64,000 nucleotides of DNA from Phaeobacter sp. B1627. GTDB taxonomy: Bacteria > Pseudomonadota > Alphaproteobacteria > Rhodobacterales > Rhodobacteraceae. Below the pieces are notes generated by a model. The model saw only the letters and a program-made list of their open reading frames with translations. It did not search any database and had not been told where the DNA came from. The first letter of the stretch is position 1. Each line of letters opens with the position of its first letter. The stretch lies in assembly GCF_006265095.1 (NCBI RefSeq), contig NZ_VCNK01000020.1, positions 124,001 to 188,000 of the forward strand, written 5' to 3'. A program made the position numbers and the translations under genes. Positions 1 to 64,000 of the stretch are shown here, in pieces.

Positions 1-452
1 ACGACATCGAACCTGACGAAACGGGTCTCGCAAACCGTTACGATCCGGGGGCGATCGGCAAACACGTTCGAGACAGACAGAGCCCCCACGTTACGACGTG
101 TCTCAGGGAACCGCTCGTGTTCGACATCTCCATGAAAGAGACAGCGAACCACTGTTGCAGCGCCGGTGACCTCGTGCAGCTGGTCTGCGCCGGTGACGAC
201 GATATAGTCGCCCGAGGCCATACGGACAGGTGATCCACAGCGATTGTGTCTGCACTCCAGACTGCCCTCCTGAACGAGAAGAAGCGCATTCAAACCGTTC
301 CCGTTGAGCAAGCCTGCGCTTTCGCTGGCCTCGTTCAGTGTCCACTGTTCAATCAACAGGTTCTTGCTTTCGGTGCAGGTCAGGACTTGACCTGTTGGCG
401 AAGGGTGCGGAGCTCTGGCGGGAAACGCCGATTGCGAAGGGGCTTCACTCAT
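1..452 (-). CDS. Cupin-like protein, possibly the N-terminus of an AraC-type regulator (3' end cut by the window)
   Basis: An open frame begins with ATG at 452-450, overlapping the TGA of the radical SAM gene (ATGA), and runs without a stop to the left edge, giving about 150 residues. A long non-coding-like N-terminal stretch is followed by a beta-rich segment (LLVQEGSLE, then SGDYIVVTGADQLHEV) that resembles the small cupin fold used as sensor domain by AraC-type regulators. Translational coupling to the radical SAM gene suggests one transcript. A DNA-binding domain, if present, would lie outside the window, so regulator versus enzyme cannot be decided. The frame and absence of stops are seen; the cupin assignment is inference. 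Confidence 0.55.
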   Translation of the reverse strand, partial: MSEAPSQSAFPARAPHPSPTGQVLTCTESKNLLIEQWTLNEASESAGLLNGNGLNALLLVQEGSLECRHNRCGSPVRMASGDYIVVTGADQLHEVTGAATVVRCLFHGDVEHERFPETRRNVGALSVSNVFADRPRIVTVCETRFVRFDV

Positions 453-1717
453 TGCGCTACCAACTCGTCGAGCCCGTTGTTTATGATGCTCTCGACGATC
501 CCCAGGCTGACAATTCCCTCAGTCGTCAACGAAATCGACGTAGTGGTGACCTCGATGAACCCAAGATGCGCTAGGTGGTCCAGGAGGTCCGCAAAATACA
601 CCTGCGGCTGCACGCCATACCGTGCCGCGAAGTCAGCCGTCAGATATTCTTTTCGTCTAATCCCATAGAGCAGACAGAATCGCATCTGCTGATCGCGATC
701 CATGCGGCGTCCATAGCCGGTCTCATACTGGCCGTTGTTGATCCCTTTCATGTACTTCTCGATGTTTTTTTCGTTGAAGAACACAGTGCCTTGAAGGCAA
801 CTCATCGAGGACATGCCAAGGCCCAGCCAATCCCTGGTGTCCATCTGCCAAAGCCCATAGCCGTGGTGATGTTGCGGGCCGCGAGCGTAGTGGAAGGACG
901 TGTAGCGATGGAAACCGGCTTGCGCGAGCAGAGGCGAACCGACGGAAAGCTGTTCGCAGAGTTGCTCGAACTTGGGAACGTCGAACTTGCCGTTGCGGAT
1001 CTGTTTGTCGAATGTGGTTTTCTCGTAAATCCACAGCGGGTAAAATGCGAGGTGATCGACGGGCAGTTCGGCGAGGATGCCGATGTCCCGCTCCACGATC
1101 GCGGGAGAGCTACCCGGCAATCCATAGATCAAGTCGATGCCAAGCGAGGCAATCCCCTCCTCCTTGCACATATGGAAGGTTTCAATTGCTTCCGTGGCAT
1201 CATGGCGCCGTCCTGCTTCGTCCAGCAGGGTTTGATCGAAGGTTTGGGCTCCAACATTCAGTTTGACGGCGCCTAGGGATTTCAGCGCGCGGATCTTCTC
1301 GCGCGTGATCGAACTTGGAAAGCCTTCGAAGACGATTTCTTCCAGTTCGGAGCAATCGAAGAGTTCGAAGATGTCATCAAACATTGCCTTGATTTGGTCG
1401 GCGCTGATTGCGGTGGGCGTTCCACCGCCAATTTGAATCCGCGCAACGGAGACATCTTGCTCACGCAGTATCCGACCAAAATACGCCATCTCGGCCTTGA
1501 GCGCGCTCATATACTGAACGACCAGGTCTCCAGTGAATTTGGACCCGGCTACGATAGAGAAAGTGCAAAAAAAGCAACGCGTTTCACAGAAAGGTATATG
1601 GACATAAAGAGCGATCTTCTCGCCAGGAGAGACACGTCGCTCTAGTTTGGATTGCGTGTCAAAGTTGTGTGACGGATAGTAGTGAACGCCAGTATTCTTT
1701 CCAAAACTATGTGACAT
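449..1717 (-). CDS. HemW-like radical SAM protein (coproporphyrinogen III oxidase-like)
   Basis: This 422-residue protein carries the radical SAM cluster motif CETRCFFC (Cys44, Cys48, Cys51; CX3CX2C), which binds a [4Fe-4S] cluster and SAM. It also has the GGGTPT motif that follows in HemN/HemW relatives, and a C-terminal winged-helix-like part typical of HemW. Family members include heme chaperones, true oxygen-independent coproporphyrinogen oxidases and methyltransferases or cyclases of natural-product loci. Its position, divergent from a phosphopantetheinyl transferase and coupled to a cupin gene, makes a specialised-metabolism role plausible, but a heme-related role is not excluded. ATG start at 1717 is the first in frame. 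Confidence 0.82.
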   Translation of the reverse strand: MSHSFGKNTGVHYYPSHNFDTQSKLERRVSPGEKIALYVHIPFCETRCFFCTFSIVAGSKFTGDLVVQYMSALKAEMAYFGRILREQDVSVARIQIGGGTPTAISADQIKAMFDDIFELFDCSELEEIVFEGFPSSITREKIRALKSLGAVKLNVGAQTFDQTLLDEAGRRHDATEAIETFHMCKEEGIASLGIDLIYGLPGSSPAIVERDIGILAELPVDHLAFYPLWIYEKTTFDKQIRNGKFDVPKFEQLCEQLSVGSPLLAQAGFHRYTSFHYARGPQHHHGYGLWQMDTRDWLGLGMSSMSCLQGTVFFNEKNIEKYMKGINNGQYETGYGRRMDRDQQMRFCLLYGIRRKEYLTADFAARYGVQPQVYFADLLDHLAHLGFIEVTTTSISLTTEGIVSLGIVESIINNGLDELVAQ

Positions 1718-1879
1718 GGAAAATTCCTAACCAGTGGATGAAACGAATCTCACTCTCGTTAAGGTTATCTTCACACTTGCGCATTGCAACCATTGAGCGT
1801 TTATTTGGGGCAAATACCCTCATAAGCATAGTGCCCTAAAGAGTGGCCGCGTGAGGAGCTGCGAAGGGATGAGCGCGCT
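1718..1879. promoter_or_regulatory. Divergent promoter region between radical SAM and PPTase genes
   Basis: These 162 bases separate two divergently transcribed genes and must contain both promoters. They are more AT-rich than the genes, especially 1740-1835. I could not assign -35/-10 boxes or an operator with confidence. Confidence 0.4.
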
Positions 1880-2587
1880 ATGTCTGAGCTGGTATGTTGG
1901 ATGGCGGTCCCGGATGCACGCGCGCCTATCACGTCGCAATTGTACACAGCTCTCACGCCCGTCGAACAAGCGCGTGCTGACCGCTTTCGCTTTGCCCGCG
2001 ACGAGGCGGCGTATGTGGCAGCTCATGGATTGCTTCGATTGGAACTTGGACGCAGGTTGGGCCAAGCGCCGGAGCAGGTTGAGATCGTTTATGATCCTTT
2101 GGGTAAGCCAAGAGTGCGCGTCCCCAATGGCGCGCCGTTGCATTTCAGCATTAGCCACTCCAGGCGCTACGTTGCCTGCGCCTTCTCGCGCTATTTAGTG
2201 GGCGTCGACATAGAGCACATCGACCGAGAGCTTGATCTGAGCGTGTCCAGGGTGCTGTCCGGTCCGGAAAGGCAATACCTCAACAGCGTGGCGCCAGAGG
2301 ACCGAAAGGCAGCGTTCTTCCAGATTTGGACCATGAAAGAGGCGGTCCTCAAGGCATTCGGTACTGGCCTCTCAACCCCATTGGATAGCTTTTCAGTTTG
2401 CGTCAAAACCCTGAGCATTCGGCCAGAACCCGGATCGCCTCTGCCGGTTGACCTGCAGTGGTGCGTGACTCTGCGCCACCTCGGGAATGGCTCTATCTGC
2501 TGTGCCGTGCGAATAGGCAGAAAATCACAGGTCCCACCGATGAATTTCAATGAAGGGTTGCGTGATGAATCTCTTTTACTATCCTAG
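1880..2587 (+). CDS. Sfp-type 4'-phosphopantetheinyl transferase
   Basis: The 235-residue protein shows both signature blocks of the Sfp/Gsp family: GVDIE (Asp110, Glu112, Mg2+ ligands) and WTMKEAVLKAFG (Trp150, Lys153, Glu154, Lys158). The length matches Sfp-type rather than AcpS-type enzymes. Such enzymes transfer phosphopantetheine from CoA to the serine of carrier proteins. Two carrier domains lie close by, the freestanding one at 5013-5276 and the didomain protein at 7486-9267, and are the likely substrates. A GAAGGG element stands 12-13 bases before the ATG, a little far. The gene may head the rightward operon, 134 bases before the exporter gene. Confidence 0.9.
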   Translation: MSELVCWMAVPDARAPITSQLYTALTPVEQARADRFRFARDEAAYVAAHGLLRLELGRRLGQAPEQVEIVYDPLGKPRVRVPNGAPLHFSISHSRRYVACAFSRYLVGVDIEHIDRELDLSVSRVLSGPERQYLNSVAPEDRKAAFFQIWTMKEAVLKAFGTGLSTPLDSFSVCVKTLSIRPEPGSPLPVDLQWCVTLRHLGNGSICCAVRIGRKSQVPPMNFNEGLRDESLLLS

Positions 2588-2721
2588 GCTGTGCGTCGAC
2601 CCGCCAAGCGGTATGCAGCCAGCCGGGAGGTCTTCTTGGCTGCGCCGTGGCGTCAAAGAAGTCGAATTTTGATTGCAGACGATAGATTTAACGGCAACGC
2701 CAATAGAAAGAGCTTGTTGGA

Positions 2722-4173
2722 ATGGGTTACTTTGGTCGTGCCAAGCTGGCTACACTTTCGCTAGCTGCGATTTCACTCGAAGTGCGGCAGCTTTTCTTGC
2801 TGGCGATCCCGATCATGCTGACGCAGGTCGTCCAGCGACTGATCTCGACAACCGATACCCTGATGCTGGCGAGCTACGACACCGACGCTTTGGCCGCGGT
2901 CTCATTGTCCCAAAGCCCTTATTTGACGGTGCTTTTCTTCGGCGCCGGGATTTCTTCGGCGGTCGGCGTGTTTGTGGCTCAGAGCCTGGGGGCCGATGCC
3001 GTTGATGAGCACGATATTGCCCTTTCCACCAGCATGGGCCTTTGGGTCGGCTTTGGCGTTGGCCTGCCTTTCGCGATTGCATTGCAGTTTACCGAGCCAT
3101 TGATGCTCGCAATCGGGCAGGACCGCGACCTTTCGGCAGCGGCAGGGGCCTATGCGCGGATCTTCACACCGATCTTGCCAGTCGCGATCTGCTATGGCGT
3201 CCTCACCCAATATGCGATTGCCGTCGGACGCCCTCGGATCCCTCTCTTTGTCATCGCGATCGCAGCGCTTGCCAATGTGTTCGGCAACTACACGCTGATC
3301 TTCGGCAACTTTGGGTTTCCGGAGCTGGGACTGAAGGGCGCAGCCATCGCCAGCCTTGTGACGCAGACCTTGGCCTTCACTGTCATGTTGCTGGTCGTGA
3401 CAAACTATGCACCGCTCAAACGGTTCAGGGTGCTGGCCGGCGTGCTGAAGCCAGACGGTGCGAGACTGCTCGAAATTCTTGCCATCGGCATCCCGATCAG
3501 CCTGATGATCGTGCTGGAAGTGGCCTTCTTTACAGGGGGCACCCTACTTATGGGATACTTTGGGGCGACCGCGCTTGCGGGCCATCACATTGTCATGACG
3601 ATTGCCGCCACAACCTTCATCGTCCCGGCAAGCATTGCAACAGCCGCGGGGATACGGGTTGGGCTTGCCAAAGGTGCGGCTTCACCCGGGGGTGTTTGGA
3701 CTGCGGGGGTCACGTCGATCGGTCTTGGCGCTTGCATCATGGCATCCGTGGCCGTGATCTTTGTGCTGTTGCGAGAGCCGATCATCGGGCTTTTCATTGA
3801 TGAGAGCCGCCCCGAGAACGCGGCTGTGATGCAGATGGGTATGACGCTCTTGCTGTTCGCTGCCGCGTATCAGGTCTTTGACGCGGTACAGGCCACGGCC
3901 AGCGGTGCATTGCGCGGGGTGAAGGATACGACGGTTCCGATGCAGCTGGCCGCGATCAGTTTCTGGATTATCGGGTGTCCGGCTGCCCTGATTCTCGGGT
4001 TTGGGCTGAAGTTGGGGTCCTATGGGGTTTGGGCCGCGTTCGTGATTGCACTTTCAGCCGCGGCGGTCCTGATGCTTTTCCGCTTTTCCAAAGTCATTCC
4101 AGCGGCAGCGATGGAGAACCCTGACGCCAAATCTGATCCGGACCAGGCGGAGTCCGTGGAGTTCCAAATGTAA
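2722..4173 (+). CDS. MATE family multidrug/metabolite efflux transporter
   Basis: A 483-residue protein with about twelve hydrophobic helices in two halves, the N-terminal half containing the MATE-typical run of LAIPIMLTQVV followed by TTDTLMLASYDTDALAAVS. MATE proteins are inner-membrane Na+ or H+ antiporters exporting amphipathic organic compounds. It sits directly before a methyltransferase gene (19 bases) and in the middle of the biosynthetic genes, so it probably exports the locus product or protects against it. The ribosome-binding site before the ATG is weak (TTGGA); a slightly different start is possible. Confidence 0.88.
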   Translation: MGYFGRAKLATLSLAAISLEVRQLFLLAIPIMLTQVVQRLISTTDTLMLASYDTDALAAVSLSQSPYLTVLFFGAGISSAVGVFVAQSLGADAVDEHDIALSTSMGLWVGFGVGLPFAIALQFTEPLMLAIGQDRDLSAAAGAYARIFTPILPVAICYGVLTQYAIAVGRPRIPLFVIAIAALANVFGNYTLIFGNFGFPELGLKGAAIASLVTQTLAFTVMLLVVTNYAPLKRFRVLAGVLKPDGARLLEILAIGIPISLMIVLEVAFFTGGTLLMGYFGATALAGHHIVMTIAATTFIVPASIATAAGIRVGLAKGAASPGGVWTAGVTSIGLGACIMASVAVIFVLLREPIIGLFIDESRPENAAVMQMGMTLLLFAAAYQVFDAVQATASGALRGVKDTTVPMQLAAISFWIIGCPAALILGFGLKLGSYGVWAAFVIALSAAAVLMLFRFSKVIPAAAMENPDAKSDPDQAESVEFQM

Positions 4174-4192
4174 GATACTCGGAGGACAATAG

Positions 4193-4963
4193 ATGCAGGA
4201 TATAGACTATGATGATTTCCTTTCAGACATATACGACGACTCCCCCTTCTTCGGGAGGCGCCGGGTCCAGAGTTTACAGGATTTCAACCGCATCTATTTC
4301 GACAATCTGGCCCTGAGTGACAAAATACTCGAACTGGGCAGCGCCACTGGCCTTCTGACGGTGGATCTGGCGCGATCCGGCTACACGCTGACCAGCATCG
4401 ACATTGCCCCGTCAATGCATCGGGTGCTCGAACGAAAGCTCGCGCAAGAAAGCCAGGAAACGCGCGGCAATGTCACCCTGCTGTTGGACGATGCGACCAC
4501 GTTTCAAGGGCCCGAGCCATATGACGCCATTGTCATGTCCGAAGGGTTGGTGATTGCCCTGCCAAACAAGGCAATGCAACGTGCGCTCTTTGAAAATTGT
4601 CGCCGCAATCTGCGTCCAGGCGGGTTGCTGATTACGGACTTCTTCCAACCCTACTACAAGGCGATCTGCGAAGAGGGCCTAACCGAATACACGCGGTTTC
4701 GCACCGCTGACGGCACAGCTTACATGCTGACGGTCAGCTTCGAGAACGAACCGCACGAACAGCGGCAGAGTTGGCAGTGCACCTACCGCAACATGGCCGA
4801 AGACACAGAAAACGCCGCGCCGATTTCTGCCACCGTACACTTCTGCTATGTGCTCAAGGCCGAAATGGAGCTGTTGCTAGAGCTGACCGGGTTCAAAGTA
4901 CTGCAGTTCAACACCGATTACGCCGAAGGCCGCGGCTTTTCTTTGGTCGCCGAACGGCTCTGA
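4193..4963 (+). CDS. Class I SAM-dependent methyltransferase
   Basis: A 256-residue protein with the Rossmann SAM-binding motif I LELGSATG near residue 47 and the acidic post-I residue in SIDIAPSM. A conserved RPGGLLITDFF strand follows (motif III-like). It starts after a clear GGAGG site nine bases before the ATG. It lies between the exporter and the carrier-protein gene in one operon, so it probably methylates a biosynthetic intermediate, either free or carrier-bound. The substrate atom (O, N or C) cannot be read from the sequence. Confidence 0.85.
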   Translation: MQDIDYDDFLSDIYDDSPFFGRRRVQSLQDFNRIYFDNLALSDKILELGSATGLLTVDLARSGYTLTSIDIAPSMHRVLERKLAQESQETRGNVTLLLDDATTFQGPEPYDAIVMSEGLVIALPNKAMQRALFENCRRNLRPGGLLITDFFQPYYKAICEEGLTEYTRFRTADGTAYMLTVSFENEPHEQRQSWQCTYRNMAEDTENAAPISATVHFCYVLKAEMELLLELTGFKVLQFNTDYAEGRGFSLVAERL

Positions 4964-5012
4964 ACCACCCTCCATTCCTGCCAGGGTGCCCAGTTTGGAA
5001 AGGCAAACCAAC

Positions 5013-5276
5013 ATGACAAAGATCCGAAGCCGAATTCTCGGCGTCTTGCAGCGTCACAATGTGGATGGCCTCGTGTTCGAGGAAACCCGCCCGCTTTCTG
5101 ACAACGGTTTTGACTCCTACTCGTTCATCGAAATGACCGTCCATATCGAGCAGGCATTTGGCATGGAGTTCGACGACGCCAGCCTCGATCTCAACCGATA
5201 TGCGACCTTGGGTGACTTCCTTTCCTTCACCGAGAGCCTCGTATCCGATGCAATAGCGCAGAGACCGGCCGAATGA
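5013..5276 (+). CDS. Freestanding acyl/peptidyl carrier protein
   Basis: An 87-residue acidic helical protein with the carrier signature GFDSYSFIEM; Ser35 is the predicted phosphopantetheine site. I chose the ATG at 5013, preceded by an AAAGG element, over an in-frame ATG nine codons upstream. Its stop overlaps the next start (ATGA at 5273-5276), so it is translationally coupled to the spermidine-synthase-like gene. It is not the housekeeping AcpP, because the motif and neighbours differ. It probably carries an acyl or aminoacyl intermediate for the LuxE/LuxC-like enzymes or the monooxygenase. Confidence 0.85.
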   Translation: MTKIRSRILGVLQRHNVDGLVFEETRPLSDNGFDSYSFIEMTVHIEQAFGMEFDDASLDLNRYATLGDFLSFTESLVSDAIAQRPAE

Positions 5277-6028
5277 CCGTGCCATGTGAACCAGTGCGCT
5301 GGGAAGTGCTTGATACCTCCGTGCTCGGGACCGGCGATACAGTCGTTCTTCGGCGCCGTGGCGCGATGTTCGACATACGTTTCAACGGCATAGAGCTGAT
5401 GTCGAATGCCGATCCGACGTCGGAGCTGGCATTCGGCCGCGCGGTGGCGGGTGGGCGGGACAGAACAAACCCATCACAAGCCGCGCCGTCGCGCGTCTTG
5501 ATCGGCGGACTTGGCATGGGCTTCACTCTGCGTGCGGCCCTGGATCATTTGCCCGAGGCATGCGCCGTACACGTCTGCGAACTGGTGCCGGCGGTTGCTC
5601 AATGGAACCAGAACGAGATCGGGCACCTCGCAGGCTGGCCTCTCCGGGATCCGCGCGTGCATCTCGAAACAGAATGCATCCGGACATATCTGGCCCGAAC
5701 AGACCGGCTTTTTGACGTCATATTTCTTGACACCGACAACGGTCCAGATTGGATGGTTCGCGAGGAAAACGCAGCCATATACCAGCAGGAAGGGCTCAGA
5801 GAGATCCTTCTCCGGCTCAAACCCCAGGGTGTTGTCGGTTACTGGTCGGCAACCCGGTCAGAGGCATTCGCGGCGCGGCTGGCGGCGCTTGGACTGTCCT
5901 GGACCGCAGAGCCGGTCTACCTCGGCACGCCAGGTCAAGAACCCTTTCATTTCGTCTATTACATCTCACCTCAGAAATCGGCCGATGGTCGACCTGCTCT
6001 GGCAGAGGAGATCATCAATGCCAACTGA
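5273..6028 (+). CDS. Spermidine synthase-like (SAM-fold) protein
   Basis: A 251-residue protein with a glycine-rich nucleotide loop (IGGLGMGFTLRAAL), a HVCELVPAV acidic strand and FDVIFLDTDNGPDW, the pattern of the spermidine-synthase superfamily. True spermidine synthases keep a longer conserved tetra-acidic active site and usually sit with speD, neither of which is obvious here. A methyltransferase or aminopropyl/aminocarboxypropyl-type transferase in the pathway is therefore likelier. It is coupled to the carrier protein upstream (4-base overlap) and to the monooxygenase downstream (11-base overlap). Confidence 0.72.
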   Translation: MTVPCEPVRWEVLDTSVLGTGDTVVLRRRGAMFDIRFNGIELMSNADPTSELAFGRAVAGGRDRTNPSQAAPSRVLIGGLGMGFTLRAALDHLPEACAVHVCELVPAVAQWNQNEIGHLAGWPLRDPRVHLETECIRTYLARTDRLFDVIFLDTDNGPDWMVREENAAIYQQEGLREILLRLKPQGVVGYWSATRSEAFAARLAALGLSWTAEPVYLGTPGQEPFHFVYYISPQKSADGRPALAEEIINAN

Positions 6029-7193
6029 AAGTCAGCATACCTCGTTTGAGCTGAACGCGGCCGACAGATCAGATATTCCGACTCTCGGGCTCTTTGTGGT
6101 GCCACTTCATTTCCCCGAGCGTGAACTGGTTGCTTGTTGGGAAGAAGACCGTGACACGATTGTCCACGCAGAGGCGCTCGACTTCGCCGAGGGATGGGTC
6201 GGCGAGCATTACTGCAACCGATGGGAGAACCAGGCGTCACCCGAGTTGCTCTTGTCTCAGGCCTTCGCCCTTACAAAGCGCATTCGGCTTGGCACCGGAA
6301 TAAAGGTGATCGGATATCACCATCCCGCGGAACTTGCGCATAAGATCGCGGCGCTGGATCACCTTTCTCATGGGCGTTTCATGTTCGGCATCGGTCCGGG
6401 CGGCGCGCCGACGGACTTCGAGATGATGGGCATCTCGCCGCGCGATCATGATGCAAGCGAACGGATGCGAGAATCCATCGACATGATGCGAGAAATGTGG
6501 AGCTCGCAAGGCGCGATTGATCGTGAGGGCAAGTTCTGGCGTCTGAAGATCCCGCTCGCCAATCGCAAGTTCGGCTGGGAATACCACATCAAGCCCAAAC
6601 AGGCTCCGCACCCTCCGATTGCCGTCGCGGGCACGTCACCGAATTCACGGACTTTGCGCTGGGGCGGCGAGCAAGGTTTCCTGCCGCTCAGCTTCTTCGA
6701 CATCAACGCAAGCATCGTACGCAGCCAATGGGAGGCCTACGCAGAGGGCGCCGAAAAGGGGGGACGAAAGCCCGACCGAAAGGACTGGCGCATCGCTCGG
6801 GTCGTCTATGCGGCAGAAACAGATGATATCGCTCGTGCTCATTTGCGCGAAAGCAGCATGCCGCGCGCGTTCAATGAGCACTTCAAGCGGGTCATCCAGA
6901 TTTTTGGCGGGCTCTTCTCGCTCAAGCATGACGAGTCAGTCGCAGATGAGGATGTTACCGCCGACTACATGCTCGACAACGTTTGGATGGTTGGCAGCCC
7001 GGACACGGTGTGTGAGCGCTTGGAACGGTTCTACGAAGACGTCGGCGGGTTTGGCACATTGCTGATGGTACATTTCGACACGCATCCGCACCCTGAGCGC
7101 TTCAGGAACTCGATGCGTCTCATGCAGGAAGAGGTCATGCCGAAACTCCGTCAGACCCTGAGAAAACGGGCGACGGCCCCGATCCTCGTGTAA
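6018..7193 (+). CDS. Luciferase-like flavin-dependent monooxygenase
   Basis: A 391-residue member of the bacterial luciferase-like (LLM) fold: N-terminal beta strand TLGLFVVPLHF, GWVGEHYCNRW (the family E-H pair), RLGTGIKVIGYHHP and LSHGRFMFGIGPGG. These enzymes use FMNH2 and O2 to oxidise aldehydes, alkanes or cyclic ketones. The start at 6018 is chosen because GAGGAG lies seven bases upstream and the protein then begins right at the fold. It resembles the large LLM family, not specifically LuxA or LuxB. With LuxC- and LuxE-like enzymes nearby, an aldehyde-related substrate is an inference. Confidence 0.87.
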   Translation: MPTESQHTSFELNAADRSDIPTLGLFVVPLHFPERELVACWEEDRDTIVHAEALDFAEGWVGEHYCNRWENQASPELLLSQAFALTKRIRLGTGIKVIGYHHPAELAHKIAALDHLSHGRFMFGIGPGGAPTDFEMMGISPRDHDASERMRESIDMMREMWSSQGAIDREGKFWRLKIPLANRKFGWEYHIKPKQAPHPPIAVAGTSPNSRTLRWGGEQGFLPLSFFDINASIVRSQWEAYAEGAEKGGRKPDRKDWRIARVVYAAETDDIARAHLRESSMPRAFNEHFKRVIQIFGGLFSLKHDESVADEDVTADYMLDNVWMVGSPDTVCERLERFYEDVGGFGTLLMVHFDTHPHPERFRNSMRLMQEEVMPKLRQTLRKRATAPILV

Positions 7194-7485
7194 ATGACGC
7201 AAACCGGTTCTCCTCGGCAGCCTCACCGAACCCGCCTGCCAAGATTTTCTGCACTGCCACTGAGCGCGGCTCATCAGGCCATTTACGTTTCCCGGACGAG
7301 GCCTGGGGAAGCCTGATCCCCCGAAAGGGGCCAGCAGACGTAGGCGTCCGGTCTGACCGCGATCCTTGTGATGTCGCCTTCGATGGCAGCTGATCAGAGA
7401 CAGCGACGCCAAATTTGGGTCGGGTCAATTCTCCGGAACAACACCGGGACGCGTCTCCGGACCGCTCCATAGGGGCAATCACCAA
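7194..7485. other. Convergent intergenic region without a convincing gene
   Basis: About 290 bases separate the converging monooxygenase and adenylation genes. A short GC hairpin, CCCC-CGAAA-GGGG at 7319-7331, lies inside but no T-run follows, so it is at best a weak terminator. The open frames here have unusual composition and no start signal. Confidence 0.35.
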
Positions 7486-9267
7486 CTAAGCGGCTTCCTC
7501 AATCAGGGTGGTCAACTTGTTGACTGTAAGGTCCTCGAAGACGTCCCACAGGCTCAACTCATAGCCGAAATTCTCTTCGACCTGCATCACAAGCTGCATG
7601 ATCGTCATCGAGTCGCCCCCCACGGTCATAAACGCGTCGTCTGTGCCGAAGTCGTCATGCGATAGAACCGAACGCCAAATCTCGAACAGTTGTTCCGTCA
7701 GCCCATTCGCCTGGGTTTCGGCTTCATCGACAGGCGCGACGCCGGTTCCGGCCGCATCTGCCATGCGCAGCAAAACCGCCTCATCCATCTTTCCATTCGC
7801 TGTCAACGGAAAGGCCGCCACTGGAATGAAACGGCGAGGGATGCGGGCTGGAGACAGGATATGGGTCAAAGCGGACCGATCAAAGGCCTCTTGCGCCTCC
7901 GATCCGTCGTCAATGTAGAAGGCCACCAGTTCATCCGCGTTTGACGCACCCGGCGCAACGAGAACGTGACAGCTGCGAAGCGGCGTTGCGGATAGGATGG
8001 CACTCTCGACCTCCGCCAGTTCGATCCGTTCTCCAAGCAGCTTGACCTGACGGTCTCGTCGGCCAACGAAACTCAGCGTGTCGTCCGCCTGTTGAGAGAC
8101 AAAATCGCCGGTCCGGTAGCGCACCACGGCGTCGCCGTCGCAGAACTGAAACCCGCCCTGCGCTGCGCTATTGAAGTAGCCAAGACTTGCATGCCGGGTC
8201 CGAATCTCAAGCTCCCCAACAGTTCCCCGGGCACAGGGCGCACCGTTTTCGTCGAGAACAGCGAACTCTGTCTCTGAGATCGGCCGACCAATCGGAACGA
8301 TGGGGGTGTTGAGATCATTCGCCGAGATTTTGTGACAGAACTTTGCCAGCGTCGTTTCGGTTGGACCATAGAGATTGTAGAGCGCGGCCTGATGTCCGAA
8401 TTGCTGATACCAGCCCTGCACGTCCACGGTGTTCAGCTTTTCCCCTGCGATCAACAACCAGTTCAGGTTGGGGGCATCCTCGGCACGCAGGCGTCCACCA
8501 CACAGGTTGCGGAAAATCGTGGGCGTCATATGCAGAAGGTTCGCGTCGCTCGTGGACACCCAATCCACAAGGTCTCTTGGCACGAGGATGGTGTTCCGCT
8601 CCGGCGGTATCATGATGCTGCCACCACGCGAAAGCGGCACAAGGATATCTCGGAGAAACGGGTCGTGTCCAGGTGTTGTGGTCTGCGCCACGCGGATCCC
8701 TTTGGGCAGGTCAAGACTGGAGACCTCCCACTCGATGAAGTGAACCAATCCGCCACTTCGGCCCAAAATGGCCTTCGGCGTGCCGGTCGTGCCACTGGTG
8801 AAGTAGATATATGCGGGATCGTCAGGCGAGGTTTTCTCGATGTCAGGCGGAAGCTCCGCGTTCAGCGGAATATCCGCCAAAGAGAGTTGCGTGGCGATAC
8901 TGGCTCCGATGGCGGATTTCTCTTCGTCAGAGCAGCTGTCGTCTGAGATCAGGGCCGACGGTTCGGCCACCTGGCACATCTTCAAAAGCTGTTCGCGTGG
9001 ATGGGCTGCATCGAAGGGAACAAAGACGGCACCGGCGCGAAAGATAGCCAACATGCTCACAATCATGGCAACCCGGTCATTTGTGAGGACGGCAATGCGC
9101 TTCCCCTTGCCTAGCGACGCCCCGGCAAGCGACGCCGCAAGTACGCGCGTTCTGGCCTCCAACTCGGCCCACGACATGGATATGTTCGACTGGACAATGG
9201 CAGCATTGGTCGGCTCTGCCTTCAGAAACGCGCGGTCTACAAAACGCTGAATGGATTGGCGGCTCAT
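7486..9267 (-). CDS. NRPS-like adenylation-carrier (A-T) didomain protein
   Basis: A 593-residue protein with adenylation core motifs in order: FTSGTTGTPKA (A3), NLYGPTETT (A5), YRTGD (A7), GRRDRQVKLLGERIEL (A8) and NGKMDE (A10, catalytic Lys). A carrier domain follows with GGDSMT, phosphopantetheine Ser553. It activates an amino or carboxylic acid as AMP ester and loads it on its own carrier. No condensation or thioesterase domain exists, so release must come from a partner, plausibly the LuxC-like reductase encoded just upstream. The ATG at 9267 has GGGAGG nine bases before it; the ATG six bases earlier is too close. Substrate is not predictable by eye. Confidence 0.9.
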   Translation of the reverse strand: MSRQSIQRFVDRAFLKAEPTNAAIVQSNISMSWAELEARTRVLAASLAGASLGKGKRIAVLTNDRVAMIVSMLAIFRAGAVFVPFDAAHPREQLLKMCQVAEPSALISDDSCSDEEKSAIGASIATQLSLADIPLNAELPPDIEKTSPDDPAYIYFTSGTTGTPKAILGRSGGLVHFIEWEVSSLDLPKGIRVAQTTTPGHDPFLRDILVPLSRGGSIMIPPERNTILVPRDLVDWVSTSDANLLHMTPTIFRNLCGGRLRAEDAPNLNWLLIAGEKLNTVDVQGWYQQFGHQAALYNLYGPTETTLAKFCHKISANDLNTPIVPIGRPISETEFAVLDENGAPCARGTVGELEIRTRHASLGYFNSAAQGGFQFCDGDAVVRYRTGDFVSQQADDTLSFVGRRDRQVKLLGERIELAEVESAILSATPLRSCHVLVAPGASNADELVAFYIDDGSEAQEAFDRSALTHILSPARIPRRFIPVAAFPLTANGKMDEAVLLRMADAAGTGVAPVDEAETQANGLTEQLFEIWRSVLSHDDFGTDDAFMTVGGDSMTIMQLVMQVEENFGYELSLWDVFEDLTVNKLTTLIEEAA

Positions 9268-9289
9268 GTCCATCAACCTCCCGGGTGTC

Positions 9290-10489
9290 CTAATCAATAC
9301 GGATGGTGCGCGACAAGGTGCCGATAATGTCGTGCCCATCCCAAATCAGCGAAAAATCCAGGGTCTTTCCAATCGGCACCACCCGGTCAACTCCGCGCGC
9401 TCGTGCCTTGATCAGGCATTGCCGAATTTGCTGCGGATCCAGGCCGAAATAGGAAAGGGTTTGAATCCGGCGCGGCAGGCTAGCAAAGAGCTGATCGATC
9501 TCGGTCACCTGAGTTTCGACGAAACATCCATGGCCAGGATTGCCCTGGAACACATGTTCAGAAATCTCCGGAACCCATGTGCGCACGGCCAGATTGCTCG
9601 TTGAATGCATCCGGGTGTTGGGCACCGTGGCCGCGATCTGCATCGCGAATTCCAGCTTGTTGACCGCCGCAATCGGCTTCAGGACAAACTGCTCTGCCAG
9701 CAGATTTTCCAGCCGCGACCAGAAATCCGCCTGCGCCTCTTCGACCGCCTCGCCGCACCAGATCACCGCGCGCGGGGCGGAACAGGCATTCTGGTCATAG
9801 AGGTAGGTGTCATTGTAGAAGCCGCGCAGCGTTTGGTCCTTGCTGTCCGCCGACAGCCAGGCATCGGCATGGATGAGCGCCGCCGAACTGCGATCGGCAA
9901 ACACCAGATCAGAGGCATGGGCCGGGATAGCATGGGTGCGGATCGCATTGATCGTCGTGTCTCCGCCCCAGATCACCCGAACGTCGCAGAGCCGACTGAG
10001 CCTGGATGTCACGTCTGAGACCTCACGGGCGTAGCGCAGAAGACATATGGCATCTCTGAACGCTTCGAACTCCGGCTCCGACAGAACCTGGCTCAGCGTT
10101 TCACAGAGCAGGTCCACCCGCCTGTCACCACCCGACGGCAGGCGGACGACATTGGCATTGCCGGCGAGAAGCCCGGCCACGAGGGAAAAGGCAAACATGG
10201 TCGGCACGTTGGACGGAGCGATGTGGAATACCAATCCGCGCCCCATCCGGCAGGTGCCTTCGGGCGCCGCAGCAAGCCCCGGCACCGTCCGGCACCAGGA
10301 GGCGAACGCCATCACGTCGGGATAGGTCATGACCTCGGGCTCCGACAAAAGCTGGCGTGCCCAGCGCGACAACAGAGCCAGAACTTCCGGATCCACCGAG
10401 GGACGCGGCGGCACCGCTTTGATGGACTCCAGCCGCGCTGGCCCGACAAGGATTTGAACGTCAGCTTGCTCTGGCGTAGCCGTCAACAT
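9290..10489 (-). CDS. LuxC-like acyl reductase (NADPH-dependent fatty acyl/thioester reductase)
   Basis: A 399-residue protein with the LuxC motif DQNACSAP, Cys236 being the expected acyl-accepting nucleophile. It also has FHIAPSNVPTMFAFSL and NVVRLPSGGD of the aldehyde-dehydrogenase-like nucleotide fold. LuxC reduces an acyl group, delivered as thioester or by LuxE, to the aldehyde with NADPH. Start at 10489 is chosen because GAAGGG lies eight bases upstream, giving a 29-base overlap with the LuxE-like gene. Neighbours suggest it reduces an acid activated by the LuxE-like or A-T protein. Canonical luxAB are absent. Confidence 0.85.
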   Translation of the reverse strand: MLTATPEQADVQILVGPARLESIKAVPPRPSVDPEVLALLSRWARQLLSEPEVMTYPDVMAFASWCRTVPGLAAAPEGTCRMGRGLVFHIAPSNVPTMFAFSLVAGLLAGNANVVRLPSGGDRRVDLLCETLSQVLSEPEFEAFRDAICLLRYAREVSDVTSRLSRLCDVRVIWGGDTTINAIRTHAIPAHASDLVFADRSSAALIHADAWLSADSKDQTLRGFYNDTYLYDQNACSAPRAVIWCGEAVEEAQADFWSRLENLLAEQFVLKPIAAVNKLEFAMQIAATVPNTRMHSTSNLAVRTWVPEISEHVFQGNPGHGCFVETQVTEIDQLFASLPRRIQTLSYFGLDPQQIRQCLIKARARGVDRVVPIGKTLDFSLIWDGHDIIGTLSRTIRID

Positions 10490-11561
10490 CACCGCATCCC
10501 TTCGCGTCTGCCGCTTCCAGACGGCCAAATATTCGGAAATATTTCCCGCTCCAGCCGCAAGGGCAGTCATCTTCTCCCAAGAGCATGCCCTCATCCTCGG
10601 TCAACAGACTGTGGCCCGGATACGATCGGGGCAACACTGACATGACCTGCGCGATGCCAGTTTCGCCGGGGCCACAGACCGAAAAGTCCCGCGGCCGCCG
10701 AAACAGGATGTCCGAAAAGCAACTCGTGTGTAGATGCCCCTGCTCGCATTCCAGAAAAATCGAGCCCATTTGCTCGACCATGCCATAGTAGTTGTGGATG
10801 CGCGTCAGCCCGCTGACGGCCGCCACATCGGCCCGAAACTGCGCATCGCCAATGTTCCGCGCGGCGAGCGTCTTCCATCCTCCCCCATGCACAAGAATGC
10901 CCTGAGCAAGATCGAAACGCTGGCTGCTGCGGAGCAGGGGTTCGATGACATGGCCATAGATAATACTTGTGAACCCATAGACGAGGTAACGGTCGCCGTC
11001 TGTACGCTCCAGAAAGGCGTGGATAGCGCCGGGATCGAGCTTCAAGTCATGATCCAGGGCGAAGCTGCGAAACTTTCCGAGCATCGAAAACCCCTGTACG
11101 CCGCCAGCGCGCCCCGACACCCGAGAATCGGTCGGATCGGCAAGCGTGTTGGGGGAGTCCAGAATAAGGACCGGAACGGATTTTCGCCCAGCCAGGACGC
11201 CGAGCGTGCACAAAAGAGCGCGGAGTTGGTCCATCGCAGTTGACTGGTCCAGCATCACCCGGCTTCTCGGCCCGCCGGTGGTCCCGGACGACACGAGTGT
11301 CCGAGACACTTCCTCTGGCGGCACAGAAGCCAGGCTGAGCAACTTGAAGATATTCGCAGGCACAAAGGGCACATCTTCCAGCGCTTGAAACGATGGGGCC
11401 CGACAGTTGGCCGCTACGAGCATTCGGGCGTATTCCGGGCAACTCCGGGCGTGATGCTCCGTCAGTTCTTGCATGAGTTCGAGGAACTGCGTCCGTTTCC
11501 AGGATTTGCCCTGACCGAAAGGCGCCAGGCTAAAAACGTCGTTTCTGTCCAACGTGATCAT
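10461..11561 (-). CDS. LuxE-like acyl-protein synthetase
   Basis: A 366-residue protein of the LuxE/acyl-protein synthetase family, an ANL-fold relative, with the phosphate-binding loop SSGTTGGPRSR, the NYYGMVEQMG region equivalent to adenylation motif A5 and a C-terminal CPCGWSGKYFRIFGR block. LuxE adenylates a fatty acid and passes it to LuxC. It is the first gene of the leftward operon luxE-like, luxC-like, A-T protein. The ATG at 11561 is preceded only by a weak purine tract. Whether the substrate is a fatty acid cannot be told. Confidence 0.85.
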   Translation of the reverse strand: MITLDRNDVFSLAPFGQGKSWKRTQFLELMQELTEHHARSCPEYARMLVAANCRAPSFQALEDVPFVPANIFKLLSLASVPPEEVSRTLVSSGTTGGPRSRVMLDQSTAMDQLRALLCTLGVLAGRKSVPVLILDSPNTLADPTDSRVSGRAGGVQGFSMLGKFRSFALDHDLKLDPGAIHAFLERTDGDRYLVYGFTSIIYGHVIEPLLRSSQRFDLAQGILVHGGGWKTLAARNIGDAQFRADVAAVSGLTRIHNYYGMVEQMGSIFLECEQGHLHTSCFSDILFRRPRDFSVCGPGETGIAQVMSVLPRSYPGHSLLTEDEGMLLGEDDCPCGWSGKYFRIFGRLEAADAKGCGDVDGYARAS

Positions 11562-11877
11562 TCCAACGGTAAGGGCTTCTGCAAGGGGCAGTAAAAATTA
11601 ATCCTTTAAGATGTAGAGCCTGCAGCATGACGCGTCGCAGCGCAACCCACAATTTAATTCCTCTTCAGATCCGCAAGCGCCCCCTCATGTGTCGACATGC
11701 GGCGCGCGATTGAGAAAGCAGAGGCGAAGAAACTGACATATGGCCTTTTTTGTTGCAGTTTTGTGTGAATTCTGGCCCATCCGTCGGGATTTTCACGTCT
11801 GGGTAAAATCGTAAACTGGCTAGACAGGTTCCGGAAAAAGATGTCCTTTAGGTTGAGTTGTGGGAGATTTCCAAACG
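11562..11877. promoter_or_regulatory. Divergent promoter region, LuxE-like operon versus aminotransferase
   Basis: These 316 bases lie between divergent start codons and are AT-rich at 11590-11665 and 11735-11830. A small inverted repeat CATGT-GTCG-ACATG stands at 11686-11699, near the middle, and could be an operator; five-base arms are too short to be sure. No gene is seen. Confidence 0.4.
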
Positions 11878-13218
11878 ATGCAAACCCTGATGTTCAAGAA
11901 GTCCTCGGAGGAAAAAAAACTCCTGAAGTCCAAGCTGCCTCTCGGCACGCACTACAGCTTTCGTATCCCTTGGGAAGCGCGTCAGGTCTATTTCACCCAC
12001 GCCCGAAAATCACGGATCTGGGACGTGGACGGGAACGAACATCTCGACCTTTTCGGGAAATTCGGAGCCAATATCCTGGGCCACAACTTGCCACAGTACA
12101 ACGAAGCGCTCATAGACGCGCTGGGCCAAGTGAGCGCGGCGAACCTCGGCGTCATTGATCGCACTGCTGTCGAGCTGATTTGCGACTGCGTTCCCTGCGC
12201 GGAAATGGTCAGGTTCTCGCTCTCGGGAACCGAGGCCGTTCTCAATGCACTGCGCCTGGCGCGCGCATACACAGGAAGAAACAAGTTTGTGCGTTTCGAA
12301 GGCCATTACCACGGCAATGCGGATAACCTGATGGGCGGGCGCGCGGGACCAAAGGCAAACCCTGCGCCCGAGGAGTTTGAGGGCGACTTCTACGGTACCG
12401 GCGGCAAAGCCACAGACATCGCGCAGCATCAGTCCTTCCTTATCCCGTGGAACGACATCGAGCGGCTGCAGCATCTGGTCGAGACCAAAGGCCATGAAAT
12501 CGCTGCGATCCTGATGGAGCCGATCAACATCAATGGTGGCGGGCGCCACCCTGCCCCTGGCTATCTGAAAGCCGTGCGTGCGCTCTGTGATAGACATGGC
12601 ATCGTCTTGATCTTTGACGAAGTGATAACCGGCTTTCGCCTTGGTCTCGGCGGTGCGCAAGACATGCTGGGAGTGACGCCTGATCTAACCACATTGGGCA
12701 AGGCTATGTCCGGGGGCGCCGTGCCGGTATCAGCCGTTGCTGGCCGGCGAAAGATCATGTCGCTAATTGAAAGCCGAAAAGTCTCTCATGGGGGGACATT
12801 CAACGGCTATCAGCTCGGTCTGGCAGCGGTGATCGCGACCCTATCCTACCTGCGTTCAAATCCCCAATCGCTCTATGGCAACATGATCGACCATATGCGG
12901 TTGTGTCAGGACCATCTTCGCTCAGAGGGCCAAGCCTATGGAATTCCACTGTCAATTACGGGCGAACCGGCCTGTTCGGTGTTTTCATACGCGCCGACCC
13001 AGGCCGATGAAGCGCCAGACCCGAAAGCACAGTTCTTTCGCGCCAACGCCGTCAAGCTGATCGGTGAAGCCATGGCAGAGAAAGGGGTCCTCCTGTCCAA
13101 CCTGAACCGGCTCTATGGCAATGTCTCACTTGAAAGCGAGGACGTTGATCTGTTCCGAGAGCGTACGACGCAAGCGTTTGAGAAAGTCGCAGCCTTCGCC
13201 GCACGGTTCAAGGCTTAA
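11878..13218 (+). CDS. Glutamate-1-semialdehyde 2,1-aminomutase-like class III aminotransferase
   Basis: A 446-residue PLP enzyme of the HemL-like branch: GTHYSFRIPW, FSLSGTEAVLNALRLAR, GHYHGN, FDEVITGFR (PLP-binding Asp) and TLGKAMSGG, with Lys275 as the Schiff-base lysine. I prefer the ATG at 11878, eleven bases after GGAG, over a GTG six codons upstream. Housekeeping HemL is unlikely because the protein is embedded with LuxC/LuxE/NRPS-like genes. HemL-like enzymes in secondary metabolism transaminate aldehydes or act as aminomutases. It could convert the aldehyde released by the LuxC-like reductase into an amine. Confidence 0.85.
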   Translation: MQTLMFKKSSEEKKLLKSKLPLGTHYSFRIPWEARQVYFTHARKSRIWDVDGNEHLDLFGKFGANILGHNLPQYNEALIDALGQVSAANLGVIDRTAVELICDCVPCAEMVRFSLSGTEAVLNALRLARAYTGRNKFVRFEGHYHGNADNLMGGRAGPKANPAPEEFEGDFYGTGGKATDIAQHQSFLIPWNDIERLQHLVETKGHEIAAILMEPININGGGRHPAPGYLKAVRALCDRHGIVLIFDEVITGFRLGLGGAQDMLGVTPDLTTLGKAMSGGAVPVSAVAGRRKIMSLIESRKVSHGGTFNGYQLGLAAVIATLSYLRSNPQSLYGNMIDHMRLCQDHLRSEGQAYGIPLSITGEPACSVFSYAPTQADEAPDPKAQFFRANAVKLIGEAMAEKGVLLSNLNRLYGNVSLESEDVDLFRERTTQAFEKVAAFAARFKA

Positions 13219-13510
13219 GGGATCCAGATAGAGCCCCGACAGTGCCGGAATTCGTTCAATTGCACCTGGGACAGGTGCCTCGGATTGGACGGGTGAAAAC
13301 CGTGTCAACGTCGGGCTGAATCACGGGCAACGATGGGGCGTGGGACTTGCAAGACATGTTCAGGATGGTACATTTCGGCCAGTTCAATGGCAGCTACTCA
13401 TCTTGCCAGCCGACTTCGCCGCCCTCCTATCGTTCCTGTCGAAGGATGGGTCTGACCGTGGAAACAGTGCGAGATCGTTCCAGAACGCTAGACCCAAAGA
13501 AAGGACAGAC
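13219..13510. other. Intergenic region without a recognised feature
   Basis: About 290 bases between the aminotransferase and a small gene. I see no hairpin followed by T residues and no coding frame with a start signal; a promoter for the downstream small gene is expected but not identified. Confidence 0.35.
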
Positions 13511-13726
13511 ATGGCGACCGTGGTGGACTTCAAGCGATACGTCGATGACTTTGCAAAGCTCGAGAACGGTGCGACGATCAGTATCGGAACGACCGGATTT
13601 TCAGGCGACGGGAACAGGCTCTTTCTGAACTTCAACGACGTGGGGATACTGTTTTCCCACGACGATGCCGCTGCGTTTCTTGAGGCCGCTGCACGCGCGG
13701 CAAACCGGCTTGGTTACGAAACCTAG
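13511..13726 (+). CDS. Small hypothetical protein, 71 residues
   Basis: ATG at 13511 follows an AAAGAAAGGA ribosome-binding site six bases away. The product is a soluble alpha/beta-looking peptide beginning MATVVDFKRYVDDFAK and ending LEAAARAANRLGYET; it has no signal peptide or membrane segment. I do not recognise the family. It is separate from the biosynthetic genes and convergent to an aminotransferase gene. The ribosome-binding site and balanced composition support it being real. Confidence 0.6.
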   Translation: MATVVDFKRYVDDFAKLENGATISIGTTGFSGDGNRLFLNFNDVGILFSHDDAAAFLEAAARAANRLGYET

Positions 13727-13802
13727 GGGATCGCGACCCGGGGCATTGCCAATTCACTTTTTGTGAAATGAAGAGCGCCGCTCATCATTGCTAAACCCCA
13801 CA

Positions 13803-14999
13803 TTATGCGTCAGGCTCCGGGTCGAGCACCACCGATTGGGCAAAGGTTGATATTCTGTCAACAGCCTGCGCCATGGCGTCATCCGGTATGGTCAGCGCGA
13901 TGCGGACCCAATCGATCATGTGTTCTCCGAAGGAGGACCCCGGCATGACCGCAACGCCGGTCTGCTCCAGCAATGTCCAGGCGAAGCTATCGCAATCCAT
14001 CCCGAGCGGGCTGACATCGACCAATGCAAACATACCCGCGTCAGGACGATGGACCCGCAGATCGGTTTCTGCCTGCAACCGGTCGGCGAGATAGGCAGCC
14101 CGTGCCGCGTAGCGTTTGGCCATTCCCGCAGCAACCGGGGACCCCTCCCTGATCGCAGCTGCCGTCATGTCCGCAATGAAGGGCTGATTTCCAAACAACA
14201 TGGTTTCGGACACGGGAAGCAGCGCATCCATGAACGCCTTTGGGCCGATTGCCCAGCCGCTCCGCAGGCCCGGCGCCGCATGGGATTTCGAAATTGAGGC
14301 GACAGCAATCACCCGGTCCGCGACGTCCGGCAACGACAAAGGTGATATGAATTCGGTCCCCTCAAAGACCAGATCCTCGTATACTTCGTCCGAGATCAGC
14401 CAGAGATCATGTTTCACCGCCAGCGCCGCGATTGCCTCCACTTCCTGCTTTTGCAGGATTGCCCCGGTCGGGTTGTGGGGCGTGTTGAGCAAAATGGCGC
14501 GTGTCTTTTCCGTGATGCGTTCAGCGACATCCTCGGCCTGCATGCGAAACCCATGTTCCGCGCGCAGCGGTACAGGCACCATGTCGGCGCCAGTCGATCG
14601 GATCACACCTTCGTAGGTGGCATATAGCGGATCGCCGACGAGAACGTTGTCGCCTGTCTCGGCCACCCCCTGCATGACAGCATAGAGCGCGGTCTGCGTC
14701 CCAGGAAAACAAAGCACATTGTCGCGGTCAAACGTCCTGCCGCGGCGCTGGGCATAGGCTTCTGCCAGCGCGTCCCGCAGATCATCTTCGCCGCGACCGT
14801 TGGAGTATTGTGTTCTGCCTGCCCGAAGTGCAGAGATCGCATGGTCGGCCAGTTGGTCTGGCAAAGGAACGTCGGGCTCACCGATTGTCATCTCGATGAT
14901 ATCCGCGCCGCGCTCCCGACGCTCCCGCGCAGCCAGATGCAGGTCCCATTTCGCGCCGCCCAAGCCCGCCAGCCGCTGTGTGATAGAAGTGGTTCTCAT
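13803..14999 (-). CDS. Pyridoxal-phosphate class I/II aminotransferase (AspC-like)
   Basis: A 398-residue fold-type I aminotransferase: MTIGEPDVPLP, NTPHNPTGAIL (PLP-contacting Asn), SDEVYEDL and SISKSHAAPGLRSGW with Lys238 as Schiff-base residue and the substrate-binding Arg downstream. Start at 14999 is chosen after AGAGAG eight bases upstream; an ATG eleven codons earlier lies in a structured leader. Specificity among aspartate, alanine, arginine-pyruvate and others is undetermined. An 11-base inverted repeat stands just upstream. Confidence 0.85.
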   Translation of the reverse strand: MRTTSITQRLAGLGGAKWDLHLAARERRERGADIIEMTIGEPDVPLPDQLADHAISALRAGRTQYSNGRGEDDLRDALAEAYAQRRGRTFDRDNVLCFPGTQTALYAVMQGVAETGDNVLVGDPLYATYEGVIRSTGADMVPVPLRAEHGFRMQAEDVAERITEKTRAILLNTPHNPTGAILQKQEVEAIAALAVKHDLWLISDEVYEDLVFEGTEFISPLSLPDVADRVIAVASISKSHAAPGLRSGWAIGPKAFMDALLPVSETMLFGNQPFIADMTAAAIREGSPVAAGMAKRYAARAAYLADRLQAETDLRVHRPDAGMFALVDVSPLGMDCDSFAWTLLEQTGVAVMPGSSFGEHMIDWVRIALTIPDDAMAQAVDRISTFAQSVVLDPEPDA

Positions 15000-15021
15000 C
15001 CGTGAAACTCTCTGAAGTCGC

Positions 15022-15057
15022 AGGTTCTGCAAGGCGAGTGAGCGCTTTGCAGAACCT
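15022..15057 (-). promoter_or_regulatory. Perfect 11-base inverted repeat in the leader of the aminotransferase gene
   Basis: AGGTTCTGCAA (15022-15032) and TTGCAGAACCT (15047-15057) are exact complements separated by 14 bases. The element begins 22 bases before the chosen start codon of the leftward aminotransferase. It could be an operator for a dimeric regulator or a leader hairpin close to the ribosome-binding site. Palindrome seen; function inferred. Confidence 0.5.
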
Positions 15058-15248
15058 TGTTATACATCTGTGCGATAAAAATATAGATGGCTTTCCGCAG
15101 CAATGCGATCAGGCATCTCTTTCCGCTCACGGATTGATCGGAACCTTTTTCTGTATCTCTGTTTGACAGCCGCCCGGGCCGACGGTGCTGACCCGTGTCA
15201 GCTCCTGTCGATGCGGAGTTGCGGCGGGAAAAACGGGGCAGCAGCGCT

Positions 15249-16289
15249 CTAGTTGAGAACCTTGAACTCGATGCGACGGTTCTTCGCCCGGTTTTCCACG
15301 GTGTCATTGCCGACCAGAGGCCTTGTTTCGCCATAGCCGACCGGCACCAACCTGGATTGGGATGCTCCTTTTTCCATCAAGTACTTGGCGACAGCCACTG
15401 CGCGTTGCCGACTGAGCTCCAGGTTCCATTGCGCTTTGCCCCAGGCATCGGTGTGGCCTGCTACTTCTACCTTCATATCCGGGCAGCGGTTCACCACGTC
15501 CGCAAGCACATCAAGAAACGAGCGCGCCTCGGCCGTGATTGCGGCCGTATTCGGCGGGAAATTCAGGCTGCGGCTCTGAGACAGGATTTCGAACCGCCCT
15601 ACGCATTCATCGCGGTTGAATGTGCCAGTGGTCTCAAGCGCGGCCTGACTGCCCGATATCTGCGACGTGGCAACGCTCTGGAGGTTTTCCGAGCCGCTCC
15701 GCCGGAAATTCAGATCAAGACTGACGATCCCGACTGGTGTGATCGTCACGCTGGCCGCATCTTCCAGTTTCGACAAGCCGTTCAGAAGGTCGAAATCAGA
15801 CAGCGACAGAATGATCGGCTGGACAGTGGACACATTGATAGAATTCTCGTCCAGAAGGGTGACCGCGACCGGAGCCGTCAGATCAGCAACAACGCCGTGA
15901 AGGCTGAGCGTCACGGAGAGATCGATTATCTTCCGCTTGGTCTGGGATAAATCCGCAATCTGGTCCTGCGGAATGGAGGCCTTGATAACCGCCTCTGCGT
16001 GCTTGAATGTCTCAAAGAACAGGAACCGCATACGGACGTTGCGCAGGTCAATCTTGGTGTCGACAGAATCCAGAGCGATCGTGATATTTGCATTCCCGGC
16101 GCCGTCAATTTCTCCTGCAAAGGACGCAAAACCGCTATATTCGGCAATCGTCCCTTTCTTGACCGAGAGAAAACCAATGGTTGACTGAGCTGTGTCCAGT
16201 TGCCATCCGCCCTCGAACGGGTTGGCGGATGCGCCGTGGCTGAATGACAGAAATGTCAATAATATCAGGTAGTAAATCCGTTTCAACAT
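15249..16289 (-). CDS. YceI-like domain fused to OmpA peptidoglycan-binding domain
   Basis: A 346-residue secreted protein. The signal peptide (about residues 1-22, ending GASAN) is followed by a YceI-like lipocalin region (GWQLDTAQSTIGFLSVKKG, then VDTKIDLRNVRMRFLFF, about 24-195). The C-terminal part (about 235-346) is OmpA-like, with VAGHTDAWGKAQWNLELSRQRA and NRAKNRRIEF, binding diaminopimelate peptidoglycan. YceI proteins bind isoprenoid-type lipids in the periplasm, and anchoring one to the wall is unusual. It is divergent from the caspase-like gene across 261 bases. Confidence 0.82.
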   Translation of the reverse strand: MLKRIYYLILLTFLSFSHGASANPFEGGWQLDTAQSTIGFLSVKKGTIAEYSGFASFAGEIDGAGNANITIALDSVDTKIDLRNVRMRFLFFETFKHAEAVIKASIPQDQIADLSQTKRKIIDLSVTLSLHGVVADLTAPVAVTLLDENSINVSTVQPIILSLSDFDLLNGLSKLEDAASVTITPVGIVSLDLNFRRSGSENLQSVATSQISGSQAALETTGTFNRDECVGRFEILSQSRSLNFPPNTAAITAEARSFLDVLADVVNRCPDMKVEVAGHTDAWGKAQWNLELSRQRAVAVAKYLMEKGASQSRLVPVGYGETRPLVGNDTVENRAKNRRIEFKVLN

Positions 16290-16550
16290 CCTTCGGCTTC
16301 CCTTTGAATCTTGCTGAATGCAAATAGGTGTCGGGCAAGTGTAGCATTTTCATCGCCACCAAGCTTGGGTTGATTGGCTTGGCTGTAGTATCGATTTGCA
16401 AAGACATGTAAATTACACGTTGAGAGATCCATGCTATATTGCCTGTGCGATGCCTGACTTGGTCTGCCGTGACTTGGGTTGACGTGAACTGGGCCAGCGT
16501 GACTTGGGCTGGCCGAACCGGCTTCGGCGTGGCGTTCTGAATGAACTGGG
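16290..16550. promoter_or_regulatory. Divergent promoter region, YceI-OmpA versus caspase-like gene
   Basis: 261 bases between divergent starts. The left half (16320-16445) is AT-rich and is the likely promoter zone; the right half contains the tandem 15-base repeat described separately. No reading frame of note. Confidence 0.4.
16456..16530 (+). repeat. Imperfect 15-base tandem repeat, about five units, upstream of the caspase-like gene
   Basis: Successive units GACTTGGTCTGCCGT, GACTTGGGTTGACGT, GAACTGGGCCAGCGT and GACTTGGGCTGGCCG, then a more diverged AACCGGCTTCGGCGT, run without gaps and end 20 bases before the start codon. They could lie in the 5' untranslated leader. The repeat is not in an open frame continuous with the gene, because a stop interrupts it. 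Confidence 0.65.
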
Positions 16551-18050
16551 ATGAAATTTGTGCAACGTGTTGTAAATGATCTGACCAATTGGCTCGGCGT
16601 GATCATGGCCATTGGCCTGACTGTTTTTGCCAGCGCCGCCTGGGCGGAGGACCGTATGGCCCTGGTCGTCGGGAACTCCACATACGGGGCCGTGACGTCA
16701 TTGGACAATCCGGTCCACGATGCGCAGCTTATGGCGCGAACCCTGGAACAGGTCGGGTTTGAAGTGACGTTGCTGACCGATGCAACCCAGGTCGAACTCA
16801 AACGCGCGATTGCCCAGTTCGGGCGGACCCTGCGGGCCAAGGACGAGGCGGCGGTCGGCCTGTTTTATTACGCAGGTCACGGCGTCCAGAGCTTTGGCAA
16901 CAACTACCTCTTGCCGGTCGATGTGACCCTGAGCGATGCCGCTGACCTCGATCTGGTCGCCGTCGAAGCGCAATCTGTCCTGCGGCAAATGGCGTCGGCG
17001 CGCAATGCGACGAACATCGTTATTCTCGATGCGTGCCGAAACAATCCCTTTGTGAGCGTGTCAGAGCTGAACGACAACGGGCTTGCGGAAATGCAGGCTC
17101 CGACCGGAACCTTTCTCGCCTATGCGACAGCGCCGGGTGATGTTGCGCTGGATGGGGCTGAAGGCAACAGCCCATTCACAAACGCCCTCGCGCGGGAGAT
17201 CACCAAGGTCAATGAACCGATTGAGCAGGTGCTGAAACAAGTCCGGCGCTCTGTTCTTGAGGAAACGGATGGACGCCAAACCCCATGGGACAGCTCTTCA
17301 TTGGTGAATGACTTTGTTTTCAACAAGGTTGAAAGCAATCTTGGGGCGGGATCCGATGCGGCAATTGCGGAACGCGAGTTGTGGAATATGGCGCAACAAA
17401 GCCGTGACGCTGTGCAAGTCATGCTGTTCCTGCGGTCCTATGGCGACAGCCCCTATGCCGCTGATGCCCGGGCCCTTCTGGAGGAAATCTCGCAGAGTGC
17501 ACAGTCCGGCGATTCGGCAAATTCCACGCTGTCTGTGACTGATGAAACCGCAATGTTCGAGGCCGCTCTGAACGAGGACGGCGCGGCCGCACTCACGGCG
17601 TATCTGCAGGCCTTTCCGAACGGGCGCTATGTCGAACTCGCTCAGGTAGAGCTCGCGGCCAGACAGACCGATGGCGGAGATGATCCGGACCTGTCCTCAG
17701 CCCCGAATATCGTAGCCAGTTTGCTGGATGCTCCGCTCAGTGAACAAATCGAGGTCGGCCCGATCACATTCGCAAGCAGGCTGGAGTCCGATTTGAGCCA
17801 GGTCAACGGTCTCACCCTCGGCGAATTGGTGCATCAATCTCCGATGTTTCCCCCTGTCGCGGGTCTGCCGGAGGAATACTGGAAAGAACAAAGCTGCAGC
17901 AATTGTCACAACTGGACGCGGGAGGCGTTGTGTACGCAGGCGCGCACGTATCTGACCGCCGACTTGCAGCGTTCGCTGTCGAAACAGCACCCGTTTGGCG
18001 GCGTGATGAAGCAGGCATTGAGAAGCTGGGCCGCCGGGGGCTGCAGCTAG
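16551..18050 (+). CDS. Secreted caspase-like (peptidase C14) protein with CXXCH motif
   Basis: A 499-residue protein. The signal peptide (residues 1-32, ending AAWA) leads to a caspase-fold domain starting RMALVVGNSTYG, with catalytic His110 in YYAGHG and Cys162 in LDACRNNP. The middle (about 265-400) is helical and repeat-like. The C-terminus has CSNCHNW at 449-455, a c-type heme attachment signature, plus Cys462 and Cys498. Family members cleave after basic or acidic residues; the substrate here is unknown. It converges on the DUF4384/ExbBD operon with a 19-base gap. The start lacks a strong ribosome-binding site. Confidence 0.85.
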   Translation: MKFVQRVVNDLTNWLGVIMAIGLTVFASAAWAEDRMALVVGNSTYGAVTSLDNPVHDAQLMARTLEQVGFEVTLLTDATQVELKRAIAQFGRTLRAKDEAAVGLFYYAGHGVQSFGNNYLLPVDVTLSDAADLDLVAVEAQSVLRQMASARNATNIVILDACRNNPFVSVSELNDNGLAEMQAPTGTFLAYATAPGDVALDGAEGNSPFTNALAREITKVNEPIEQVLKQVRRSVLEETDGRQTPWDSSSLVNDFVFNKVESNLGAGSDAAIAERELWNMAQQSRDAVQVMLFLRSYGDSPYAADARALLEEISQSAQSGDSANSTLSVTDETAMFEAALNEDGAAALTAYLQAFPNGRYVELAQVELAARQTDGGDDPDLSSAPNIVASLLDAPLSEQIEVGPITFASRLESDLSQVNGLTLGELVHQSPMFPPVAGLPEEYWKEQSCSNCHNWTREALCTQARTYLTADLQRSLSKQHPFGGVMKQALRSWAAGGCS

Positions 18051-18069
18051 TTCGCAGCGCAGGTGGCCG

Positions 18070-19638
18070 TCAGGGTGCGTGTGTTGTGACGAGGAAGTAG
18101 ACCCATTCTCCCTTGAAATCAGGATGTTTGCTGCGCGCCTCATGGACGGCGTTCTTCAATTCCAGGAGATAGGGCGCAGCACCTTCCTGAAGCGGGCGTG
18201 TGTCGCGATCGGGAAACAGGGGGTGAGATGCCGCAAAGGCGACGGCGATCTCCTGCCCGTAGGGCGGCCCGACCGTTATCATCAAGCCGCGGTCGCTGGC
18301 GTCTTTTGCGCCCACCCGAAACCCGGACATCGGCGGCACTTTTGCAAGGTCTACATGCGCATTTGGCAACAGATGCAGAACCGATCCGCCTGCGTCGAAA
18401 TAATCGACATAAACGTAGGCCGGGTAGTCGGGCGCGGTCAGGTCAAAGAACAGCTGATCCCCGCCCGCGTAGTTCAGCACCCTGGCATGCGTATCGTCGC
18501 CGACCAGAAGCGGGTTGGTGATCTGGTCGGTGCTCTGCGGCAGACCCACATCCGAGATACCGGCCAGCGCACCACATTGAGGTTGCGGCAGCAGTCGCAT
18601 TTCATCCTGCAGAACAATATCCTGACCCATTTCCGTTTGCAGCGCGGCAAGCACCGGCGCGCGCATGCTGTCCTCGGGAAGGTGACCACGCAGCTCCAGG
18701 CTGGCGGTTTCGGGATCAAAAGAAAGCTGGACACGTGCGCAGGGAATGGCGGACAGCAGCTCCGCCAGCCCGTCCCGAAGCGCTGCACCTGCGGACCCGG
18801 GATCTTGAAATTGCTGAAACACGGCAAGGGACTGCGGGTCCACGTCTGAGGCATTCGTCGCCGGAAAGGCAAGACTGGCACGAATTGACGGTGCCGCGGG
18901 GGGAGCTGCGGTCATACTGCTGGTGACGTCTTCTGTGGAGGACGTAGTCAACGGGACTGCTGGCGGGTCTGTTTCCGCTAGCGGCCGGGCGGTGGTCTCT
19001 TGCGGGGGGATATTGCGCGGATCAGACGCCTGAACCGATAGGATGCTGGTGGACGGCAGCCGCAATGGGGATGTCAGTGGTGTGTTGCGCGCCGCAACCT
19101 CTGCGAGGGGTCGCGAGACGCTGGCAGCAACCGGAGCCACGGCGACACCGACGGGTACAGCGGTCTGCAATTGCTCAGTTGCCGGCGCCTGAACCTCATT
19201 TGCCTTTGCAGCCGGGCCCTCCACCAAGGCGACTGGCGCGCGTTCCGGAGAGAGGCGCCGGGCGACAGCGGGCACCACATCGGTAGCGTCAATGGGCGCG
19301 GCGCTGCCGGATGCGGTCGCGATGCGCTCATTTTCAGCCGGAACGGACTTGGCCGAGGATTGCCGGACTGCGCTGCTCGCTACCGGTTCTGATGTTCCTT
19401 CAGCCGGAGGCAAATCCGTGGCGTCGGCATTTGCCTCAGCGGCGTCACTGGTCGGAACAGATTGCGAGGACACTTGAAATTCGCTTTGCGGCCGATCGTG
19501 ATCCTGAATTTCCTGCGGCCGCAGGCTGACAATCACACATGCCACAAGGCCGATATTCACCAATAGGGAGCCAGTTGCGCCGAGCCCCCATGATGCGGCG
19601 CCGACACGGGATCCGATGCGCTCTTCGGCAAAGGTCAC
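18070..19638 (-). CDS. TonB-like membrane-anchored DUF4384 protein
   Basis: A 522-residue protein. One membrane helix near residues 20-40 (LLVNIGLVACVIVSL) is followed by a long Ala/Pro/Ser/Thr/Val-rich periplasmic linker to about residue 260, as in TonB/TolA. A C-terminal domain (about 350-522) contains YPAYVYVDYFDAGGSVLHLLPN and EWVYFLVTT, resembling DUF4384. The start overlaps the stop of the upstream ExbD gene by four bases. It is encoded with one ExbB and two ExbD proteins, so it probably is the energy-transducing arm of that motor. A similar VFHLLPN block is present in the PpkA C-terminus at 50618-52804. Confidence 0.75.
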   Translation of the reverse strand: MTFAEERIGSRVGAASWGLGATGSLLVNIGLVACVIVSLRPQEIQDHDRPQSEFQVSSQSVPTSDAAEANADATDLPPAEGTSEPVASSAVRQSSAKSVPAENERIATASGSAAPIDATDVVPAVARRLSPERAPVALVEGPAAKANEVQAPATEQLQTAVPVGVAVAPVAASVSRPLAEVAARNTPLTSPLRLPSTSILSVQASDPRNIPPQETTARPLAETDPPAVPLTTSSTEDVTSSMTAAPPAAPSIRASLAFPATNASDVDPQSLAVFQQFQDPGSAGAALRDGLAELLSAIPCARVQLSFDPETASLELRGHLPEDSMRAPVLAALQTEMGQDIVLQDEMRLLPQPQCGALAGISDVGLPQSTDQITNPLLVGDDTHARVLNYAGGDQLFFDLTAPDYPAYVYVDYFDAGGSVLHLLPNAHVDLAKVPPMSGFRVGAKDASDRGLMITVGPPYGQEIAVAFAASHPLFPDRDTRPLQEGAAPYLLELKNAVHEARSKHPDFKGEWVYFLVTTHAP

Positions 19639-20048
19639 GGCGAGGCCCTCTCGCCCGGGGTCACGATGAAAACAATATCGTCAAACCCGATCTCTTCGGC
19701 CAGGGATACCAACGGCAAAACGGTCCGCAATTCTGCGTCTTGATGGGCGTTGATCCGCAGGCGGATATCACTGTTCCCCTCATGCCGGTGACGGAGCGCG
19801 GTCTCTAGCACGTTGAGAGCCAGAAGAGTGCCATCCAGCGCCAAATCGCCCTCGTCGGAGACAGACAGGGTCACGCCGCCAGCCGGCAGATCCTGGCCGG
19901 TCTGAGCCTCGGGCGGGGACACCTCGAACGGGGCCGTTGCATCCATCCGTCCAATCAGCATGAAAAACACCAAAAGGAAAAAGACAACGTCAATCAGCGC
20001 GGTAATCGGCTCGCCGATGGTGCCTCGCGCGGGTCGCCGGATCTTCAT
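19635..20048 (-). CDS. ExbD/TolR-type biopolymer transport protein (second copy)
   Basis: A 137-residue protein with a short basic N-terminus, one membrane helix containing the proton-pathway aspartate Asp20 (ITALIDVVFFLLVFFM) and a periplasmic alpha/beta domain. It overlaps both neighbours by four bases, so it is translationally coupled within the operon. With ExbB it would form the ion-driven stator unit. Confidence 0.87.
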   Translation of the reverse strand: MKIRRPARGTIGEPITALIDVVFFLLVFFMLIGRMDATAPFEVSPPEAQTGQDLPAGGVTLSVSDEGDLALDGTLLALNVLETALRHRHEGNSDIRLRINAHQDAELRTVLPLVSLAEEIGFDDIVFIVTPGERASP

Positions 20049-20461
20049 GGCCTGCCCTCGAGCCGCAACACTCGCAACCTCTGGACATTCGCTTGCGCCG
20101 ACACATCCAACACAGTCATCAAAGCCTGCGTGCGCGCTGTCCCGGCGGGCAGGATCAGGATCTGGGTCAGGGGGTCATCGGCAAGGGCCTGTGACACTTC
20201 CTGCCGCAGCTCATCCGGCGACAGGTCACGCCCACGAAGTCCAATTTGCCCGTTGCTGCCAAGACGGATCATGATCGTGCTGCCGGCGGGGGCGTCTGCT
20301 GATCTGACGGCGTCCGGGGTTTGCGGGCTCCTGGCGGGGATCATGTCGAGATTGAGATAGCTCGATGTTACCATGAAGAACACGAGCAAAATCAGAAGCA
20401 CATCGATCATTGGAACCAGCGAAATGAGACCGGGGGCTGGGGCGGGGCGCGTAAGTTTCAT
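20045..20461 (-). CDS. ExbD/TolR-type biopolymer transport protein (first copy)
   Basis: A 138-residue protein with the canonical single helix LVPMIDVLLILLVFFMV carrying Asp20, followed by a periplasmic domain. Four-base overlaps join it to the ExbB gene upstream and the second ExbD gene downstream. The two ExbD copies differ clearly in sequence, which suggests a heteromeric stator rather than a recent duplication. Confidence 0.87.
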   Translation of the reverse strand: MKLTRPAPAPGLISLVPMIDVLLILLVFFMVTSSYLNLDMIPARSPQTPDAVRSADAPAGSTIMIRLGSNGQIGLRGRDLSPDELRQEVSQALADDPLTQILILPAGTARTQALMTVLDVSAQANVQRLRVLRLEGRP

Positions 20462-21108
20462 GATGTCCTGGCGTGCCCTGCCCCTTCAGTTTCCCGGGCG
20501 GCTTCCTCCGCCAGCATCAGCTGGCCCACCGCGGTTTCGATGCTCTGGGCTGCGCGTTCGATGCGGGCAGAAAACAACCCGGCCGCGATCGCCGCCGGGA
20601 TTGCGACCAGCAGCCCGGCGGCCGTCGTCAGGAGCGCTTGCCAGATACCGCCGGCGAGGATCGACGCATTGGCAGCCCCCTCAGCGAGTTCCAGCTCCTG
20701 AAAGCTCTGGATCATGCCCAGCACGGTACCAAGGAGGCCAAGAAGCGGAGAGACCATCGCGGTGATCTCCAGCAGTCGGATGCGGTGGTGCATTGCAGAC
20801 AGCTCGGCACTGCCGCGGCGCTCTATCTCAGAGTCCAGCAAAGCCGGGCGCAGACCATCCGACAGGCCATTCATCGCGAAGCCCAGAACGCGATCAGCGG
20901 GTGATTGACCGGAGACCAGACCGATCGCATCCTTGCGGTTTGCCTGTTGCCACATCCGGATCGCCTTGGCTCGATCCTCGGCACCGGACAAAACAGGCCA
21001 AAGCTCAATCCATTTTACGATGATAACGGTGAGCGAAATCAGGGACAGAACAGCAAGCGCAACCAGGATCGGCCCGCCGGTTCCAACGGTTTCGATGAGT
21101 TGGCCCAT
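20458..21108 (-). CDS. MotA/TolQ/ExbB proton channel family protein
   Basis: A 216-residue inner-membrane protein with three hydrophobic helices (about 14-36, 115-135 and 157-180) and the family core GLLGTVLGMIQSFQELE plus GIWQALLTTAAGLLVAIPA. It is the first membrane gene of a coupled operon with two ExbD proteins and a TonB-like protein, separated from a small secreted protein by three bases. Motors of this class energise outer-membrane processes with the proton gradient. Confidence 0.88.
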   Translation of the reverse strand: MGQLIETVGTGGPILVALAVLSLISLTVIIVKWIELWPVLSGAEDRAKAIRMWQQANRKDAIGLVSGQSPADRVLGFAMNGLSDGLRPALLDSEIERRGSAELSAMHHRIRLLEITAMVSPLLGLLGTVLGMIQSFQELELAEGAANASILAGGIWQALLTTAAGLLVAIPAAIAAGLFSARIERAAQSIETAVGQLMLAEEAARETEGAGHARTS

Positions 21109-21111
21109 TGC

Positions 21112-21534
21112 CTATTTCACCAGCCGAGCCGCTGCCCGCGAGGAGAGATCCAAAATCGCGTAACAATCGATCTCATCTTCATTCTGCGGCTGGCAGGATG
21201 TCATGTCATGAAGCAGGATTTCAGAAATATTTGCGCAGGAGAGTTCGGGGATTTCGAACAGCTTGAGGGTCGTGCGCGAAATCGGCAAAGGCGCGGCATC
21301 AATGGATAAAAGCCGGTCGATGACCCCTTGTCCGTCGAGAACCGCCAGCGACATTTCAAAACCCGAGAAGCTTTTGCCGGACTCGTTTCGGAACAGGAAA
21401 AATGCCCGGCAACCGCCCCCTTCTATTTCTTCTGTCTTGTTCAGTTCGACCCCCAGCCGTCCTTCTGCGGCCAGAACGGGGAGGGCAAAAAAAATGGCAG
21501 CGACAATCGCCAGGGAATTCTTGATCAATCTCAT
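21112..21534 (-). CDS. Small secreted protein of unknown function, ExbB-associated
   Basis: A 140-residue protein with a signal peptide (MRLIKNSLAIVAAIFFALP, cleavage near VLAAE) and four cysteines in the mature part (GGGCRAFFLF, PELSCANI, MTSCQP, IDCYAIL). I chose the ATG at 21534 because GGAG lies nine bases upstream. I recall similar proteins beside ExbB genes in other Rhodobacterales, but know no function. It may be a periplasmic partner of the motor. Confidence 0.72.
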   Translation of the reverse strand: MRLIKNSLAIVAAIFFALPVLAAEGRLGVELNKTEEIEGGGCRAFFLFRNESGKSFSGFEMSLAVLDGQGVIDRLLSIDAAPLPISRTTLKLFEIPELSCANISEILLHDMTSCQPQNEDEIDCYAILDLSSRAAARLVK

Positions 21535-21596
21535 TCGTGTTCTCCGATTGTGACAGCGACCGGATCTCATGCCGTGGCCGGACCCCGTCTTGCGCC

Positions 21597-22442
21597 TCAG
21601 ACGATGGCCCCAAGAGCCTTTTCGATACGATCCATAACCAACCGTGCTTTGTCGTAGTCCTTGTGTTTCAATAGCCGTGCAGCGACATGCACGGCACGGT
21701 CGAGTTTGCTGCGTTTGCTGCCAGGCGCACGGACGATAGACGCGCGCAGTTTCTTGGCGCGATTGACGTCGGCGCCAAGGGTCCGCGTTTTCCGCGACCG
21801 GTCAGACCGCTTCATGCTGGCGTCAGCGCTCTCCCGGTCTGCCCCTATGCGGGCAACGGCCTGTTCGATCACCGTGAGCAATGTCTGAGCCTCTTCCAAT
21901 CGCCCCTCATTGATCTGAGCGAGCGATTTTGACAGGCCGCGTTTCAACTTGCGTTCCAGAGGTCCGGGCGCCCGGGCGATCCTGGGTTTGATGCGCTTGG
22001 CGCGCGCCAGCAGAGGCTGAACAAGTTTCGGATCGATGCCGGTCGAGTTCACTTCGTCGAGCGTCGTGACGCCATCATCATTACTTGCTTTTTCCGGCTT
22101 CAGACTGTCCAGAAGGTTGCCGCCGTCATCGCGGAACAAGACATTTACCTTGGGTTTGTTCGCCCGTAAAAACCGTTTGAGGCTGGCTATCGCTTTTGCG
22201 GGCGCTTGCTCGCAGGTCATTTCCATCTCGTCCGAACGGACCACAAAGGTGCCCCAGGCCATCGGAGGACGCCCGCCACCGGACTTGAGGTGGGGACGCA
22301 ACTGTTCAGGTTTGTTGCCGGGCTGAATCATCAGCAATGGATCATTCTTGGCGTCCATACAGAAGGCAAAGCTGGTTCTTCGCTTGGCTCCTTCGCGCAC
22401 CAGGGTGCGGACGTCGCTGCCTTCAATGCGCGTCGGTTTCAC
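21597..22442 (-). CDS. Hypothetical lysine/arginine-rich helical protein with an internal duplication
   Basis: A 281-residue cytosolic-looking protein. GTG at 22442 is preferred, with GGGGGGAGGG ending six bases upstream; an in-frame TTG six codons earlier overlaps that site. The C-terminal half contains two related helical units of about 55 residues, one with RAKRIKPRIARAPGPLERKL and one with RAKKLRASIVRAPGSKRSKL, each followed by an EAQTLL/KARLVM helix. The N-terminal third has a beta-rich block (TSFAFCMDAKNDPLLMI). It heads the ExbBD operon and is divergent from tssA. Family not recognised. Confidence 0.65.
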   Translation of the reverse strand: MKPTRIEGSDVRTLVREGAKRRTSFAFCMDAKNDPLLMIQPGNKPEQLRPHLKSGGGRPPMAWGTFVVRSDEMEMTCEQAPAKAIASLKRFLRANKPKVNVLFRDDGGNLLDSLKPEKASNDDGVTTLDEVNSTGIDPKLVQPLLARAKRIKPRIARAPGPLERKLKRGLSKSLAQINEGRLEEAQTLLTVIEQAVARIGADRESADASMKRSDRSRKTRTLGADVNRAKKLRASIVRAPGSKRSKLDRAVHVAARLLKHKDYDKARLVMDRIEKALGAIV

Positions 22443-22613
22443 GGGTGACCCTCCCCCCAATAGAGCAAAACAATTGACATTGAGAATTCGATAAGGCTGA
22501 CTTTAGGTCAAGTTATTGTTTTGTTGCTCGGTATTATTCGTTGCGGCATGCGCGTGAATCCGTCACTATTCCGAAAGAACAAAAAACGCTGTGTCGAGGG
22601 GGGTTAGGGCAAA
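22443..22613. promoter_or_regulatory. Divergent promoter region, T6SS operon versus ExbBD operon
   Basis: 171 AT-rich bases between the divergent start codons of the 281-residue protein and TssA. It must hold the promoter of the large rightward secretion operon. I looked for a sigma-54 element (GG-N10-GC) and found no exact match; no other operator is clear. Confidence 0.4.
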
Positions 22614-23672
22614 ATGGATGTGACAATCCTCTTGCAAGCAAAAGGTGAAGGTTCGCCAAGCGGGTCGGATCCTGAGTATGATCCCGAGTTCATTGCGATG
22701 GCGCTTGCTTCACAGCCCGGCGAGGAAACAGTGATCGGAGATCAGGTCACTCCTGCGACAGATCCCGACTACCGCGAGGTGCAGGCCAGGGCCCTTTCTG
22801 TCCTTGAACGGGCGCATGACCTGCGTGCCTCTGTCTTTCTCGCGGATGCCATCCTTCATTCCGAAGGTGTGACCGGCTTTGCCGAGGTCACCACTCTGAT
22901 TCGTGGCATGCTGGAGGATTTTTGGGACACCTGTCATCCGATGTTGGACGAAGATGATGGTGACCCCACGATGCGGGTGAATGCGGTTCAGGACCTCTGT
23001 GGCCAAGCTGACGGGATGGGGGGGGCCTCTCCCACGTTTCGGTCGTTGCGTCGTGTCGCGCTGACCGACAGTCGTGGGTTTGGCCGATTTTCCATGCGCG
23101 ATATTGAAATCGCAGAGGGCATTCTGTCGGCGCCGGAGGGCATGGATCATATTCCGGATACCTCCACGATTGGGGCAGCCTTCCAAGACACTGATGATGA
23201 AATCCTGGCAAGTCGTTTGGCAGCGTTAGAGACACTTCAGGAGAATATTCGCGCTATTGCCGGTGTTTTCGACGAGAAAATCCCCGGCCAAGGCCCGGAT
23301 CTGGATGCGCTGCTGAAGCTGCTGCGGCAAATGACGCAAAAAATGCGCTCTTATGGTAGTATGGAGGAACCAGAGGGTGATGCTGAGTCTGGGGATGATG
23401 GGGATGGGGGAAGTCCTGAACCATCAGTTTCTGGCGCGCGCGGCGTCGCTCCGGGCGGTGTTGGCAGCATTAACTCGCCAACAGATGTGGCAAATACGAT
23501 TGACCGCATCATTGCGTATTACAAACGGGAGGAGCCTTCGAGCCCGGTCCCTCTGTTGCTGGAGCGCGCAAAGCGATTGGTTGGAGCGGATTTCCTGACC
23601 ATAATAAACGATATGGCACCACGCGGTTTGGAAAATGTGAACCTCGTCGGTGGCATCGAAGAAGAAGATTGA
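22614..23672 (+). CDS. tssA: Type VI secretion protein TssA (ImpA family)
   Basis: A 352-residue protein with the ImpA N-terminal region: SGSDPEYDPEFIAM, then ADAILHSEGVTGFAEVTTLIRGMLEDFWDTCHPMLDEDDGD (read in segments). The C-terminus contains TIDRIIAYYKREEPSSPVPLLLERAKRLV, the closing block of short TssA proteins. TssA organises baseplate docking and sheath polymerisation. It is the first gene of the secretion operon, with AGGG close before the ATG. Confidence 0.92.
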   Translation: MDVTILLQAKGEGSPSGSDPEYDPEFIAMALASQPGEETVIGDQVTPATDPDYREVQARALSVLERAHDLRASVFLADAILHSEGVTGFAEVTTLIRGMLEDFWDTCHPMLDEDDGDPTMRVNAVQDLCGQADGMGGASPTFRSLRRVALTDSRGFGRFSMRDIEIAEGILSAPEGMDHIPDTSTIGAAFQDTDDEILASRLAALETLQENIRAIAGVFDEKIPGQGPDLDALLKLLRQMTQKMRSYGSMEEPEGDAESGDDGDGGSPEPSVSGARGVAPGGVGSINSPTDVANTIDRIIAYYKREEPSSPVPLLLERAKRLVGADFLTIINDMAPRGLENVNLVGGIEEED

Positions 23673-23750
23673 TTGAAACTTAATTTCCGGGTTGGCGCGA
23701 CGGAATATCTATCCAGTGCTGTACAAAAAGTGACGAGCGAGGAGGCCTAG

Positions 23751-24266
23751 ATGGCAGACAGTTCACAGAAGTTCATTGCGCGTAATCGCGCGCCGCGAGT
23801 TCAGATCGAATATGATGTGGAACTTTACGGTGCCGAGAAAAAGGTTCAATTACCGTTCGTTATGGGTGTCATGAGTGACCTCGTCGGCAAATCCGAAGTG
23901 GAACAGCCAGCGATTGCGGACCGTAAATTTCTCGAAATTGATGTCGATAACTTTGATGACCGGATGAAGTCGATGGCGCCTCGGGCGGCCTTCACGGTTC
24001 CAAATACGCTGACCGGTGAAGGCAACCTGGCGGTCGATATTACGTTTGAGAGCATGGACGATTTCAAGCCCGCTGCCATCGCTGCAAAAGTAGAACCTTT
24101 GCGCGAGCTACTTGAAGCGCGGACACAGCTTTCCAATCTAATGACCTATATGGACGGCAAGACAGGCGCCGAGGATCTTATTTCAAAGATCATTCAAGAC
24201 CCGAGCCTGCTCAAGACTTTGGCCGCGCAGCCCGCCCCCGGTGGTGCTGACGATGCTGGCGAATAG
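23751..24266 (+). CDS. tssB: Type VI sheath small subunit TssB (VipA)
   Basis: A 171-residue protein with the conserved VipA start SSQKFIARNRAPRVQIEYDV and the MGVMSDLVG and LAVDITFESMDDF blocks. TssB pairs with TssC to build the contractile sheath recycled by ClpV. A strong GAGGAGG site precedes the ATG. Its first 40 residues are nearly identical to those of the fusion protein encoded at 34407-38273, so the window encodes two TssB domains. Confidence 0.95.
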   Translation: MADSSQKFIARNRAPRVQIEYDVELYGAEKKVQLPFVMGVMSDLVGKSEVEQPAIADRKFLEIDVDNFDDRMKSMAPRAAFTVPNTLTGEGNLAVDITFESMDDFKPAAIAAKVEPLRELLEARTQLSNLMTYMDGKTGAEDLISKIIQDPSLLKTLAAQPAPGGADDAGE

Positions 24267-24285
24267 ATTTTAGGGAGGGATAAAA

Positions 24286-25782
24286 ATGGCTGAACAAGAC
24301 CTTCAGACAGAAGCCGCCGCAGGCGCCTCCGCGTTTGGCTCCAGTGAATTCGCAAACCTGCTGCAAAAGGAGTTTCGCCCGAAATCCGACCAGGCGAAGA
24401 CCGCAGTGGAATCTGCCGTCAAAACTTTGGCGGAACAGGCGCTGGCGAATACCAGCCTGGTTTCGGACGATGCATTGCGATCGATCGAAAGCATCGTTGC
24501 CGAGATTGACAAGAAGCTGACGGAACAGGTCAACCTGATCCTTCACAATGAAGATTTCCAGCAATTGGAAAGCGCCTGGCGCGGGCTGCATTACCTGGTG
24601 AACAACACTGAAACCGACGAGCAGCTCAAAATTCGGGTTCTGCCGGTCTCCAAGAAAGAGCTGTCCAAGACGCTCAAGAAGTTCAAGGGCACCTCCTGGG
24701 ATCAATCCCCGATCTTCAAAAAGATCTATTCCGAGGAATTCAGCCAGCTTGGCGGCGAACCCTACGGCAGTCTCGTCGCCGACTTCCACTTTGATCATTC
24801 TCCGCCGGACATTGAGCTTCTGGGTGAAATGTCCAAGATCGCCGCTGCGGCGCATGCTCCGCTGATCACCGGTGCGAAACCGACCCTGTTCCAGATGGAT
24901 AGCTGGTCGGAACTGTCGAACCCGCGTGACCTGACCAAGATTTTCCAGACGCCGGAATACGCAGCGTGGCGCTCTTTGCGTGACAGCGAAGATGCCAAGT
25001 ATGTCGGGCTTGCCATGCCGCGCTTCCTGGGCCGGTTGCCATACGGATCACAGACGGATCCGGTTGAAGAATTCGCCTTTGAAGAAGACACCGAGGGCGC
25101 GGACAGCAACAAATACGCCTGGGTCAATGCCGCCTATGGCATGGCAACCAACATCACCCGTTCCTTCAAGACCTATGGGTGGTGCTCGCGGATCCGTGGT
25201 GTCGAAAGCGGCGGAACGCTGGAGGGGCTGCCTTCGCATACTTTCCCGACAACGGACGGTGGTGTGGATCAGAAATGCCCGACCGAGATCGCAATCGATG
25301 ACCGTCGCGAAGCGGAGCTGGCCAAGAACGGCATGATGCCGCTGATCCACCGCAAGAACACGGATGTGGCGACATTCATCGGCGCGCAGTCGCTGCACAA
25401 GCCTGCGGAATACGACGACCCGGATGCCTCTGCCAATGCCAACCTTGGTGCGCGTCTGCCCTATCTCTTTGCGACCTGCCGCTTCGCTCATTACCTGAAG
25501 TGTATGGTTCGCGACAAAGTTGGCTCTTTCAAGAGCCGTCAGGACATGGAGTCCTGGCTCCAGGATTGGATCAACAATTACGTTGATTTCAATGCCGACA
25601 TCTCATCCGAGTCCGAGAAAGCGCGCAAGCCGCTTGCGTCGGCCGAGGTGGTTGTCGAAGAGGTCGAAGGAAACCCGGGCTATTACAGCTCGAAGTTTTT
25701 CCTGCGTCCGCATTACCAACTGGAAGGCCTGTCAGTATCTTTGAGACTGGTTTCCAAACTGCCCTCCGAGAAGGGGGGCTGA
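24286..25782 (+). CDS. tssC: Type VI sheath large subunit TssC (VipB)
   Basis: A 498-residue protein of normal TssC length, with LESAWRGLHYLV, GLAMPRFLGRLPYG, the FATCRFAHYLKCMVRDK block and the C-terminal FFLRPHYQLEGLSVSLRLVS sheath-forming segment. Start follows GGGAGGG. It lies 19 bases after tssB. The complete C-terminus contrasts with the TssC-like part of the later fusion protein. Confidence 0.95.
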   Translation: MAEQDLQTEAAAGASAFGSSEFANLLQKEFRPKSDQAKTAVESAVKTLAEQALANTSLVSDDALRSIESIVAEIDKKLTEQVNLILHNEDFQQLESAWRGLHYLVNNTETDEQLKIRVLPVSKKELSKTLKKFKGTSWDQSPIFKKIYSEEFSQLGGEPYGSLVADFHFDHSPPDIELLGEMSKIAAAAHAPLITGAKPTLFQMDSWSELSNPRDLTKIFQTPEYAAWRSLRDSEDAKYVGLAMPRFLGRLPYGSQTDPVEEFAFEEDTEGADSNKYAWVNAAYGMATNITRSFKTYGWCSRIRGVESGGTLEGLPSHTFPTTDGGVDQKCPTEIAIDDRREAELAKNGMMPLIHRKNTDVATFIGAQSLHKPAEYDDPDASANANLGARLPYLFATCRFAHYLKCMVRDKVGSFKSRQDMESWLQDWINNYVDFNADISSESEKARKPLASAEVVVEEVEGNPGYYSSKFFLRPHYQLEGLSVSLRLVSKLPSEKGG

Positions 25783-25857
25783 TTTAAGGTCGCGCATTTT
25801 ACCTATCACCCAAACTCACTTCGAAACCCAAATCATCTGATCTGAAAGGAATGAACA

Positions 25858-26358
25858 ATGGCTGCGAACATGTTCGTTAATATCTCTGACATCCCTGGCG
25901 ATGCGACCGAAAAAGGCCACGACAAATGGATCGTGATCCAATCTCTGAGCTGGAACGTCGAGCGCGCCGTCGAGATGACCGATCTGGGGTCCACGCAACG
26001 CGGTCACGCGAACTCCAACTTCGGCAAGGTCGAAGTCACGTCCCAGATGGGCATTGCCTCCAATAAACTGGCAACATCGGTTGCAAACGGCACTGTGCGC
26101 CCCGAAATCAAACTGCATATGTGCCGGTCCGGCGAAAGCGCCTCTGCCGGTCTGGAAGCCTATTCCATCTGGAAACTGAAGGATGTCGTGATCGACAGCT
26201 ACTCGATTTCCGGGTCTGAAGACGGCATTCCGGAAGAAACCTGGACCATGGCTTATGCTGCAATTGAGCACGAATATAAGTCCACCGACCAGAAAACGGC
26301 GAAATTGAAGACCGAAAACACCTTCAAGTGGAACGTTCAGACCGGTCAGGTCGAATAA
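25858..26358 (+). CDS. hcp: Hcp, type VI inner tube protein (TssD)
   Basis: A 166-residue protein with the Hcp1-type features: an N-terminal MAANMFVNISDIPGDATEK, WIVIQSLSWNVERA and SGSEDGIPEETWTMAYAAIEH. It polymerises into hexameric rings expelled by the sheath. GAAAGGA precedes the ATG. A strong GC hairpin follows the stop codon, which may raise hcp message relative to the downstream genes. Confidence 0.95.
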   Translation: MAANMFVNISDIPGDATEKGHDKWIVIQSLSWNVERAVEMTDLGSTQRGHANSNFGKVEVTSQMGIASNKLATSVANGTVRPEIKLHMCRSGESASAGLEAYSIWKLKDVVIDSYSISGSEDGIPEETWTMAYAAIEHEYKSTDQKTAKLKTENTFKWNVQTGQVE

Positions 26359-26385
26359 TCCAACGCTTTGCCGTGTTATCAAAGT

Positions 26386-26407
26386 CCCGGGCGTTGTGGC
26401 GCCCGGG
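26386..26407 (+). terminator. GC-rich hairpin after hcp (attenuator or mRNA-stabilising structure)
   Basis: CCCGGGCG (26386-26393) and CGCCCGGG (26400-26407) form a perfect eight-base stem with a six-base loop, 28 bases after the hcp stop. It is followed by GCCAAAAATATATTC rather than a T-run, so full termination is doubtful. Partial attenuation or protection of the hcp 3' end fits the high Hcp requirement. Confidence 0.5.
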
Positions 26408-26450
26408 GCCAAAAATATATTCATTCTGACATTTCAGGGGGGAGCGCTTC

Positions 26451-27260
26451 GTGTCCATGACAGCACAAGAGCATCTGAAAGAGAGCGATCCGGCTGCGGC
26501 TTTGACCGCGTTGCAGGACGAAGTTCGGAAAGATCCGTCCAATGCCAAATTGCGGATCTTTCTGTTCCAGCTCCTGTGTGTTCTTGGGGACTGGAAGCGC
26601 GCGGTCACCCAGTTGAAACTATCCGCCGACATGGACAGCGCGGCGACGACGATGGCTCAGGCCTACCGCGAAGCCATCATCTGCGAGGTCTATCGCGACA
26701 AGGTCTTCAAGGGCGAAAAGGATCCCCTGATCTTCGGTGAGCCGCAAGAGTGGCTCGCGCTGCTGATTCAGGCACAAAAAGCGCAGGCAACCGGCAACAT
26801 CCAGCAGGCCGCCGACATCCGTGCGCGTGCGTTCGATGCCGCTCCGGCGGTGAGCGGAGAGATCAATGGAACGCGGTTCGACTGGATCGCGGACGCGGAC
26901 TCGCGCCTGGGCCCGGTACTGGAAGTCATTGTAAACGGGCGTTATTTCTGGATGCCCTTTGCTCAGATCGAGACGCTGGAACTGGAAGAGCCTGCGGACC
27001 TGCGGGATTCGGTGTGGATGGCGGGTACGCTGACACCGAAAGAGGGCGGTGCGCTCGCCGTTCTGGTGCCTGCCCGTTACCCGGGATCAGCCGAGGCCGG
27101 TGGCAAGGCCGCGCTGGGCCGGGAAACCAATTGGACCGATTTGGGCGCCGATACGTTTTCAGGTCTGGGGCAGCGTGTTCTGGCCACCAACGTCGAAGAC
27201 GTCGCGTTGATGGATCTGCGTTTGCTGAAGATGGACGGGAGCACGTCTGGCGATGGCTGA
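26451..27260 (+). CDS. tagJ: TagJ/ImpE-like accessory protein
   Basis: A 269-residue protein with N-terminal tetratricopeptide-like helices (AAALTALQDEVRKDPSNAKLRIFLFQLLCVLGDWKRA) and a C-terminal beta domain with YFWMPFAQIETLELEEPADLRD, the ImpE signature. In other systems TagJ binds the TssB N-terminus and tunes ClpV action. A GTG at 26451 stands eight bases after GGAG and is preferred over an ATG two codons later. It overlaps tssE by eight bases. Confidence 0.88.
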   Translation: MSMTAQEHLKESDPAAALTALQDEVRKDPSNAKLRIFLFQLLCVLGDWKRAVTQLKLSADMDSAATTMAQAYREAIICEVYRDKVFKGEKDPLIFGEPQEWLALLIQAQKAQATGNIQQAADIRARAFDAAPAVSGEINGTRFDWIADADSRLGPVLEVIVNGRYFWMPFAQIETLELEEPADLRDSVWMAGTLTPKEGGALAVLVPARYPGSAEAGGKAALGRETNWTDLGADTFSGLGQRVLATNVEDVALMDLRLLKMDGSTSGDG

Positions 27261-27750
27261 CAAGACCATCGCCGAGCGCTTGCAGCCGTCGCTTTTGGAT
27301 CGGCTCACAGATGATGCGCCCAACGAGCGAAAGGAGACGCGTGATACCCGCGTCATTGATCTCGTCCGGCTTCGGGAAATCATCCAGCGCGATTTGTCCT
27401 GGCTGCTGAACACGCAGAACGCCACGCATTACATCGATGAAGAGCGATACCCGGCCGTGTCAAAGTCGGTGCTGAATTTCGGGTTGCGGGAAGTGACCGG
27501 TGAATTCACCGCCAAGGAGAAGATCCGCGAAATTCGGGATGCGATCCGCGTGGCGATTCAGACCTATGAACCCCGGATCATTGACGGTTCCGTCGATGTG
27601 ATGCTGGTCGACGGCGATGACACTGCGCAAATGACCATTGCATTGGAAATTCGGGCTGACATGTGGGCGCAGCCCATGCCCCTGGAGCTGTATTTGCGGT
27701 CGAAGGTGGATCTGACGACCGGTGAAATTCATATGGATCGGAGGGGCTGA
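27253..27750 (+). CDS. tssE: Type VI baseplate protein TssE (gp25-like)
   Basis: A 165-residue protein with the gp25-like lysozyme-fold core: LVRLREIIQRDLSWLLNTQN, then YPAVSKSVLNFGLREVTGEF and IRDAIRVAIQTYEPRI. TssE is a baseplate wedge component. It overlaps tagJ by eight bases and is followed two bases later by tssF. Confidence 0.92.
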   Translation: MADKTIAERLQPSLLDRLTDDAPNERKETRDTRVIDLVRLREIIQRDLSWLLNTQNATHYIDEERYPAVSKSVLNFGLREVTGEFTAKEKIREIRDAIRVAIQTYEPRIIDGSVDVMLVDGDDTAQMTIALEIRADMWAQPMPLELYLRSKVDLTTGEIHMDRRG

Positions 27751-27751
27751 C

Positions 27752-29629
27752 ATGGACACCAGGCTCCTTGAACACTATGAAACCGAGCTCAATTACCTCC
27801 GCGACATGGGCGCGGAATTTGCGGCGGCCTATCCGAAAATTGCGTCCCGTCTGGGTATGGAGGGGGTCGAGGTCCTCGACCCATACGTCGAACGCCTGCT
27901 GGAGGGCGTGGCCTTCCTGTCGGCCCGGGTTCAATTGGAGCTGCAGCTCCAATACCCGAATTTCACCTCAAACCTGCTCGAGATCATCTATCCGCATTAT
28001 CTTGCCCCGACGCCCTCGATGATGATTGCGCGGATGGAGCCGGATATATCGAATTCCGCCGTAAAAGCAGGATACAAACTGCCCCGAGGGACCGTCATGC
28101 GGTCAGGGCTGACCGATGGCCTGCAAACCGCGGTCGAGTTTCACACCGCGTCCGATCTGACATTGTGGCCGGTGGAAATCGCCGAGGCGCAGTATATTGA
28201 CGGACGCGGGGACCTTGTCGCGGCCGGTGTGGCGCAGGGATACGATGCCCGGGCGGGTATCCGGCTGCGGTTGCGTCGCAAAGATGGTGAGCCGATCCGA
28301 GAACTCGACATGGACAGCCTCAGCCTGTTCTTGACGAATGCCGCCGGAAACAGTTGGCCGCTGCTCGAACTGCTCTGTACGCAGGTCACCGGTATCGTTG
28401 GCCGCAGCACGGACCGGCGGGATGATTGGCAGCTGCCCTTGCAGGACGCGACGGTGAAACAGAAAGGGTTTTCGCCGGACGAAGCCCTGCTGCCGGTGCC
28501 GCGCCGGGTGTTCGATGGGTATCGGTTGCTCCAGGAATACTTCGCGATGCCCGAGCGCTTTCGGTTTGTGGAACTGGACGGACTAAAAGCCGCCATTCGT
28601 AAGGCCAAGGGCGCCGATGTCGACCTCTACATTCTGCTGCGTGACGGGATGAAGGGGATTGACACGGTCGTTGCTCCGGAGGTGTTCGAACCCTACGCGG
28701 TGCCGGCGGTCAACCTGTTTGAAAAGCGCTGTGACCGGGTGCGCGTGTTGTCCAAGGACACGCAGCATCACGTTATTCCCAACCGAACCGCTGGTCTGGA
28801 TTTCGAGATTTATGCGCTCCAATCGGTGACCGGGATCAGTGGCGATGGTGAGGATGACGTAATCTTTCGCCCGTTTTATTCGGCAACCGACCTGACAGCC
28901 GCCGGAGAGGGCCATTCCGCCTATTACACGCTGAAGCGCCAGATGCGTCAGCGCTCCGAGAAGGAGCGCCTGCGGGGGGTCCGGTCGTCCTATCTTGGTT
29001 CAGAAGTCTACCTGACGCTCGTCGATCGCGCCCAGGCCCCCTACAGTGCGGGGCTGGAACAGTTGGCGGTGACCGCCCTGTGCACCAACCGCGACCTGCC
29101 GATGCTGCTGGCCACCGGGAATGACGATGTATTCCACCTGCCCGACGGCGGTCCGGTCAAGGCGATTTCGCTACCCGTTTCGCCGACGCGCCCCCATCCG
29201 ACGCTCGCGCAAGGGGATACGGCCTGGCGGCTGATTTCACATCTGAGCCTCAACTACATGTCCATTGCAGAAAGTGAGAGAGGCCAGTCCGCCGCGGCCC
29301 TGAGAGAGTTGATCGGCCTCTATGCACCACTTGGAAACAGAGTGACTGACAAGCAGCTGGAGGGCATCCTGTCGGTCTCCACCCGCCCCATTGTCAGGCG
29401 GATGAGCGACGAGGTCCTGTCCACCGCTGTCCGCGGCATCGAGGTCTCGCTCGGCTTTGATGAGAGCTATTTTGAAGGCACGAATATCTATGCGCTGGGA
29501 GCCGTTCTGGAACGTTTCTTCCGGGGCTACGCCAGCATAAACTCATTTACGGAAACTGTCCTGAAAACGGAAAAACGCGGGGAAATTGCCCGATGGCGAC
29601 CAGTGAAAGGTCTGGGTCGCGTTCTGTGA
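27752..29629 (+). CDS. tssF: Type VI baseplate protein TssF
   Basis: A 625-residue protein starting MDTRLLEHYETELNYLRDMG, the standard TssF opening, followed by FAAAYPKIASRLGM and LEGVAFLSARVQLELQLQYP. GGAGGGG stands six bases before the ATG at 27752, which fixes the start after the tssE stop. TssF forms the baseplate wedge with TssG, TssE and TssK. It overlaps tssG by 37 bases. Confidence 0.95.
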   Translation: MDTRLLEHYETELNYLRDMGAEFAAAYPKIASRLGMEGVEVLDPYVERLLEGVAFLSARVQLELQLQYPNFTSNLLEIIYPHYLAPTPSMMIARMEPDISNSAVKAGYKLPRGTVMRSGLTDGLQTAVEFHTASDLTLWPVEIAEAQYIDGRGDLVAAGVAQGYDARAGIRLRLRRKDGEPIRELDMDSLSLFLTNAAGNSWPLLELLCTQVTGIVGRSTDRRDDWQLPLQDATVKQKGFSPDEALLPVPRRVFDGYRLLQEYFAMPERFRFVELDGLKAAIRKAKGADVDLYILLRDGMKGIDTVVAPEVFEPYAVPAVNLFEKRCDRVRVLSKDTQHHVIPNRTAGLDFEIYALQSVTGISGDGEDDVIFRPFYSATDLTAAGEGHSAYYTLKRQMRQRSEKERLRGVRSSYLGSEVYLTLVDRAQAPYSAGLEQLAVTALCTNRDLPMLLATGNDDVFHLPDGGPVKAISLPVSPTRPHPTLAQGDTAWRLISHLSLNYMSIAESERGQSAAALRELIGLYAPLGNRVTDKQLEGILSVSTRPIVRRMSDEVLSTAVRGIEVSLGFDESYFEGTNIYALGAVLERFFRGYASINSFTETVLKTEKRGEIARWRPVKGLGRVL

Positions 29630-30666
29630 CCGGATCTGAAAAATCTCTATTCGACAAGCTCGTCGATGCGCCGGAACAACATCATCTGTTTCAGGCGCTG
29701 CGCGTGCTTGAAGCACATTTCTCCGACCACCCCCGTTTGGGGGAAAGCCGCCGCCCCCGGCAGGACGCGCTGCGCCTGGGACAAGAGGCGGAGCTTGCGT
29801 TTCCGCCATCCACTATTGCGGATTTCAAATCCGCAACGGCGGATTCTCCCGCCCGTCTGACCAACCGGTTTTTCGGCCTCTTCGGTCCATCGGGACCGCT
29901 GCCGCTGCATATGACAGAATATGCCCGTGACCGGCGGCGGAACCACCGCGACCCGACCATGGTCGCCTTCGCCGACATGCTGACGCACCGGATGCTCAGC
30001 CTGTTGTATCGCGCCTGGTCGCAGGGGTCTCCGGCGGTGAATTTTGATCGCGGCAATGACCAAATGGCCCGCAAGGTGGCCGCTCTGGTCGGCTACCATG
30101 GGGATCATCTGCAGGATCGCGATGAGATGCCCGACCTCGCACGGCTGCACTACGCCGGTCACCTCGGGCAGCAGGCGAGAAATCCCGAAGGTCTGGTCTC
30201 GATCATCTCCTCCTTTCTGGGGGTCAAAGTGACCCTGCAGGAGTTTGTGGGCTCATGGCTGGAACTGGAGCCGGATGATCGCTGGCAACTCGGGATGGGG
30301 TCTTTGGGCCGGACCACTTCAATTGGCGATAAAGTCTGGACCCGATCCGCAAAATTCCGCCTGCGCATCGGCCCATTGTCATTGAAAGACTACGAGCGGC
30401 TCCTGCCCGGCGGGGACAGCCTCAACCGGTTGCGCTCCATTGTCCGGACATATGTCGGCGACTGCCTCGATTGGGATGTGAACCTGGTTCTGGACGGGGA
30501 CGAGGTGCCACGCGCAAGCCTGGGGGGGACAACGCGGCTGGGACATACCAGTTGGATTGGCACGCGTCGCGACCCGGATGCGGAGCGTGCCGACGCCGAG
30601 GATCTATTTCTATATCCGGCGCATACGGCGTCAGGACAAAATAATTCGACAGAGGGAAGGACCTGA
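29593..30666 (+). CDS. tssG: Type VI baseplate protein TssG
   Basis: A 357-residue protein with the TssG patterns HHLFQALRVLEAHF, RLGESRRPRQDALRLGQ and TNRFFGLFGPSGPLPLHMTEYARDR. It begins within the end of tssF and ends two bases before the clpV start. Function: baseplate wedge partner of TssF. Confidence 0.94.
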   Translation: MATSERSGSRSVTGSEKSLFDKLVDAPEQHHLFQALRVLEAHFSDHPRLGESRRPRQDALRLGQEAELAFPPSTIADFKSATADSPARLTNRFFGLFGPSGPLPLHMTEYARDRRRNHRDPTMVAFADMLTHRMLSLLYRAWSQGSPAVNFDRGNDQMARKVAALVGYHGDHLQDRDEMPDLARLHYAGHLGQQARNPEGLVSIISSFLGVKVTLQEFVGSWLELEPDDRWQLGMGSLGRTTSIGDKVWTRSAKFRLRIGPLSLKDYERLLPGGDSLNRLRSIVRTYVGDCLDWDVNLVLDGDEVPRASLGGTTRLGHTSWIGTRRDPDAERADAEDLFLYPAHTASGQNNSTEGRT

Positions 30667-30667
30667 T

Positions 30668-33373
30668 ATGACTGAGATCAGCCGTGTGGCCTTGTTTGGA
30701 AAACTCAACAAACTGGGATATCAGGCCGTCGAAAGTGCGACCGTCTTTTGCAAGATGCGGGGCAACCCATATGTCGAGTTGGTGCATTGGCTGCATCAGC
30801 TTCTGGCGCAGCAGGACAGCGACATTCACCGCATCATTGCGCATTACGATCTGGATCAGGGGAAAATCGCAACCGAGCTGACGCGGGCGCTGGATATGCT
30901 GCCACGCGGGGCGTCGACGATTTCGGATCTGTCCGATCATCTGATGGACGCCATGGAGCGCGGTTGGGTCTGGGGCTCTCTGCTCTACTCGGCAAATCAG
31001 GTTCGGTCGGGGCATCTTCTGCTGGGGATGCTGAAGACACCGGCGCTGCGCAATATTCTGAACAGCATGTCCCCTGAACTGGCGCGCATTGGTCCGGACG
31101 ATCTGGCCGACCATTTCGCCGAGGCGACCGATGGCTCGCCGGAAGAGCGTTTGACGGCGCAGGATGGATCCAACGTGGGGGGCGGCGCCACTCCGGGCGA
31201 GGCCTCCGGCGCGATGAGCCCGGGCCAGATGGGGCAAGGAGAAGCGCTGGAGCAGTTCTGTACGGATCTGACAGCGCAGGCCAAGGCCGGGGAAATCGAC
31301 CCGATCGTGGGACGCGACGAAGAGATCCGCCAGATAGTGGATATCCTGATGCGGCGGCGCCAGAACAACCCGATCCTCACCGGTGAGGCGGGCGTCGGAA
31401 AAACCGCAGTGGTCGAGGGGTTTGCCCTTCGGATCGCCCGGGGTGATGTTCCGCCCGCTTTGCAGGATGTGCGTCTTCTGGTCCTGGATGTGGGTCTTCT
31501 GCAGGCCGGAGCCAGCATGAAAGGTGAGTTCGAAAACCGGCTGCGTCAGGTGATCGACGAAGTTCAGGCCAGCCCGACGCCGATTGTCATGTTTGTCGAT
31601 GAAACCCATACCCTCGTCGGGGCAGGCGGCGCAGCCGGCACCGGCGATGCCGCGAACCTGCTGAAACCGGCCCTAGCGCGGGGAACATTGCGGACCATCG
31701 GGGCAACCACCTGGGCGGAATACAAGAAATACATCGAGAAGGACCCGGCCCTGACCCGGCGTTTCCAGGTCGTCAAGGTCGAAGAGCCCTCGGTGCCCAA
31801 GGCGATCCTGATGATGCGTGGGATTGCATCGATGCTGGAAAAACACCACCGGGTTCAGGTTCTGGACGAGGGGATCGAGGCCGCAGTCAGCCTGTCCGCC
31901 CGTTATATTCCTGCCCGTCAGTTGCCGGACAAATGTGTGAGCCTCCTTGATACCGCCTGCGCCCGCGTCGCGGTGAGCCAGCACGCGGTGCCCGCCGAGG
32001 TGGATGACAGCCAACGCCGGATCGAAGCGTTGACCACCGAATTGGAAATCATAGGCCGCGATGAAACCGCAGGATACGACGTCGCGGACCGCCGCGAGGC
32101 CGTCACGGTGGCCAAAGATGCCGAAACCGCGCGGCTGGCTGAATTGACCGCCCAATGGGACAAAGAAAAATCCTGTGTCGACGCGATCCTTGACCTGAGG
32201 GCGAAGCTCCGGGAAGGGGCGGCCCCCGTCGATGTGCCGATGGCGGATGAAAATGCGCCGGAAAGCCCGCTGTCCGAGGAAGAGCGGGCGCAGCTCATGA
32301 CGGAGCTGAAAGCCAAGAACGCAGAACTGGAAACGCTGCAGGGAGACCGGCCGCTTATTCTGCCGATTGTCGATCACCAGGCGGTCGCGTCTGTGGTGGG
32401 GGATTGGACCGGCATTCCGGTCGGACGCATGGTCAAGGATGAGATCCAGACCATTCTCAATCTGGAGGAACACCTGGCAAAACGCGTGATTGGTCAGGAT
32501 CATGCGATGAAGATGATCGCCAAGCGCATTCAGACCAGCCGGGCGGGTCTTGATAACCCGAACAAGCCCATCGGTGTCTTCATGCTCGCCGGGACCTCGG
32601 GGGTCGGGAAAACCGAAACCGCACTGGCCTTGGCCGAAGTCCTCTACGGTGGTGAGCAGAATGTGATCACCATCAATATGTCCGAGTATCAGGAGGCGCA
32701 TACGGTCAGCTCGCTGAAAGGCGCGCCTCCGGGGTATGTTGGCTATGGTGAGGGTGGTGTTCTGACCGAGGCGGTTCGGCGCAAACCCTATGCGGTCGTG
32801 CTGCTCGATGAAGTTGAGAAAGCCCACCCCGATGTGCATGAGATCTTTTTTCAGGTGTTTGACAAAGGCGTCATGGAGGACGGCGAAGGCCGGGTGATCG
32901 ATTTCAAGAACACGCTGATCCTGCTGACGACCAATGCCGGGTCGGACATGGTGATGGACATGTGTTCTGACCCGGACCTGCTACCGGACCCCGAGGGGCT
33001 GGCCAAGGCGCTGCGCGATCCCCTCCTGAAGGTGTTCCCGCCGGCCTTGCTCGGACGCATGGTCACGATACCATACTACCCATTGTCGCCGGGGATGATC
33101 GCAGAGATCACGAAGCTGCAACTGGGCCGGATCCAGAAACGGGTCGAAAGCTCCCATGGTGTTCCTTTCGTCTATACCGATGCGGTGGTCGATACGATTG
33201 TCGATCGCTGCCAGGAGCTGGAGAGCGGCGGCAGGATGATCGATGCGATTGTCACCAATTCGATGCTGCCGGATATTTCAAATGAGTTCCTGCGCCGCTT
33301 GATGGAGGGGCAGGAGGTCAAGACCGTCTCAATCGATGTGGATGGAGGCGAATTCACATATGCCTTTGACTGA
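30668..33373 (+). CDS. tssH: Type VI AAA+ ATPase ClpV (TssH)
   Basis: A 901-residue double-AAA+ ATPase. It has an N-terminal Clp domain, a first Walker [10 protein letters not shown] with [12 protein letters not shown], a coiled-coil middle domain (about 470-560), a second Walker [10 protein letters not shown] with [11 protein letters not shown] and [13 protein letters not shown] pore-loop region, and a small C-terminal domain. It unfolds contracted TssC for recycling. GGAAGGA before the ATG at 30668 sets the start. Size and ClpV-type N-terminus distinguish it from ClpB. Confidence 0.95.
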
Positions 33374-33553
33374 CACCGTCCAGGGCGGTGAAGGCTATGA
33401 ATTTTCCGCTGCCAAGGGATGCTCGCGGAGCAGAGGCAGACATTGCGAAGCATCACCGGTGGCGGAAATCCCGCCCCACCCTGTGATGAGATACGGCGAT
33501 TTATGCGGCCGCATTCCCGGCCAGACGTGGAAACGAACCATGGAGACGTGAAC

Positions 33554-34414
33554 GTGTCAGAAGTGACCACCAATACACCGGCATTTGGGTCCAGGGCCTG
33601 GGCGCAGGCCTTGATCGAGCGGCCAAGCGTGACAAATGCTATCCTTGTGGTGATCATTTTCAACGCGGTGACACTCGGCCTGAGTACATCGGATGTCGCA
33701 CAGGCGCACATCGGCGGATTGCTCGACATCATAGACCGGGCCGTAATTGCGATCTTCATAGTTGAACTCAGCCTCAAGCTATATGCCTATGGCCTGCGGT
33801 TCTTTTCCTCTGCCTGGAACGTGTTCGACCTGATTGTGGTGACACTTGGCCTGCTGCCAGACCGGCAGGGGCTGTCGGCTCTGCGCGGATTGCGCGTGAT
33901 CCGCGCGCTGCGGCTTTTGTCTGTGATTCCGCAAATGCGAGCGGTTGTTCAGGCGTTGCTGGACGCGCTGCCGGGCATGGGCGCTGTGATCGTGATGATT
34001 TCGATCGTGTTCTATGTCTTCGCCGTGATGTCGACGCTCATGTATGGTGACGGCTTTCCGCAATGGTTCGGCACATTGGGCAGGTCCTTCTATTCGCTGT
34101 TCCAGATCATGACGCTGGAGAGTTGGTCCATGGGGATCGTACGCCCCGTCATGGAGGTGCATCCCTTCGCCTGGGCGTTTTTCGTCCCCTTCATCGTGGT
34201 CACGGCATTTTCGGTTCTGAACCTCTTTATCGGTCTTTTGGTGAACACCATGCAATCTGCAGTGGAGGCGGAAACCGAGGCCGAGATTTCCAAGCTCAGA
34301 GATCTGGTGAAATCTGAAACCGATGTCGTGGACGCCCATGTGGTGGAGCTACGCGATGAAATCCGGTCCCTGAGAACCGAAATTGCTGCGTTGCGGGAGA
34401 AAGACAATGGCTGA
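33554..34414 (+). CDS. Bacterial voltage-gated sodium channel (NaChBac/NavMs type)
   Basis: A 286-residue six-helix channel. The S4 segment (about 110-129) carries Arg111, Arg114, Arg117 and Arg120 at three-residue spacing. The pore has the filter TLESWSM (187-193), the sodium-selective signature of bacterial Nav channels, followed by an S6 helix and a heptad-like coiled-coil C-terminus (about 240-286), as needed for tetramers. Start is GTG at 33554, eight bases after GGAG; length matches the family. It lies inside the type VI operon between clpV and the TssB-TssC fusion and overlaps the latter by eight bases, so it is co-translated with it. Role in secretion is unknown. Confidence 0.93.
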   Translation: MSEVTTNTPAFGSRAWAQALIERPSVTNAILVVIIFNAVTLGLSTSDVAQAHIGGLLDIIDRAVIAIFIVELSLKLYAYGLRFFSSAWNVFDLIVVTLGLLPDRQGLSALRGLRVIRALRLLSVIPQMRAVVQALLDALPGMGAVIVMISIVFYVFAVMSTLMYGDGFPQWFGTLGRSFYSLFQIMTLESWSMGIVRPVMEVHPFAWAFFVPFIVVTAFSVLNLFIGLLVNTMQSAVEAETEAEISKLRDLVKSETDVVDAHVVELRDEIRSLRTEIAALREKDNG

Positions 34415-37400
34415 CAGCTCTCAAAAGTTCATTGCACGCAATCGGGCGCCTCGGGTGCAGATCGAATATGATGTCGAGCTTTATGGCGCCGAAAAAAAGG
34501 TGCAGTTGCCGTTCGTAATGGGGGTGATGGCGGATCTGGTGGGGCAATCAAAAACGGCCCAGCCTGCGATTGCGGATCGGAAATTTCTGGACATCGACGT
34601 CGATAATTTTGATGAGCGTATGCGGTCTCTCGCTCCGCGCGCGGCGTTTTCGGTTCCGAATACGCTGACGGGCGAAGGAAACCTGTCGGTTGATCTGACA
34701 TTTGAAAGCATGTCGGATTTCTCGCCCGGAGCGATTGCCTCCAAAGTGGATGCCCTGCGCCCCCTGCTGGACGCGCGTCAACAGCTTGAACAGTTGATGA
34801 CCTATATGGATGGCAAAGCGGGCGCTGAGGAACTGATCGAGAAAATTCTGGGGTCGCCGGCACTTCTGTCATCGCTCGCGGCGTCTAGCGCATCGGCGGG
34901 TGCAGAAACGACCGCGGCCCTGCAGAGCCTGCGGGAGGTTGAAGTACCAGCCGAGGACAGGGGTCCCGACACGGCGGATATTCTGGGGCAGCTTGCGTCA
35001 CACGCGCCTGAGACCGCGCAGGAGGCTGACCCAACCGCCGGAATTCTGGGTGCGCTGAGCGCGGCTGCGCCTCAATCACCCACCGCCGATGACGATGCCG
35101 CGGATGTTCTCTCCGCACTCGCCGCCGTCGAGCCGGATGTGGTTGCGGACCAGAACAGTGGCACGGCCGAAACGCTGGCGCACCTTGCGGCATCCGCTCC
35201 GGTGGCAGAGATCGAAGAGGACGAGACAGGCGCCGTGTTGTCGGAGCTCGGCCGTCAGGAGCCTGTGGTCGCGGAGCCGGATCGCGCGGTTGACGATGCG
35301 CTTGCGGATCTGGCAGGGCAAATTTCGGCCGAAGAGCCAGACGCCGAAGACATGACATCCGGTATTCTCAGCGGCTTGGCGGCCTCTGCACCTGATCACC
35401 CGTCCGAAGAGCAGGATATACAGGGCGATATTCTGGCCAATATCACCCGGCGCGACAATCAGGCAGAGGGAGCAGAACAAGAGGTTCAGGATGTTCTGGC
35501 GAGCCTTGATACAGGCGTCGAAGATACCCCCTCGGATCAAGTGGATATCGCGAGCGTACTCTCCGGCGTTGAAGCGGTCGAAGAGACGGCAGAGCCGGAG
35601 GATGAAGATCTGACCAGCCTGCTCGCAGACCTCGACACGCCGCAAGACGCTGAAACGGTGAGTGTCGATGACGTTCTGTCCGGTTTGGAAACTCCGGACG
35701 ACAGCACAGCCGAGGAAGACATCGACCTTGATGCTCTGCTTGGAGATCTCGACACGCCTGACGATGCGGTTGAGACAAGCGCCGACGATGTGCTGGGGAG
35801 CCTCGGTGCGGTGGAGGAGGCCGCGGATGAGGAAGAGCTCGACCTGGATGCGCTGCTTGGTGATCTCGACGCGCCTGACGATGTGGTTGAGACAAGTGCT
35901 GACGATGTGCTGGGGAGCCTCGGTGCGGTGGACGACGCCGCAGATGAGGAAGAGCTCGACCTGGATGCTCTGCTTGGCAGCTTGGATGCGCCGGAAGATG
36001 TTTCAGAACCGGCTATCGCTGATGCAGCCGCTGATGTGACGGAAGGCGCCGCGTCTGCGCCGGAGGATGATCTCGATTTGGACGCTTTGCTTGGTGACGT
36101 TGACGCGGACGGAGGAGAGAGCGGTTTCGATGCGCAGCCTGACGACGGAGATTTCGATCTCGACAGCCTGCTGGCCGAAACAGAACAGCAGGATGCGGAA
36201 AGCGCCCTCGATCCTGATGCGCTGCTTGGCGGCGAGCCTGAGGCCGACGAACAGGAAGCAAGCCTTGCCGAAGATACCGCAAACACAGTGGCAAATGACA
36301 CGGGCGACGATGATCTTGATGACCTGTTGGGTGGCCTTGATCTGGGGGAAGCTGACACGGATGACCTCGATGATCTGGATGCGCTGTTTGGGGACCTTGA
36401 TGCGGAGGTCGATACGGAAGAGGCTGATGATCTCGATGATCTGGATGCGCTTCTTGCCGATCTCGGCGATGATGACGGTTCGGATGATGCAGGACTTGAT
36501 GCGTTGCTGGGCGATTTGGACGATGGCGATGCGCCGACAGACGACGAGAGCAGCCAACGCAAACCCGAGCTTGCATATGGCACGATTTCAGCAGACAGGC
36601 CGGAGCCGCAAAAGCTGACACGCAAGCGCTTCCGCATCGCTATTTTCGGCGATTTCACCGGCCGCGCGGCAAAGGGGCAGCTCGACACCGGGGAGGCCCT
36701 GGCGGAGCGCAAACCGATCGTGCTGGATCCGGACACGATTGACGACGTCATCGAGAGCTTTGCGACCGAGCTTGTGCTTCCGATTGGAAAAGAGGGTGCG
36801 GGCATTTCCGTAAAGCTGGGCGAGATCGACGATCTGCACCCGGATGAGCTTTATGACAACGTTGCGCTGTTCTCCGAACTGGTCAGTCTGCGCAAGCAGC
36901 TTCAGAGCGGGGTCACCAAAGATCATGCCATGAAGACCCTGTCTGGCTGGGCCGAGGCACATGGCACCCCGGCGCGTGCGCCGAAATCGCGGTCTGGCGG
37001 CAATGCGGTGCCCGCCGACAAAAGGCTGAGCGACTTCCAAAGCCTGATTGGCGACACAACCAACAGTCTGCGCACGGTTTCCCCGGTCGAAGATATGATG
37101 GCGCGGATCGTGGGGCCCCATATCCGTGCCTTGCCGGATCCCAATCTCGGCGCAATGCAGGAGGCGGTCGACCTTGCGCTCTCAGATGCGATGCGGTTGG
37201 TCCTGCATCACCCGGAGTTCCAATCGGTAGAGGCGCAGTGGCGCTCGTTGGATCTGATCGCGCGATCAGTCGAAGTCGACGATACTCTGGACGTGATGGT
37301 CTATGATGTCTCGGCCGAGGAGCTGGCGGCAGATCTCGCGGCGCAGGAGGACCTGTCCCAAACCGGATTTGTGCGCCTGCTGACCGAAGACCCGATGGAC

Positions 37401-38273
37401 GAGGAAACTGGCCGTGGCGCCTATTCTGCGCTTGTTGGTCTCTATACCTTTGAGGAAACGCCCCCGCATGCCGAATTGCTGGCGCGATTTGCACGCGTTG
37501 CAGCGCATGTCGATGCGCCTTTCCTGGCTGCCATTACGCCCGGTTTCTGGGGCACGGAGAAGGCAGAGCGGCCAAAGGTCGTGGCGGAGGCATGGGATAC
37601 GCTGAGCGGCATGGCAGAAGCGGGCCATCTCGGGCTTTTGACGCCCCGGTTTCTGTTGCGGCGACCCTATGGCGCCCGGTCGGAGCCGATTGATCCCTTC
37701 GACTTTGAGGAGTTCACCCAGGCGGAAGGGCTGCGTGGCATGCTGTGGGGGAACCCGGTGGTTCTCGCCGCTATTCTGATGGCGAAGTCCTTCAGGGAGA
37801 ACGGCCCGTCCCTGCAACTGGGATCTATCATGTCTTTGGGGGATATGCCGTTTCACTATGTGAACGACCGCTTCGGGGATCAGGTTGCTCTGCCTTGTAC
37901 GGAACGCAATGTGGACCTGGAAAAGATTGCAATTGCCAAAGAACGTGGTTTCATGCCGATTGCGTCTGTCCGCGGCAGGGATGAGATCCGCCTGACCTCC
38001 TTCAACTCTTTGCGTGGCGACACCTTGCTGGGACCCTGGACAGGAGAACCAGCGCCTGAACCGTCACCACCGGACCCGCGACCGTCGAAACCTGCGGCGG
38101 CGGAAGGTGGCGATACCGGCGACAGCGACGATTTAGACTTCGATTTTGATTTGGACGATGCCAGTGGTGACGACGACGATTTGGACGCGCTGCTTTCTGG
38201 ATTTGGAGACGACGATACTGATTTGGACGGCGATTTGGATGCCGACCTTGAGGCACTTTTGAATGACCTATGA
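34407..38273 (+). CDS. TssB-acidic repeat linker-TssC-like fusion protein
   Basis: A 1288-residue protein. Residues 1-165 are a full TssB domain nearly identical at its start to the separate TssB. Residues 165-720 are an extremely acidic Ala/Asp/Glu/Leu linker with recurring LDALLGDLD and DDVLGSLGAV units. Residues 725-1215 are TssC-like (RFRIAIFGDFTGRA, EAQWRSLDLIARSV, GLLTPRFLLRRPYGARS, DPFDFEEF). The last 60 residues are another Asp-rich tail. The C-terminal sheath segment FFLRPHYQLEG of real TssC is missing. It probably binds sheath or baseplate parts in a regulatory role rather than polymerising. The ATG at 34407 overlaps the channel gene. Confidence 0.85.
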   Translation: MADSSQKFIARNRAPRVQIEYDVELYGAEKKVQLPFVMGVMADLVGQSKTAQPAIADRKFLDIDVDNFDERMRSLAPRAAFSVPNTLTGEGNLSVDLTFESMSDFSPGAIASKVDALRPLLDARQQLEQLMTYMDGKAGAEELIEKILGSPALLSSLAASSASAGAETTAALQSLREVEVPAEDRGPDTADILGQLASHAPETAQEADPTAGILGALSAAAPQSPTADDDAADVLSALAAVEPDVVADQNSGTAETLAHLAASAPVAEIEEDETGAVLSELGRQEPVVAEPDRAVDDALADLAGQISAEEPDAEDMTSGILSGLAASAPDHPSEEQDIQGDILANITRRDNQAEGAEQEVQDVLASLDTGVEDTPSDQVDIASVLSGVEAVEETAEPEDEDLTSLLADLDTPQDAETVSVDDVLSGLETPDDSTAEEDIDLDALLGDLDTPDDAVETSADDVLGSLGAVEEAADEEELDLDALLGDLDAPDDVVETSADDVLGSLGAVDDAADEEELDLDALLGSLDAPEDVSEPAIADAAADVTEGAASAPEDDLDLDALLGDVDADGGESGFDAQPDDGDFDLDSLLAETEQQDAESALDPDALLGGEPEADEQEASLAEDTANTVANDTGDDDLDDLLGGLDLGEADTDDLDDLDALFGDLDAEVDTEEADDLDDLDALLADLGDDDGSDDAGLDALLGDLDDGDAPTDDESSQRKPELAYGTISADRPEPQKLTRKRFRIAIFGDFTGRAAKGQLDTGEALAERKPIVLDPDTIDDVIESFATELVLPIGKEGAGISVKLGEIDDLHPDELYDNVALFSELVSLRKQLQSGVTKDHAMKTLSGWAEAHGTPARAPKSRSGGNAVPADKRLSDFQSLIGDTTNSLRTVSPVEDMMARIVGPHIRALPDPNLGAMQEAVDLALSDAMRLVLHHPEFQSVEAQWRSLDLIARSVEVDDTLDVMVYDVSAEELAADLAAQEDLSQTGFVRLLTEDPMDEETGRGAYSALVGLYTFEETPPHAELLARFARVAAHVDAPFLAAITPGFWGTEKAERPKVVAEAWDTLSGMAEAGHLGLLTPRFLLRRPYGARSEPIDPFDFEEFTQAEGLRGMLWGNPVVLAAILMAKSFRENGPSLQLGSIMSLGDMPFHYVNDRFGDQVALPCTERNVDLEKIAIAKERGFMPIASVRGRDEIRLTSFNSLRGDTLLGPWTGEPAPEPSPPDPRPSKPAAAEGGDTGDSDDLDFDFDLDDASGDDDDLDALLSGFGDDDTDLDGDLDADLEALLNDL
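35784..36017 (+). repeat. 117-base direct repeat inside the acidic linker
   Basis: A unit starting GACGATGTGCTGGGGAGCC at 35784 recurs with few changes at 35901, a period of 117 bases (39 codons). A more diverged copy precedes it from about 35667 and short LDALL-type units continue to about 36530. The two best copies are similar at DNA as well as protein level, suggesting recent expansion. Confidence 0.75.
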
Positions 38274-38345
38274 TTTTGTATTCCGAAACTCTTTACCCAG
38301 GGCTGAGGCGTGCCTCGCCGGTGCCCGGGACAGAAAGGAGAAGCC

Positions 38346-40511
38346 ATGACCGAAAGCAAAGCCCATGAAAATGACGTCGTTTGGATGTCCGGGTCTTATT
38401 CGGTAAAAGGGCTTATGATGCGCCGCGCCATCGTACGCGAAGGATTGAGCAAGCTCACCGAAACGACAATCGAATTCCAGTCCAGAAACTCCGCTGTGTC
38501 ACTAGATGATCTGGTCGGCCAGACCATGAATCTGCATGTGATAACGGAAAACGGGAAGGAGCAAAAATACTCAGGTCTATGCATTTCAGTTGAGAATTTT
38601 GGATTTCGCGACGGATACACTCAGTTCGTTGCAGAAGTCCGGCCGTGGTTCTGGCTTCTGACGCGCACCGAGGATTGCCGGGTCTTTCAGAATATGACGG
38701 CACCGGACATCATCAAGCAGGTGCTGAGCGATCACGGGTTTTCAGATTACAAGGACAGCATGTCCGGATCCTACGCCCAGAGGGACTATTGCCTTCAGTA
38801 CCGCGAAAGCGATTATGCCTTCCTCTGTCGCCTGATGGAGGAGGAGGGGATCTATTTCTTCTTCGACAGCAACAGCAGCCAATCAACTGCGGAAAAGCTC
38901 GTCTTTGCGGACGGGCTGAGCGCGCACAAACCGATCAGTGAAAACCCCTCTGCGGAATTCCACATCCGCGATGATGCGGATCGCAGGCGCGGTGAACATG
39001 TTGCAGAGCTGAGCAAGATCGAGCAGGTCACCCGCGGCAAGGTCACGCTGAACGATTTCGACTTCACCACCCCGCAGGCGGATCTGAAAGTCAGCGACGC
39101 GCAGGCCAAGGGCAAGCATAAATACAAGAATTTCGAAGTTTACGACTATCAGGCGCACTATCGAAAAGACAGTGCGCGGGGCACCGGACTGGCGCGCGCG
39201 CGTATGGATGCGGAGGCTCTGACCTATCAGCAATGGCGTGGCGCATCGTCGTTACGAACTCTGGGCGCGGGCTATACGTTCAAGCTCACCAAACACGCTG
39301 ACACGGACTCCAACAACGATTTTCTGGTGATCGAGGCTACGCATTACCTGAAGGTCGACAGCGAATTCGGGGAACGGGAACGGGGCGTGCGGACTGCGCA
39401 GAAACAGGAGGGTATGCGCCGGGATCTGGTGGCGCAGAACCTCGACTTTCCCAAGGAGATGGAAAAGGACAGCTACGCCAACACATTCCGGGTGATCGAG
39501 AAATCGGTCCAGTTCCGCGCTCCGAGGGTCACGCCCTGGCCAGAGGTTCCGGGTATCCAGACCGCGACCGTGGTCGGCAACTCGGGCGAGGAAATCCTGA
39601 CGGACGAACATGGTCGGGTGAAAATCCAGTTCCATTGGGATCGCGAAGGCAAGAAGAACGAGACCTCATCCTGCTTTGTCCGGGTGATGACGCCCTGGTC
39701 CGGCAAGGATTGGGGCATGGTCGCCGTGCCACGGATCGGACAGGAAGTCGTGGTGCAGTTCGAAGATGGAAATCCGGACCGTCCGATTGTGACCGGGATG
39801 CTCTATAACTCGGAGACCAAACCGCCCTACACATACCCCGACGATCAGACGCAGCTTGGCATCAAGACGAATTCGTCCAAGGGCGGGGGCGGCTACAACG
39901 AATTGATGTTTGATGACAAGAAGGACGCTGAGTTGATGCGCATTCAGGCGCAGAAATATCAGCAGACGCTGGTCAAGGACCGAATGTCGATGACCGTGGG
40001 TCTGGATGCGATCGATAAAGCTGTCGCTTCGGTGGATGAGAAATCATATGATCTGACCATCAAGCAGCATATGAATGAGACGGTTGTCACCGGCAACCGC
40101 ACCGAAATCGTCGAGACCGGCGATAAGATCGAGACCGTGAAGAAAGGAAACTTCACAGAAACGATCGAAACCGGCGACAAGACGATGACGATCGAAAAGG
40201 GGAGCCTCACCGAAAATATCGATACTGGCGATATGGATCTCACCATTGCCACGGGGAACCTGACCGAGAAGATCAGCCTCGGCAACATCACGACAGAAGC
40301 ATCCGCTGGCAAGATCGCGATCAAGGCGGGCATGGAAATTACACTGACCGTGGGTGGGTCATCGATTAAAATCGATAACTCAGGTGTTACTATCAGTGGA
40401 CCGATCATAAAGGTTCAGGCTGATGGGATGCTGGAAGCGAAATCTCCGCTGACGACTGTCAAGGGCGATGGAATGCTGACCCTCAAGGGCGGCGTCACCA
40501 TGATCAACTAG
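38346..40511 (+). CDS. vgrG: VgrG spike protein (TssI)
   Basis: A 721-residue protein with the gp27-like part (SYSVKGLMMRRAIVREGLS, YCLQYRESDYAFLCRLMEEEG), then the gp5 OB-fold (DEHGRVKIQFHWDREGK, RVMTPWSGKDWGMVAVPRIGQEV, FEDGNPDRPIVTG). The C-terminal beta-prism contains repeated TGN/TGD steps (about 575-690). It ends in GGVTMIN with no additional effector domain. AAGGAG precedes the ATG at 38346. No PAAR gene follows. Confidence 0.95.
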   Translation: MTESKAHENDVVWMSGSYSVKGLMMRRAIVREGLSKLTETTIEFQSRNSAVSLDDLVGQTMNLHVITENGKEQKYSGLCISVENFGFRDGYTQFVAEVRPWFWLLTRTEDCRVFQNMTAPDIIKQVLSDHGFSDYKDSMSGSYAQRDYCLQYRESDYAFLCRLMEEEGIYFFFDSNSSQSTAEKLVFADGLSAHKPISENPSAEFHIRDDADRRRGEHVAELSKIEQVTRGKVTLNDFDFTTPQADLKVSDAQAKGKHKYKNFEVYDYQAHYRKDSARGTGLARARMDAEALTYQQWRGASSLRTLGAGYTFKLTKHADTDSNNDFLVIEATHYLKVDSEFGERERGVRTAQKQEGMRRDLVAQNLDFPKEMEKDSYANTFRVIEKSVQFRAPRVTPWPEVPGIQTATVVGNSGEEILTDEHGRVKIQFHWDREGKKNETSSCFVRVMTPWSGKDWGMVAVPRIGQEVVVQFEDGNPDRPIVTGMLYNSETKPPYTYPDDQTQLGIKTNSSKGGGGYNELMFDDKKDAELMRIQAQKYQQTLVKDRMSMTVGLDAIDKAVASVDEKSYDLTIKQHMNETVVTGNRTEIVETGDKIETVKKGNFTETIETGDKTMTIEKGSLTENIDTGDMDLTIATGNLTEKISLGNITTEASAGKIAIKAGMEITLTVGGSSIKIDNSGVTISGPIIKVQADGMLEAKSPLTTVKGDGMLTLKGGVTMIN

Positions 40512-40522
40512 GCGTATATGAC

Positions 40523-41155
40523 ATGGCTGAGATGTTTGAAAATTTGGTGAAACTGCCGAAGGAGCCGGTGGCGAAAATCTTGTCGCGACAACAGGTGTTG
40601 TTGAAAACGCGTCTGGAGAGTGAGGTCAGTGCGACCGCGCCTCAGGTGATTTCCGAACTTTACGAGAAAAAGGCGATGATCGATCTGCTGCGGCTCATGG
40701 GGATCCTGTTGCCGCCGCGCGAAAGGGTCTGGTGGGCCTGTCTTGCGGCCCGTGATTATATCGGCCCGCGCAGCCCGAAGGACCCCCCGTCCCTTTCCAC
40801 GTCAGAAGCCTGGGTCGTCGATCCGACAGAAGACAACAGACAGGCCGCTCGGATCACGATTGACCATGCCTATGTGGATGATGATACCGTGAACTGCGCA
40901 TGGGCGGTGACCTACCATGACGGAACCCTCGGGCCGGGAGATTTGCGCCAATACCCGGCGCCGGCCGGTGCCGCAGAAGCTGCGGCATTCGCCATGAATA
41001 TGGTGGCCTTGGGGCAATTATCTGATAAGTTTGAAGAACATGGCTATATACTGATCGAGAGGGCGCTGGATATTGCCCGTGGCGGAAATGGCCATATTGG
41101 GACTGCGGCTGCAGATGCGGCGGGTATGCCGAAAATCGTTTCGGAAGCAAATTAA
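40523..41155 (+). CDS. Type VI-associated protein of unknown function
   Basis: A 210-residue soluble protein with PPRERVWWACLAARDYIGP near residue 65 and an Ala-rich C-terminus (AAAFAMNMVALGQLS). It starts 11 bases after vgrG and precedes tagH. I recall a family of similar T6SS-cluster proteins (possibly DUF6931) but cannot confirm the name. Position after vgrG suggests an adaptor or a chaperone for spike loading; an effector is also possible. No signal peptide or membrane helix. Confidence 0.7.
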   Translation: MAEMFENLVKLPKEPVAKILSRQQVLLKTRLESEVSATAPQVISELYEKKAMIDLLRLMGILLPPRERVWWACLAARDYIGPRSPKDPPSLSTSEAWVVDPTEDNRQAARITIDHAYVDDDTVNCAWAVTYHDGTLGPGDLRQYPAPAGAAEAAAFAMNMVALGQLSDKFEEHGYILIERALDIARGGNGHIGTAAADAAGMPKIVSEAN

Positions 41156-41177
41156 GGCTGTCAGGAGAGGCGACAAC

Positions 41178-41264
41178 ATGCGCAGACGCGCTCTTGCGGG
41201 TGATCAATGTCCTGGCCGTCTCTCTTGCTGCGCAGGTAGGGGAGAGGTGATGCTATGGGAGTGA
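41178..41264 (+). CDS. Possible 28-residue leader peptide before tagH
   Basis: ATG at 41178 is preceded by a textbook AGGAGAGG site seven bases away, and the frame ends at 41264, overlapping the tagH start by ten bases. The peptide (MRRRALAGDQCPGRLSCC...) has three cysteines and no recognised motif. It could be a translational-coupling leader for tagH, or a chance frame. Confidence 0.3.
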   Translation: MRRRALAGDQCPGRLSCCAGRGEVMLWE

Positions 41265-42829
41265 GGTTGCGATTCCAGTCGTCTGGCACAATGCCTTCGG
41301 ATGCGACCCCGCTGGAATTGCGCGGGCCAAGTCTGACCATTGGGCGAGGGGCCACAAATGACGTGGTTCTGCCAGATCCGGATCAGTTGCTCTCTCGCAA
41401 TCATTGCGTCATTGAAGATCACGGCAGCCATGTCTCTGTCGTGGATCTGAGTTCCAACGGCACGTTTTTGAACTATAGCAAAATGCCGCTCGGGCCGACG
41501 CCGACGCCGCTTCATGATGGCGATGTTCTGACCGTCGGCGCCTATGAACTGGCAGTGGACATCAGCCAGGACAGCGGTGTGCCGGACCCGCTTGCGGTCG
41601 ATCCGCTGGCGGCGGATCCGTTGTCGCCGGGGCATGCGGAAAACGCCCCTGATCCGTTTGCCTTGCTGGATGATGCAGGCCCGGGCGGAGATTTCCTCGA
41701 TGATCTGTTGGGGGAAAACACCACCCCCAAAGGGCCGTCTCAGATGAACCCGGTGGATCCCATCGACGATCTGTTGCCGCCTCTCGGAGAGGAAGAGGAT
41801 CCCTTCTTTCAGACGCCGGACGACGGGCGCCAGGGACAGGGTGCCAGTTTGCCGTCCCATAATCCCGCAGTTCAGGACGGGTTCAGCCCTCAGCTTGCAC
41901 CGCAGTCATCTGTGATCCCCGACGATTGGGATGACGAGTTCCTGTCGGGGATCGGCTCCGCCGAAGACGCGCCCAGGCCAGAGATCCAACCCTTTGCCCG
42001 GCCGGCTGAGGTTGAGCGTCCTGTACCGACGCCCGCTCCGTTCGAGGCCTCTCCGCCGGTTGCACCCACTGTTCCGGTCGCGTCAGATGATCCCTTTGCC
42101 GCGCCGATTGCCGGCGTCGAGGACAGAACAGCCGCGCCTGAACCGCAAGCGGCGCCCCCTGTTGCGGTTGATCCTGAGCCTGCGGTGACAGCCCCCGCCG
42201 AGCCGTCGCCAAAGCCCGCAACCTTGCCATCGGATGGCAGCGATGTGCGGGCATTCGTGGATGCTCTGGCTGTTGAGGATCTGGAAATATCCGCAGAAGA
42301 TCAGACGCCGGTGATGGAACGCATGGGCCGCGTGATGCGTATCTTCATCATTGGATTGCGTGAAATCCTGATGACGCGCACCTCGATCAAATCGGAGTTC
42401 CGGATCGAGCAGACGATGATCTCTGCCGGGGGAAATAACCCGCTGAAGTTTTCCATTTCCCCGGAGCAGGCCATCGAGTCCATGATAAAGCCCCGGGCCC
42501 GTGGCTATCTGGACGCCGAAACCGCCGCCGAAGAGGCATTGAGAGACATAAAAGCCCATGAAATAGCCATGGTCACCGGGATGGAGGCCGCTCTGAAAGG
42601 GGTGCTTGCCAAGCTGGATCCAAAACTGCTGGAAGCGCAGATTGAAAAACGTGGTGGACTTGGTGGCATTTTGCGGAACAAGAAGGCCCAGTATTGGGAC
42701 GTATACGAAAACCACTACGCTGAGATCTCCGATCAGGCGGAAAACGAATTTCATGATCTGTTCAGCCGGGAATTCGCACGCGCATACAAGGCGCAGATGG
42801 ACCGATTGAAAGAAGACGCTGACACGTAG
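41255..42829 (+). CDS. tagH: FHA-domain protein TagH
   Basis: A 524-residue protein. The N-terminal FHA domain (about 1-105) has LTIGRGATNDVVLPD, LSRNHCVIED and DLSSNGTFLN, which recognise phosphothreonine. A Pro/Asp-rich linker (105-325) leads to the type VI FHA C-terminal domain (MERMGRVMRIFIIGLREILM, KAQYWDVYENHYAEI). TagH is the target or scaffold of the PpkA kinase and PppA phosphatase, both encoded downstream. GGAGAGG precedes the ATG. Confidence 0.92.
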   Translation: MGVRLRFQSSGTMPSDATPLELRGPSLTIGRGATNDVVLPDPDQLLSRNHCVIEDHGSHVSVVDLSSNGTFLNYSKMPLGPTPTPLHDGDVLTVGAYELAVDISQDSGVPDPLAVDPLAADPLSPGHAENAPDPFALLDDAGPGGDFLDDLLGENTTPKGPSQMNPVDPIDDLLPPLGEEEDPFFQTPDDGRQGQGASLPSHNPAVQDGFSPQLAPQSSVIPDDWDDEFLSGIGSAEDAPRPEIQPFARPAEVERPVPTPAPFEASPPVAPTVPVASDDPFAAPIAGVEDRTAAPEPQAAPPVAVDPEPAVTAPAEPSPKPATLPSDGSDVRAFVDALAVEDLEISAEDQTPVMERMGRVMRIFIIGLREILMTRTSIKSEFRIEQTMISAGGNNPLKFSISPEQAIESMIKPRARGYLDAETAAEEALRDIKAHEIAMVTGMEAALKGVLAKLDPKLLEAQIEKRGGLGGILRNKKAQYWDVYENHYAEISDQAENEFHDLFSREFARAYKAQMDRLKEDADT

Positions 42830-42857
42830 GTGTGGGCCGAATAGAGAGGAGAGCCAG

Positions 42858-44198
42858 GTGTCCTGGGACAGCAAGGTGCTTTGGACCGAGGGGCTGTTTT
42901 TGCAGCCGCATCATTTTCAGCAGTCCGACCGCTATATGGAGGCGCAGATTGCGGGCCTTGCGCGGCGCCTGGTGCCCTATGCCTGGGGTTTCACTCGTGT
43001 CGAGATTGATTTCGAGGCCCTGAAAATAGGGCAGTTCGCGCTGAAGTCCTGCGAGGGTCTGACGCAGGATGGGGCGGTGTACCGTGTGCCAATGGCCGAC
43101 AGCCATCCTCCGGCGCTCGAAGTGCCGCAGACGGTGAAGGACTGTATCGTCTACCTCACCGTGCCGCAGCGTCGGCAGGGGGGAACAGAGGTCGATCTGA
43201 CCGGTGCCGAGAGATCTGCAAGCCGTCTACGCCCGGCAAAACAGGAAGTGACCGATGTGACGTCGGTGGACCGCAAACCGGTACAGTTGGATGTCGGTAC
43301 GTTGCGGCTGCAATTTGCGCTGGCCGTCGATGATATGGCGGATTTGCTGGCCATTCCGGTCGCCCGCATTATCGAGGTGCGCGCGGACAAGGAAATCGTG
43401 CTGGATCAGGCCTTCATGCCGTCGGCGCTGGATATCCGGGCTGCTCCTGCTTTGCGTGACTTTCTGCGGGAACTGGAGGGTTTGCTGGCCCATCGCATGG
43501 AGGCGCTGTCGGGACGGTTGTCCGAAGCAGGCGGCGCGCGCGGTGTCGCGGATGTTTCAGATTTCATGTTGTTGGCCGTCGTAAACCGAAGCCTGCCACT
43601 GGTGCGGCACTTGCGCGAAATCGAAAACCTGCATCCAGAGCGGCTCTTTGGCATGCTCTCGAGCCTCGCCGGAGAGCTGTCCGCTTTCATGAGCATGGAC
43701 AAGGTCGTGCCAGAGTTTCCCGCATATACGCATGATAACCTGAGCGCGTGTTTCGGGCCAGTGATCCGGGTCTTGCGCCAGTATCTCAGCTCTGTGCTGG
43801 AACAGACCGCGATCCCGATCAAGCTGGAACCCCGCAAATACGGGATCTCGGTCGGGGTGATCGCCGATCGCAAGCTGATAGGAAACTCGGGATTTGTGCT
43901 GGCGGTAAAGGCCGATATTCCCGCCGAAGACGTGCGACGCCACTTTGCCGGACAGGCCAAGATCGGTCCGGTCGAGGAAATTCGCCAGCTTGTGAACTCG
44001 GCGCTTCCGGGCATCACGCTGCGGCCGCTGCCCGTTGCACCCCGGCAGATCCCGTATCATTCCGGTGTGGTTTATTTTGAGATGGACGCCGACAGCCCCT
44101 ATTGGGGCAAGATGACAACATCTGGCGGAATTGCCGTTCACGTATCCGGCCAATATCCCGGGCTCAACATGGAGCTGTGGGCCATTCGAAATGCTTGA
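42858..44198 (+). CDS. tssK: Type VI baseplate-membrane connector TssK
   Basis: A 446-residue protein starting VSWDSKVLWTEGLFLQPHHF, the TssK hallmark (LQPHHFQQ), with a GTG start preceded by GAGAGGAG. Middle and C-terminal regions carry ELEGLLAHRMEALSGRL and PYHSGVVYFEMDADSPYWG. TssK trimers link baseplate to the TssL/TssM membrane complex. It lies 28 bases after tagH. Confidence 0.95.
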   Translation: MSWDSKVLWTEGLFLQPHHFQQSDRYMEAQIAGLARRLVPYAWGFTRVEIDFEALKIGQFALKSCEGLTQDGAVYRVPMADSHPPALEVPQTVKDCIVYLTVPQRRQGGTEVDLTGAERSASRLRPAKQEVTDVTSVDRKPVQLDVGTLRLQFALAVDDMADLLAIPVARIIEVRADKEIVLDQAFMPSALDIRAAPALRDFLRELEGLLAHRMEALSGRLSEAGGARGVADVSDFMLLAVVNRSLPLVRHLREIENLHPERLFGMLSSLAGELSAFMSMDKVVPEFPAYTHDNLSACFGPVIRVLRQYLSSVLEQTAIPIKLEPRKYGISVGVIADRKLIGNSGFVLAVKADIPAEDVRRHFAGQAKIGPVEEIRQLVNSALPGITLRPLPVAPRQIPYHSGVVYFEMDADSPYWGKMTTSGGIAVHVSGQYPGLNMELWAIRNA

Positions 44199-44220
44199 AC
44201 GCGGCTGAAGGAGTATGCCA

Positions 44221-45618
44221 ATGGGCGATTTTGACGATCCTTTCGCCGAGCCGGGCGATACCGATAAAACCGTGATCCGTCCCAATCCGGGCGGGCGGCG
44301 GTCCGGTCAGGCCCCGGCCCCGGGCGCACCATCGCCGCAGGCGGCGCCCGCCGGTGCGGCATTTGGCGTCCCGTCCTCGGCCTCCCCGGCCACTGCGTCA
44401 GGCAGCGCCAAGGCCCCCGCGGTCGCGCTGACCGGGATGAACCAGCTCACGGCCTGTGCCACAGCACTTTTTGCCCTGATCAGCCGCATTCGGAACCGGG
44501 CCCAGCATATGGATCCGGACAAGCTGCGCCAAAGTGTGGTCGGCGAGGTGCGCGCCTTTGAAAACCGGGCGCTGCAGGCGGGGATCTCGGCGCAGACGGT
44601 CAAAATCGCGCGCTATGCGCTCTGTGCGACACTGGATGATGTGGTTCTGAACACTCCCTGGGGCGGGCAGTCCGCATGGGGCCTGCAGTCGATGGTTGGC
44701 ACGTTCCACCGCGAGACCGTGGGCGGCGATCGGTTTTATGACCTTCTCGCGCGGCTTGAAAAGGAGCCCGCAGCCAATATCGATATGCTCGAATTCCTCT
44801 ATATGTGCATGTCGCTGGGCTTCGAAGGTCGCTTGCGGGTGGAGCAGGGCGGGCCGGAAAAACACATGCAGATCCGGGCTGCTCTGGCGCGGATAATCCG
44901 GGGCCAACGCGGTCAGGTCGAGTGGGAGCTGTCTCCCCGGTGGAAGGGCGTTGTGCGCCCCTTCCTGGTGCGGTCGGCCTGGCGTCTCGTGTGGATCTCA
45001 ATCGCCGTCGCGAGTGTTCTGCTCGCAATCCAGTTTGTTGGCCTGAGCTGGGCGCTTTCCAGCGATACCGAGCGGGTGATCGGCAAGATGCAATCGGTCG
45101 AAGCCGGGCCGGTTGCCACGCTGGAACGTCGTGCTCCGCCGCCGCCGCCGCCGCCGCCGGTTCCGACCATTGAACAGCAGATCGCAAAGGTTTCGGGCTT
45201 TCTGGAGCAAGAAATCAAGGACGGCATCGTAGAGGTCTTTCCGCAGGGCAACACATTGACAATTCGGCTTGCCGGCTCCGGCATGTTCGGGTCAGGGTCC
45301 GATCAGCTGCAGGCCAGCTTTGATGACCCGATTGACCGGCTGTCACAGGCGCTGGACGACGAGGCCGGCAAGGTGATCGTGGTGGGCCATTCGGACAATG
45401 TCCCGATCCGTTCATCCCGCTTCCCGTCGAACATGGCACTCTCGCTGGCGCGGGCAAAATCAGTGATGGCGCGCATGGCCGACGCAATGAGCGACCCAAG
45501 CCGACTGGCTGCCGAAGGGCGGGCAGACAAGGAACCCATTGCAGACAACGCGACGCGCGAAGGCCGCGCGAAAAACCGCAGAATCGAAGTCCTGCTTGTG
45601 CAGGAGGTACAAGAATGA
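44221..45618 (+). CDS. tssL: TssL with C-terminal OmpA peptidoglycan-binding domain
   Basis: A 465-residue protein. A Pro/Ala-rich N-terminus (1-60) is followed by the DotU/TssL cytoplasmic domain (about 65-245; ALCATLDDVVLNTPWG, LEFLYMCMSLGFEGRLR). A membrane helix (about 256-280), a run of seven prolines and an OmpA domain (about 340-465; VVGHSDNVPIRSSRFPSN, GRAKNRRIEVLL) complete it. This is the evolved TssL anchored to the wall. Start at 44221 lies seven bases after GGAG; an ATG two codons earlier is too close. It overlaps tssM by four bases. Confidence 0.94.
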   Translation: MGDFDDPFAEPGDTDKTVIRPNPGGRRSGQAPAPGAPSPQAAPAGAAFGVPSSASPATASGSAKAPAVALTGMNQLTACATALFALISRIRNRAQHMDPDKLRQSVVGEVRAFENRALQAGISAQTVKIARYALCATLDDVVLNTPWGGQSAWGLQSMVGTFHRETVGGDRFYDLLARLEKEPAANIDMLEFLYMCMSLGFEGRLRVEQGGPEKHMQIRAALARIIRGQRGQVEWELSPRWKGVVRPFLVRSAWRLVWISIAVASVLLAIQFVGLSWALSSDTERVIGKMQSVEAGPVATLERRAPPPPPPPPVPTIEQQIAKVSGFLEQEIKDGIVEVFPQGNTLTIRLAGSGMFGSGSDQLQASFDDPIDRLSQALDDEAGKVIVVGHSDNVPIRSSRFPSNMALSLARAKSVMARMADAMSDPSRLAAEGRADKEPIADNATREGRAKNRRIEVLLVQEVQE

Positions 45619-48600
45619 TCCGTCGTTACATCTTGCCGTTGTTCCGCTCTATTTACACAGCTCTTATTTTGCTGTCGCTGGCCCTTTCGGCGTGCATCTG
45701 GTTCTTTGCGCCCTTCATAGGGTCCGATAGCTGGCGGCCCTTTGACAGTATCCTGTCCCGGATCGTCTTCATTGCCATCCTCTGGGTGCTGACGCTGCTG
45801 ACGCTCTTGTTGATCGCCTTGTTGCGCGCGCGCCGCGACCGCAAGATGACCGATGAAATGGCAGAAGCCGTCGATATGGTCGAAGACGATGTCATTGGCG
45901 AAGAACTGCTGGAGCTGAAGGGCAAGTTCAAAACCGCGCTGAGCGAACTGCGAAAGTCAAAGAACGGCCGCAAGCATCTCAATCAGATGCCTTGGTACAT
46001 CATGATCGGCCCGCCTGGGGCGGGCAAAACCACGGCTATCGTCAACTCCGGCCTGCAGTTTCCGCTTGCGGACAAGCTGGGAAAAGCAGCCATCGGTGGC
46101 GTGGGGGGGACGCGCAACTGCGATTGGTGGTTTACCAATCAGGCGGTCCTGATCGATACTGCCGGGCGGTACACCACGCAGGAGAGTGATGCGGAATCCG
46201 ACAATGCCGCCTGGCTCGGCTTTCTCGGGTTGCTGAAACGCTACCGCAAACGGCAGCCCATCAATGGGGCGATCATCGCAATATCGCTGTCGGATCTGTC
46301 CCTGCAGGACGAGATGACCCAGAAGGCGCACGCCACCGCCATTCGGAACCGTCTGGCGGAACTTCGCGAACGGTTGGGCGTGCGGTTCCCGGTCTATGTT
46401 GTCTTTACCAAGGCGGATCTGATTGCCGGGTTCCAGGAATTTTATGACGCGCTGGGAAAGGAAGAGCGGGAGCAGGTCTGGGGCTTTACGCTGCCTCTGG
46501 TGAAGTCGAAAACCGATGCGGATCCGATCACCCGGTTTGACGAGGAATTTGCCGGGCTGTTGGGGCAACTGAATGCGCAGCTGCTTGAAAAAATGCAGAC
46601 GGAAACTGATCCCCAGCGGCGCGCATTGGTGGCAGGCTTCCCGTCGCAGGTGGCCTCAGTGCGCGGGGTTGCGCGCGAGTTCCTGAAGGAAGTGTTTCAG
46701 GACAACGCTTTTCAGAAACGGCAGATGCTGAGAGGGGTCTATCTTGCGTCCGGAACCCAGGAAGGCACGCCGATTGACCGGCTCATGTTGGGGATGGCGC
46801 AAACCTTTGGCATCGGGCGACAGGCCATCGGCTCGGGCAAGGGAACGGGTCGCTCGTATTTTCTGACGCGCTTGTTTGAGGGGGTCATGTTCCTTGAGGC
46901 AGGGCTGGTTTCATCAGACGACAAGGTCGAGCGCCGGTATCGCTGGGCGCGGCGCATTGCGGTGGCGGCGACCGTGATCCTGACCCTTGCCATGGGCGGT
47001 ATCTGGGTGAATTCCTTCCTCGGGAACAAGCAGATGATCGCCGAAGCAAGCGAGAAGGTGGATCAGTATCAGGCTGCGGCGGCTGCCCTGCCTGCGAGCC
47101 CTGTCGGGGATACTGATCTCGTTCCGGTCGTGGAGGCATTGAATTTACTGCGCGATCTGCCCGGCAACCCGGTCTTGGCGACGCCAGATCCGGAGCTGTC
47201 CCAGACATATGGCCTGTATCAGGGCGAAGTCATCGGCACCCAGGGCGCGCAGACATACCGATCGGCGCTGAACCGTCGGTTCCTGCCGCGCCTTTTGGTG
47301 CGTCTCGAAGAGCAGATTTCGGAGAACATGAACAACGTGGATGCGTTGTATGAAACTCTGAAAATCTATCTCATGCTTGGTTTGCAAGGGCCGATGAACC
47401 CGGACCTCGTGCGCGAGTTTCTCAACCGCGACTGGGCGAATGTCACCTATTCGGGAGTCGTGCGCCAACAGCTGCGTGCCGATATGAATGATCACCTGAC
47501 GGCGCTTCTGTCGCAGCCGATGGAAGAAGTCGCGCTGAATGGCGATCTGATCGCTCAGGCGCGGGGTGTTCTCGCGGAAATGCCGATGTCACAGCGGGTG
47601 TATTCCGGGATCATCAATTCGCGCACGGCCACCGAGCTGCCGCAATGGCGTCTCACAGATATTGGCGGGCCGGAAATTACCCGCGTGATGGTGCGCAGTT
47701 CCGGCAAGCCCATGGCCGAAGGCATCGAAGGCATCTTCACCTACAACGGGTTTAATGATGTCTTCTTGTCCGAAGCGGTGAGCGTGTCCAAGCGCGTCCA
47801 GAGCGAGGCTTGGGTTCTGGGGGACAACAGCCCGGAATCGGCGAGCGAAGCGGCCCTACTGTCCCTGAGCCGCGACGTTCTGGACCTGTATTACAACGAT
47901 TTTATCGGGCGTTACGATGATCTCCTCGGTGATCTCGACGTCATTCCGCTGCAATCTTTGAATCAGGCTGTCGATGTCACGCGGGTCCTGTCCGGGGCGA
48001 GTTCCCCTATCGAAAACGTGCTCAAAGCGGTGGCTGAGGAAACCAAACTCACTGAAACAAGATCCCTGGTGGATACGTCTGCGCTGAATGACGGGCTTGG
48101 TCAGGTCGCCAATGTGGAAGCGCGTTCGAACCTGTCGATCCAGGGACAAATCCTGCTCGAAGCCCTGATGAAGACAGGGCCCGCCCAAAATGGCCAGCCC
48201 CAGCTGCCGCCCGGTGGGTTTGTTGAAAACCGGTTCTCCTGGCTGCATCAACTGGTGGATGGCCCGGAAGGGCAGCCCTCTCAGCTGGATGGGCTGATGG
48301 GGCTGTTGCTGACCGTTTATCAGGAACTCAACAAAATGACGATCAGCGGCATTTCCTCCGGCGGCGCCAGTAGTCAGGCCTTGCTGCAGTTTCAGCAGGC
48401 CGCCGGTCAGTTCGAAGGGCCGATGCAGCGCTGGGCGAAACAGATCACCGTAGGGTCGTCCGGCATAACGTCAGAGGGGACACGGGCCTCGATAAATGCG
48501 GCTTGGCAATCGGATGTCCTGCCGTTTTGTACGCAGGCGCTCTCCAATCGCTATCCCTTCAACCGGTCGGCCCGGGCAGATGTCGCAATGGCGGATTTTG

Positions 48601-49190
48601 CCCGGCTGTTCTCGCCCGGCGGGCTGATCGATGGGTTCTTCAATCAGCATCTGGCGCAATATGTCGACACGGGATCCAACCCCTGGACCTTCAAGGCAAC
48701 AGGGGCCGGGGCTGATCTTGGTATCAGCCAGTCCGTTCTGAACCAGATGCAATTCGCAGCTGAAATCCGCGAGGCCTTCTTCGCGTCGGGCACCGCACCT
48801 CTGGTGGCGTTTCAGATCACGCCAAAGGCGCTGGACCCCAAGGCCAAGGAGATGATCCTGGAGATCGACGGCACAACCGTGGAGTTCAATCACAAGATGG
48901 GGCAACCCACTCCCGTGGCTGTCACCTGGCCCGGATCCGTCGGGTTGGCGCGCATTACGCTCAATCCGAAGCGCCGTGACAGCGAGAATGTTCTGTCGAA
49001 GGATGGCCCATGGGCGTGGTTCCGGCTGCTCGACGCGGCCGAAGTGCGCCGCACCAATGCAGTGGACCGGCGGCGACTTAATTTCACCGTCGGTGGGCGT
49101 TTGGCTTTATATGAATTGCAGGCAGGATCGGTGGTCAATCCCTTCGCTTTGCCCGCAATGGCCAAATTCTCTTGCCCCAAGTCGATGTGA
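45615..49190 (+). CDS. tssM: Type VI inner-membrane protein TssM (IcmF)
   Basis: A 1191-residue protein with two N-terminal helices (about 12-35 and 48-70), Walker A GPPGAGKTTAIVNSG near residue 135, DTAGRYTTQ (switch/Walker B region) and a third helix near residue 450 followed by a large periplasmic part ending in the IcmF C-terminal domain. Intact Walker motif suggests nucleotide binding. Start overlaps tssL (ATGA-type). Confidence 0.95.
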   Translation: MIRRYILPLFRSIYTALILLSLALSACIWFFAPFIGSDSWRPFDSILSRIVFIAILWVLTLLTLLLIALLRARRDRKMTDEMAEAVDMVEDDVIGEELLELKGKFKTALSELRKSKNGRKHLNQMPWYIMIGPPGAGKTTAIVNSGLQFPLADKLGKAAIGGVGGTRNCDWWFTNQAVLIDTAGRYTTQESDAESDNAAWLGFLGLLKRYRKRQPINGAIIAISLSDLSLQDEMTQKAHATAIRNRLAELRERLGVRFPVYVVFTKADLIAGFQEFYDALGKEEREQVWGFTLPLVKSKTDADPITRFDEEFAGLLGQLNAQLLEKMQTETDPQRRALVAGFPSQVASVRGVAREFLKEVFQDNAFQKRQMLRGVYLASGTQEGTPIDRLMLGMAQTFGIGRQAIGSGKGTGRSYFLTRLFEGVMFLEAGLVSSDDKVERRYRWARRIAVAATVILTLAMGGIWVNSFLGNKQMIAEASEKVDQYQAAAAALPASPVGDTDLVPVVEALNLLRDLPGNPVLATPDPELSQTYGLYQGEVIGTQGAQTYRSALNRRFLPRLLVRLEEQISENMNNVDALYETLKIYLMLGLQGPMNPDLVREFLNRDWANVTYSGVVRQQLRADMNDHLTALLSQPMEEVALNGDLIAQARGVLAEMPMSQRVYSGIINSRTATELPQWRLTDIGGPEITRVMVRSSGKPMAEGIEGIFTYNGFNDVFLSEAVSVSKRVQSEAWVLGDNSPESASEAALLSLSRDVLDLYYNDFIGRYDDLLGDLDVIPLQSLNQAVDVTRVLSGASSPIENVLKAVAEETKLTETRSLVDTSALNDGLGQVANVEARSNLSIQGQILLEALMKTGPAQNGQPQLPPGGFVENRFSWLHQLVDGPEGQPSQLDGLMGLLLTVYQELNKMTISGISSGGASSQALLQFQQAAGQFEGPMQRWAKQITVGSSGITSEGTRASINAAWQSDVLPFCTQALSNRYPFNRSARADVAMADFARLFSPGGLIDGFFNQHLAQYVDTGSNPWTFKATGAGADLGISQSVLNQMQFAAEIREAFFASGTAPLVAFQITPKALDPKAKEMILEIDGTTVEFNHKMGQPTPVAVTWPGSVGLARITLNPKRRDSENVLSKDGPWAWFRLLDAAEVRRTNAVDRRRLNFTVGGRLALYELQAGSVVNPFALPAMAKFSCPKSM

Positions 49191-49192
49191 CG

Positions 49193-49873
49193 ATGACCGG
49201 GTTCGGAGCTTTCGGGAAGATGCCGACAGTCGGGGATTTCTTCCGACTGTCCCCTCCCGCGGGGTTCGTCGCAATCTGGGATCATTGGGTGCAGACGATC
49301 ATGGCGGCGGGGCAGGCAACCTATGGCCCTCATTTTGACCACCATTATATGTCGGCACCGATCTGGCGGTTTACTTTGCCTTCGGGTGTCGCCGGGGGGC
49401 AAAAGGTGACCGGCGTTATAATGCCCTCCGTCGATCGTGTCGGCAGGCGGTTCCCGCTTACATTGATGAGTGCACTTGCGACGCCGGGCCCTGCCGCTCT
49501 TGACCATCTGAGCGATGCCCTGATGTTTGAGAGGCTCGAAGATATAGCGCTGGATTGTCTCGAGGACTCGATGGATCAGAACAGACTCGCGCAGACCTTG
49601 GCGCGGGTCAAAGTGCCCGACATGCGCGCTGTTGCCCCTTTGCGCGAAAGCGAGGAATGCATCGTGCTGACCGGAGTGGGTGAGGTTTCGCGCCTGCCGC
49701 TTGCGGTTGCCGGTGGATTGCTGGAGCGTCAGGGACGCGATCTTGGTGTCTGGTCTGCGATAGTGGACGGAAATCCACGTATGATGGCGTGCAAGGGGCT
49801 CCCGACGGGAGCGCAGGCAATGGGTCTGTTTGACCTCGGTGCAAGTATTTGGAGAGAGGCCCGTCCGCTATGA
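49193..49873 (+). CDS. tagF: TagF (ImpM-like) type VI regulatory protein
   Basis: A 226-residue protein with the TagF opening GFGAFGKMPTVGDFFRL and the RVGRRFPLTLMSA block. TagF represses type VI assembly post-translationally in species where it has been studied, in concert with the PpkA/PppA pathway. The start is uncertain: ATG 49193 just after the tssM stop, GTG 49187 or an upstream TTG are all possible and none has a strong ribosome-binding site. It is coupled to pppA by an ATGA overlap. Confidence 0.88.
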   Translation: MTGFGAFGKMPTVGDFFRLSPPAGFVAIWDHWVQTIMAAGQATYGPHFDHHYMSAPIWRFTLPSGVAGGQKVTGVIMPSVDRVGRRFPLTLMSALATPGPAALDHLSDALMFERLEDIALDCLEDSMDQNRLAQTLARVKVPDMRAVAPLRESEECIVLTGVGEVSRLPLAVAGGLLERQGRDLGVWSAIVDGNPRMMACKGLPTGAQAMGLFDLGASIWREARPL

Positions 49874-50592
49874 CAGAGATGCGCAATACCCGCTATATTG
49901 CTCAAACCCATACGGGTCTGGTTCGCAAGGCAAATGAAGATTCCATATTGGCTCTGCCGGAACATGAAATCTGGTTGGTATCGGACGGTATGGGCGGCCA
50001 CGACGCAGGCGATTACGCCAGCAGACTGATCGCGGATATGGTCGCGACCATTCCGACGGGTCTTGATCCCGGGACCAAAATGCATGCCTTGCGCGATGCG
50101 ATCCACGGGGCCCATCGTGCGATCCAGGCCGAAGCACAGAACCGGGGCGGCGCAACCATCGGGGCGACCGTTGTGGCACTCATCGTGAGCCAGGGATATT
50201 TCCTGTGTCTTTGGGCTGGGGATAGCCGGATCTACCGGCTGCGGGATGGGCGAATTGAACTCCTGACCTCGGACCATTCGGCCGTTGCGGATTATGTACT
50301 GGCCGGAAAGATGAGCTGGGACGAAGCCGACCAACACCCCCAGTCCAACGCAATCACCCGGGCCGTTGGCATCGAAGGCGAGCTTGTCTTGGACAAGGTG
50401 CGGGGTGAGACAGCGCCGGGCGACCGGTTTCTTTTGTGTTCAGACGGGCTGACCAAATACGCCACATTCTCCATGCTGGAGGATATTCTCGCATCCACCC
50501 CTTTGGAAACACTCGGTGACAGGTTGATTCAGATCGCGTTGACCGGTGGCGGCGCGGATAATATCTCGGCCATCGTCGTGGATGTCATGTGA
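49870..50592 (+). CDS. pppA: PP2C-type Ser/Thr phosphatase PppA
   Basis: A 240-residue PPM phosphatase with RKANEDS, LVSDGMGGHDAGDYAS (metal-binding Asp/Gly pair), TIGATVVALIVSQG, LWAGDSRIYRLRDG and GGADNISAIVV, all standard metal-site motifs. It probably dephosphorylates TagH or PpkA targets. The ATG at 49870 overlaps the tagF stop. It ends 25 bases from the converging ppkA. Confidence 0.93.
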   Translation: MTEMRNTRYIAQTHTGLVRKANEDSILALPEHEIWLVSDGMGGHDAGDYASRLIADMVATIPTGLDPGTKMHALRDAIHGAHRAIQAEAQNRGGATIGATVVALIVSQGYFLCLWAGDSRIYRLRDGRIELLTSDHSAVADYVLAGKMSWDEADQHPQSNAITRAVGIEGELVLDKVRGETAPGDRFLLCSDGLTKYATFSMLEDILASTPLETLGDRLIQIALTGGGADNISAIVVDVM

Positions 50593-50617
50593 GGCAAGCC
50601 CATGGCCCAGGCTCTGC

Positions 50618-52804
50618 TCAGGGCTCTGATGTCGTGAGAATGCTACTGTCCAGAGACAGTATACGGCCTGCGTCCCGTGTCGCGCTGGTTCGCAGGGCCT
50701 CTGCGAAACTGGCCGCGCTTTCGGCGGTCGGTCGCAACCCCTGAAACAATGGCTCTGCAGAGTGCAATATGATGATCTTGCTCTTGCCGAGCGTGCTGTC
50801 GTCCACTTTGAACGCGATACCGCCGGAGGTTGTGGACTCCTCCACACTGAACGCAACCCGGATCGGAAAGACCCCGCCTGCACCGGAGCGCAGCGCGGCC
50901 ACCGAATGCTCCTGTCGGCTGATATTCGGAAGCAGGTGAAACACATTCCCCGTGACGTCCAGAATTGAGACCGTGAGGAAACCGTCGGTTATGTTGGACG
51001 GCAAAACAACATCAATGATCGGGTTCTCGCCGACAAAGAATGTCCCCGAGGGGTTTGCTTCTTTGCTGGTGCCATCCGCGTAGTTCACGCTAACCCCTCC
51101 GGACGGCGCTTTGGGCAGGTGCTGCTCCACTATGCAGAGCGCGGGGTTCAAAACGTCCAGATCCAGTTCTACTGGTCGGCCGTTCGCGACGGCGGTCAGG
51201 GAGTCGAACAGGCTGATTTGGGTTTCTGTTCCGGCGACCTGACCGGAAACATGAAGCGTCTCATTGGGAGCGTAGCCGGACCCGACGGCCGAACCACGTG
51301 TATTCAGGGCACCACAGTCAGCATGAGTGGCGACAATGTCCCGTACAATGGCATCGTCCAGAAGCGGGAGTTCAAACGCGATGTCGACAATCCCGATCAA
51401 GGCCCCCGGCATATCGCCGCCAAAGAACCCGTCAAGATCGGCAAGCAGATCAGCATCTGACGTCTTTCCAACCAGATTGGCATCATTGTTTTCGACGGTC
51501 AGGCGCCACTCTTCCAGTTCCGCAAGCGGTTCGAGGGTAAACAGAACGTCGCGCAACCAGGTCTCTGAGATCTCGCCGGAGGCGAGAATGAGCTCTGCAG
51601 TGTCCACCAGCTCCAGCAAGGCCGCCTGGCCTTCCTCGCTCGGAACGTTTCCTGCGGCGCGAACTGCGCCACCGTCCGTGCGTTCCACAATCAGGCGAAA
51701 TGGATCAGCCGTTGGATATGACGGTGAAAATATGGAATCGAGCGCCCCGGACATCCATGCGGCGCCGCTTCCCAGTGCCAAGAATACCACAACCAGAAGC
51801 GCGATCACCCCTTTGCGCGCGCTTCTGGTTTTGCCCGGAACGGCAGGAGACAGCGGTGGGTTGACGGTGGAGCGCGGCGTGATGATGGTTGCATCGTCCA
51901 ACGGATCCGCCGGGGCGCCGATCAGCGCATCAAGCGGATCTGACGCGGTGTTGTCGAGGGGAGCAAGCGCCGGTTGCTCATCCGGGGCCTCGAGGAATGC
52001 CAGAACCTCTCCCGCCGACTGGAACCGGTCCGCAGGGTCAGGCGCGCACATGCGCTGTATCAGGGTCCGGAAAGGTTCAGGCAGATCGTCGGTATCAAGT
52101 GGTTTTTGCTTGTTCTCAACGACTTCCATCGGGTTCGCACCCAAGGAGGGAGATTTTCCCCGGTAGTTGGCAAGCAGGAGCGCGCCCAGCGAATAGATGT
52201 CCGAGCGGGCATCTGTCTGACCACTCATCTGCTCGGGCGCCGCGTAGGAATATTTGCCCGCGAATTCATTGCCGACAATGGTTTCCGCGCCCGGATTTGT
52301 ATCCTTGGCTATACCAAAATCGATGATGACCGCCTGTGACGGGTCTCCGCCGCGTAAAATGATATTGTCAGGGCTGAGATCTCGGTGAACGATTTTCCGT
52401 CTATGAGCCGCCTGAAGACCCTGGCTCACGCGCTTGCAGATCGTCAGGAGGTCAGAGACCGGCATCGGACCTTCCTTGAGCTTTTGGTCCAGCCCCGGCC
52501 CCTCGATATAATCCATCAACAGATAGATGCGGCCATCGGCGGTTCGGTGGTTCTCGGAATACCGGACGACCGCGTCGTGGCGAATTTCGCGTATATTCTC
52601 CTCGCGCGCCATGAGCACTGTGAAGTCCTCATTGCCGGAGAATTCCTGCTTCAAAATTTTCAGAGCGACCAGATTTCCGGAAATTTCGGATTTGGCTCTG
52701 TAAACCTCAGAGGTCCCGCCACGACCAAGCAAAGATTCGATACGATACGTATTATTCAACAGATCGCCGGGCAAAAACATGTCCCCGGGCCGGGAGTCGA
52801 TCAT
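50618..52804 (-). CDS. ppkA: PpkA-like Ser/Thr protein kinase with DUF4384-like periplasmic domain
   Basis: A 728-residue protein. The kinase domain (about 15-275) has Lys49, HRDLSPDN (Asp142) and DFG (Asp162). A single membrane helix lies at about 330-352, followed by a periplasmic region whose end (about 590-690) resembles DUF4384 (VNYADGTSKEAN, TGNVFHLLPNISRQ, IIILHSAEPLF). GGAG stands eight bases before the ATG. It probably phosphorylates TagH to trigger secretion; the periplasmic part would sense the trigger. It is transcribed with the OmpA gene upstream, opposite to the main operon. Confidence 0.92.
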   Translation of the reverse strand: MIDSRPGDMFLPGDLLNNTYRIESLLGRGGTSEVYRAKSEISGNLVALKILKQEFSGNEDFTVLMAREENIREIRHDAVVRYSENHRTADGRIYLLMDYIEGPGLDQKLKEGPMPVSDLLTICKRVSQGLQAAHRRKIVHRDLSPDNIILRGGDPSQAVIIDFGIAKDTNPGAETIVGNEFAGKYSYAAPEQMSGQTDARSDIYSLGALLLANYRGKSPSLGANPMEVVENKQKPLDTDDLPEPFRTLIQRMCAPDPADRFQSAGEVLAFLEAPDEQPALAPLDNTASDPLDALIGAPADPLDDATIITPRSTVNPPLSPAVPGKTRSARKGVIALLVVVFLALGSGAAWMSGALDSIFSPSYPTADPFRLIVERTDGGAVRAAGNVPSEEGQAALLELVDTAELILASGEISETWLRDVLFTLEPLAELEEWRLTVENNDANLVGKTSDADLLADLDGFFGGDMPGALIGIVDIAFELPLLDDAIVRDIVATHADCGALNTRGSAVGSGYAPNETLHVSGQVAGTETQISLFDSLTAVANGRPVELDLDVLNPALCIVEQHLPKAPSGGVSVNYADGTSKEANPSGTFFVGENPIIDVVLPSNITDGFLTVSILDVTGNVFHLLPNISRQEHSVAALRSGAGGVFPIRVAFSVEESTTSGGIAFKVDDSTLGKSKIIILHSAEPLFQGLRPTAESAASFAEALRTSATRDAGRILSLDSSILTTSEP

Positions 52805-52849
52805 TCCTGTCTCTCCGGCCTGGTCAGGGTCTTCAAAAAATGCATTCGG

Positions 52850-53413
52850 TCAGCCCAGAGCTTGGAATTCCACGCGCCGGTTTTCGTCGGCCCGTGGGTT
52901 TGCGGAATCAAACGGCGCAGTTTCACCCATGCCGATCGCCTGCAGAGAGTCGGCACTGACACCGCAATCCCCGATCAGGTGGCGCCGAACCTCCTGCGCC
53001 CGCAACAGCGACAGACGCTCGTTATAGGCGGAAGAACCGGAGCTGTCCGTGTGGCCAATGATCTGAAAAACCGTGTCCTCCATGGCCTTCATGGAGGCAC
53101 ACATATTCGCAAGCTTTGGCTTTTGATCGTCGCGAAGGGTAGCGCTGTCAAAATCAAAGGAAATCTGAACATTGATCTGAGACGCGGCTTCAAGAGGATT
53201 GTACTCCTCCGAGGCGGCTGCAATCGTCGCCGTCTCTTCATCTGCAGCAGGCGCCGCGTCATTTGCATTCGGGATGATGACCAGACCACGGGTCTTTTGT
53301 TTCTTGAAGGCTTCAGTGATTTCTTCGACAGACAAAGCTTGCGCAAAAACCGCAGCGCCGGAAAAGAGTGTGGCGGTAAAAATCGACAGTGCCAAAGCGC
53401 GGAACTGGACCAT
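52850..53413 (-). CDS. OmpA-family periplasmic protein
   Basis: A 187-residue protein with a signal peptide (MVQFRALALSIFTATLFSG, ending near FAQA) and an OmpA C-terminal domain (VQISFDFDSATLRDDQKPKL, IGHTDSSGSSAYNERLSLLRA, NPRADENRRVEF). Start at 53413 lies eight bases after GGAGG; an ATG two codons earlier is too close. Its location 45 bases before ppkA suggests a partner of the kinase's periplasmic sensor, as TagQ/R/S-type accessories are in other species. Confidence 0.85.
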   Translation of the reverse strand: MVQFRALALSIFTATLFSGAAVFAQALSVEEITEAFKKQKTRGLVIIPNANDAAPAADEETATIAAASEEYNPLEAASQINVQISFDFDSATLRDDQKPKLANMCASMKAMEDTVFQIIGHTDSSGSSAYNERLSLLRAQEVRRHLIGDCGVSADSLQAIGMGETAPFDSANPRADENRRVEFQALG

Positions 53414-53590
53414 GAACATGCCCTCCCTGTTATTCCACTTTAGTTGCACAGAGTTTACACTACACCCATCAAGCTGCCAATGGTTGCAAACCTGCCAAAC
53501 CGGAATTCAATGATAAAATTCACTTTTGTACCTAGTAGGTTGGAAGTAAACCTGAGGTAATCAAGAGGTGCATGGAATAAAAGGAACAAC
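53414..53590. promoter_or_regulatory. Divergent promoter region, OmpA/ppkA versus M15 peptidase
   Basis: 177 bases between divergent starts, AT-rich at 53440-53590, must hold two promoters. No repeat or operator could be assigned. Confidence 0.4.
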
Positions 53591-54433
53591 ATGAAGGTCA
53601 TTCACGCCATAATCATCGCCGTCGGCTTGATCCTGGCTGCAGCTCTCTGGTTTGGCCTGTCCTTTTTGTTCAACGAACAGGGCTATGGCAGCGGGGCTGT
53701 GGATTCGGAGGCCCGGATCGATATTGAACTGCTGCGTCAGCAACTTGAGGATACACAGATCAAGTTGGAGGATCTGGAAAAAGCTGTAGCTGCGCAATCG
53801 GCATCGGCAAATACGGTGGCCCCGGCGTCAAACCTGCAGGACGAAGAAGACTCGCTTCTGCGTCAGACCGGACCGAATGCCATTCTCGATTCCTACGCCC
53901 AGGTTGTCCTCATAGCTGATCGGCGCAATGTAAATGACGGTCTGAAAGTGGCCGGAGGCACTTACCTTTCCGACAAACTTGGCCGACCTCGCGAAAATTT
54001 GACTGATGAGTGCCAGTCGATGACCAATGAGCGTCTGAAAAACAAGCTGGTGCTGGAGCAGGTCGGCCCGATCCGGGTCAGGATGCTGCTGCCCGCGATC
54101 GAGAGCCTCAAGGTGGTGTTTGAAAACATCAGAAAGACGGACCCGGATCTGTATGAGCGGATCAACACAGCCGGGTCTCTCTGCGTTCGGCGTATTCGCG
54201 GAACACAGAATTCACTTTCGACCCATAGCTACGGGCTGGCCGTTGATCTGAACATCGACGGTCGTCTCGACACGCTTGGTGACGGCCGGACACAATTGGG
54301 TCTGACCATTCTGGCGGATTTCTTCAAGGATGAAGGCTGGGTTTGGGGCGCCGGTTTCGGTCGGGAGGACAGCATGCATTTTGAAATAAGCCGTCGTCAG
54401 CTTGACCTGTGGCTGGCTGAGGGAAAACTATAG
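53591..54433 (+). CDS. Membrane-anchored M15-type peptidoglycan peptidase (VanY/TagX-like)
   Basis: A 280-residue protein with an N-terminal helix (about 5-27), a coiled coil (about 40-70) and a C-terminal M15 zinc peptidase fold: STHSYGLAVDLN (His212, Asp219) and SMHFEIS (His263) are the metal ligands. Family members are D,D- or L,D-peptidases. TagX of Acinetobacter is a related type VI-linked hydrolase that opens the wall for the membrane complex; the same job is inferred here. The stop is six bases from the converging caspase-like gene. Confidence 0.82.
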   Translation: MKVIHAIIIAVGLILAAALWFGLSFLFNEQGYGSGAVDSEARIDIELLRQQLEDTQIKLEDLEKAVAAQSASANTVAPASNLQDEEDSLLRQTGPNAILDSYAQVVLIADRRNVNDGLKVAGGTYLSDKLGRPRENLTDECQSMTNERLKNKLVLEQVGPIRVRMLLPAIESLKVVFENIRKTDPDLYERINTAGSLCVRRIRGTQNSLSTHSYGLAVDLNIDGRLDTLGDGRTQLGLTILADFFKDEGWVWGAGFGREDSMHFEISRRQLDLWLAEGKL

Positions 54434-54439
54434 GCGAGT

Positions 54440-55978
54440 TCAACTGTCCTCGATGCCGTAGGCCCTGCGAATACTTCTCTGCGTCCCCGGTCCAAAATCA
54501 CCATCGATCGCACCGGTGTAGAAATCATTGTCCTTAAGCCGCACCTGCAATGCGCGCCGGGTATCGGGGGTGAACATCGTCGGGCGTTCACTCAGAAGGT
54601 TCAAAACATCCTGACTTCCGGAGCGCAGGGCGTTGTACAGATATTTTGCCGCGTCCTGAGGTCCCTTGGATGGAATGTGGCCATCATCAATCAGCGCGGC
54701 GAAGTTGAATTGTGCCTGCGGGTGACGCAGGTCAGCGGCCCGTTCGAACAACCGCAATGCTTTTCCAGGATCCGCAGGTAGCCCCAGCCCTCCCTGATAG
54801 TGCAGAAAGCCCAAGTCATTGATGGCGTCGGCAAAATTCTGGGCAGCGGCGGCCTGGTACAGTTCGAGCGCCTTTTCCGCGTTCTGGGCGACCCCGGTTC
54901 CTCGTTCATAGAGCTTTGCGAGCTCGAACTGAGCTTCCGGGGATCCAGCGGCGGCGGCGCGGCTCAGAAAATCCACCGCAGCCTTCGGATCAAACCGTCC
55001 CTCGTTTGGATTGAGGCGCATGTAGGCCAGCCCCAACATGGATCGGGTGTCGCCAAGATCCGCAAGCGCCAACAGTTGTTCTTCCTGATCTGGACGCAGG
55101 CTGGACCAGGCTTTGGATGCGTCGTCGATATCGAGGCTTTCGCCACCCTGAGCGGGGCCAGCAAGATAGAAGGGAATACCGGTGAGGGAACCGTATGTGT
55201 GTGGCTCCTGGAGATTGCCGGTTTGAGCAAGAACGCTATCGCGGATCTGGCGGAACATCAGGCTGATTTCGAGACCGGGCTGGGTCATCTTTTCCATAAG
55301 AGACAGAGCAAAGGGGCTGTTGTCGCCGCTTCCGTCAAGGGCAACCTGTCCATCCTTGGCGGCGAAGGCAACAAGGGTTCCGCGATCAGGATTGGCAGCG
55401 GCAAGGCCACCGCCGCCACGGGTCGCCTCAACTGAGGGTGCACTTTCAGTCGCCTGGGCTGCGGCCAGATCCAACGTATCTCCCAATGGGTTGTCCCGGC
55501 AGCTATCGAGGATCACAATCCGCATTTTACGTGCCCGGTCCACCGCAGACAGGAGATTCTTCAGCGAGGGAGATTGGCTTTGTACGTCCTTGTTTGATGC
55601 GACGTTTGCATCCACCGGGATCATGAAGTTCTCGCCCTGAACCTCTATTCCGTGGCCTGCAAAATAGATGAGCGCTAGGTCAGCAACTTCAGACCGAAAC
55701 GAGAAATCATCAAGGAGTCGCTCCATTTCCGCACCACTCGCATCCACGGAGAGGGTGACATCAAATCCAATTTGTTCAAGGGTTCGGGAAATCGCTTCCG
55801 CGTCGTTTTTGGTATTGGTGAGCGGAGGGAGATGGCGGTAATCGGCCATGCCGAACACCAAGGCGATCCGATCGCTTGCGGCCTCCACGGATCGGGTCGT
55901 GGCTCCCAGGCAAACGATGCTTGATACCAACATCAGGATGAACGCATGTGAGATCACGTTGTCGAAACGTTGGAACAT
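54440..55978 (-). CDS. Caspase-like protein with Sel1 repeats and a peptidoglycan-binding-like C-terminus
   Basis: A 512-residue protein. The signal peptide (about 1-34) is followed by a caspase-fold domain with His109 (YFAGHG) and Cys160 (LDSCRDNP). Sel1-like repeats follow (AAAAGSPEAQFELAKLYERGTGVAQ, LFERAADLRHPQAQFN), and a C-terminal peptidoglycan-binding type 1-like segment ends it (TGAIDGDFGPGTQRSI). It is the second caspase-like protein at the edge of the secretion cluster. Target unknown; a periplasmic or cell-surface role is inferred. Confidence 0.85.
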   Translation of the reverse strand: MFQRFDNVISHAFILMLVSSIVCLGATTRSVEAASDRIALVFGMADYRHLPPLTNTKNDAEAISRTLEQIGFDVTLSVDASGAEMERLLDDFSFRSEVADLALIYFAGHGIEVQGENFMIPVDANVASNKDVQSQSPSLKNLLSAVDRARKMRIVILDSCRDNPLGDTLDLAAAQATESAPSVEATRGGGGLAAANPDRGTLVAFAAKDGQVALDGSGDNSPFALSLMEKMTQPGLEISLMFRQIRDSVLAQTGNLQEPHTYGSLTGIPFYLAGPAQGGESLDIDDASKAWSSLRPDQEEQLLALADLGDTRSMLGLAYMRLNPNEGRFDPKAAVDFLSRAAAAGSPEAQFELAKLYERGTGVAQNAEKALELYQAAAAQNFADAINDLGFLHYQGGLGLPADPGKALRLFERAADLRHPQAQFNFAALIDDGHIPSKGPQDAAKYLYNALRSGSQDVLNLLSERPTMFTPDTRRALQVRLKDNDFYTGAIDGDFGPGTQRSIRRAYGIEDS

Positions 55979-56078
55979 GGGGTAAAGCCTTGGGCAAATC
56001 AGAAATCAATTGTCGCCAATCTAACCCCTTTGGTGACATTTGCGAAGCATCCTTTGCCTTGACTTCACATTTGAGAGA

Positions 56079-56104
56079 GCCCCCCGTCGTTACCAACAGG
56101 GGGC
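56079..56104 (-). terminator. GC-rich hairpin downstream of cheD
   Basis: GCCCCC (56079-56084) pairs with GGGGGC (56099-56104) over a 14-base loop, about 55 bases after the cheD stop on the minus strand. There is no T-run on the 3' side, so termination is only suggested. Confidence 0.35.
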
Positions 56105-56158
56105 CGAAAAAACTGCGAAGGTCATGACACAGTTGTCGTGAGGCTGAGGACTGAGAAT

Positions 56159-56719
56159 TTAGAAGAGAGTAACATTGTCCACAGCAGCCCGTTTCGGCGC
56201 GGGCACTTGGGTTTTTGCAACGGCTGCCTGCTCCTGTTCGCCCAACTTGCGGTCATCGGCGACATGGGTTTGCTGCGCTGCCCCGGAACACGCATGAAAG
56301 CGAACCCTGCGGGCGGAGGTGCCCCCGACTGACGAGGAGATCACCGGTATACCTTCATCGCGCAGAAAGCGCTGAACAAAATCGGCATTATTTGCGCCAA
56401 TGTCGGAGAGGTTGGCCGACATTTTCGCACCGCCGAATACTTTCGCCTTCAAATTGGCGCGTTGCGCCCCTTTTTTCATGACACCGTTGATCAACAATTC
56501 CATGGCGTGGACCCCATATCGGGCGCTTACACCGGCAGAACCATTGGAGGAGGCGAGCAGAAAATGGTTCATCCCCCCAACGCCAATTTGCTCATCATAA
56601 ATACAGGCTGCGATACAGGAGCCCAAAACAGTCGAAAAGACGACTTTCGCATCAGTGGTAACCTTATAGTCACCCTGTAGAACGGTGACCGTACTGGTAT
56701 TTTGAAAAACAGTCGACAA
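56159..56719 (-). CDS. cheD: Chemoreceptor glutamine deamidase CheD
   Basis: A 186-residue protein with the CheD core: STVLGSCIAACIYDEQIGVGGMNHFLL, where the Cys and His form the catalytic pair with a downstream Thr, and KVFGGAKMS. CheD deamidates receptor glutamines. The start is a TTG at 56719 with GGAAGGAAG about six bases upstream; no better ATG lies near. It follows cheB by 26 bases, on the same strand. Confidence 0.93.
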   Translation of the reverse strand: MSTVFQNTSTVTVLQGDYKVTTDAKVVFSTVLGSCIAACIYDEQIGVGGMNHFLLASSNGSAGVSARYGVHAMELLINGVMKKGAQRANLKAKVFGGAKMSANLSDIGANNADFVQRFLRDEGIPVISSSVGGTSARRVRFHACSGAAQQTHVADDRKLGEQEQAAVAKTQVPAPKRAAVDNVTLF

Positions 56720-56745
56720 AGCGGCTTCCTTCCAGGTGTCTGGGC

Positions 56746-57828
56746 TCAGGTCTTACAGGCTTGCAGTATTGCTCCGGCCATACGGGCCAGAGGCACTTGT
56801 TTTTGGGCGGCCCCAATTTCCCAGGCGACCCTGGGCATGCCGTATACAACGGCGGTTTTTTCGTCTTGAGCAAAGGTAGTTGCGCCCGCCTTGCGCAATT
56901 CCAGCAAGCTCTTGGCTCCATCTTGCCCCATGCCGGTTAATATTGCTGCAACAACATCCTTTGCAAATGGAACAGCTGACGCAAATAGAGCGTCAACAGA
57001 TGGGGTGTGCCCGGATACATTCGGCCCTTCTTTCATGCGAATTCGGTATGGCTTACGCGGCGTCACACCCATATGGCGGGGTTGTCCCGCCGCGATATAG
57101 ACGTGGCCTGTTTGCAGCGTGAGATCATCGTCAGCAGAGACAACTTTGGCCGGGCAAATCCTGTCAAGAAGCGATACAAGTCCCGTTCCGAAACTCCTGC
57201 CGGTGTGTTGGACGATAAGTGTCGGCGGACATTGAACTGGAAACCCCACCAAAACATTGCGCAAAGCTTCGACGCCTCCGGTTGATGACCCGATCAGGAT
57301 GATTTTCTTAAAGTCTTCACGCCCTGCTGATGTCTTGGCCGCTGCCATTGGCGTCGCGTTTTTGCGCGGGGCTTTGATCATCATGTCGAAGTACTGTACG
57401 AATTGTCGCGGACTGTCCGACTTCGAAAGCTCAAAGATCCCCGCTCCAACATTGAGCAAAGGAGAGCCCCCCCGGGCCGGCGTTGAATTCGGATTGTCCA
57501 TCACGGACACCCATCGGACATCCAGAGCTGAAAACAACGCCAGCATCATTTCAAATTCCGGCAACTGGGTGAAGCCATCTTCCACAAATGCAAAGGAAGG
57601 CTGCCCCGCCTCGGCCTGATTATAGGCCATCATAAGGTTATTGGCCAAAAGCACCTGAAGGCCGGGGTAGGCTGCCACCATCTGGCTCTGCAGTGCACGT
57701 GCGAAGTTTCGATCCGTGGTGACAATCAGTACGCTCAACGAAGACAATGGCTTATCCGCTTTTTTGCCCCGGTGTCCCGGGAAGTTCCTGTTGGACGAGG
57801 TAGACAGCCTTTTTGCAACGCCATTCAC
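56746..57828 (-). CDS. cheB: CheB-type protein-glutamate methylesterase with degenerate receiver domain
   Basis: A 360-residue protein. The C-terminal methylesterase (about 165-360) keeps the Ser-His-Asp triad (IGSSTGGVEAL, IVQHTG, GMGQDGAKSL). The N-terminal receiver-like part lacks the acidic pair (LIVTTDR) and has FAFVEDGF where the phosphoacceptor loop should be. It removes methyl groups from chemoreceptors; control by CheA phosphorylation is doubtful. cheD follows; cheR is not in this window. The start is the first ATG, with weak upstream signal. Confidence 0.88.
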   Translation of the reverse strand: MNGVAKRLSTSSNRNFPGHRGKKADKPLSSLSVLIVTTDRNFARALQSQMVAAYPGLQVLLANNLMMAYNQAEAGQPSFAFVEDGFTQLPEFEMMLALFSALDVRWVSVMDNPNSTPARGGSPLLNVGAGIFELSKSDSPRQFVQYFDMMIKAPRKNATPMAAAKTSAGREDFKKIILIGSSTGGVEALRNVLVGFPVQCPPTLIVQHTGRSFGTGLVSLLDRICPAKVVSADDDLTLQTGHVYIAAGQPRHMGVTPRKPYRIRMKEGPNVSGHTPSVDALFASAVPFAKDVVAAILTGMGQDGAKSLLELRKAGATTFAQDEKTAVVYGMPRVAWEIGAAQKQVPLARMAGAILQACKT

Positions 57829-58489
57829 CTGTCAGTTCACTTATGGTTTTGCCAAAACTCTGGCTGCGCACCCTTTGGTCGCGATCGCAGTCAAACGCAG
57901 GTTCCGCACCGTCGCCCGCACAATCAGAGCCCCCTCGGCGTATGCGGGTCTGGCGACCCGGAACCTTTCGCAGCGCGGTTGCACTCGTATGACGCCCAAG
58001 AAGCGCTCGCGATCTGTGCAGGATCTTAAGTCTCGAAAGCGAGTTCATCTTTTCCTCCGGTCCCGCGAACCATATGAGGTCGCAAAAAGCATCGCCCTAT
58101 CTTTTCGGCATCAGGAGTTAATTTGCGCCTTACAAGTCGCACTGGATCGCAAAATCTGTCTTAAGAAATTTTCGAGACACGTGGTTCGGTGTTGCAGGGG
58201 CGTGCGATCTTAATCCCAGCCGGGACATCCTCCACCTTCACCACGACCTGAGCGAGTGGAACTTGGGCTCTTCAGACTTAGATGGAAGAGGTGGTTCCGG
58301 GGACGAGTTTCGGAAGTCGATCCTCGCCCCGCAAAACGGGACGAGTCAGGCACACCGCCTCACGATTGACCTCTGGCGCTGGTCGTCTCTATGCGACCAG
58401 ACCTCTTTTCGCATCATTGGTCGCTGATCTTGCTTTCTCAACGTCCAGATTGAGGTTCCGGCCAAATTGGCTAAGCTCGGCGTTGGCGC
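57829..58489. other. 661-base gap between flgI and cheB without a convincing gene
   Basis: Both flanking genes are on the minus strand. The gap holds small hairpins, including one at 58323-58345, and short frames of unnatural composition, and looks like decayed or regulatory DNA. I saw no tRNA, no transposase domain and no clear terminator T-run. Confidence 0.4.
58323..58345 (-). terminator. Nine-base-pair hairpin downstream of flgI
   Basis: On the minus strand CTCGTCCCG and CGGGGCGAG pair (one T-G wobble) around a TTTTG loop, 145 bases after the flgI stop. No T-run follows; it may be a processing site or weak terminator for the flagellar operon. Confidence 0.35.
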
Positions 58490-59593
58490 TTATCGTACCA
58501 CGAACTCCGCATGCAGAGCCCCCGCCGCTTTGAGGCTTTTCAGGATGTCAATCATATCACGGGGCGCAACTCCAAGCGCGTTCAGGCCGGCCACAACCTC
58601 AGAAAGCGACGTTGTTTCACGCACTTCGGCAAGCTGGATCCCGTCGCCTTCCTCAAGAGCGGCACCGGTGCGAGGCACAACCACCGTCTCGCCGTCGGCA
58701 AAGGGGTTGGGTTGTGCAACCAACGGACTCTCTTCCACCCGAAGCGTGAGGTTCCCCTGCGCCACGGCGACATGAGATATGCGGACATCACTCCCCATCA
58801 CAATGGTGCCGGAGCTTTGGTCCACCACCACCCTGGCTTTGCGCTGCGGCTCGACGAGAACATTTTCCATCCGCCCGACCGCATGTGCGGTCGATCTGGC
58901 ATTGGTACGGGGGATGTCCACTTCTACCGTACCGGAATCCCGCATCACCGCCACATTGCGCCCAAATTCAGTGTTGATGGCCTGTTCGATGCGGCCCGCG
59001 GTGGTGAAATCCGGTTCTCGCAGCGCCAATCGCATCGAACTCAGAGACGATAGGTCGAAATCGATTTCTCTTTCCACCCGCGCTCCGGACGGGATGACGC
59101 CTGACGTGGGAACACCCTTGGTAACCGTCGCAGCTTCGCCCTCGGCAACGGCGCCGCCGGCAAGTATCGTGCCCTGAGCCACGGCATAAATCTGACCATC
59201 TGCCGCGTTGAGCGGTGTCATGATGAGTGTCCCGCCCAAAAGGCTGCTGGAATCACCGATTGCCGATACCGTGGCATCTATGGTCCCCCCTACCCGGGCA
59301 AAAGGCGGCAGCGTCGCTGTGACAAAGACAGCTGCCACATTGTTGGGCCGGAATTGCTCGCCACTCACATTCACCCCAAGACGTTCGAGGATGTTGGTCA
59401 TGATTTCTTCGGTGAACGGCGAATTCCGAAGCCCGTCTCCGGTCCCGTTGAGACCGACCACAAGGCCGTACCCCACGAGATCGTTGCCCCTGACCCCGTC
59501 GAACTCGACGAGATCCTTCAGGCGTATTGCGTTGGCCTGGACCAGCGTTGGCAGAAACAGGCATGTGATCAGTATGTGAATAAATCTACGCAT
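58490..59593 (-). CDS. flgI: Flagellar P-ring protein FlgI
   Basis: A 367-residue secreted protein: signal peptide (1-20) then AIRLKDLVEFDGVRGNDLVGYG, GTGDGLRNSPFTEEIM and the C-terminal SLSEVVAGLNALGVAPRDMIDILKSLKAAG, all standard for FlgI. It forms the periplasmic P ring around the rod. One-base overlap with flgL. Confidence 0.96.
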   Translation of the reverse strand: MRRFIHILITCLFLPTLVQANAIRLKDLVEFDGVRGNDLVGYGLVVGLNGTGDGLRNSPFTEEIMTNILERLGVNVSGEQFRPNNVAAVFVTATLPPFARVGGTIDATVSAIGDSSSLLGGTLIMTPLNAADGQIYAVAQGTILAGGAVAEGEAATVTKGVPTSGVIPSGARVEREIDFDLSSLSSMRLALREPDFTTAGRIEQAINTEFGRNVAVMRDSGTVEVDIPRTNARSTAHAVGRMENVLVEPQRKARVVVDQSSGTIVMGSDVRISHVAVAQGNLTLRVEESPLVAQPNPFADGETVVVPRTGAALEEGDGIQLAEVRETTSLSEVVAGLNALGVAPRDMIDILKSLKAAGALHAEFVVR

Positions 59594-60600
59594 TACATGT
59601 AGTTCAACAAATTGAGTTGCGAGGAGCGGACTGTGACCGTGTAGAGCGCTTCGAGCTGGAACTGGACTTCCTCGATCCGGCTGGCTGTCTCGGCTGGATC
59701 TGCGAGGATCAGATCGTTCAACGTCGTCCCGAGCGACGTCAGAGCGGCAGAGTTCCGGGTTTGAGTTTCCTCGATGCGTGCTTCGATGAACCCAATGTCG
59801 GACTGAATGTCCGTGAGCTCGGTCTGCGCAGTCATCAGTTCGGTGCCTGCACGCTCGATCAGATCAGCCGCTTCGACGGGCGACAGGTGACTGAGGTATT
59901 CCTGACTCGCCAATGCTCCGATTGCGAAGCTCTTCATCGCCTGTTTGAATGCATCGTCGTCAGCCCGCAATGAAAAGTTGACCTCTTCATTCGCGCCGAT
60001 GCGAACAGCGCTCATGCTGTTGGTCGAACCATTGTACATGACCGCGTCGAAACCAGCCGGGTCATCAAACCAGTCCTGAACCGCCTGAGCAATGTCGTCG
60101 ACATCCGTCAATGCGCCGACTTCCGCCACCAGAGCGGTCATCATGGTATCCGCACTTTCCAATGGGACGGCACTCGTGTCGGTGCCGGAAAAGAGACTGC
60201 GGCCGGAGAGTTGCCCGTTGAGGTTGCTGATCGTCTCTTTCAGGTATGAGATGGATTGCTGCGATAATTCCTCAGAGGTGGTGGCATTGCTCGTGCTGGA
60301 CAGGGACAGGATATTTGTGCCTAGGTTGAGGGCGTTATCGTTAATCCGCTCCATGTAGCTCTGCGCCGTTGCTGCAAAGAGCGCGGATTCCTGCGCCGCC
60401 ACCTGATAACTGTCGAGCTTGGAGATGGACCGCTCCAGGTCTGCAACAAAACCTAGGTCGCCACCCAATTTCTCCGTCAGGTCTGACGCGATGCCCGTGC
60501 TCATTTCTTGTGTAAGCGTGTCGAGCTGTTTGTTCAGATCCACCGATCTGGTGCGCAGGAAGAGATACTGCGCCATGTCACCAAAAGACGTCACATTCAT
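59593..60600 (-). CDS. flgL: Flagellar hook-associated protein 3, FlgL
   Basis: A 335-residue protein with flagellin-like N- and C-terminal coiled regions (LNKQLDTLTQEMSTGIASDL; VQFQLEALYTVTVRSSQLNLLNYM) and a middle GRSLFSGTDTS. It caps the hook-filament junction. Three bases separate it from flgK. Short sequence and flgK/flgI context favour FlgL over flagellin. Confidence 0.93.
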   Translation of the reverse strand: MNVTSFGDMAQYLFLRTRSVDLNKQLDTLTQEMSTGIASDLTEKLGGDLGFVADLERSISKLDSYQVAAQESALFAATAQSYMERINDNALNLGTNILSLSSTSNATTSEELSQQSISYLKETISNLNGQLSGRSLFSGTDTSAVPLESADTMMTALVAEVGALTDVDDIAQAVQDWFDDPAGFDAVMYNGSTNSMSAVRIGANEEVNFSLRADDDAFKQAMKSFAIGALASQEYLSHLSPVEAADLIERAGTELMTAQTELTDIQSDIGFIEARIEETQTRNSAALTSLGTTLNDLILADPAETASRIEEVQFQLEALYTVTVRSSQLNLLNYM

Positions 60601-60603
60601 AGC

Positions 60604-62049
60604 TTAGAGCCTCATCAGTTCCTGCATCATTTCATCGATCGCCTGGAGCATCCTGGCGTTCGCACCATATATGGTTTCAAGCATCATCAACGTTTGGAGC
60701 TCCGCGTCGGTGTCGACGCCTTGCTCCAGCTCCCGTGACTGCATGTCCGAGTAGATTGCCGACGAGAATGCCTGATCTTGTTCCGCCCAATCGTATTCCT
60801 GGGAGAAATTCGTCATCATGTTTGCGGCGATGGCGTAGGCACTGAAATCGCCGGACCCCAGCCCGGGCGAAGCAATTGTATTTGTTGCCTCAAGTGCAGC
60901 GCCATAGTTGTTGAGAATAGTGGTGTCGCCTCTTTCACCGATTGTTGCGGCGTTGAGGCCGTCCCGCAGACGCCAGGTCTCGGCGTCACCGGTCATCGAG
61001 ATCACAGTGTTGATCTGAATCCGGTTGGCTATCCCCACTTCGTCTGCCGTATTATAAAATCCCCCGGTGTCGGTAAAGAGTCCAGGGTCGGTCGCCGCCA
61101 GCGTCGGGTCAACGGTCGGGTCCTGAAAGCGCAGAATCAGGTCACCCGCCATTGTGTCGAGATCTTCCTGAGCCTGGACAGCCGCGACGTCGCGGACATA
61201 GAATTGCGCTGCGAGACTGCCGCCACCGATTTTGCCATTTATGGAGGTATCTATTGCAATCCCATCGATCTCGAGCCCCGCAAGCTGACCGTTGTCGATG
61301 GTCATGTAAGGGGTGACAAGCGCCGTATCGTCAAAGGTGAATTCGGCGGCGGACCCATCAAGAAGTTTCACGCCTGACTGCGTGTAAAGAGCGATCTGAT
61401 CGTTCTCCCGCTCATAGATCTGAACCGGGATAACTTCGTTGATTGAATCGATGAGGTTGTCGCGCTGGTCCTCAAGACCTGCGGTATCCAGCCCTCGCAC
61501 GCGGGCAGCAAGGATCTGGCCGTTCATATCGTCCAGATCCTCCAGATCCTGCTCCAGCCCATTGATCAGAGAAGAAATGGAATCCTCGGCCTGGTTGCGC
61601 AACGCCGAAAGACCATCTGCGGCTTCCTTGATCGATTCTGCGAGCTCTTCTGCCTGCATGGAGAAATCGTTGAGGCGCGCATCGGAGTTGGGCAGAGAGG
61701 TTGCCTCGATCAGCGCCGATTCCATATCGGTCATCCGCTGCGCGATGGAATACCCATCGTTAACGCTGCCAACAAGGTCCGTCACCCGGGCATAAAAATC
61801 CGCGGTTACAGATGTGGCGGCATATTCTGCTTCCGCAGAGCGGACACTTTTTTGAATTGCCGGATCGACCATCCGTTTCACCGAGCCGACGTTAACACCA
61901 CCGGCGGCGCCGTTGGATTGCAATTCAAGCGTGCGGCGATAGTAACCATCCGTCAGGGCGTTTGCGAGGTTGTCGGAAACGACGGAGGTCGATCTGCTGG
62001 CCGCTGAGAGGCCGGTCATGGCATTGCTTAAAGCGGACGATAGGGACAT
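60604..62049 (-). CDS. flgK: Flagellar hook-associated protein 1, FlgK
   Basis: A 481-residue protein with the rod-hook N-terminus SLSSALSNAMTGLSAASRST, DNLANALTDGYYRRT and the C-terminal LMMLETIYGANARMLQAIDEMMQ. Shorter than enteric FlgK, as usual in alphaproteobacteria. It begins 52 bases after flgE. Confidence 0.95.
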   Translation of the reverse strand: MSLSSALSNAMTGLSAASRSTSVVSDNLANALTDGYYRRTLELQSNGAAGGVNVGSVKRMVDPAIQKSVRSAEAEYAATSVTADFYARVTDLVGSVNDGYSIAQRMTDMESALIEATSLPNSDARLNDFSMQAEELAESIKEAADGLSALRNQAEDSISSLINGLEQDLEDLDDMNGQILAARVRGLDTAGLEDQRDNLIDSINEVIPVQIYERENDQIALYTQSGVKLLDGSAAEFTFDDTALVTPYMTIDNGQLAGLEIDGIAIDTSINGKIGGGSLAAQFYVRDVAAVQAQEDLDTMAGDLILRFQDPTVDPTLAATDPGLFTDTGGFYNTADEVGIANRIQINTVISMTGDAETWRLRDGLNAATIGERGDTTILNNYGAALEATNTIASPGLGSGDFSAYAIAANMMTNFSQEYDWAEQDQAFSSAIYSDMQSRELEQGVDTDAELQTLMMLETIYGANARMLQAIDEMMQELMRL

Positions 62050-62101
62050 CCGATATCACCTTCTGTGATTGACTAAGGCAGGGGATCAGGCGCTGATTCT
62101 A

Positions 62102-63394
62102 TCAGCGCTTGATGTTGGTTGTTTCCTGCAGCATTTCATCGACGGTCTGGATGACCTTCGCATTGGAGGAATAGGCGCGCTGCGTCTGAATCATCGACGT
62201 CAATTCGCCTGCGACATCAGTCGTTGATTCTTCCTGTCGGTAAGCAGCAACTGTCCCCGTCGGACCGGTTCCACCATCCCAGAGATAGAACGGACCGCTG
62301 GCTGATGACGGCAGGTAGGTCTGGTTGCCCATAGAGAGCATGCCGTTTGCGTTTGGCATGTCAGCTACTGGAACCTGGTATACGATCCGGCTGGTGCCAT
62401 TGTTGTACAGAACATGCACATAACCGCCGTCGTCAACTTCCACACCGGAATAGCTTGCCGCTTCAGATCCATCCTTTTCGATCGTGGCAGCGACAAAAGT
62501 GTCCGACAGTTGAGTCAGGCCATTGTCTTCCCCTGGTATGCCGATTTCCAGTTCAATTGGACCGCCATCAACATTCACGATGATGGTACCAGCAGTCGCA
62601 TCATAGGTGCCACCCGTGGTGGTGGCGACGGAGGCAATTGTACCACCGCCTGTACGGCTGTCGTTAAAGGTCACCGTATACTCCCCGATCACCGTCGCGC
62701 CCGCATTGGTGGCAGAGTCGGTGATGGTCATTGTCCATTCGTTGGCGTTGCCGGTTGCCTCATACTCGATATTCAGAGATTCGGACTTGCCGAGGTTGTC
62801 ATAATACTCGGTCGACATGTTATGCGGATCAGCCGTGGAGCCCGCTACGCCGTCCGTGGCAGGAAGGTTCACACCCAGGCGGATCTGGGTGGTGGGGGTA
62901 CCGCTCAATTGGTTGACGTTGAACTGAATTGGTTCGAGAGCTTCTCTGGTGTCCCGTGCGACGGTTGGGATTGTCTGATCGTCGCTCGCGGCCCACCCCA
63001 TCAGAACCAAGCCGGAGGAGGTGGTCAGGTACCCTTCGTCGTCGGTTGCAAACGATCCCGTGGTTGTCAAAAGCATTTCAGGTGTGACCCCGGCCTCCAC
63101 CTCCGCCATGCTGGCCACGGGCAGGAAGCCACGACCGGAAATAGCAAGGTCTGTCGGGTTGCTTGTCGAAATAAGAGAGCTTCGGTCTGCGATCTGTCGT
63201 ATGTTGGAGACCGATACTCCGCCTGCGGCATATGTTCCGCCGGACTGCGAGACGACCATGGATTCAAATGATGTCTCAACTCGCTTGTAGCCAGTGGTCG
63301 AGGCATTTGCAATGTTGTCTGAAATAGCTGCCAGGCGGCTGGCGTTCGCGGTCAACCCGGATACACCGGCATTCAGCGAAGAGGAAATAGTCAT
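62102..63394 (-). CDS. flgE: Flagellar hook protein FlgE
   Basis: A 430-residue protein with the N-terminal SSLNAGVSGLTANASRLAAISDNIANASTTGYKRVET pattern and C-terminal LTSMIQTQRAYSSNAKVIQTVDEML, plus a middle D1/D2 region. It polymerises into the hook. A strong inverted repeat lies between motB and this gene. Confidence 0.95.
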   Translation of the reverse strand: MTISSSLNAGVSGLTANASRLAAISDNIANASTTGYKRVETSFESMVVSQSGGTYAAGGVSVSNIRQIADRSSLISTSNPTDLAISGRGFLPVASMAEVEAGVTPEMLLTTTGSFATDDEGYLTTSSGLVLMGWAASDDQTIPTVARDTREALEPIQFNVNQLSGTPTTQIRLGVNLPATDGVAGSTADPHNMSTEYYDNLGKSESLNIEYEATGNANEWTMTITDSATNAGATVIGEYTVTFNDSRTGGGTIASVATTTGGTYDATAGTIIVNVDGGPIELEIGIPGEDNGLTQLSDTFVAATIEKDGSEAASYSGVEVDDGGYVHVLYNNGTSRIVYQVPVADMPNANGMLSMGNQTYLPSSASGPFYLWDGGTGPTGTVAAYRQEESTTDVAGELTSMIQTQRAYSSNAKVIQTVDEMLQETTNIKR

Positions 63395-63463
63395 TAGATA
63401 CGCCTTTCTGCTGCATCTTCATTATTCTTCTCAGAATGACTTACCGCGCTTGTACTTAACGTG

Positions 63464-63499
63464 CGGCTAACAGATAAAATCCTATCTATCTGTTAGCCG
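63464..63499. terminator. Perfect 13-base hairpin between motB and flgE
   Basis: CGGCTAACAGATA (63464-63476) and TATCTGTTAGCCG (63487-63499) are exact complements around a ten-base loop, followed on the plus strand by TATTTTT. On the coding (minus) strand no T-run follows, so it may act as a processing or stability hairpin between motB and flgE, or stop antisense transcription entering motB. Confidence 0.55.
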
Positions 63500-63524
63500 T
63501 ATTTTTCTGTCCGGTTTAGTTTGA

Positions 63525-64000
63525 TTACTTCCGCAAAAGCGTAATTTCGATACGGTTGTTGCGGACTGCCATCGGGTTCGCAGAGGACAGATCGCGATCA
63601 GCATGCCCTGTGACGCGCGAGATTCGCTTGGCCTTCAATCCACCGGTTTCGAGCAACTCGCGGGTCGCATTCGCACGGGCCTGAGACAGCGCCCAGACCG
63701 GGTTGTTGGCGATCACAACAGGGGTTGATGCAACATGGCCACCAATCGCTGCGTTATTCTCGACAGAGGCCGTCACCCGAGCCACCATACGCAGCAGGTC
63801 GCGCAGCAAGGCCGTCGGGCGTTCGGTGCCGTCTTCGAACAGCTTGGCAGCCTCGGTTTCAAAGAGTTCGATGATCAGACCCTCGTCGGTCACCCGTGTC
63901 ACGATGTGACGTGCCATGTCGATGCTGACCATGCTCTCACCGCCCCGGCCCTTGAGCTCCTCCGCGATCTGACGGAAGCTTGCTTCTTCCTCAGCATCAT
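63525..64000 (-). CDS. motB: MotB-like flagellar stator protein (5' end cut by the window)
   Basis: About 157 residues of the OmpA-like C-terminus are visible: FRQIAEELKG, EGLIIELFETEAAKLFEDG, NPVWALSQARANATRELLE, RISRVTGHADRDLSSANP and NRIEITLLRK. The frame runs open to the right edge. MotB anchors the stator to peptidoglycan through this domain. Context before flgE fits Rhodobacterales; the plug and membrane helix lie outside the window. Confidence 0.9.
   Translation of the reverse strand, partial: DAEEEASFRQIAEELKGRGGESMVSIDMARHIVTRVTDEGLIIELFETEAAKLFEDGTERPTALLRDLLRMVARVTASVENNAAIGGHVASTPVVIANNPVWALSQARANATRELLETGGLKAKRISRVTGHADRDLSSANPMAVRNNRIEITLLRK

Follow-up and report, generated by a model that had tools for sequence, protein, structure and literature searches.

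The DNA analysed here, called the window throughout, is a stretch of 64,000 nt from Phaeobacter sp. B1627 (NZ_VCNK01000020.1, positions 124,001-188,000), and all coordinates below are those of the window. It carries a type VI secretion system (T6SS) cluster, which runs tssA, tssB, tssC, hcp, tagJ, tssE, tssF, tssG, clpV, a cation channel gene, tssCL and then, 3′ of tssCL, vgrG, a DUF6931 gene, tagH, tssK, tssL, tssM, tagF and pppA (tssK, tssL, tssM, tagF and pppA were named from their translations and from the gene order in annotated plasmid clusters). The gene of interest, tssCL, sits between clpV and tagH with other genes intervening, and is separated from clpV by the channel gene only. The features used below, all on the plus strand, are the following.

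23751..24266, plus strand: ordinary tssB (Pfam, NCBIfam)
24286..25782, plus strand: ordinary tssC, with VipB and VipB_2 (Pfam, NCBIfam)
26451..27260, plus strand: tagJ/impE (PF07024)
30668..33373, plus strand: clpV/tssH (Pfam; start picked by comparison with relatives)
34407..38273, plus strand: tssCL, 1288 aa, comprising TssB, acidic linker, headless TssB/TssC core and acidic tail (open frame, Pfam/NCBIfam, relatives)
34407..34886, plus strand: complete fused TssB domain, residues 1-160 (PF05591 at 10-159; 4uqz_B, E 3.4e-72)
34416..34538, plus strand: residues 4-44, identical to P. aeruginosa TssB1; this part spans the N-terminal strand region and the peptide bound by TagJ (4uqz_B alignment)
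34902..36581, plus strand: acidic linker (residues 166-725), in which LDALL-type motifs recur (composition and motif counts)
35712..35977, plus strand: 117-bp tandem repeat, 2.3 copies, within the linker (repeat search)
36630..36908, plus strand: second, partial TssB-like (VipA) domain, residues 742-834, without profile positions 1-27 (Pfam)
37026..37055, plus strand: LSDFQSLIGD segment at the position of the TssC N-terminal helix (alignments; compared with TssC N-termini)
37161..38012, plus strand: TssC N-terminal sheath domain, VipB PF05943, residues 919-1202, with no VipB_2 following (Pfam, NCBIfam; 5n8n_B fold match)
38052..38270, plus strand: acidic C-terminal tail, residues 1216-1288 (composition, tail alignment)
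38181..38204, plus strand: tail motif 1, LDALLSGF (pattern LDxLLxxF in 44 of 46 tails, the other two being near-misses)
38238..38270, plus strand: tail motif 2, DADLEALLNDL at the very end of the protein (such an end motif is present in all 46 tails)

The original prediction, a 1288-residue fusion lying beside an ordinary tssB-tssC pair, was confirmed: the frame is open from its ATG over 1288 codons, and both ordinary genes are recognised by their profiles. The full TssB domain expected at the N-terminus of the fusion was borne out by a VipA/TssB Pfam match at residues 10-159 (214 bits over the whole protein) and by TIGR03358 (TssB), with 203.5 bits against a cut-off of 97.25 and a best stretch covering model positions 1-157 of 160. 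The linker, announced as very acidic and about 550 residues long, has 560 residues, 32% D+E, 8 K/R and a net charge of −169, and the second acidic tail is there as well, with 27 acidic residues among 73 and 2 K/R. TssC homology after residue 725 also holds, TIGR03355 (TssC) matching residues 916-1202 with 132.5 bits, under its cut-off of 271.5. This match covers model positions 52-351 of 473, and VipB_2 (PF18945) was absent from TssCL in the Pfam scan, whereas the ordinary TssC has it, in agreement with the C-terminal segment said to be missing. The boundaries given for the TssC-like region (725-1215) need correction at their start, since residues 742-834 form a partial TssB-like domain (VipA, 35.2 bits, profile positions 28-122). 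This second TssB-like domain, overlooked earlier, precedes the TssC-like part.

An assembly artefact joining separate genes was rejected, as the fusion recurs in independent assemblies and on plasmid records described as complete from Leisingera, Parasedimentitalea and Qingshengfaniella (L034, L035, L036). The genome has no second copy of the tssCL core, a search returning only the core itself and the ordinary TssC.

The same architecture was published in 2022 from roseobacter T6SS clusters under the name TssCL, and described as an apparent fusion of the two sheath subunits (PMC9515649). The published protein has two VipA domains, one full and one shorter, and one VipB domain within one long protein, with tssB and tssC alongside (PMC9515649). 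The window protein likewise has a full VipA, a shorter second VipA and one VipB in one ORF, next to separate tssB and tssC genes; it is another TssCL, with no difference of kind, and prior publication makes the fusion itself less of a surprise. In open-licence literature (full text), the name TssCL was found in PMC9515649 alone, the main text of which does not contain the terms 'acidic', 'linker', 'disordered' or 'PF18945'. Added here are the missing handshake domain, the tail motifs, and the unfused relatives outside the class.

The headless core and its relatives

The sheath protomer consists of three domains, of which the inner one, the handshake domain, is responsible for tube formation; it is put together from strand 1 of TssB and strands 11-13, the last strands, of TssC (PMC5807055). 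All 30 cores scanned with Pfam (20, the window's among them, plus 2 and 8) have the VipB N-terminal domain, and not one has VipB_2. In the rows with a printed start, their VipA match begins at profile positions 19-28; it falls under the Pfam cut-off in 3 of 10 distant cores (L093, L096 and L075). Given the absence of VipB_2 and this late start of the VipA match, both contributors to the inner domain, the N-terminal strand of TssB and the C-terminal domain of TssC, are gone together from the second half of the protein. The remainder of the protomer fold is kept, together with a segment at the position of the TssC N-terminal helix. When the structure of the core with its tail was predicted (pTM 0.74, mean pLDDT 70), the best fold match was 5n8n_B (E 3.3e-12), which is TssC1 in the sheath of P. 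aeruginosa; all nine matches at E ≤ 0.001 were T6SS sheath entries. With the canonical TssB/TssC (VipA/VipB) protomer the core shares, by sequence and by fold, a portion of TssB and the N-terminal domain of TssC, but it is without the N-terminal strand region of the former and the C-terminal domain of the latter.

These losses bear on another view of the fusion, namely that it is an ordinary sheath subunit, a TssB-TssC protomer polymerising with TssB and TssC. The description of TssCL as an apparent two-subunit fusion (PMC9515649) would fit this view, as would the existence in another alphaproteobacterium of a one-chain TssB-TssC protein with VipB_2 (L023). L023 and L025, direct fusions from small-genome alphaproteobacteria that also hold TssB and TssC in one chain, differ from TssCL by having no long linker (lengths of 641 and 651 aa). 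With neither handshake contributor in the second half, and with separate tssB and tssC genes in 17 of the 17 fused loci of the family sample and a separate TssB in all 12 fused genomes found when 15 genomes behind related loci were searched, we consider an ordinary subunit most unlikely. As regards the second half, from which both contributors are missing, there is good support for the earlier suggestion of a protein that does not polymerise.

The second half was found in 27 of 248 family genomes at E ≤ 1e-60. The TssB domain was in the same ORF at 17 of these loci, three were cut by contig ends inside the linker, and seven were unfused. Fused relatives extend to Stappiaceae and Cohaesibacter, and in the class sample 2 of 385 genomes hold the core by span in one frame (Phaeobacter sp. 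B1627 itself and G148). Outside the class, an unfused core is present in Eleftheria terrae, a betaproteobacterium. The phylum sample (n=398) had unfused cores in two other genomes, the third positive being the source genome. One of these two is G747, and among 194 genomes from its order 10 had the unfused core (stop-free frames, E ≤ 6.1e-100). Full-profile matches with internal stops (e.g. G828, G718 and G916), apparently adjacent tssB and tssC genes across which the match ran on, were omitted from the phylum and order searches. As to gene neighbourhood, in L091 and L092 the unfused core is directly 3′ of clpV, in an operon that also holds a second tssC homologue, and in L093, L096 and L075 it is just before tagH. 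No T6SS neighbour was recognised with the query set used for the L068, L074, L094 and L095 cores.

When 52 VipB N-terminal domains were placed on a tree, the 22 cores among them made up one side of a 100/100 branch (four core rows being long branches of unsure placement), and the opposite side held ordinary TssC and ImpD-like proteins. The cores are thus a family of their own on this tree, apart from the ImpD-like second TssCs. This is relevant to a possible orthology with the second TssC of Agrobacterium-type systems (ImpD/TssC40), which is, like TssCL, an extra TssC homologue in a T6SS operon, and whose mutant has lost Hcp secretion (PMC3702570). The comparison was made through seven ImpD-like relatives, two of them near-identical, Atu4340 itself being outside it. 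All seven have the full TssC architecture with VipB_2, lack the VipA part, and branch with canonical TssC, separately from the cores. Moreover, L091, L092 and L093 have, besides the core, a second homologue of tssC. For the relatives examined, orthology was rejected on these grounds, and we give it next to no chance.

On the core tree, fusion status changes 8 times, and no fewer than 6 of these changes are forced. Together with the unfused relatives, this means that the tether is an addition to the function and not its essence; the core can work without it, as some relatives have no TssB domain.

Fused TssB, linker, tail and docking-like segment

The fused TssB shares 41 consecutive identical residues with P. 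aeruginosa TssB1 (4uqz_B), the protein that likewise forms the small subunit in the 5n8n sheath structure. This stretch includes the TssB peptide that was crystallised with TagJ (complexes 4UQY/4UQZ, PMC4239648) and the N-terminal strand region, which joins the neighbouring protomer (PMC5807055). Among 30 fused TssBs, mean identity was 0.86 for residues 1-20, 0.90 for residues 21-45, and 0.57 for residues 136-160, residues 1-45 being the best conserved part and 136-160 the least. Over the full length, ordinary TssBs are more conserved than the fused ones (24 of 39 standalone TssBs were used in this regional test, distant ones being omitted). In the features visible from its sequence, the fused TssB looks lattice-competent. 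A C-terminal extension is also tolerated by TssB, as a TssB-GFP fusion forms sheath-like foci and streaks in A. tumefaciens and partly restores Hcp secretion (PMC6945064).

The fused TssB closely copies the ordinary one: identity between it and the TssB of its own genome was 75-85% in the 17 genomes where both were comparable. In a tree of 69 TssBs, 30 of them fused, the fused copies mostly group together, with 3 label changes and a bootstrap that was not yet stable; a single origin of the fused TssBs would be compatible with it. Since the fused copies cluster together rather than with the tssB of their own genome, we rejected a recent conversion event between these two genes. A full-length model of the relative L014 was poor (pTM 0.48, low confidence for the fused TssB), and is uninformative on docking of the fused TssB onto the core.

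The linkers of the 30 fused relatives range from 185 to 993 aa, with 15-40% acidic residues and net charges of −60 to −348, and their length and sequence drift freely. Two acidic, leucine-rich patterns are frequent in them: L[DE].LL was counted 212 times, versus 12.2 in shuffles, and [DE][LFI]..[LI][LI] 191 times, versus 17.7, these counts being inflated by tandem duplication such as the 117-bp repeat of the window. For 22 and 19 of the 30 linkers, respectively, none of 300 shuffles matched the observed number. Enrichment was weak or absent in L010, L012-L015, L018 and L060, the last of which has a linker that is just 15% acidic. Both tail motifs are conserved across the set of 46 tails, to which that of Eleftheria belongs; the other distant (other-class) cores have no acidic tail. 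Near-copies (L037, L043, L051 and L056, of L007, L008, L017 and L034), as well as L020 and L021, were omitted from the trees and from the linker and tail counts, and L068, which has no tail, from the tail count. Chance resemblance is easily obtained with acidic leucine-rich motifs.

The free drift of the linker, like the 8 changes of fusion status on the core tree, might be expected of a decaying duplicate without function. Such decay is scarcely probable in view of the many invariant columns of the core, the conserved tail motifs, and the strong conservation of the fused-TssB N-terminus.

We then turn to the segment that occupies the position of the N-terminal helix of TssC. In V. cholerae, VipB binds ClpV via LLDEIM, and P. 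aeruginosa HsiC1 has EFASLL (PMC4239648). At the same position, other-class cores read VLDMLLHSTR (L091, L092), ILDEILAAGR (L093), ILDTMLAADR (L075), MLDAIL (L096) and FLDSIMQETQ (L074), and L068 has DLLQSAL. The six other-class cores L091-L093, L096, L075 and L074 fit an LLDEIM-like pattern, and the TIGR03355 matches of L093 and L074 begin as early as model positions 2 and 4. Rhodobacterales cores have LSDFQxLIG or close variants (LSAFQ in L014, LSEFA in L016), which are like the EFANLL-type motifs of their own TssC by analogy; the L, F, L and G columns are invariant in alignments of 14 and 20 rows. Over all cores, the segment was readable by pattern in 12 of 22. In several cores, the segment resembles a ClpV-docking helix, and it may have a docking role. 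P. aeruginosa, another species with TagJ, does not require the N-helix of TssC1 for the interaction with ClpV1 (PMC4239648).

Possible roles of TssCL in the sheath

Starting from the architecture, the conservation, the missing domain and the gene neighbourhood observed above, we infer for TssCL a mode of incorporation, an outward orientation, a partner and an effect. TssCL would be a sheath accessory, with a sheath-borne TssB end and a non-polymerising headless end, involved in docking or in the regulation of disassembly; we propose this tentatively, at slightly less than an even chance. The fused TssB would pair with ordinary TssC and enter the sheath in place of TssB, and its C-terminus would face outward, like the GFP of TssB-GFP. 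The linker would then keep the headless protomer and the acidic leucine-rich motifs outside the sheath, where the headless end might present or control docking for ClpV with TagJ, the most likely partners, and so set when or where the sheath disassembles. ClpV is suggested by the L091 and L092 cores lying directly after clpV, by the proximity of clpV in the window, and by the LLDEIM-like segments. Against the accessory reading count the dispensability of the tether (absent from 7 of 27 sampled cores, with the 8 changes of fusion status on the core tree), the four cores without recognised T6SS neighbours, the patchy enrichment of linker motifs, the distant cores without a tail, the poor L014 model, the ease with which acidic leucine-rich motifs arise, and the N-helix that P. 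aeruginosa does not need for ClpV1.

It had been suggested that the protein might cap, meter or tether the sheath rather than polymerise, and this is partly supported. Non-polymerisation was treated above, and a tether agrees with the anatomy, the fused TssB retaining the sequence-visible features of a lattice-competent one. Neither of the two other roles receives direct support. For the meter, linker lengths of 185-993 aa in the 30 fused relatives, and the 7 of 27 sampled relatives without fusion, disfavour a ruler. The cap is the main remaining rival to the accessory reading: a headless protomer at the sheath end, with the fused TssB in the last ring, would stop growth or hold the distal end. 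A protomer without handshake arms might indeed join the lattice and not extend it. Yet TssCL has no Pfam match to ImpA_N, the domain of TssA-like distal-end proteins, and the cluster carries its own tssA (Pfam); besides, the fused TssB might insert anywhere, and not solely at the end. We regard a cap as unlikely.

The existence of unfused cores, the conserved docking-like motifs and the strong acidity of the linkers would also suit a soluble decoy or chaperone, in which TssCL holds ClpV, TagJ or unassembled TssC away from the sheath by means of its TssB-like surfaces and acidic motifs. In the fused TssB, the N-terminal strand region is more constrained than a decoy would call for, and we find this role rather unlikely.

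Returning to the sheath accessory, a broader proposal can be made, which is possible but doubtful: headless TssB-TssC proteins could be an unrecognised T6SS accessory present in several lineages, a non-polymerising protomer in which the ClpV side has been kept, and which in Rhodobacterales and their kin has become a tethered landing platform setting the rate of disassembly by ClpV/TagJ. If true, the duplicated TssB and its linker, full of copies of a docking motif of the tail-motif kind, would make a many-armed platform borne by the sheath. A family of headless protomers distinct from ImpD-like TssCs, and unfused outside the class, was not found in open-licence literature; the novel aspect is that the second half of TssCL belongs to such a wider family, some members of which lie beside clpV or tagH. 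In the type VI field, how ClpV recycles the sheath and how sheath length is controlled are open questions, for which TssCL constitutes a natural separation-of-function experiment, with a TssB that looks lattice-competent, a long tether that can be removed, and a sheath unit devoid of the polymerising domain.

The channel gene upstream of tssCL and other genes of the cluster

Three further genes of the T6SS cluster are considered here:
Window 33419-34414, voltage-gated sodium channel relative, between clpV and tssCL
Window 40523-41155, DUF6931 protein gene, after vgrG
Window 41255-42829, tagH, linker with DFLDDLLG-like motifs

The channel gene (PF00520; best PDB chain 5hvx, E 3.6e-77) overlaps the start of tssCL by 8 bases, and was found at the same place, between clpV and tssCL, in 21 of the 24 family-sample loci covering that position. 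A relative of the DUF6931 protein was present in all related loci compared (19/19). The DFLDDLLG-like motifs, which resemble the motif of the TssCL tail, were detected in the linkers of 18 of 23 TagH proteins among the rows listed, from the window and other loci.

Headless cores with no recognised T6SS neighbour

Four headless core genes were found in loci where no T6SS neighbours were recognised with the query set used:
L068:8026-9555
L074:8355-9917
L094:9128-10726
L095:9226-10788

One-chain TssB-TssC proteins and side observations

TssB and TssC also occur in a single chain, the long linker being absent, at L023:1201-3126, L025:1180-3135 and in other class-sample genomes. Open frames of 634-732 aa were found in 14 of the 70 matching class-sample genomes, L023 and L025 being the two inspected; the L023 protein has VipA, VipB and VipB_2 all present. 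In the Eleftheria terrae T6SS cluster (L032:1219-3455), four genes in succession are annotated Hcp. The T6SS clusters on the plasmids L034, L035 and L036 are bordered by genes with a caspase-family annotation.
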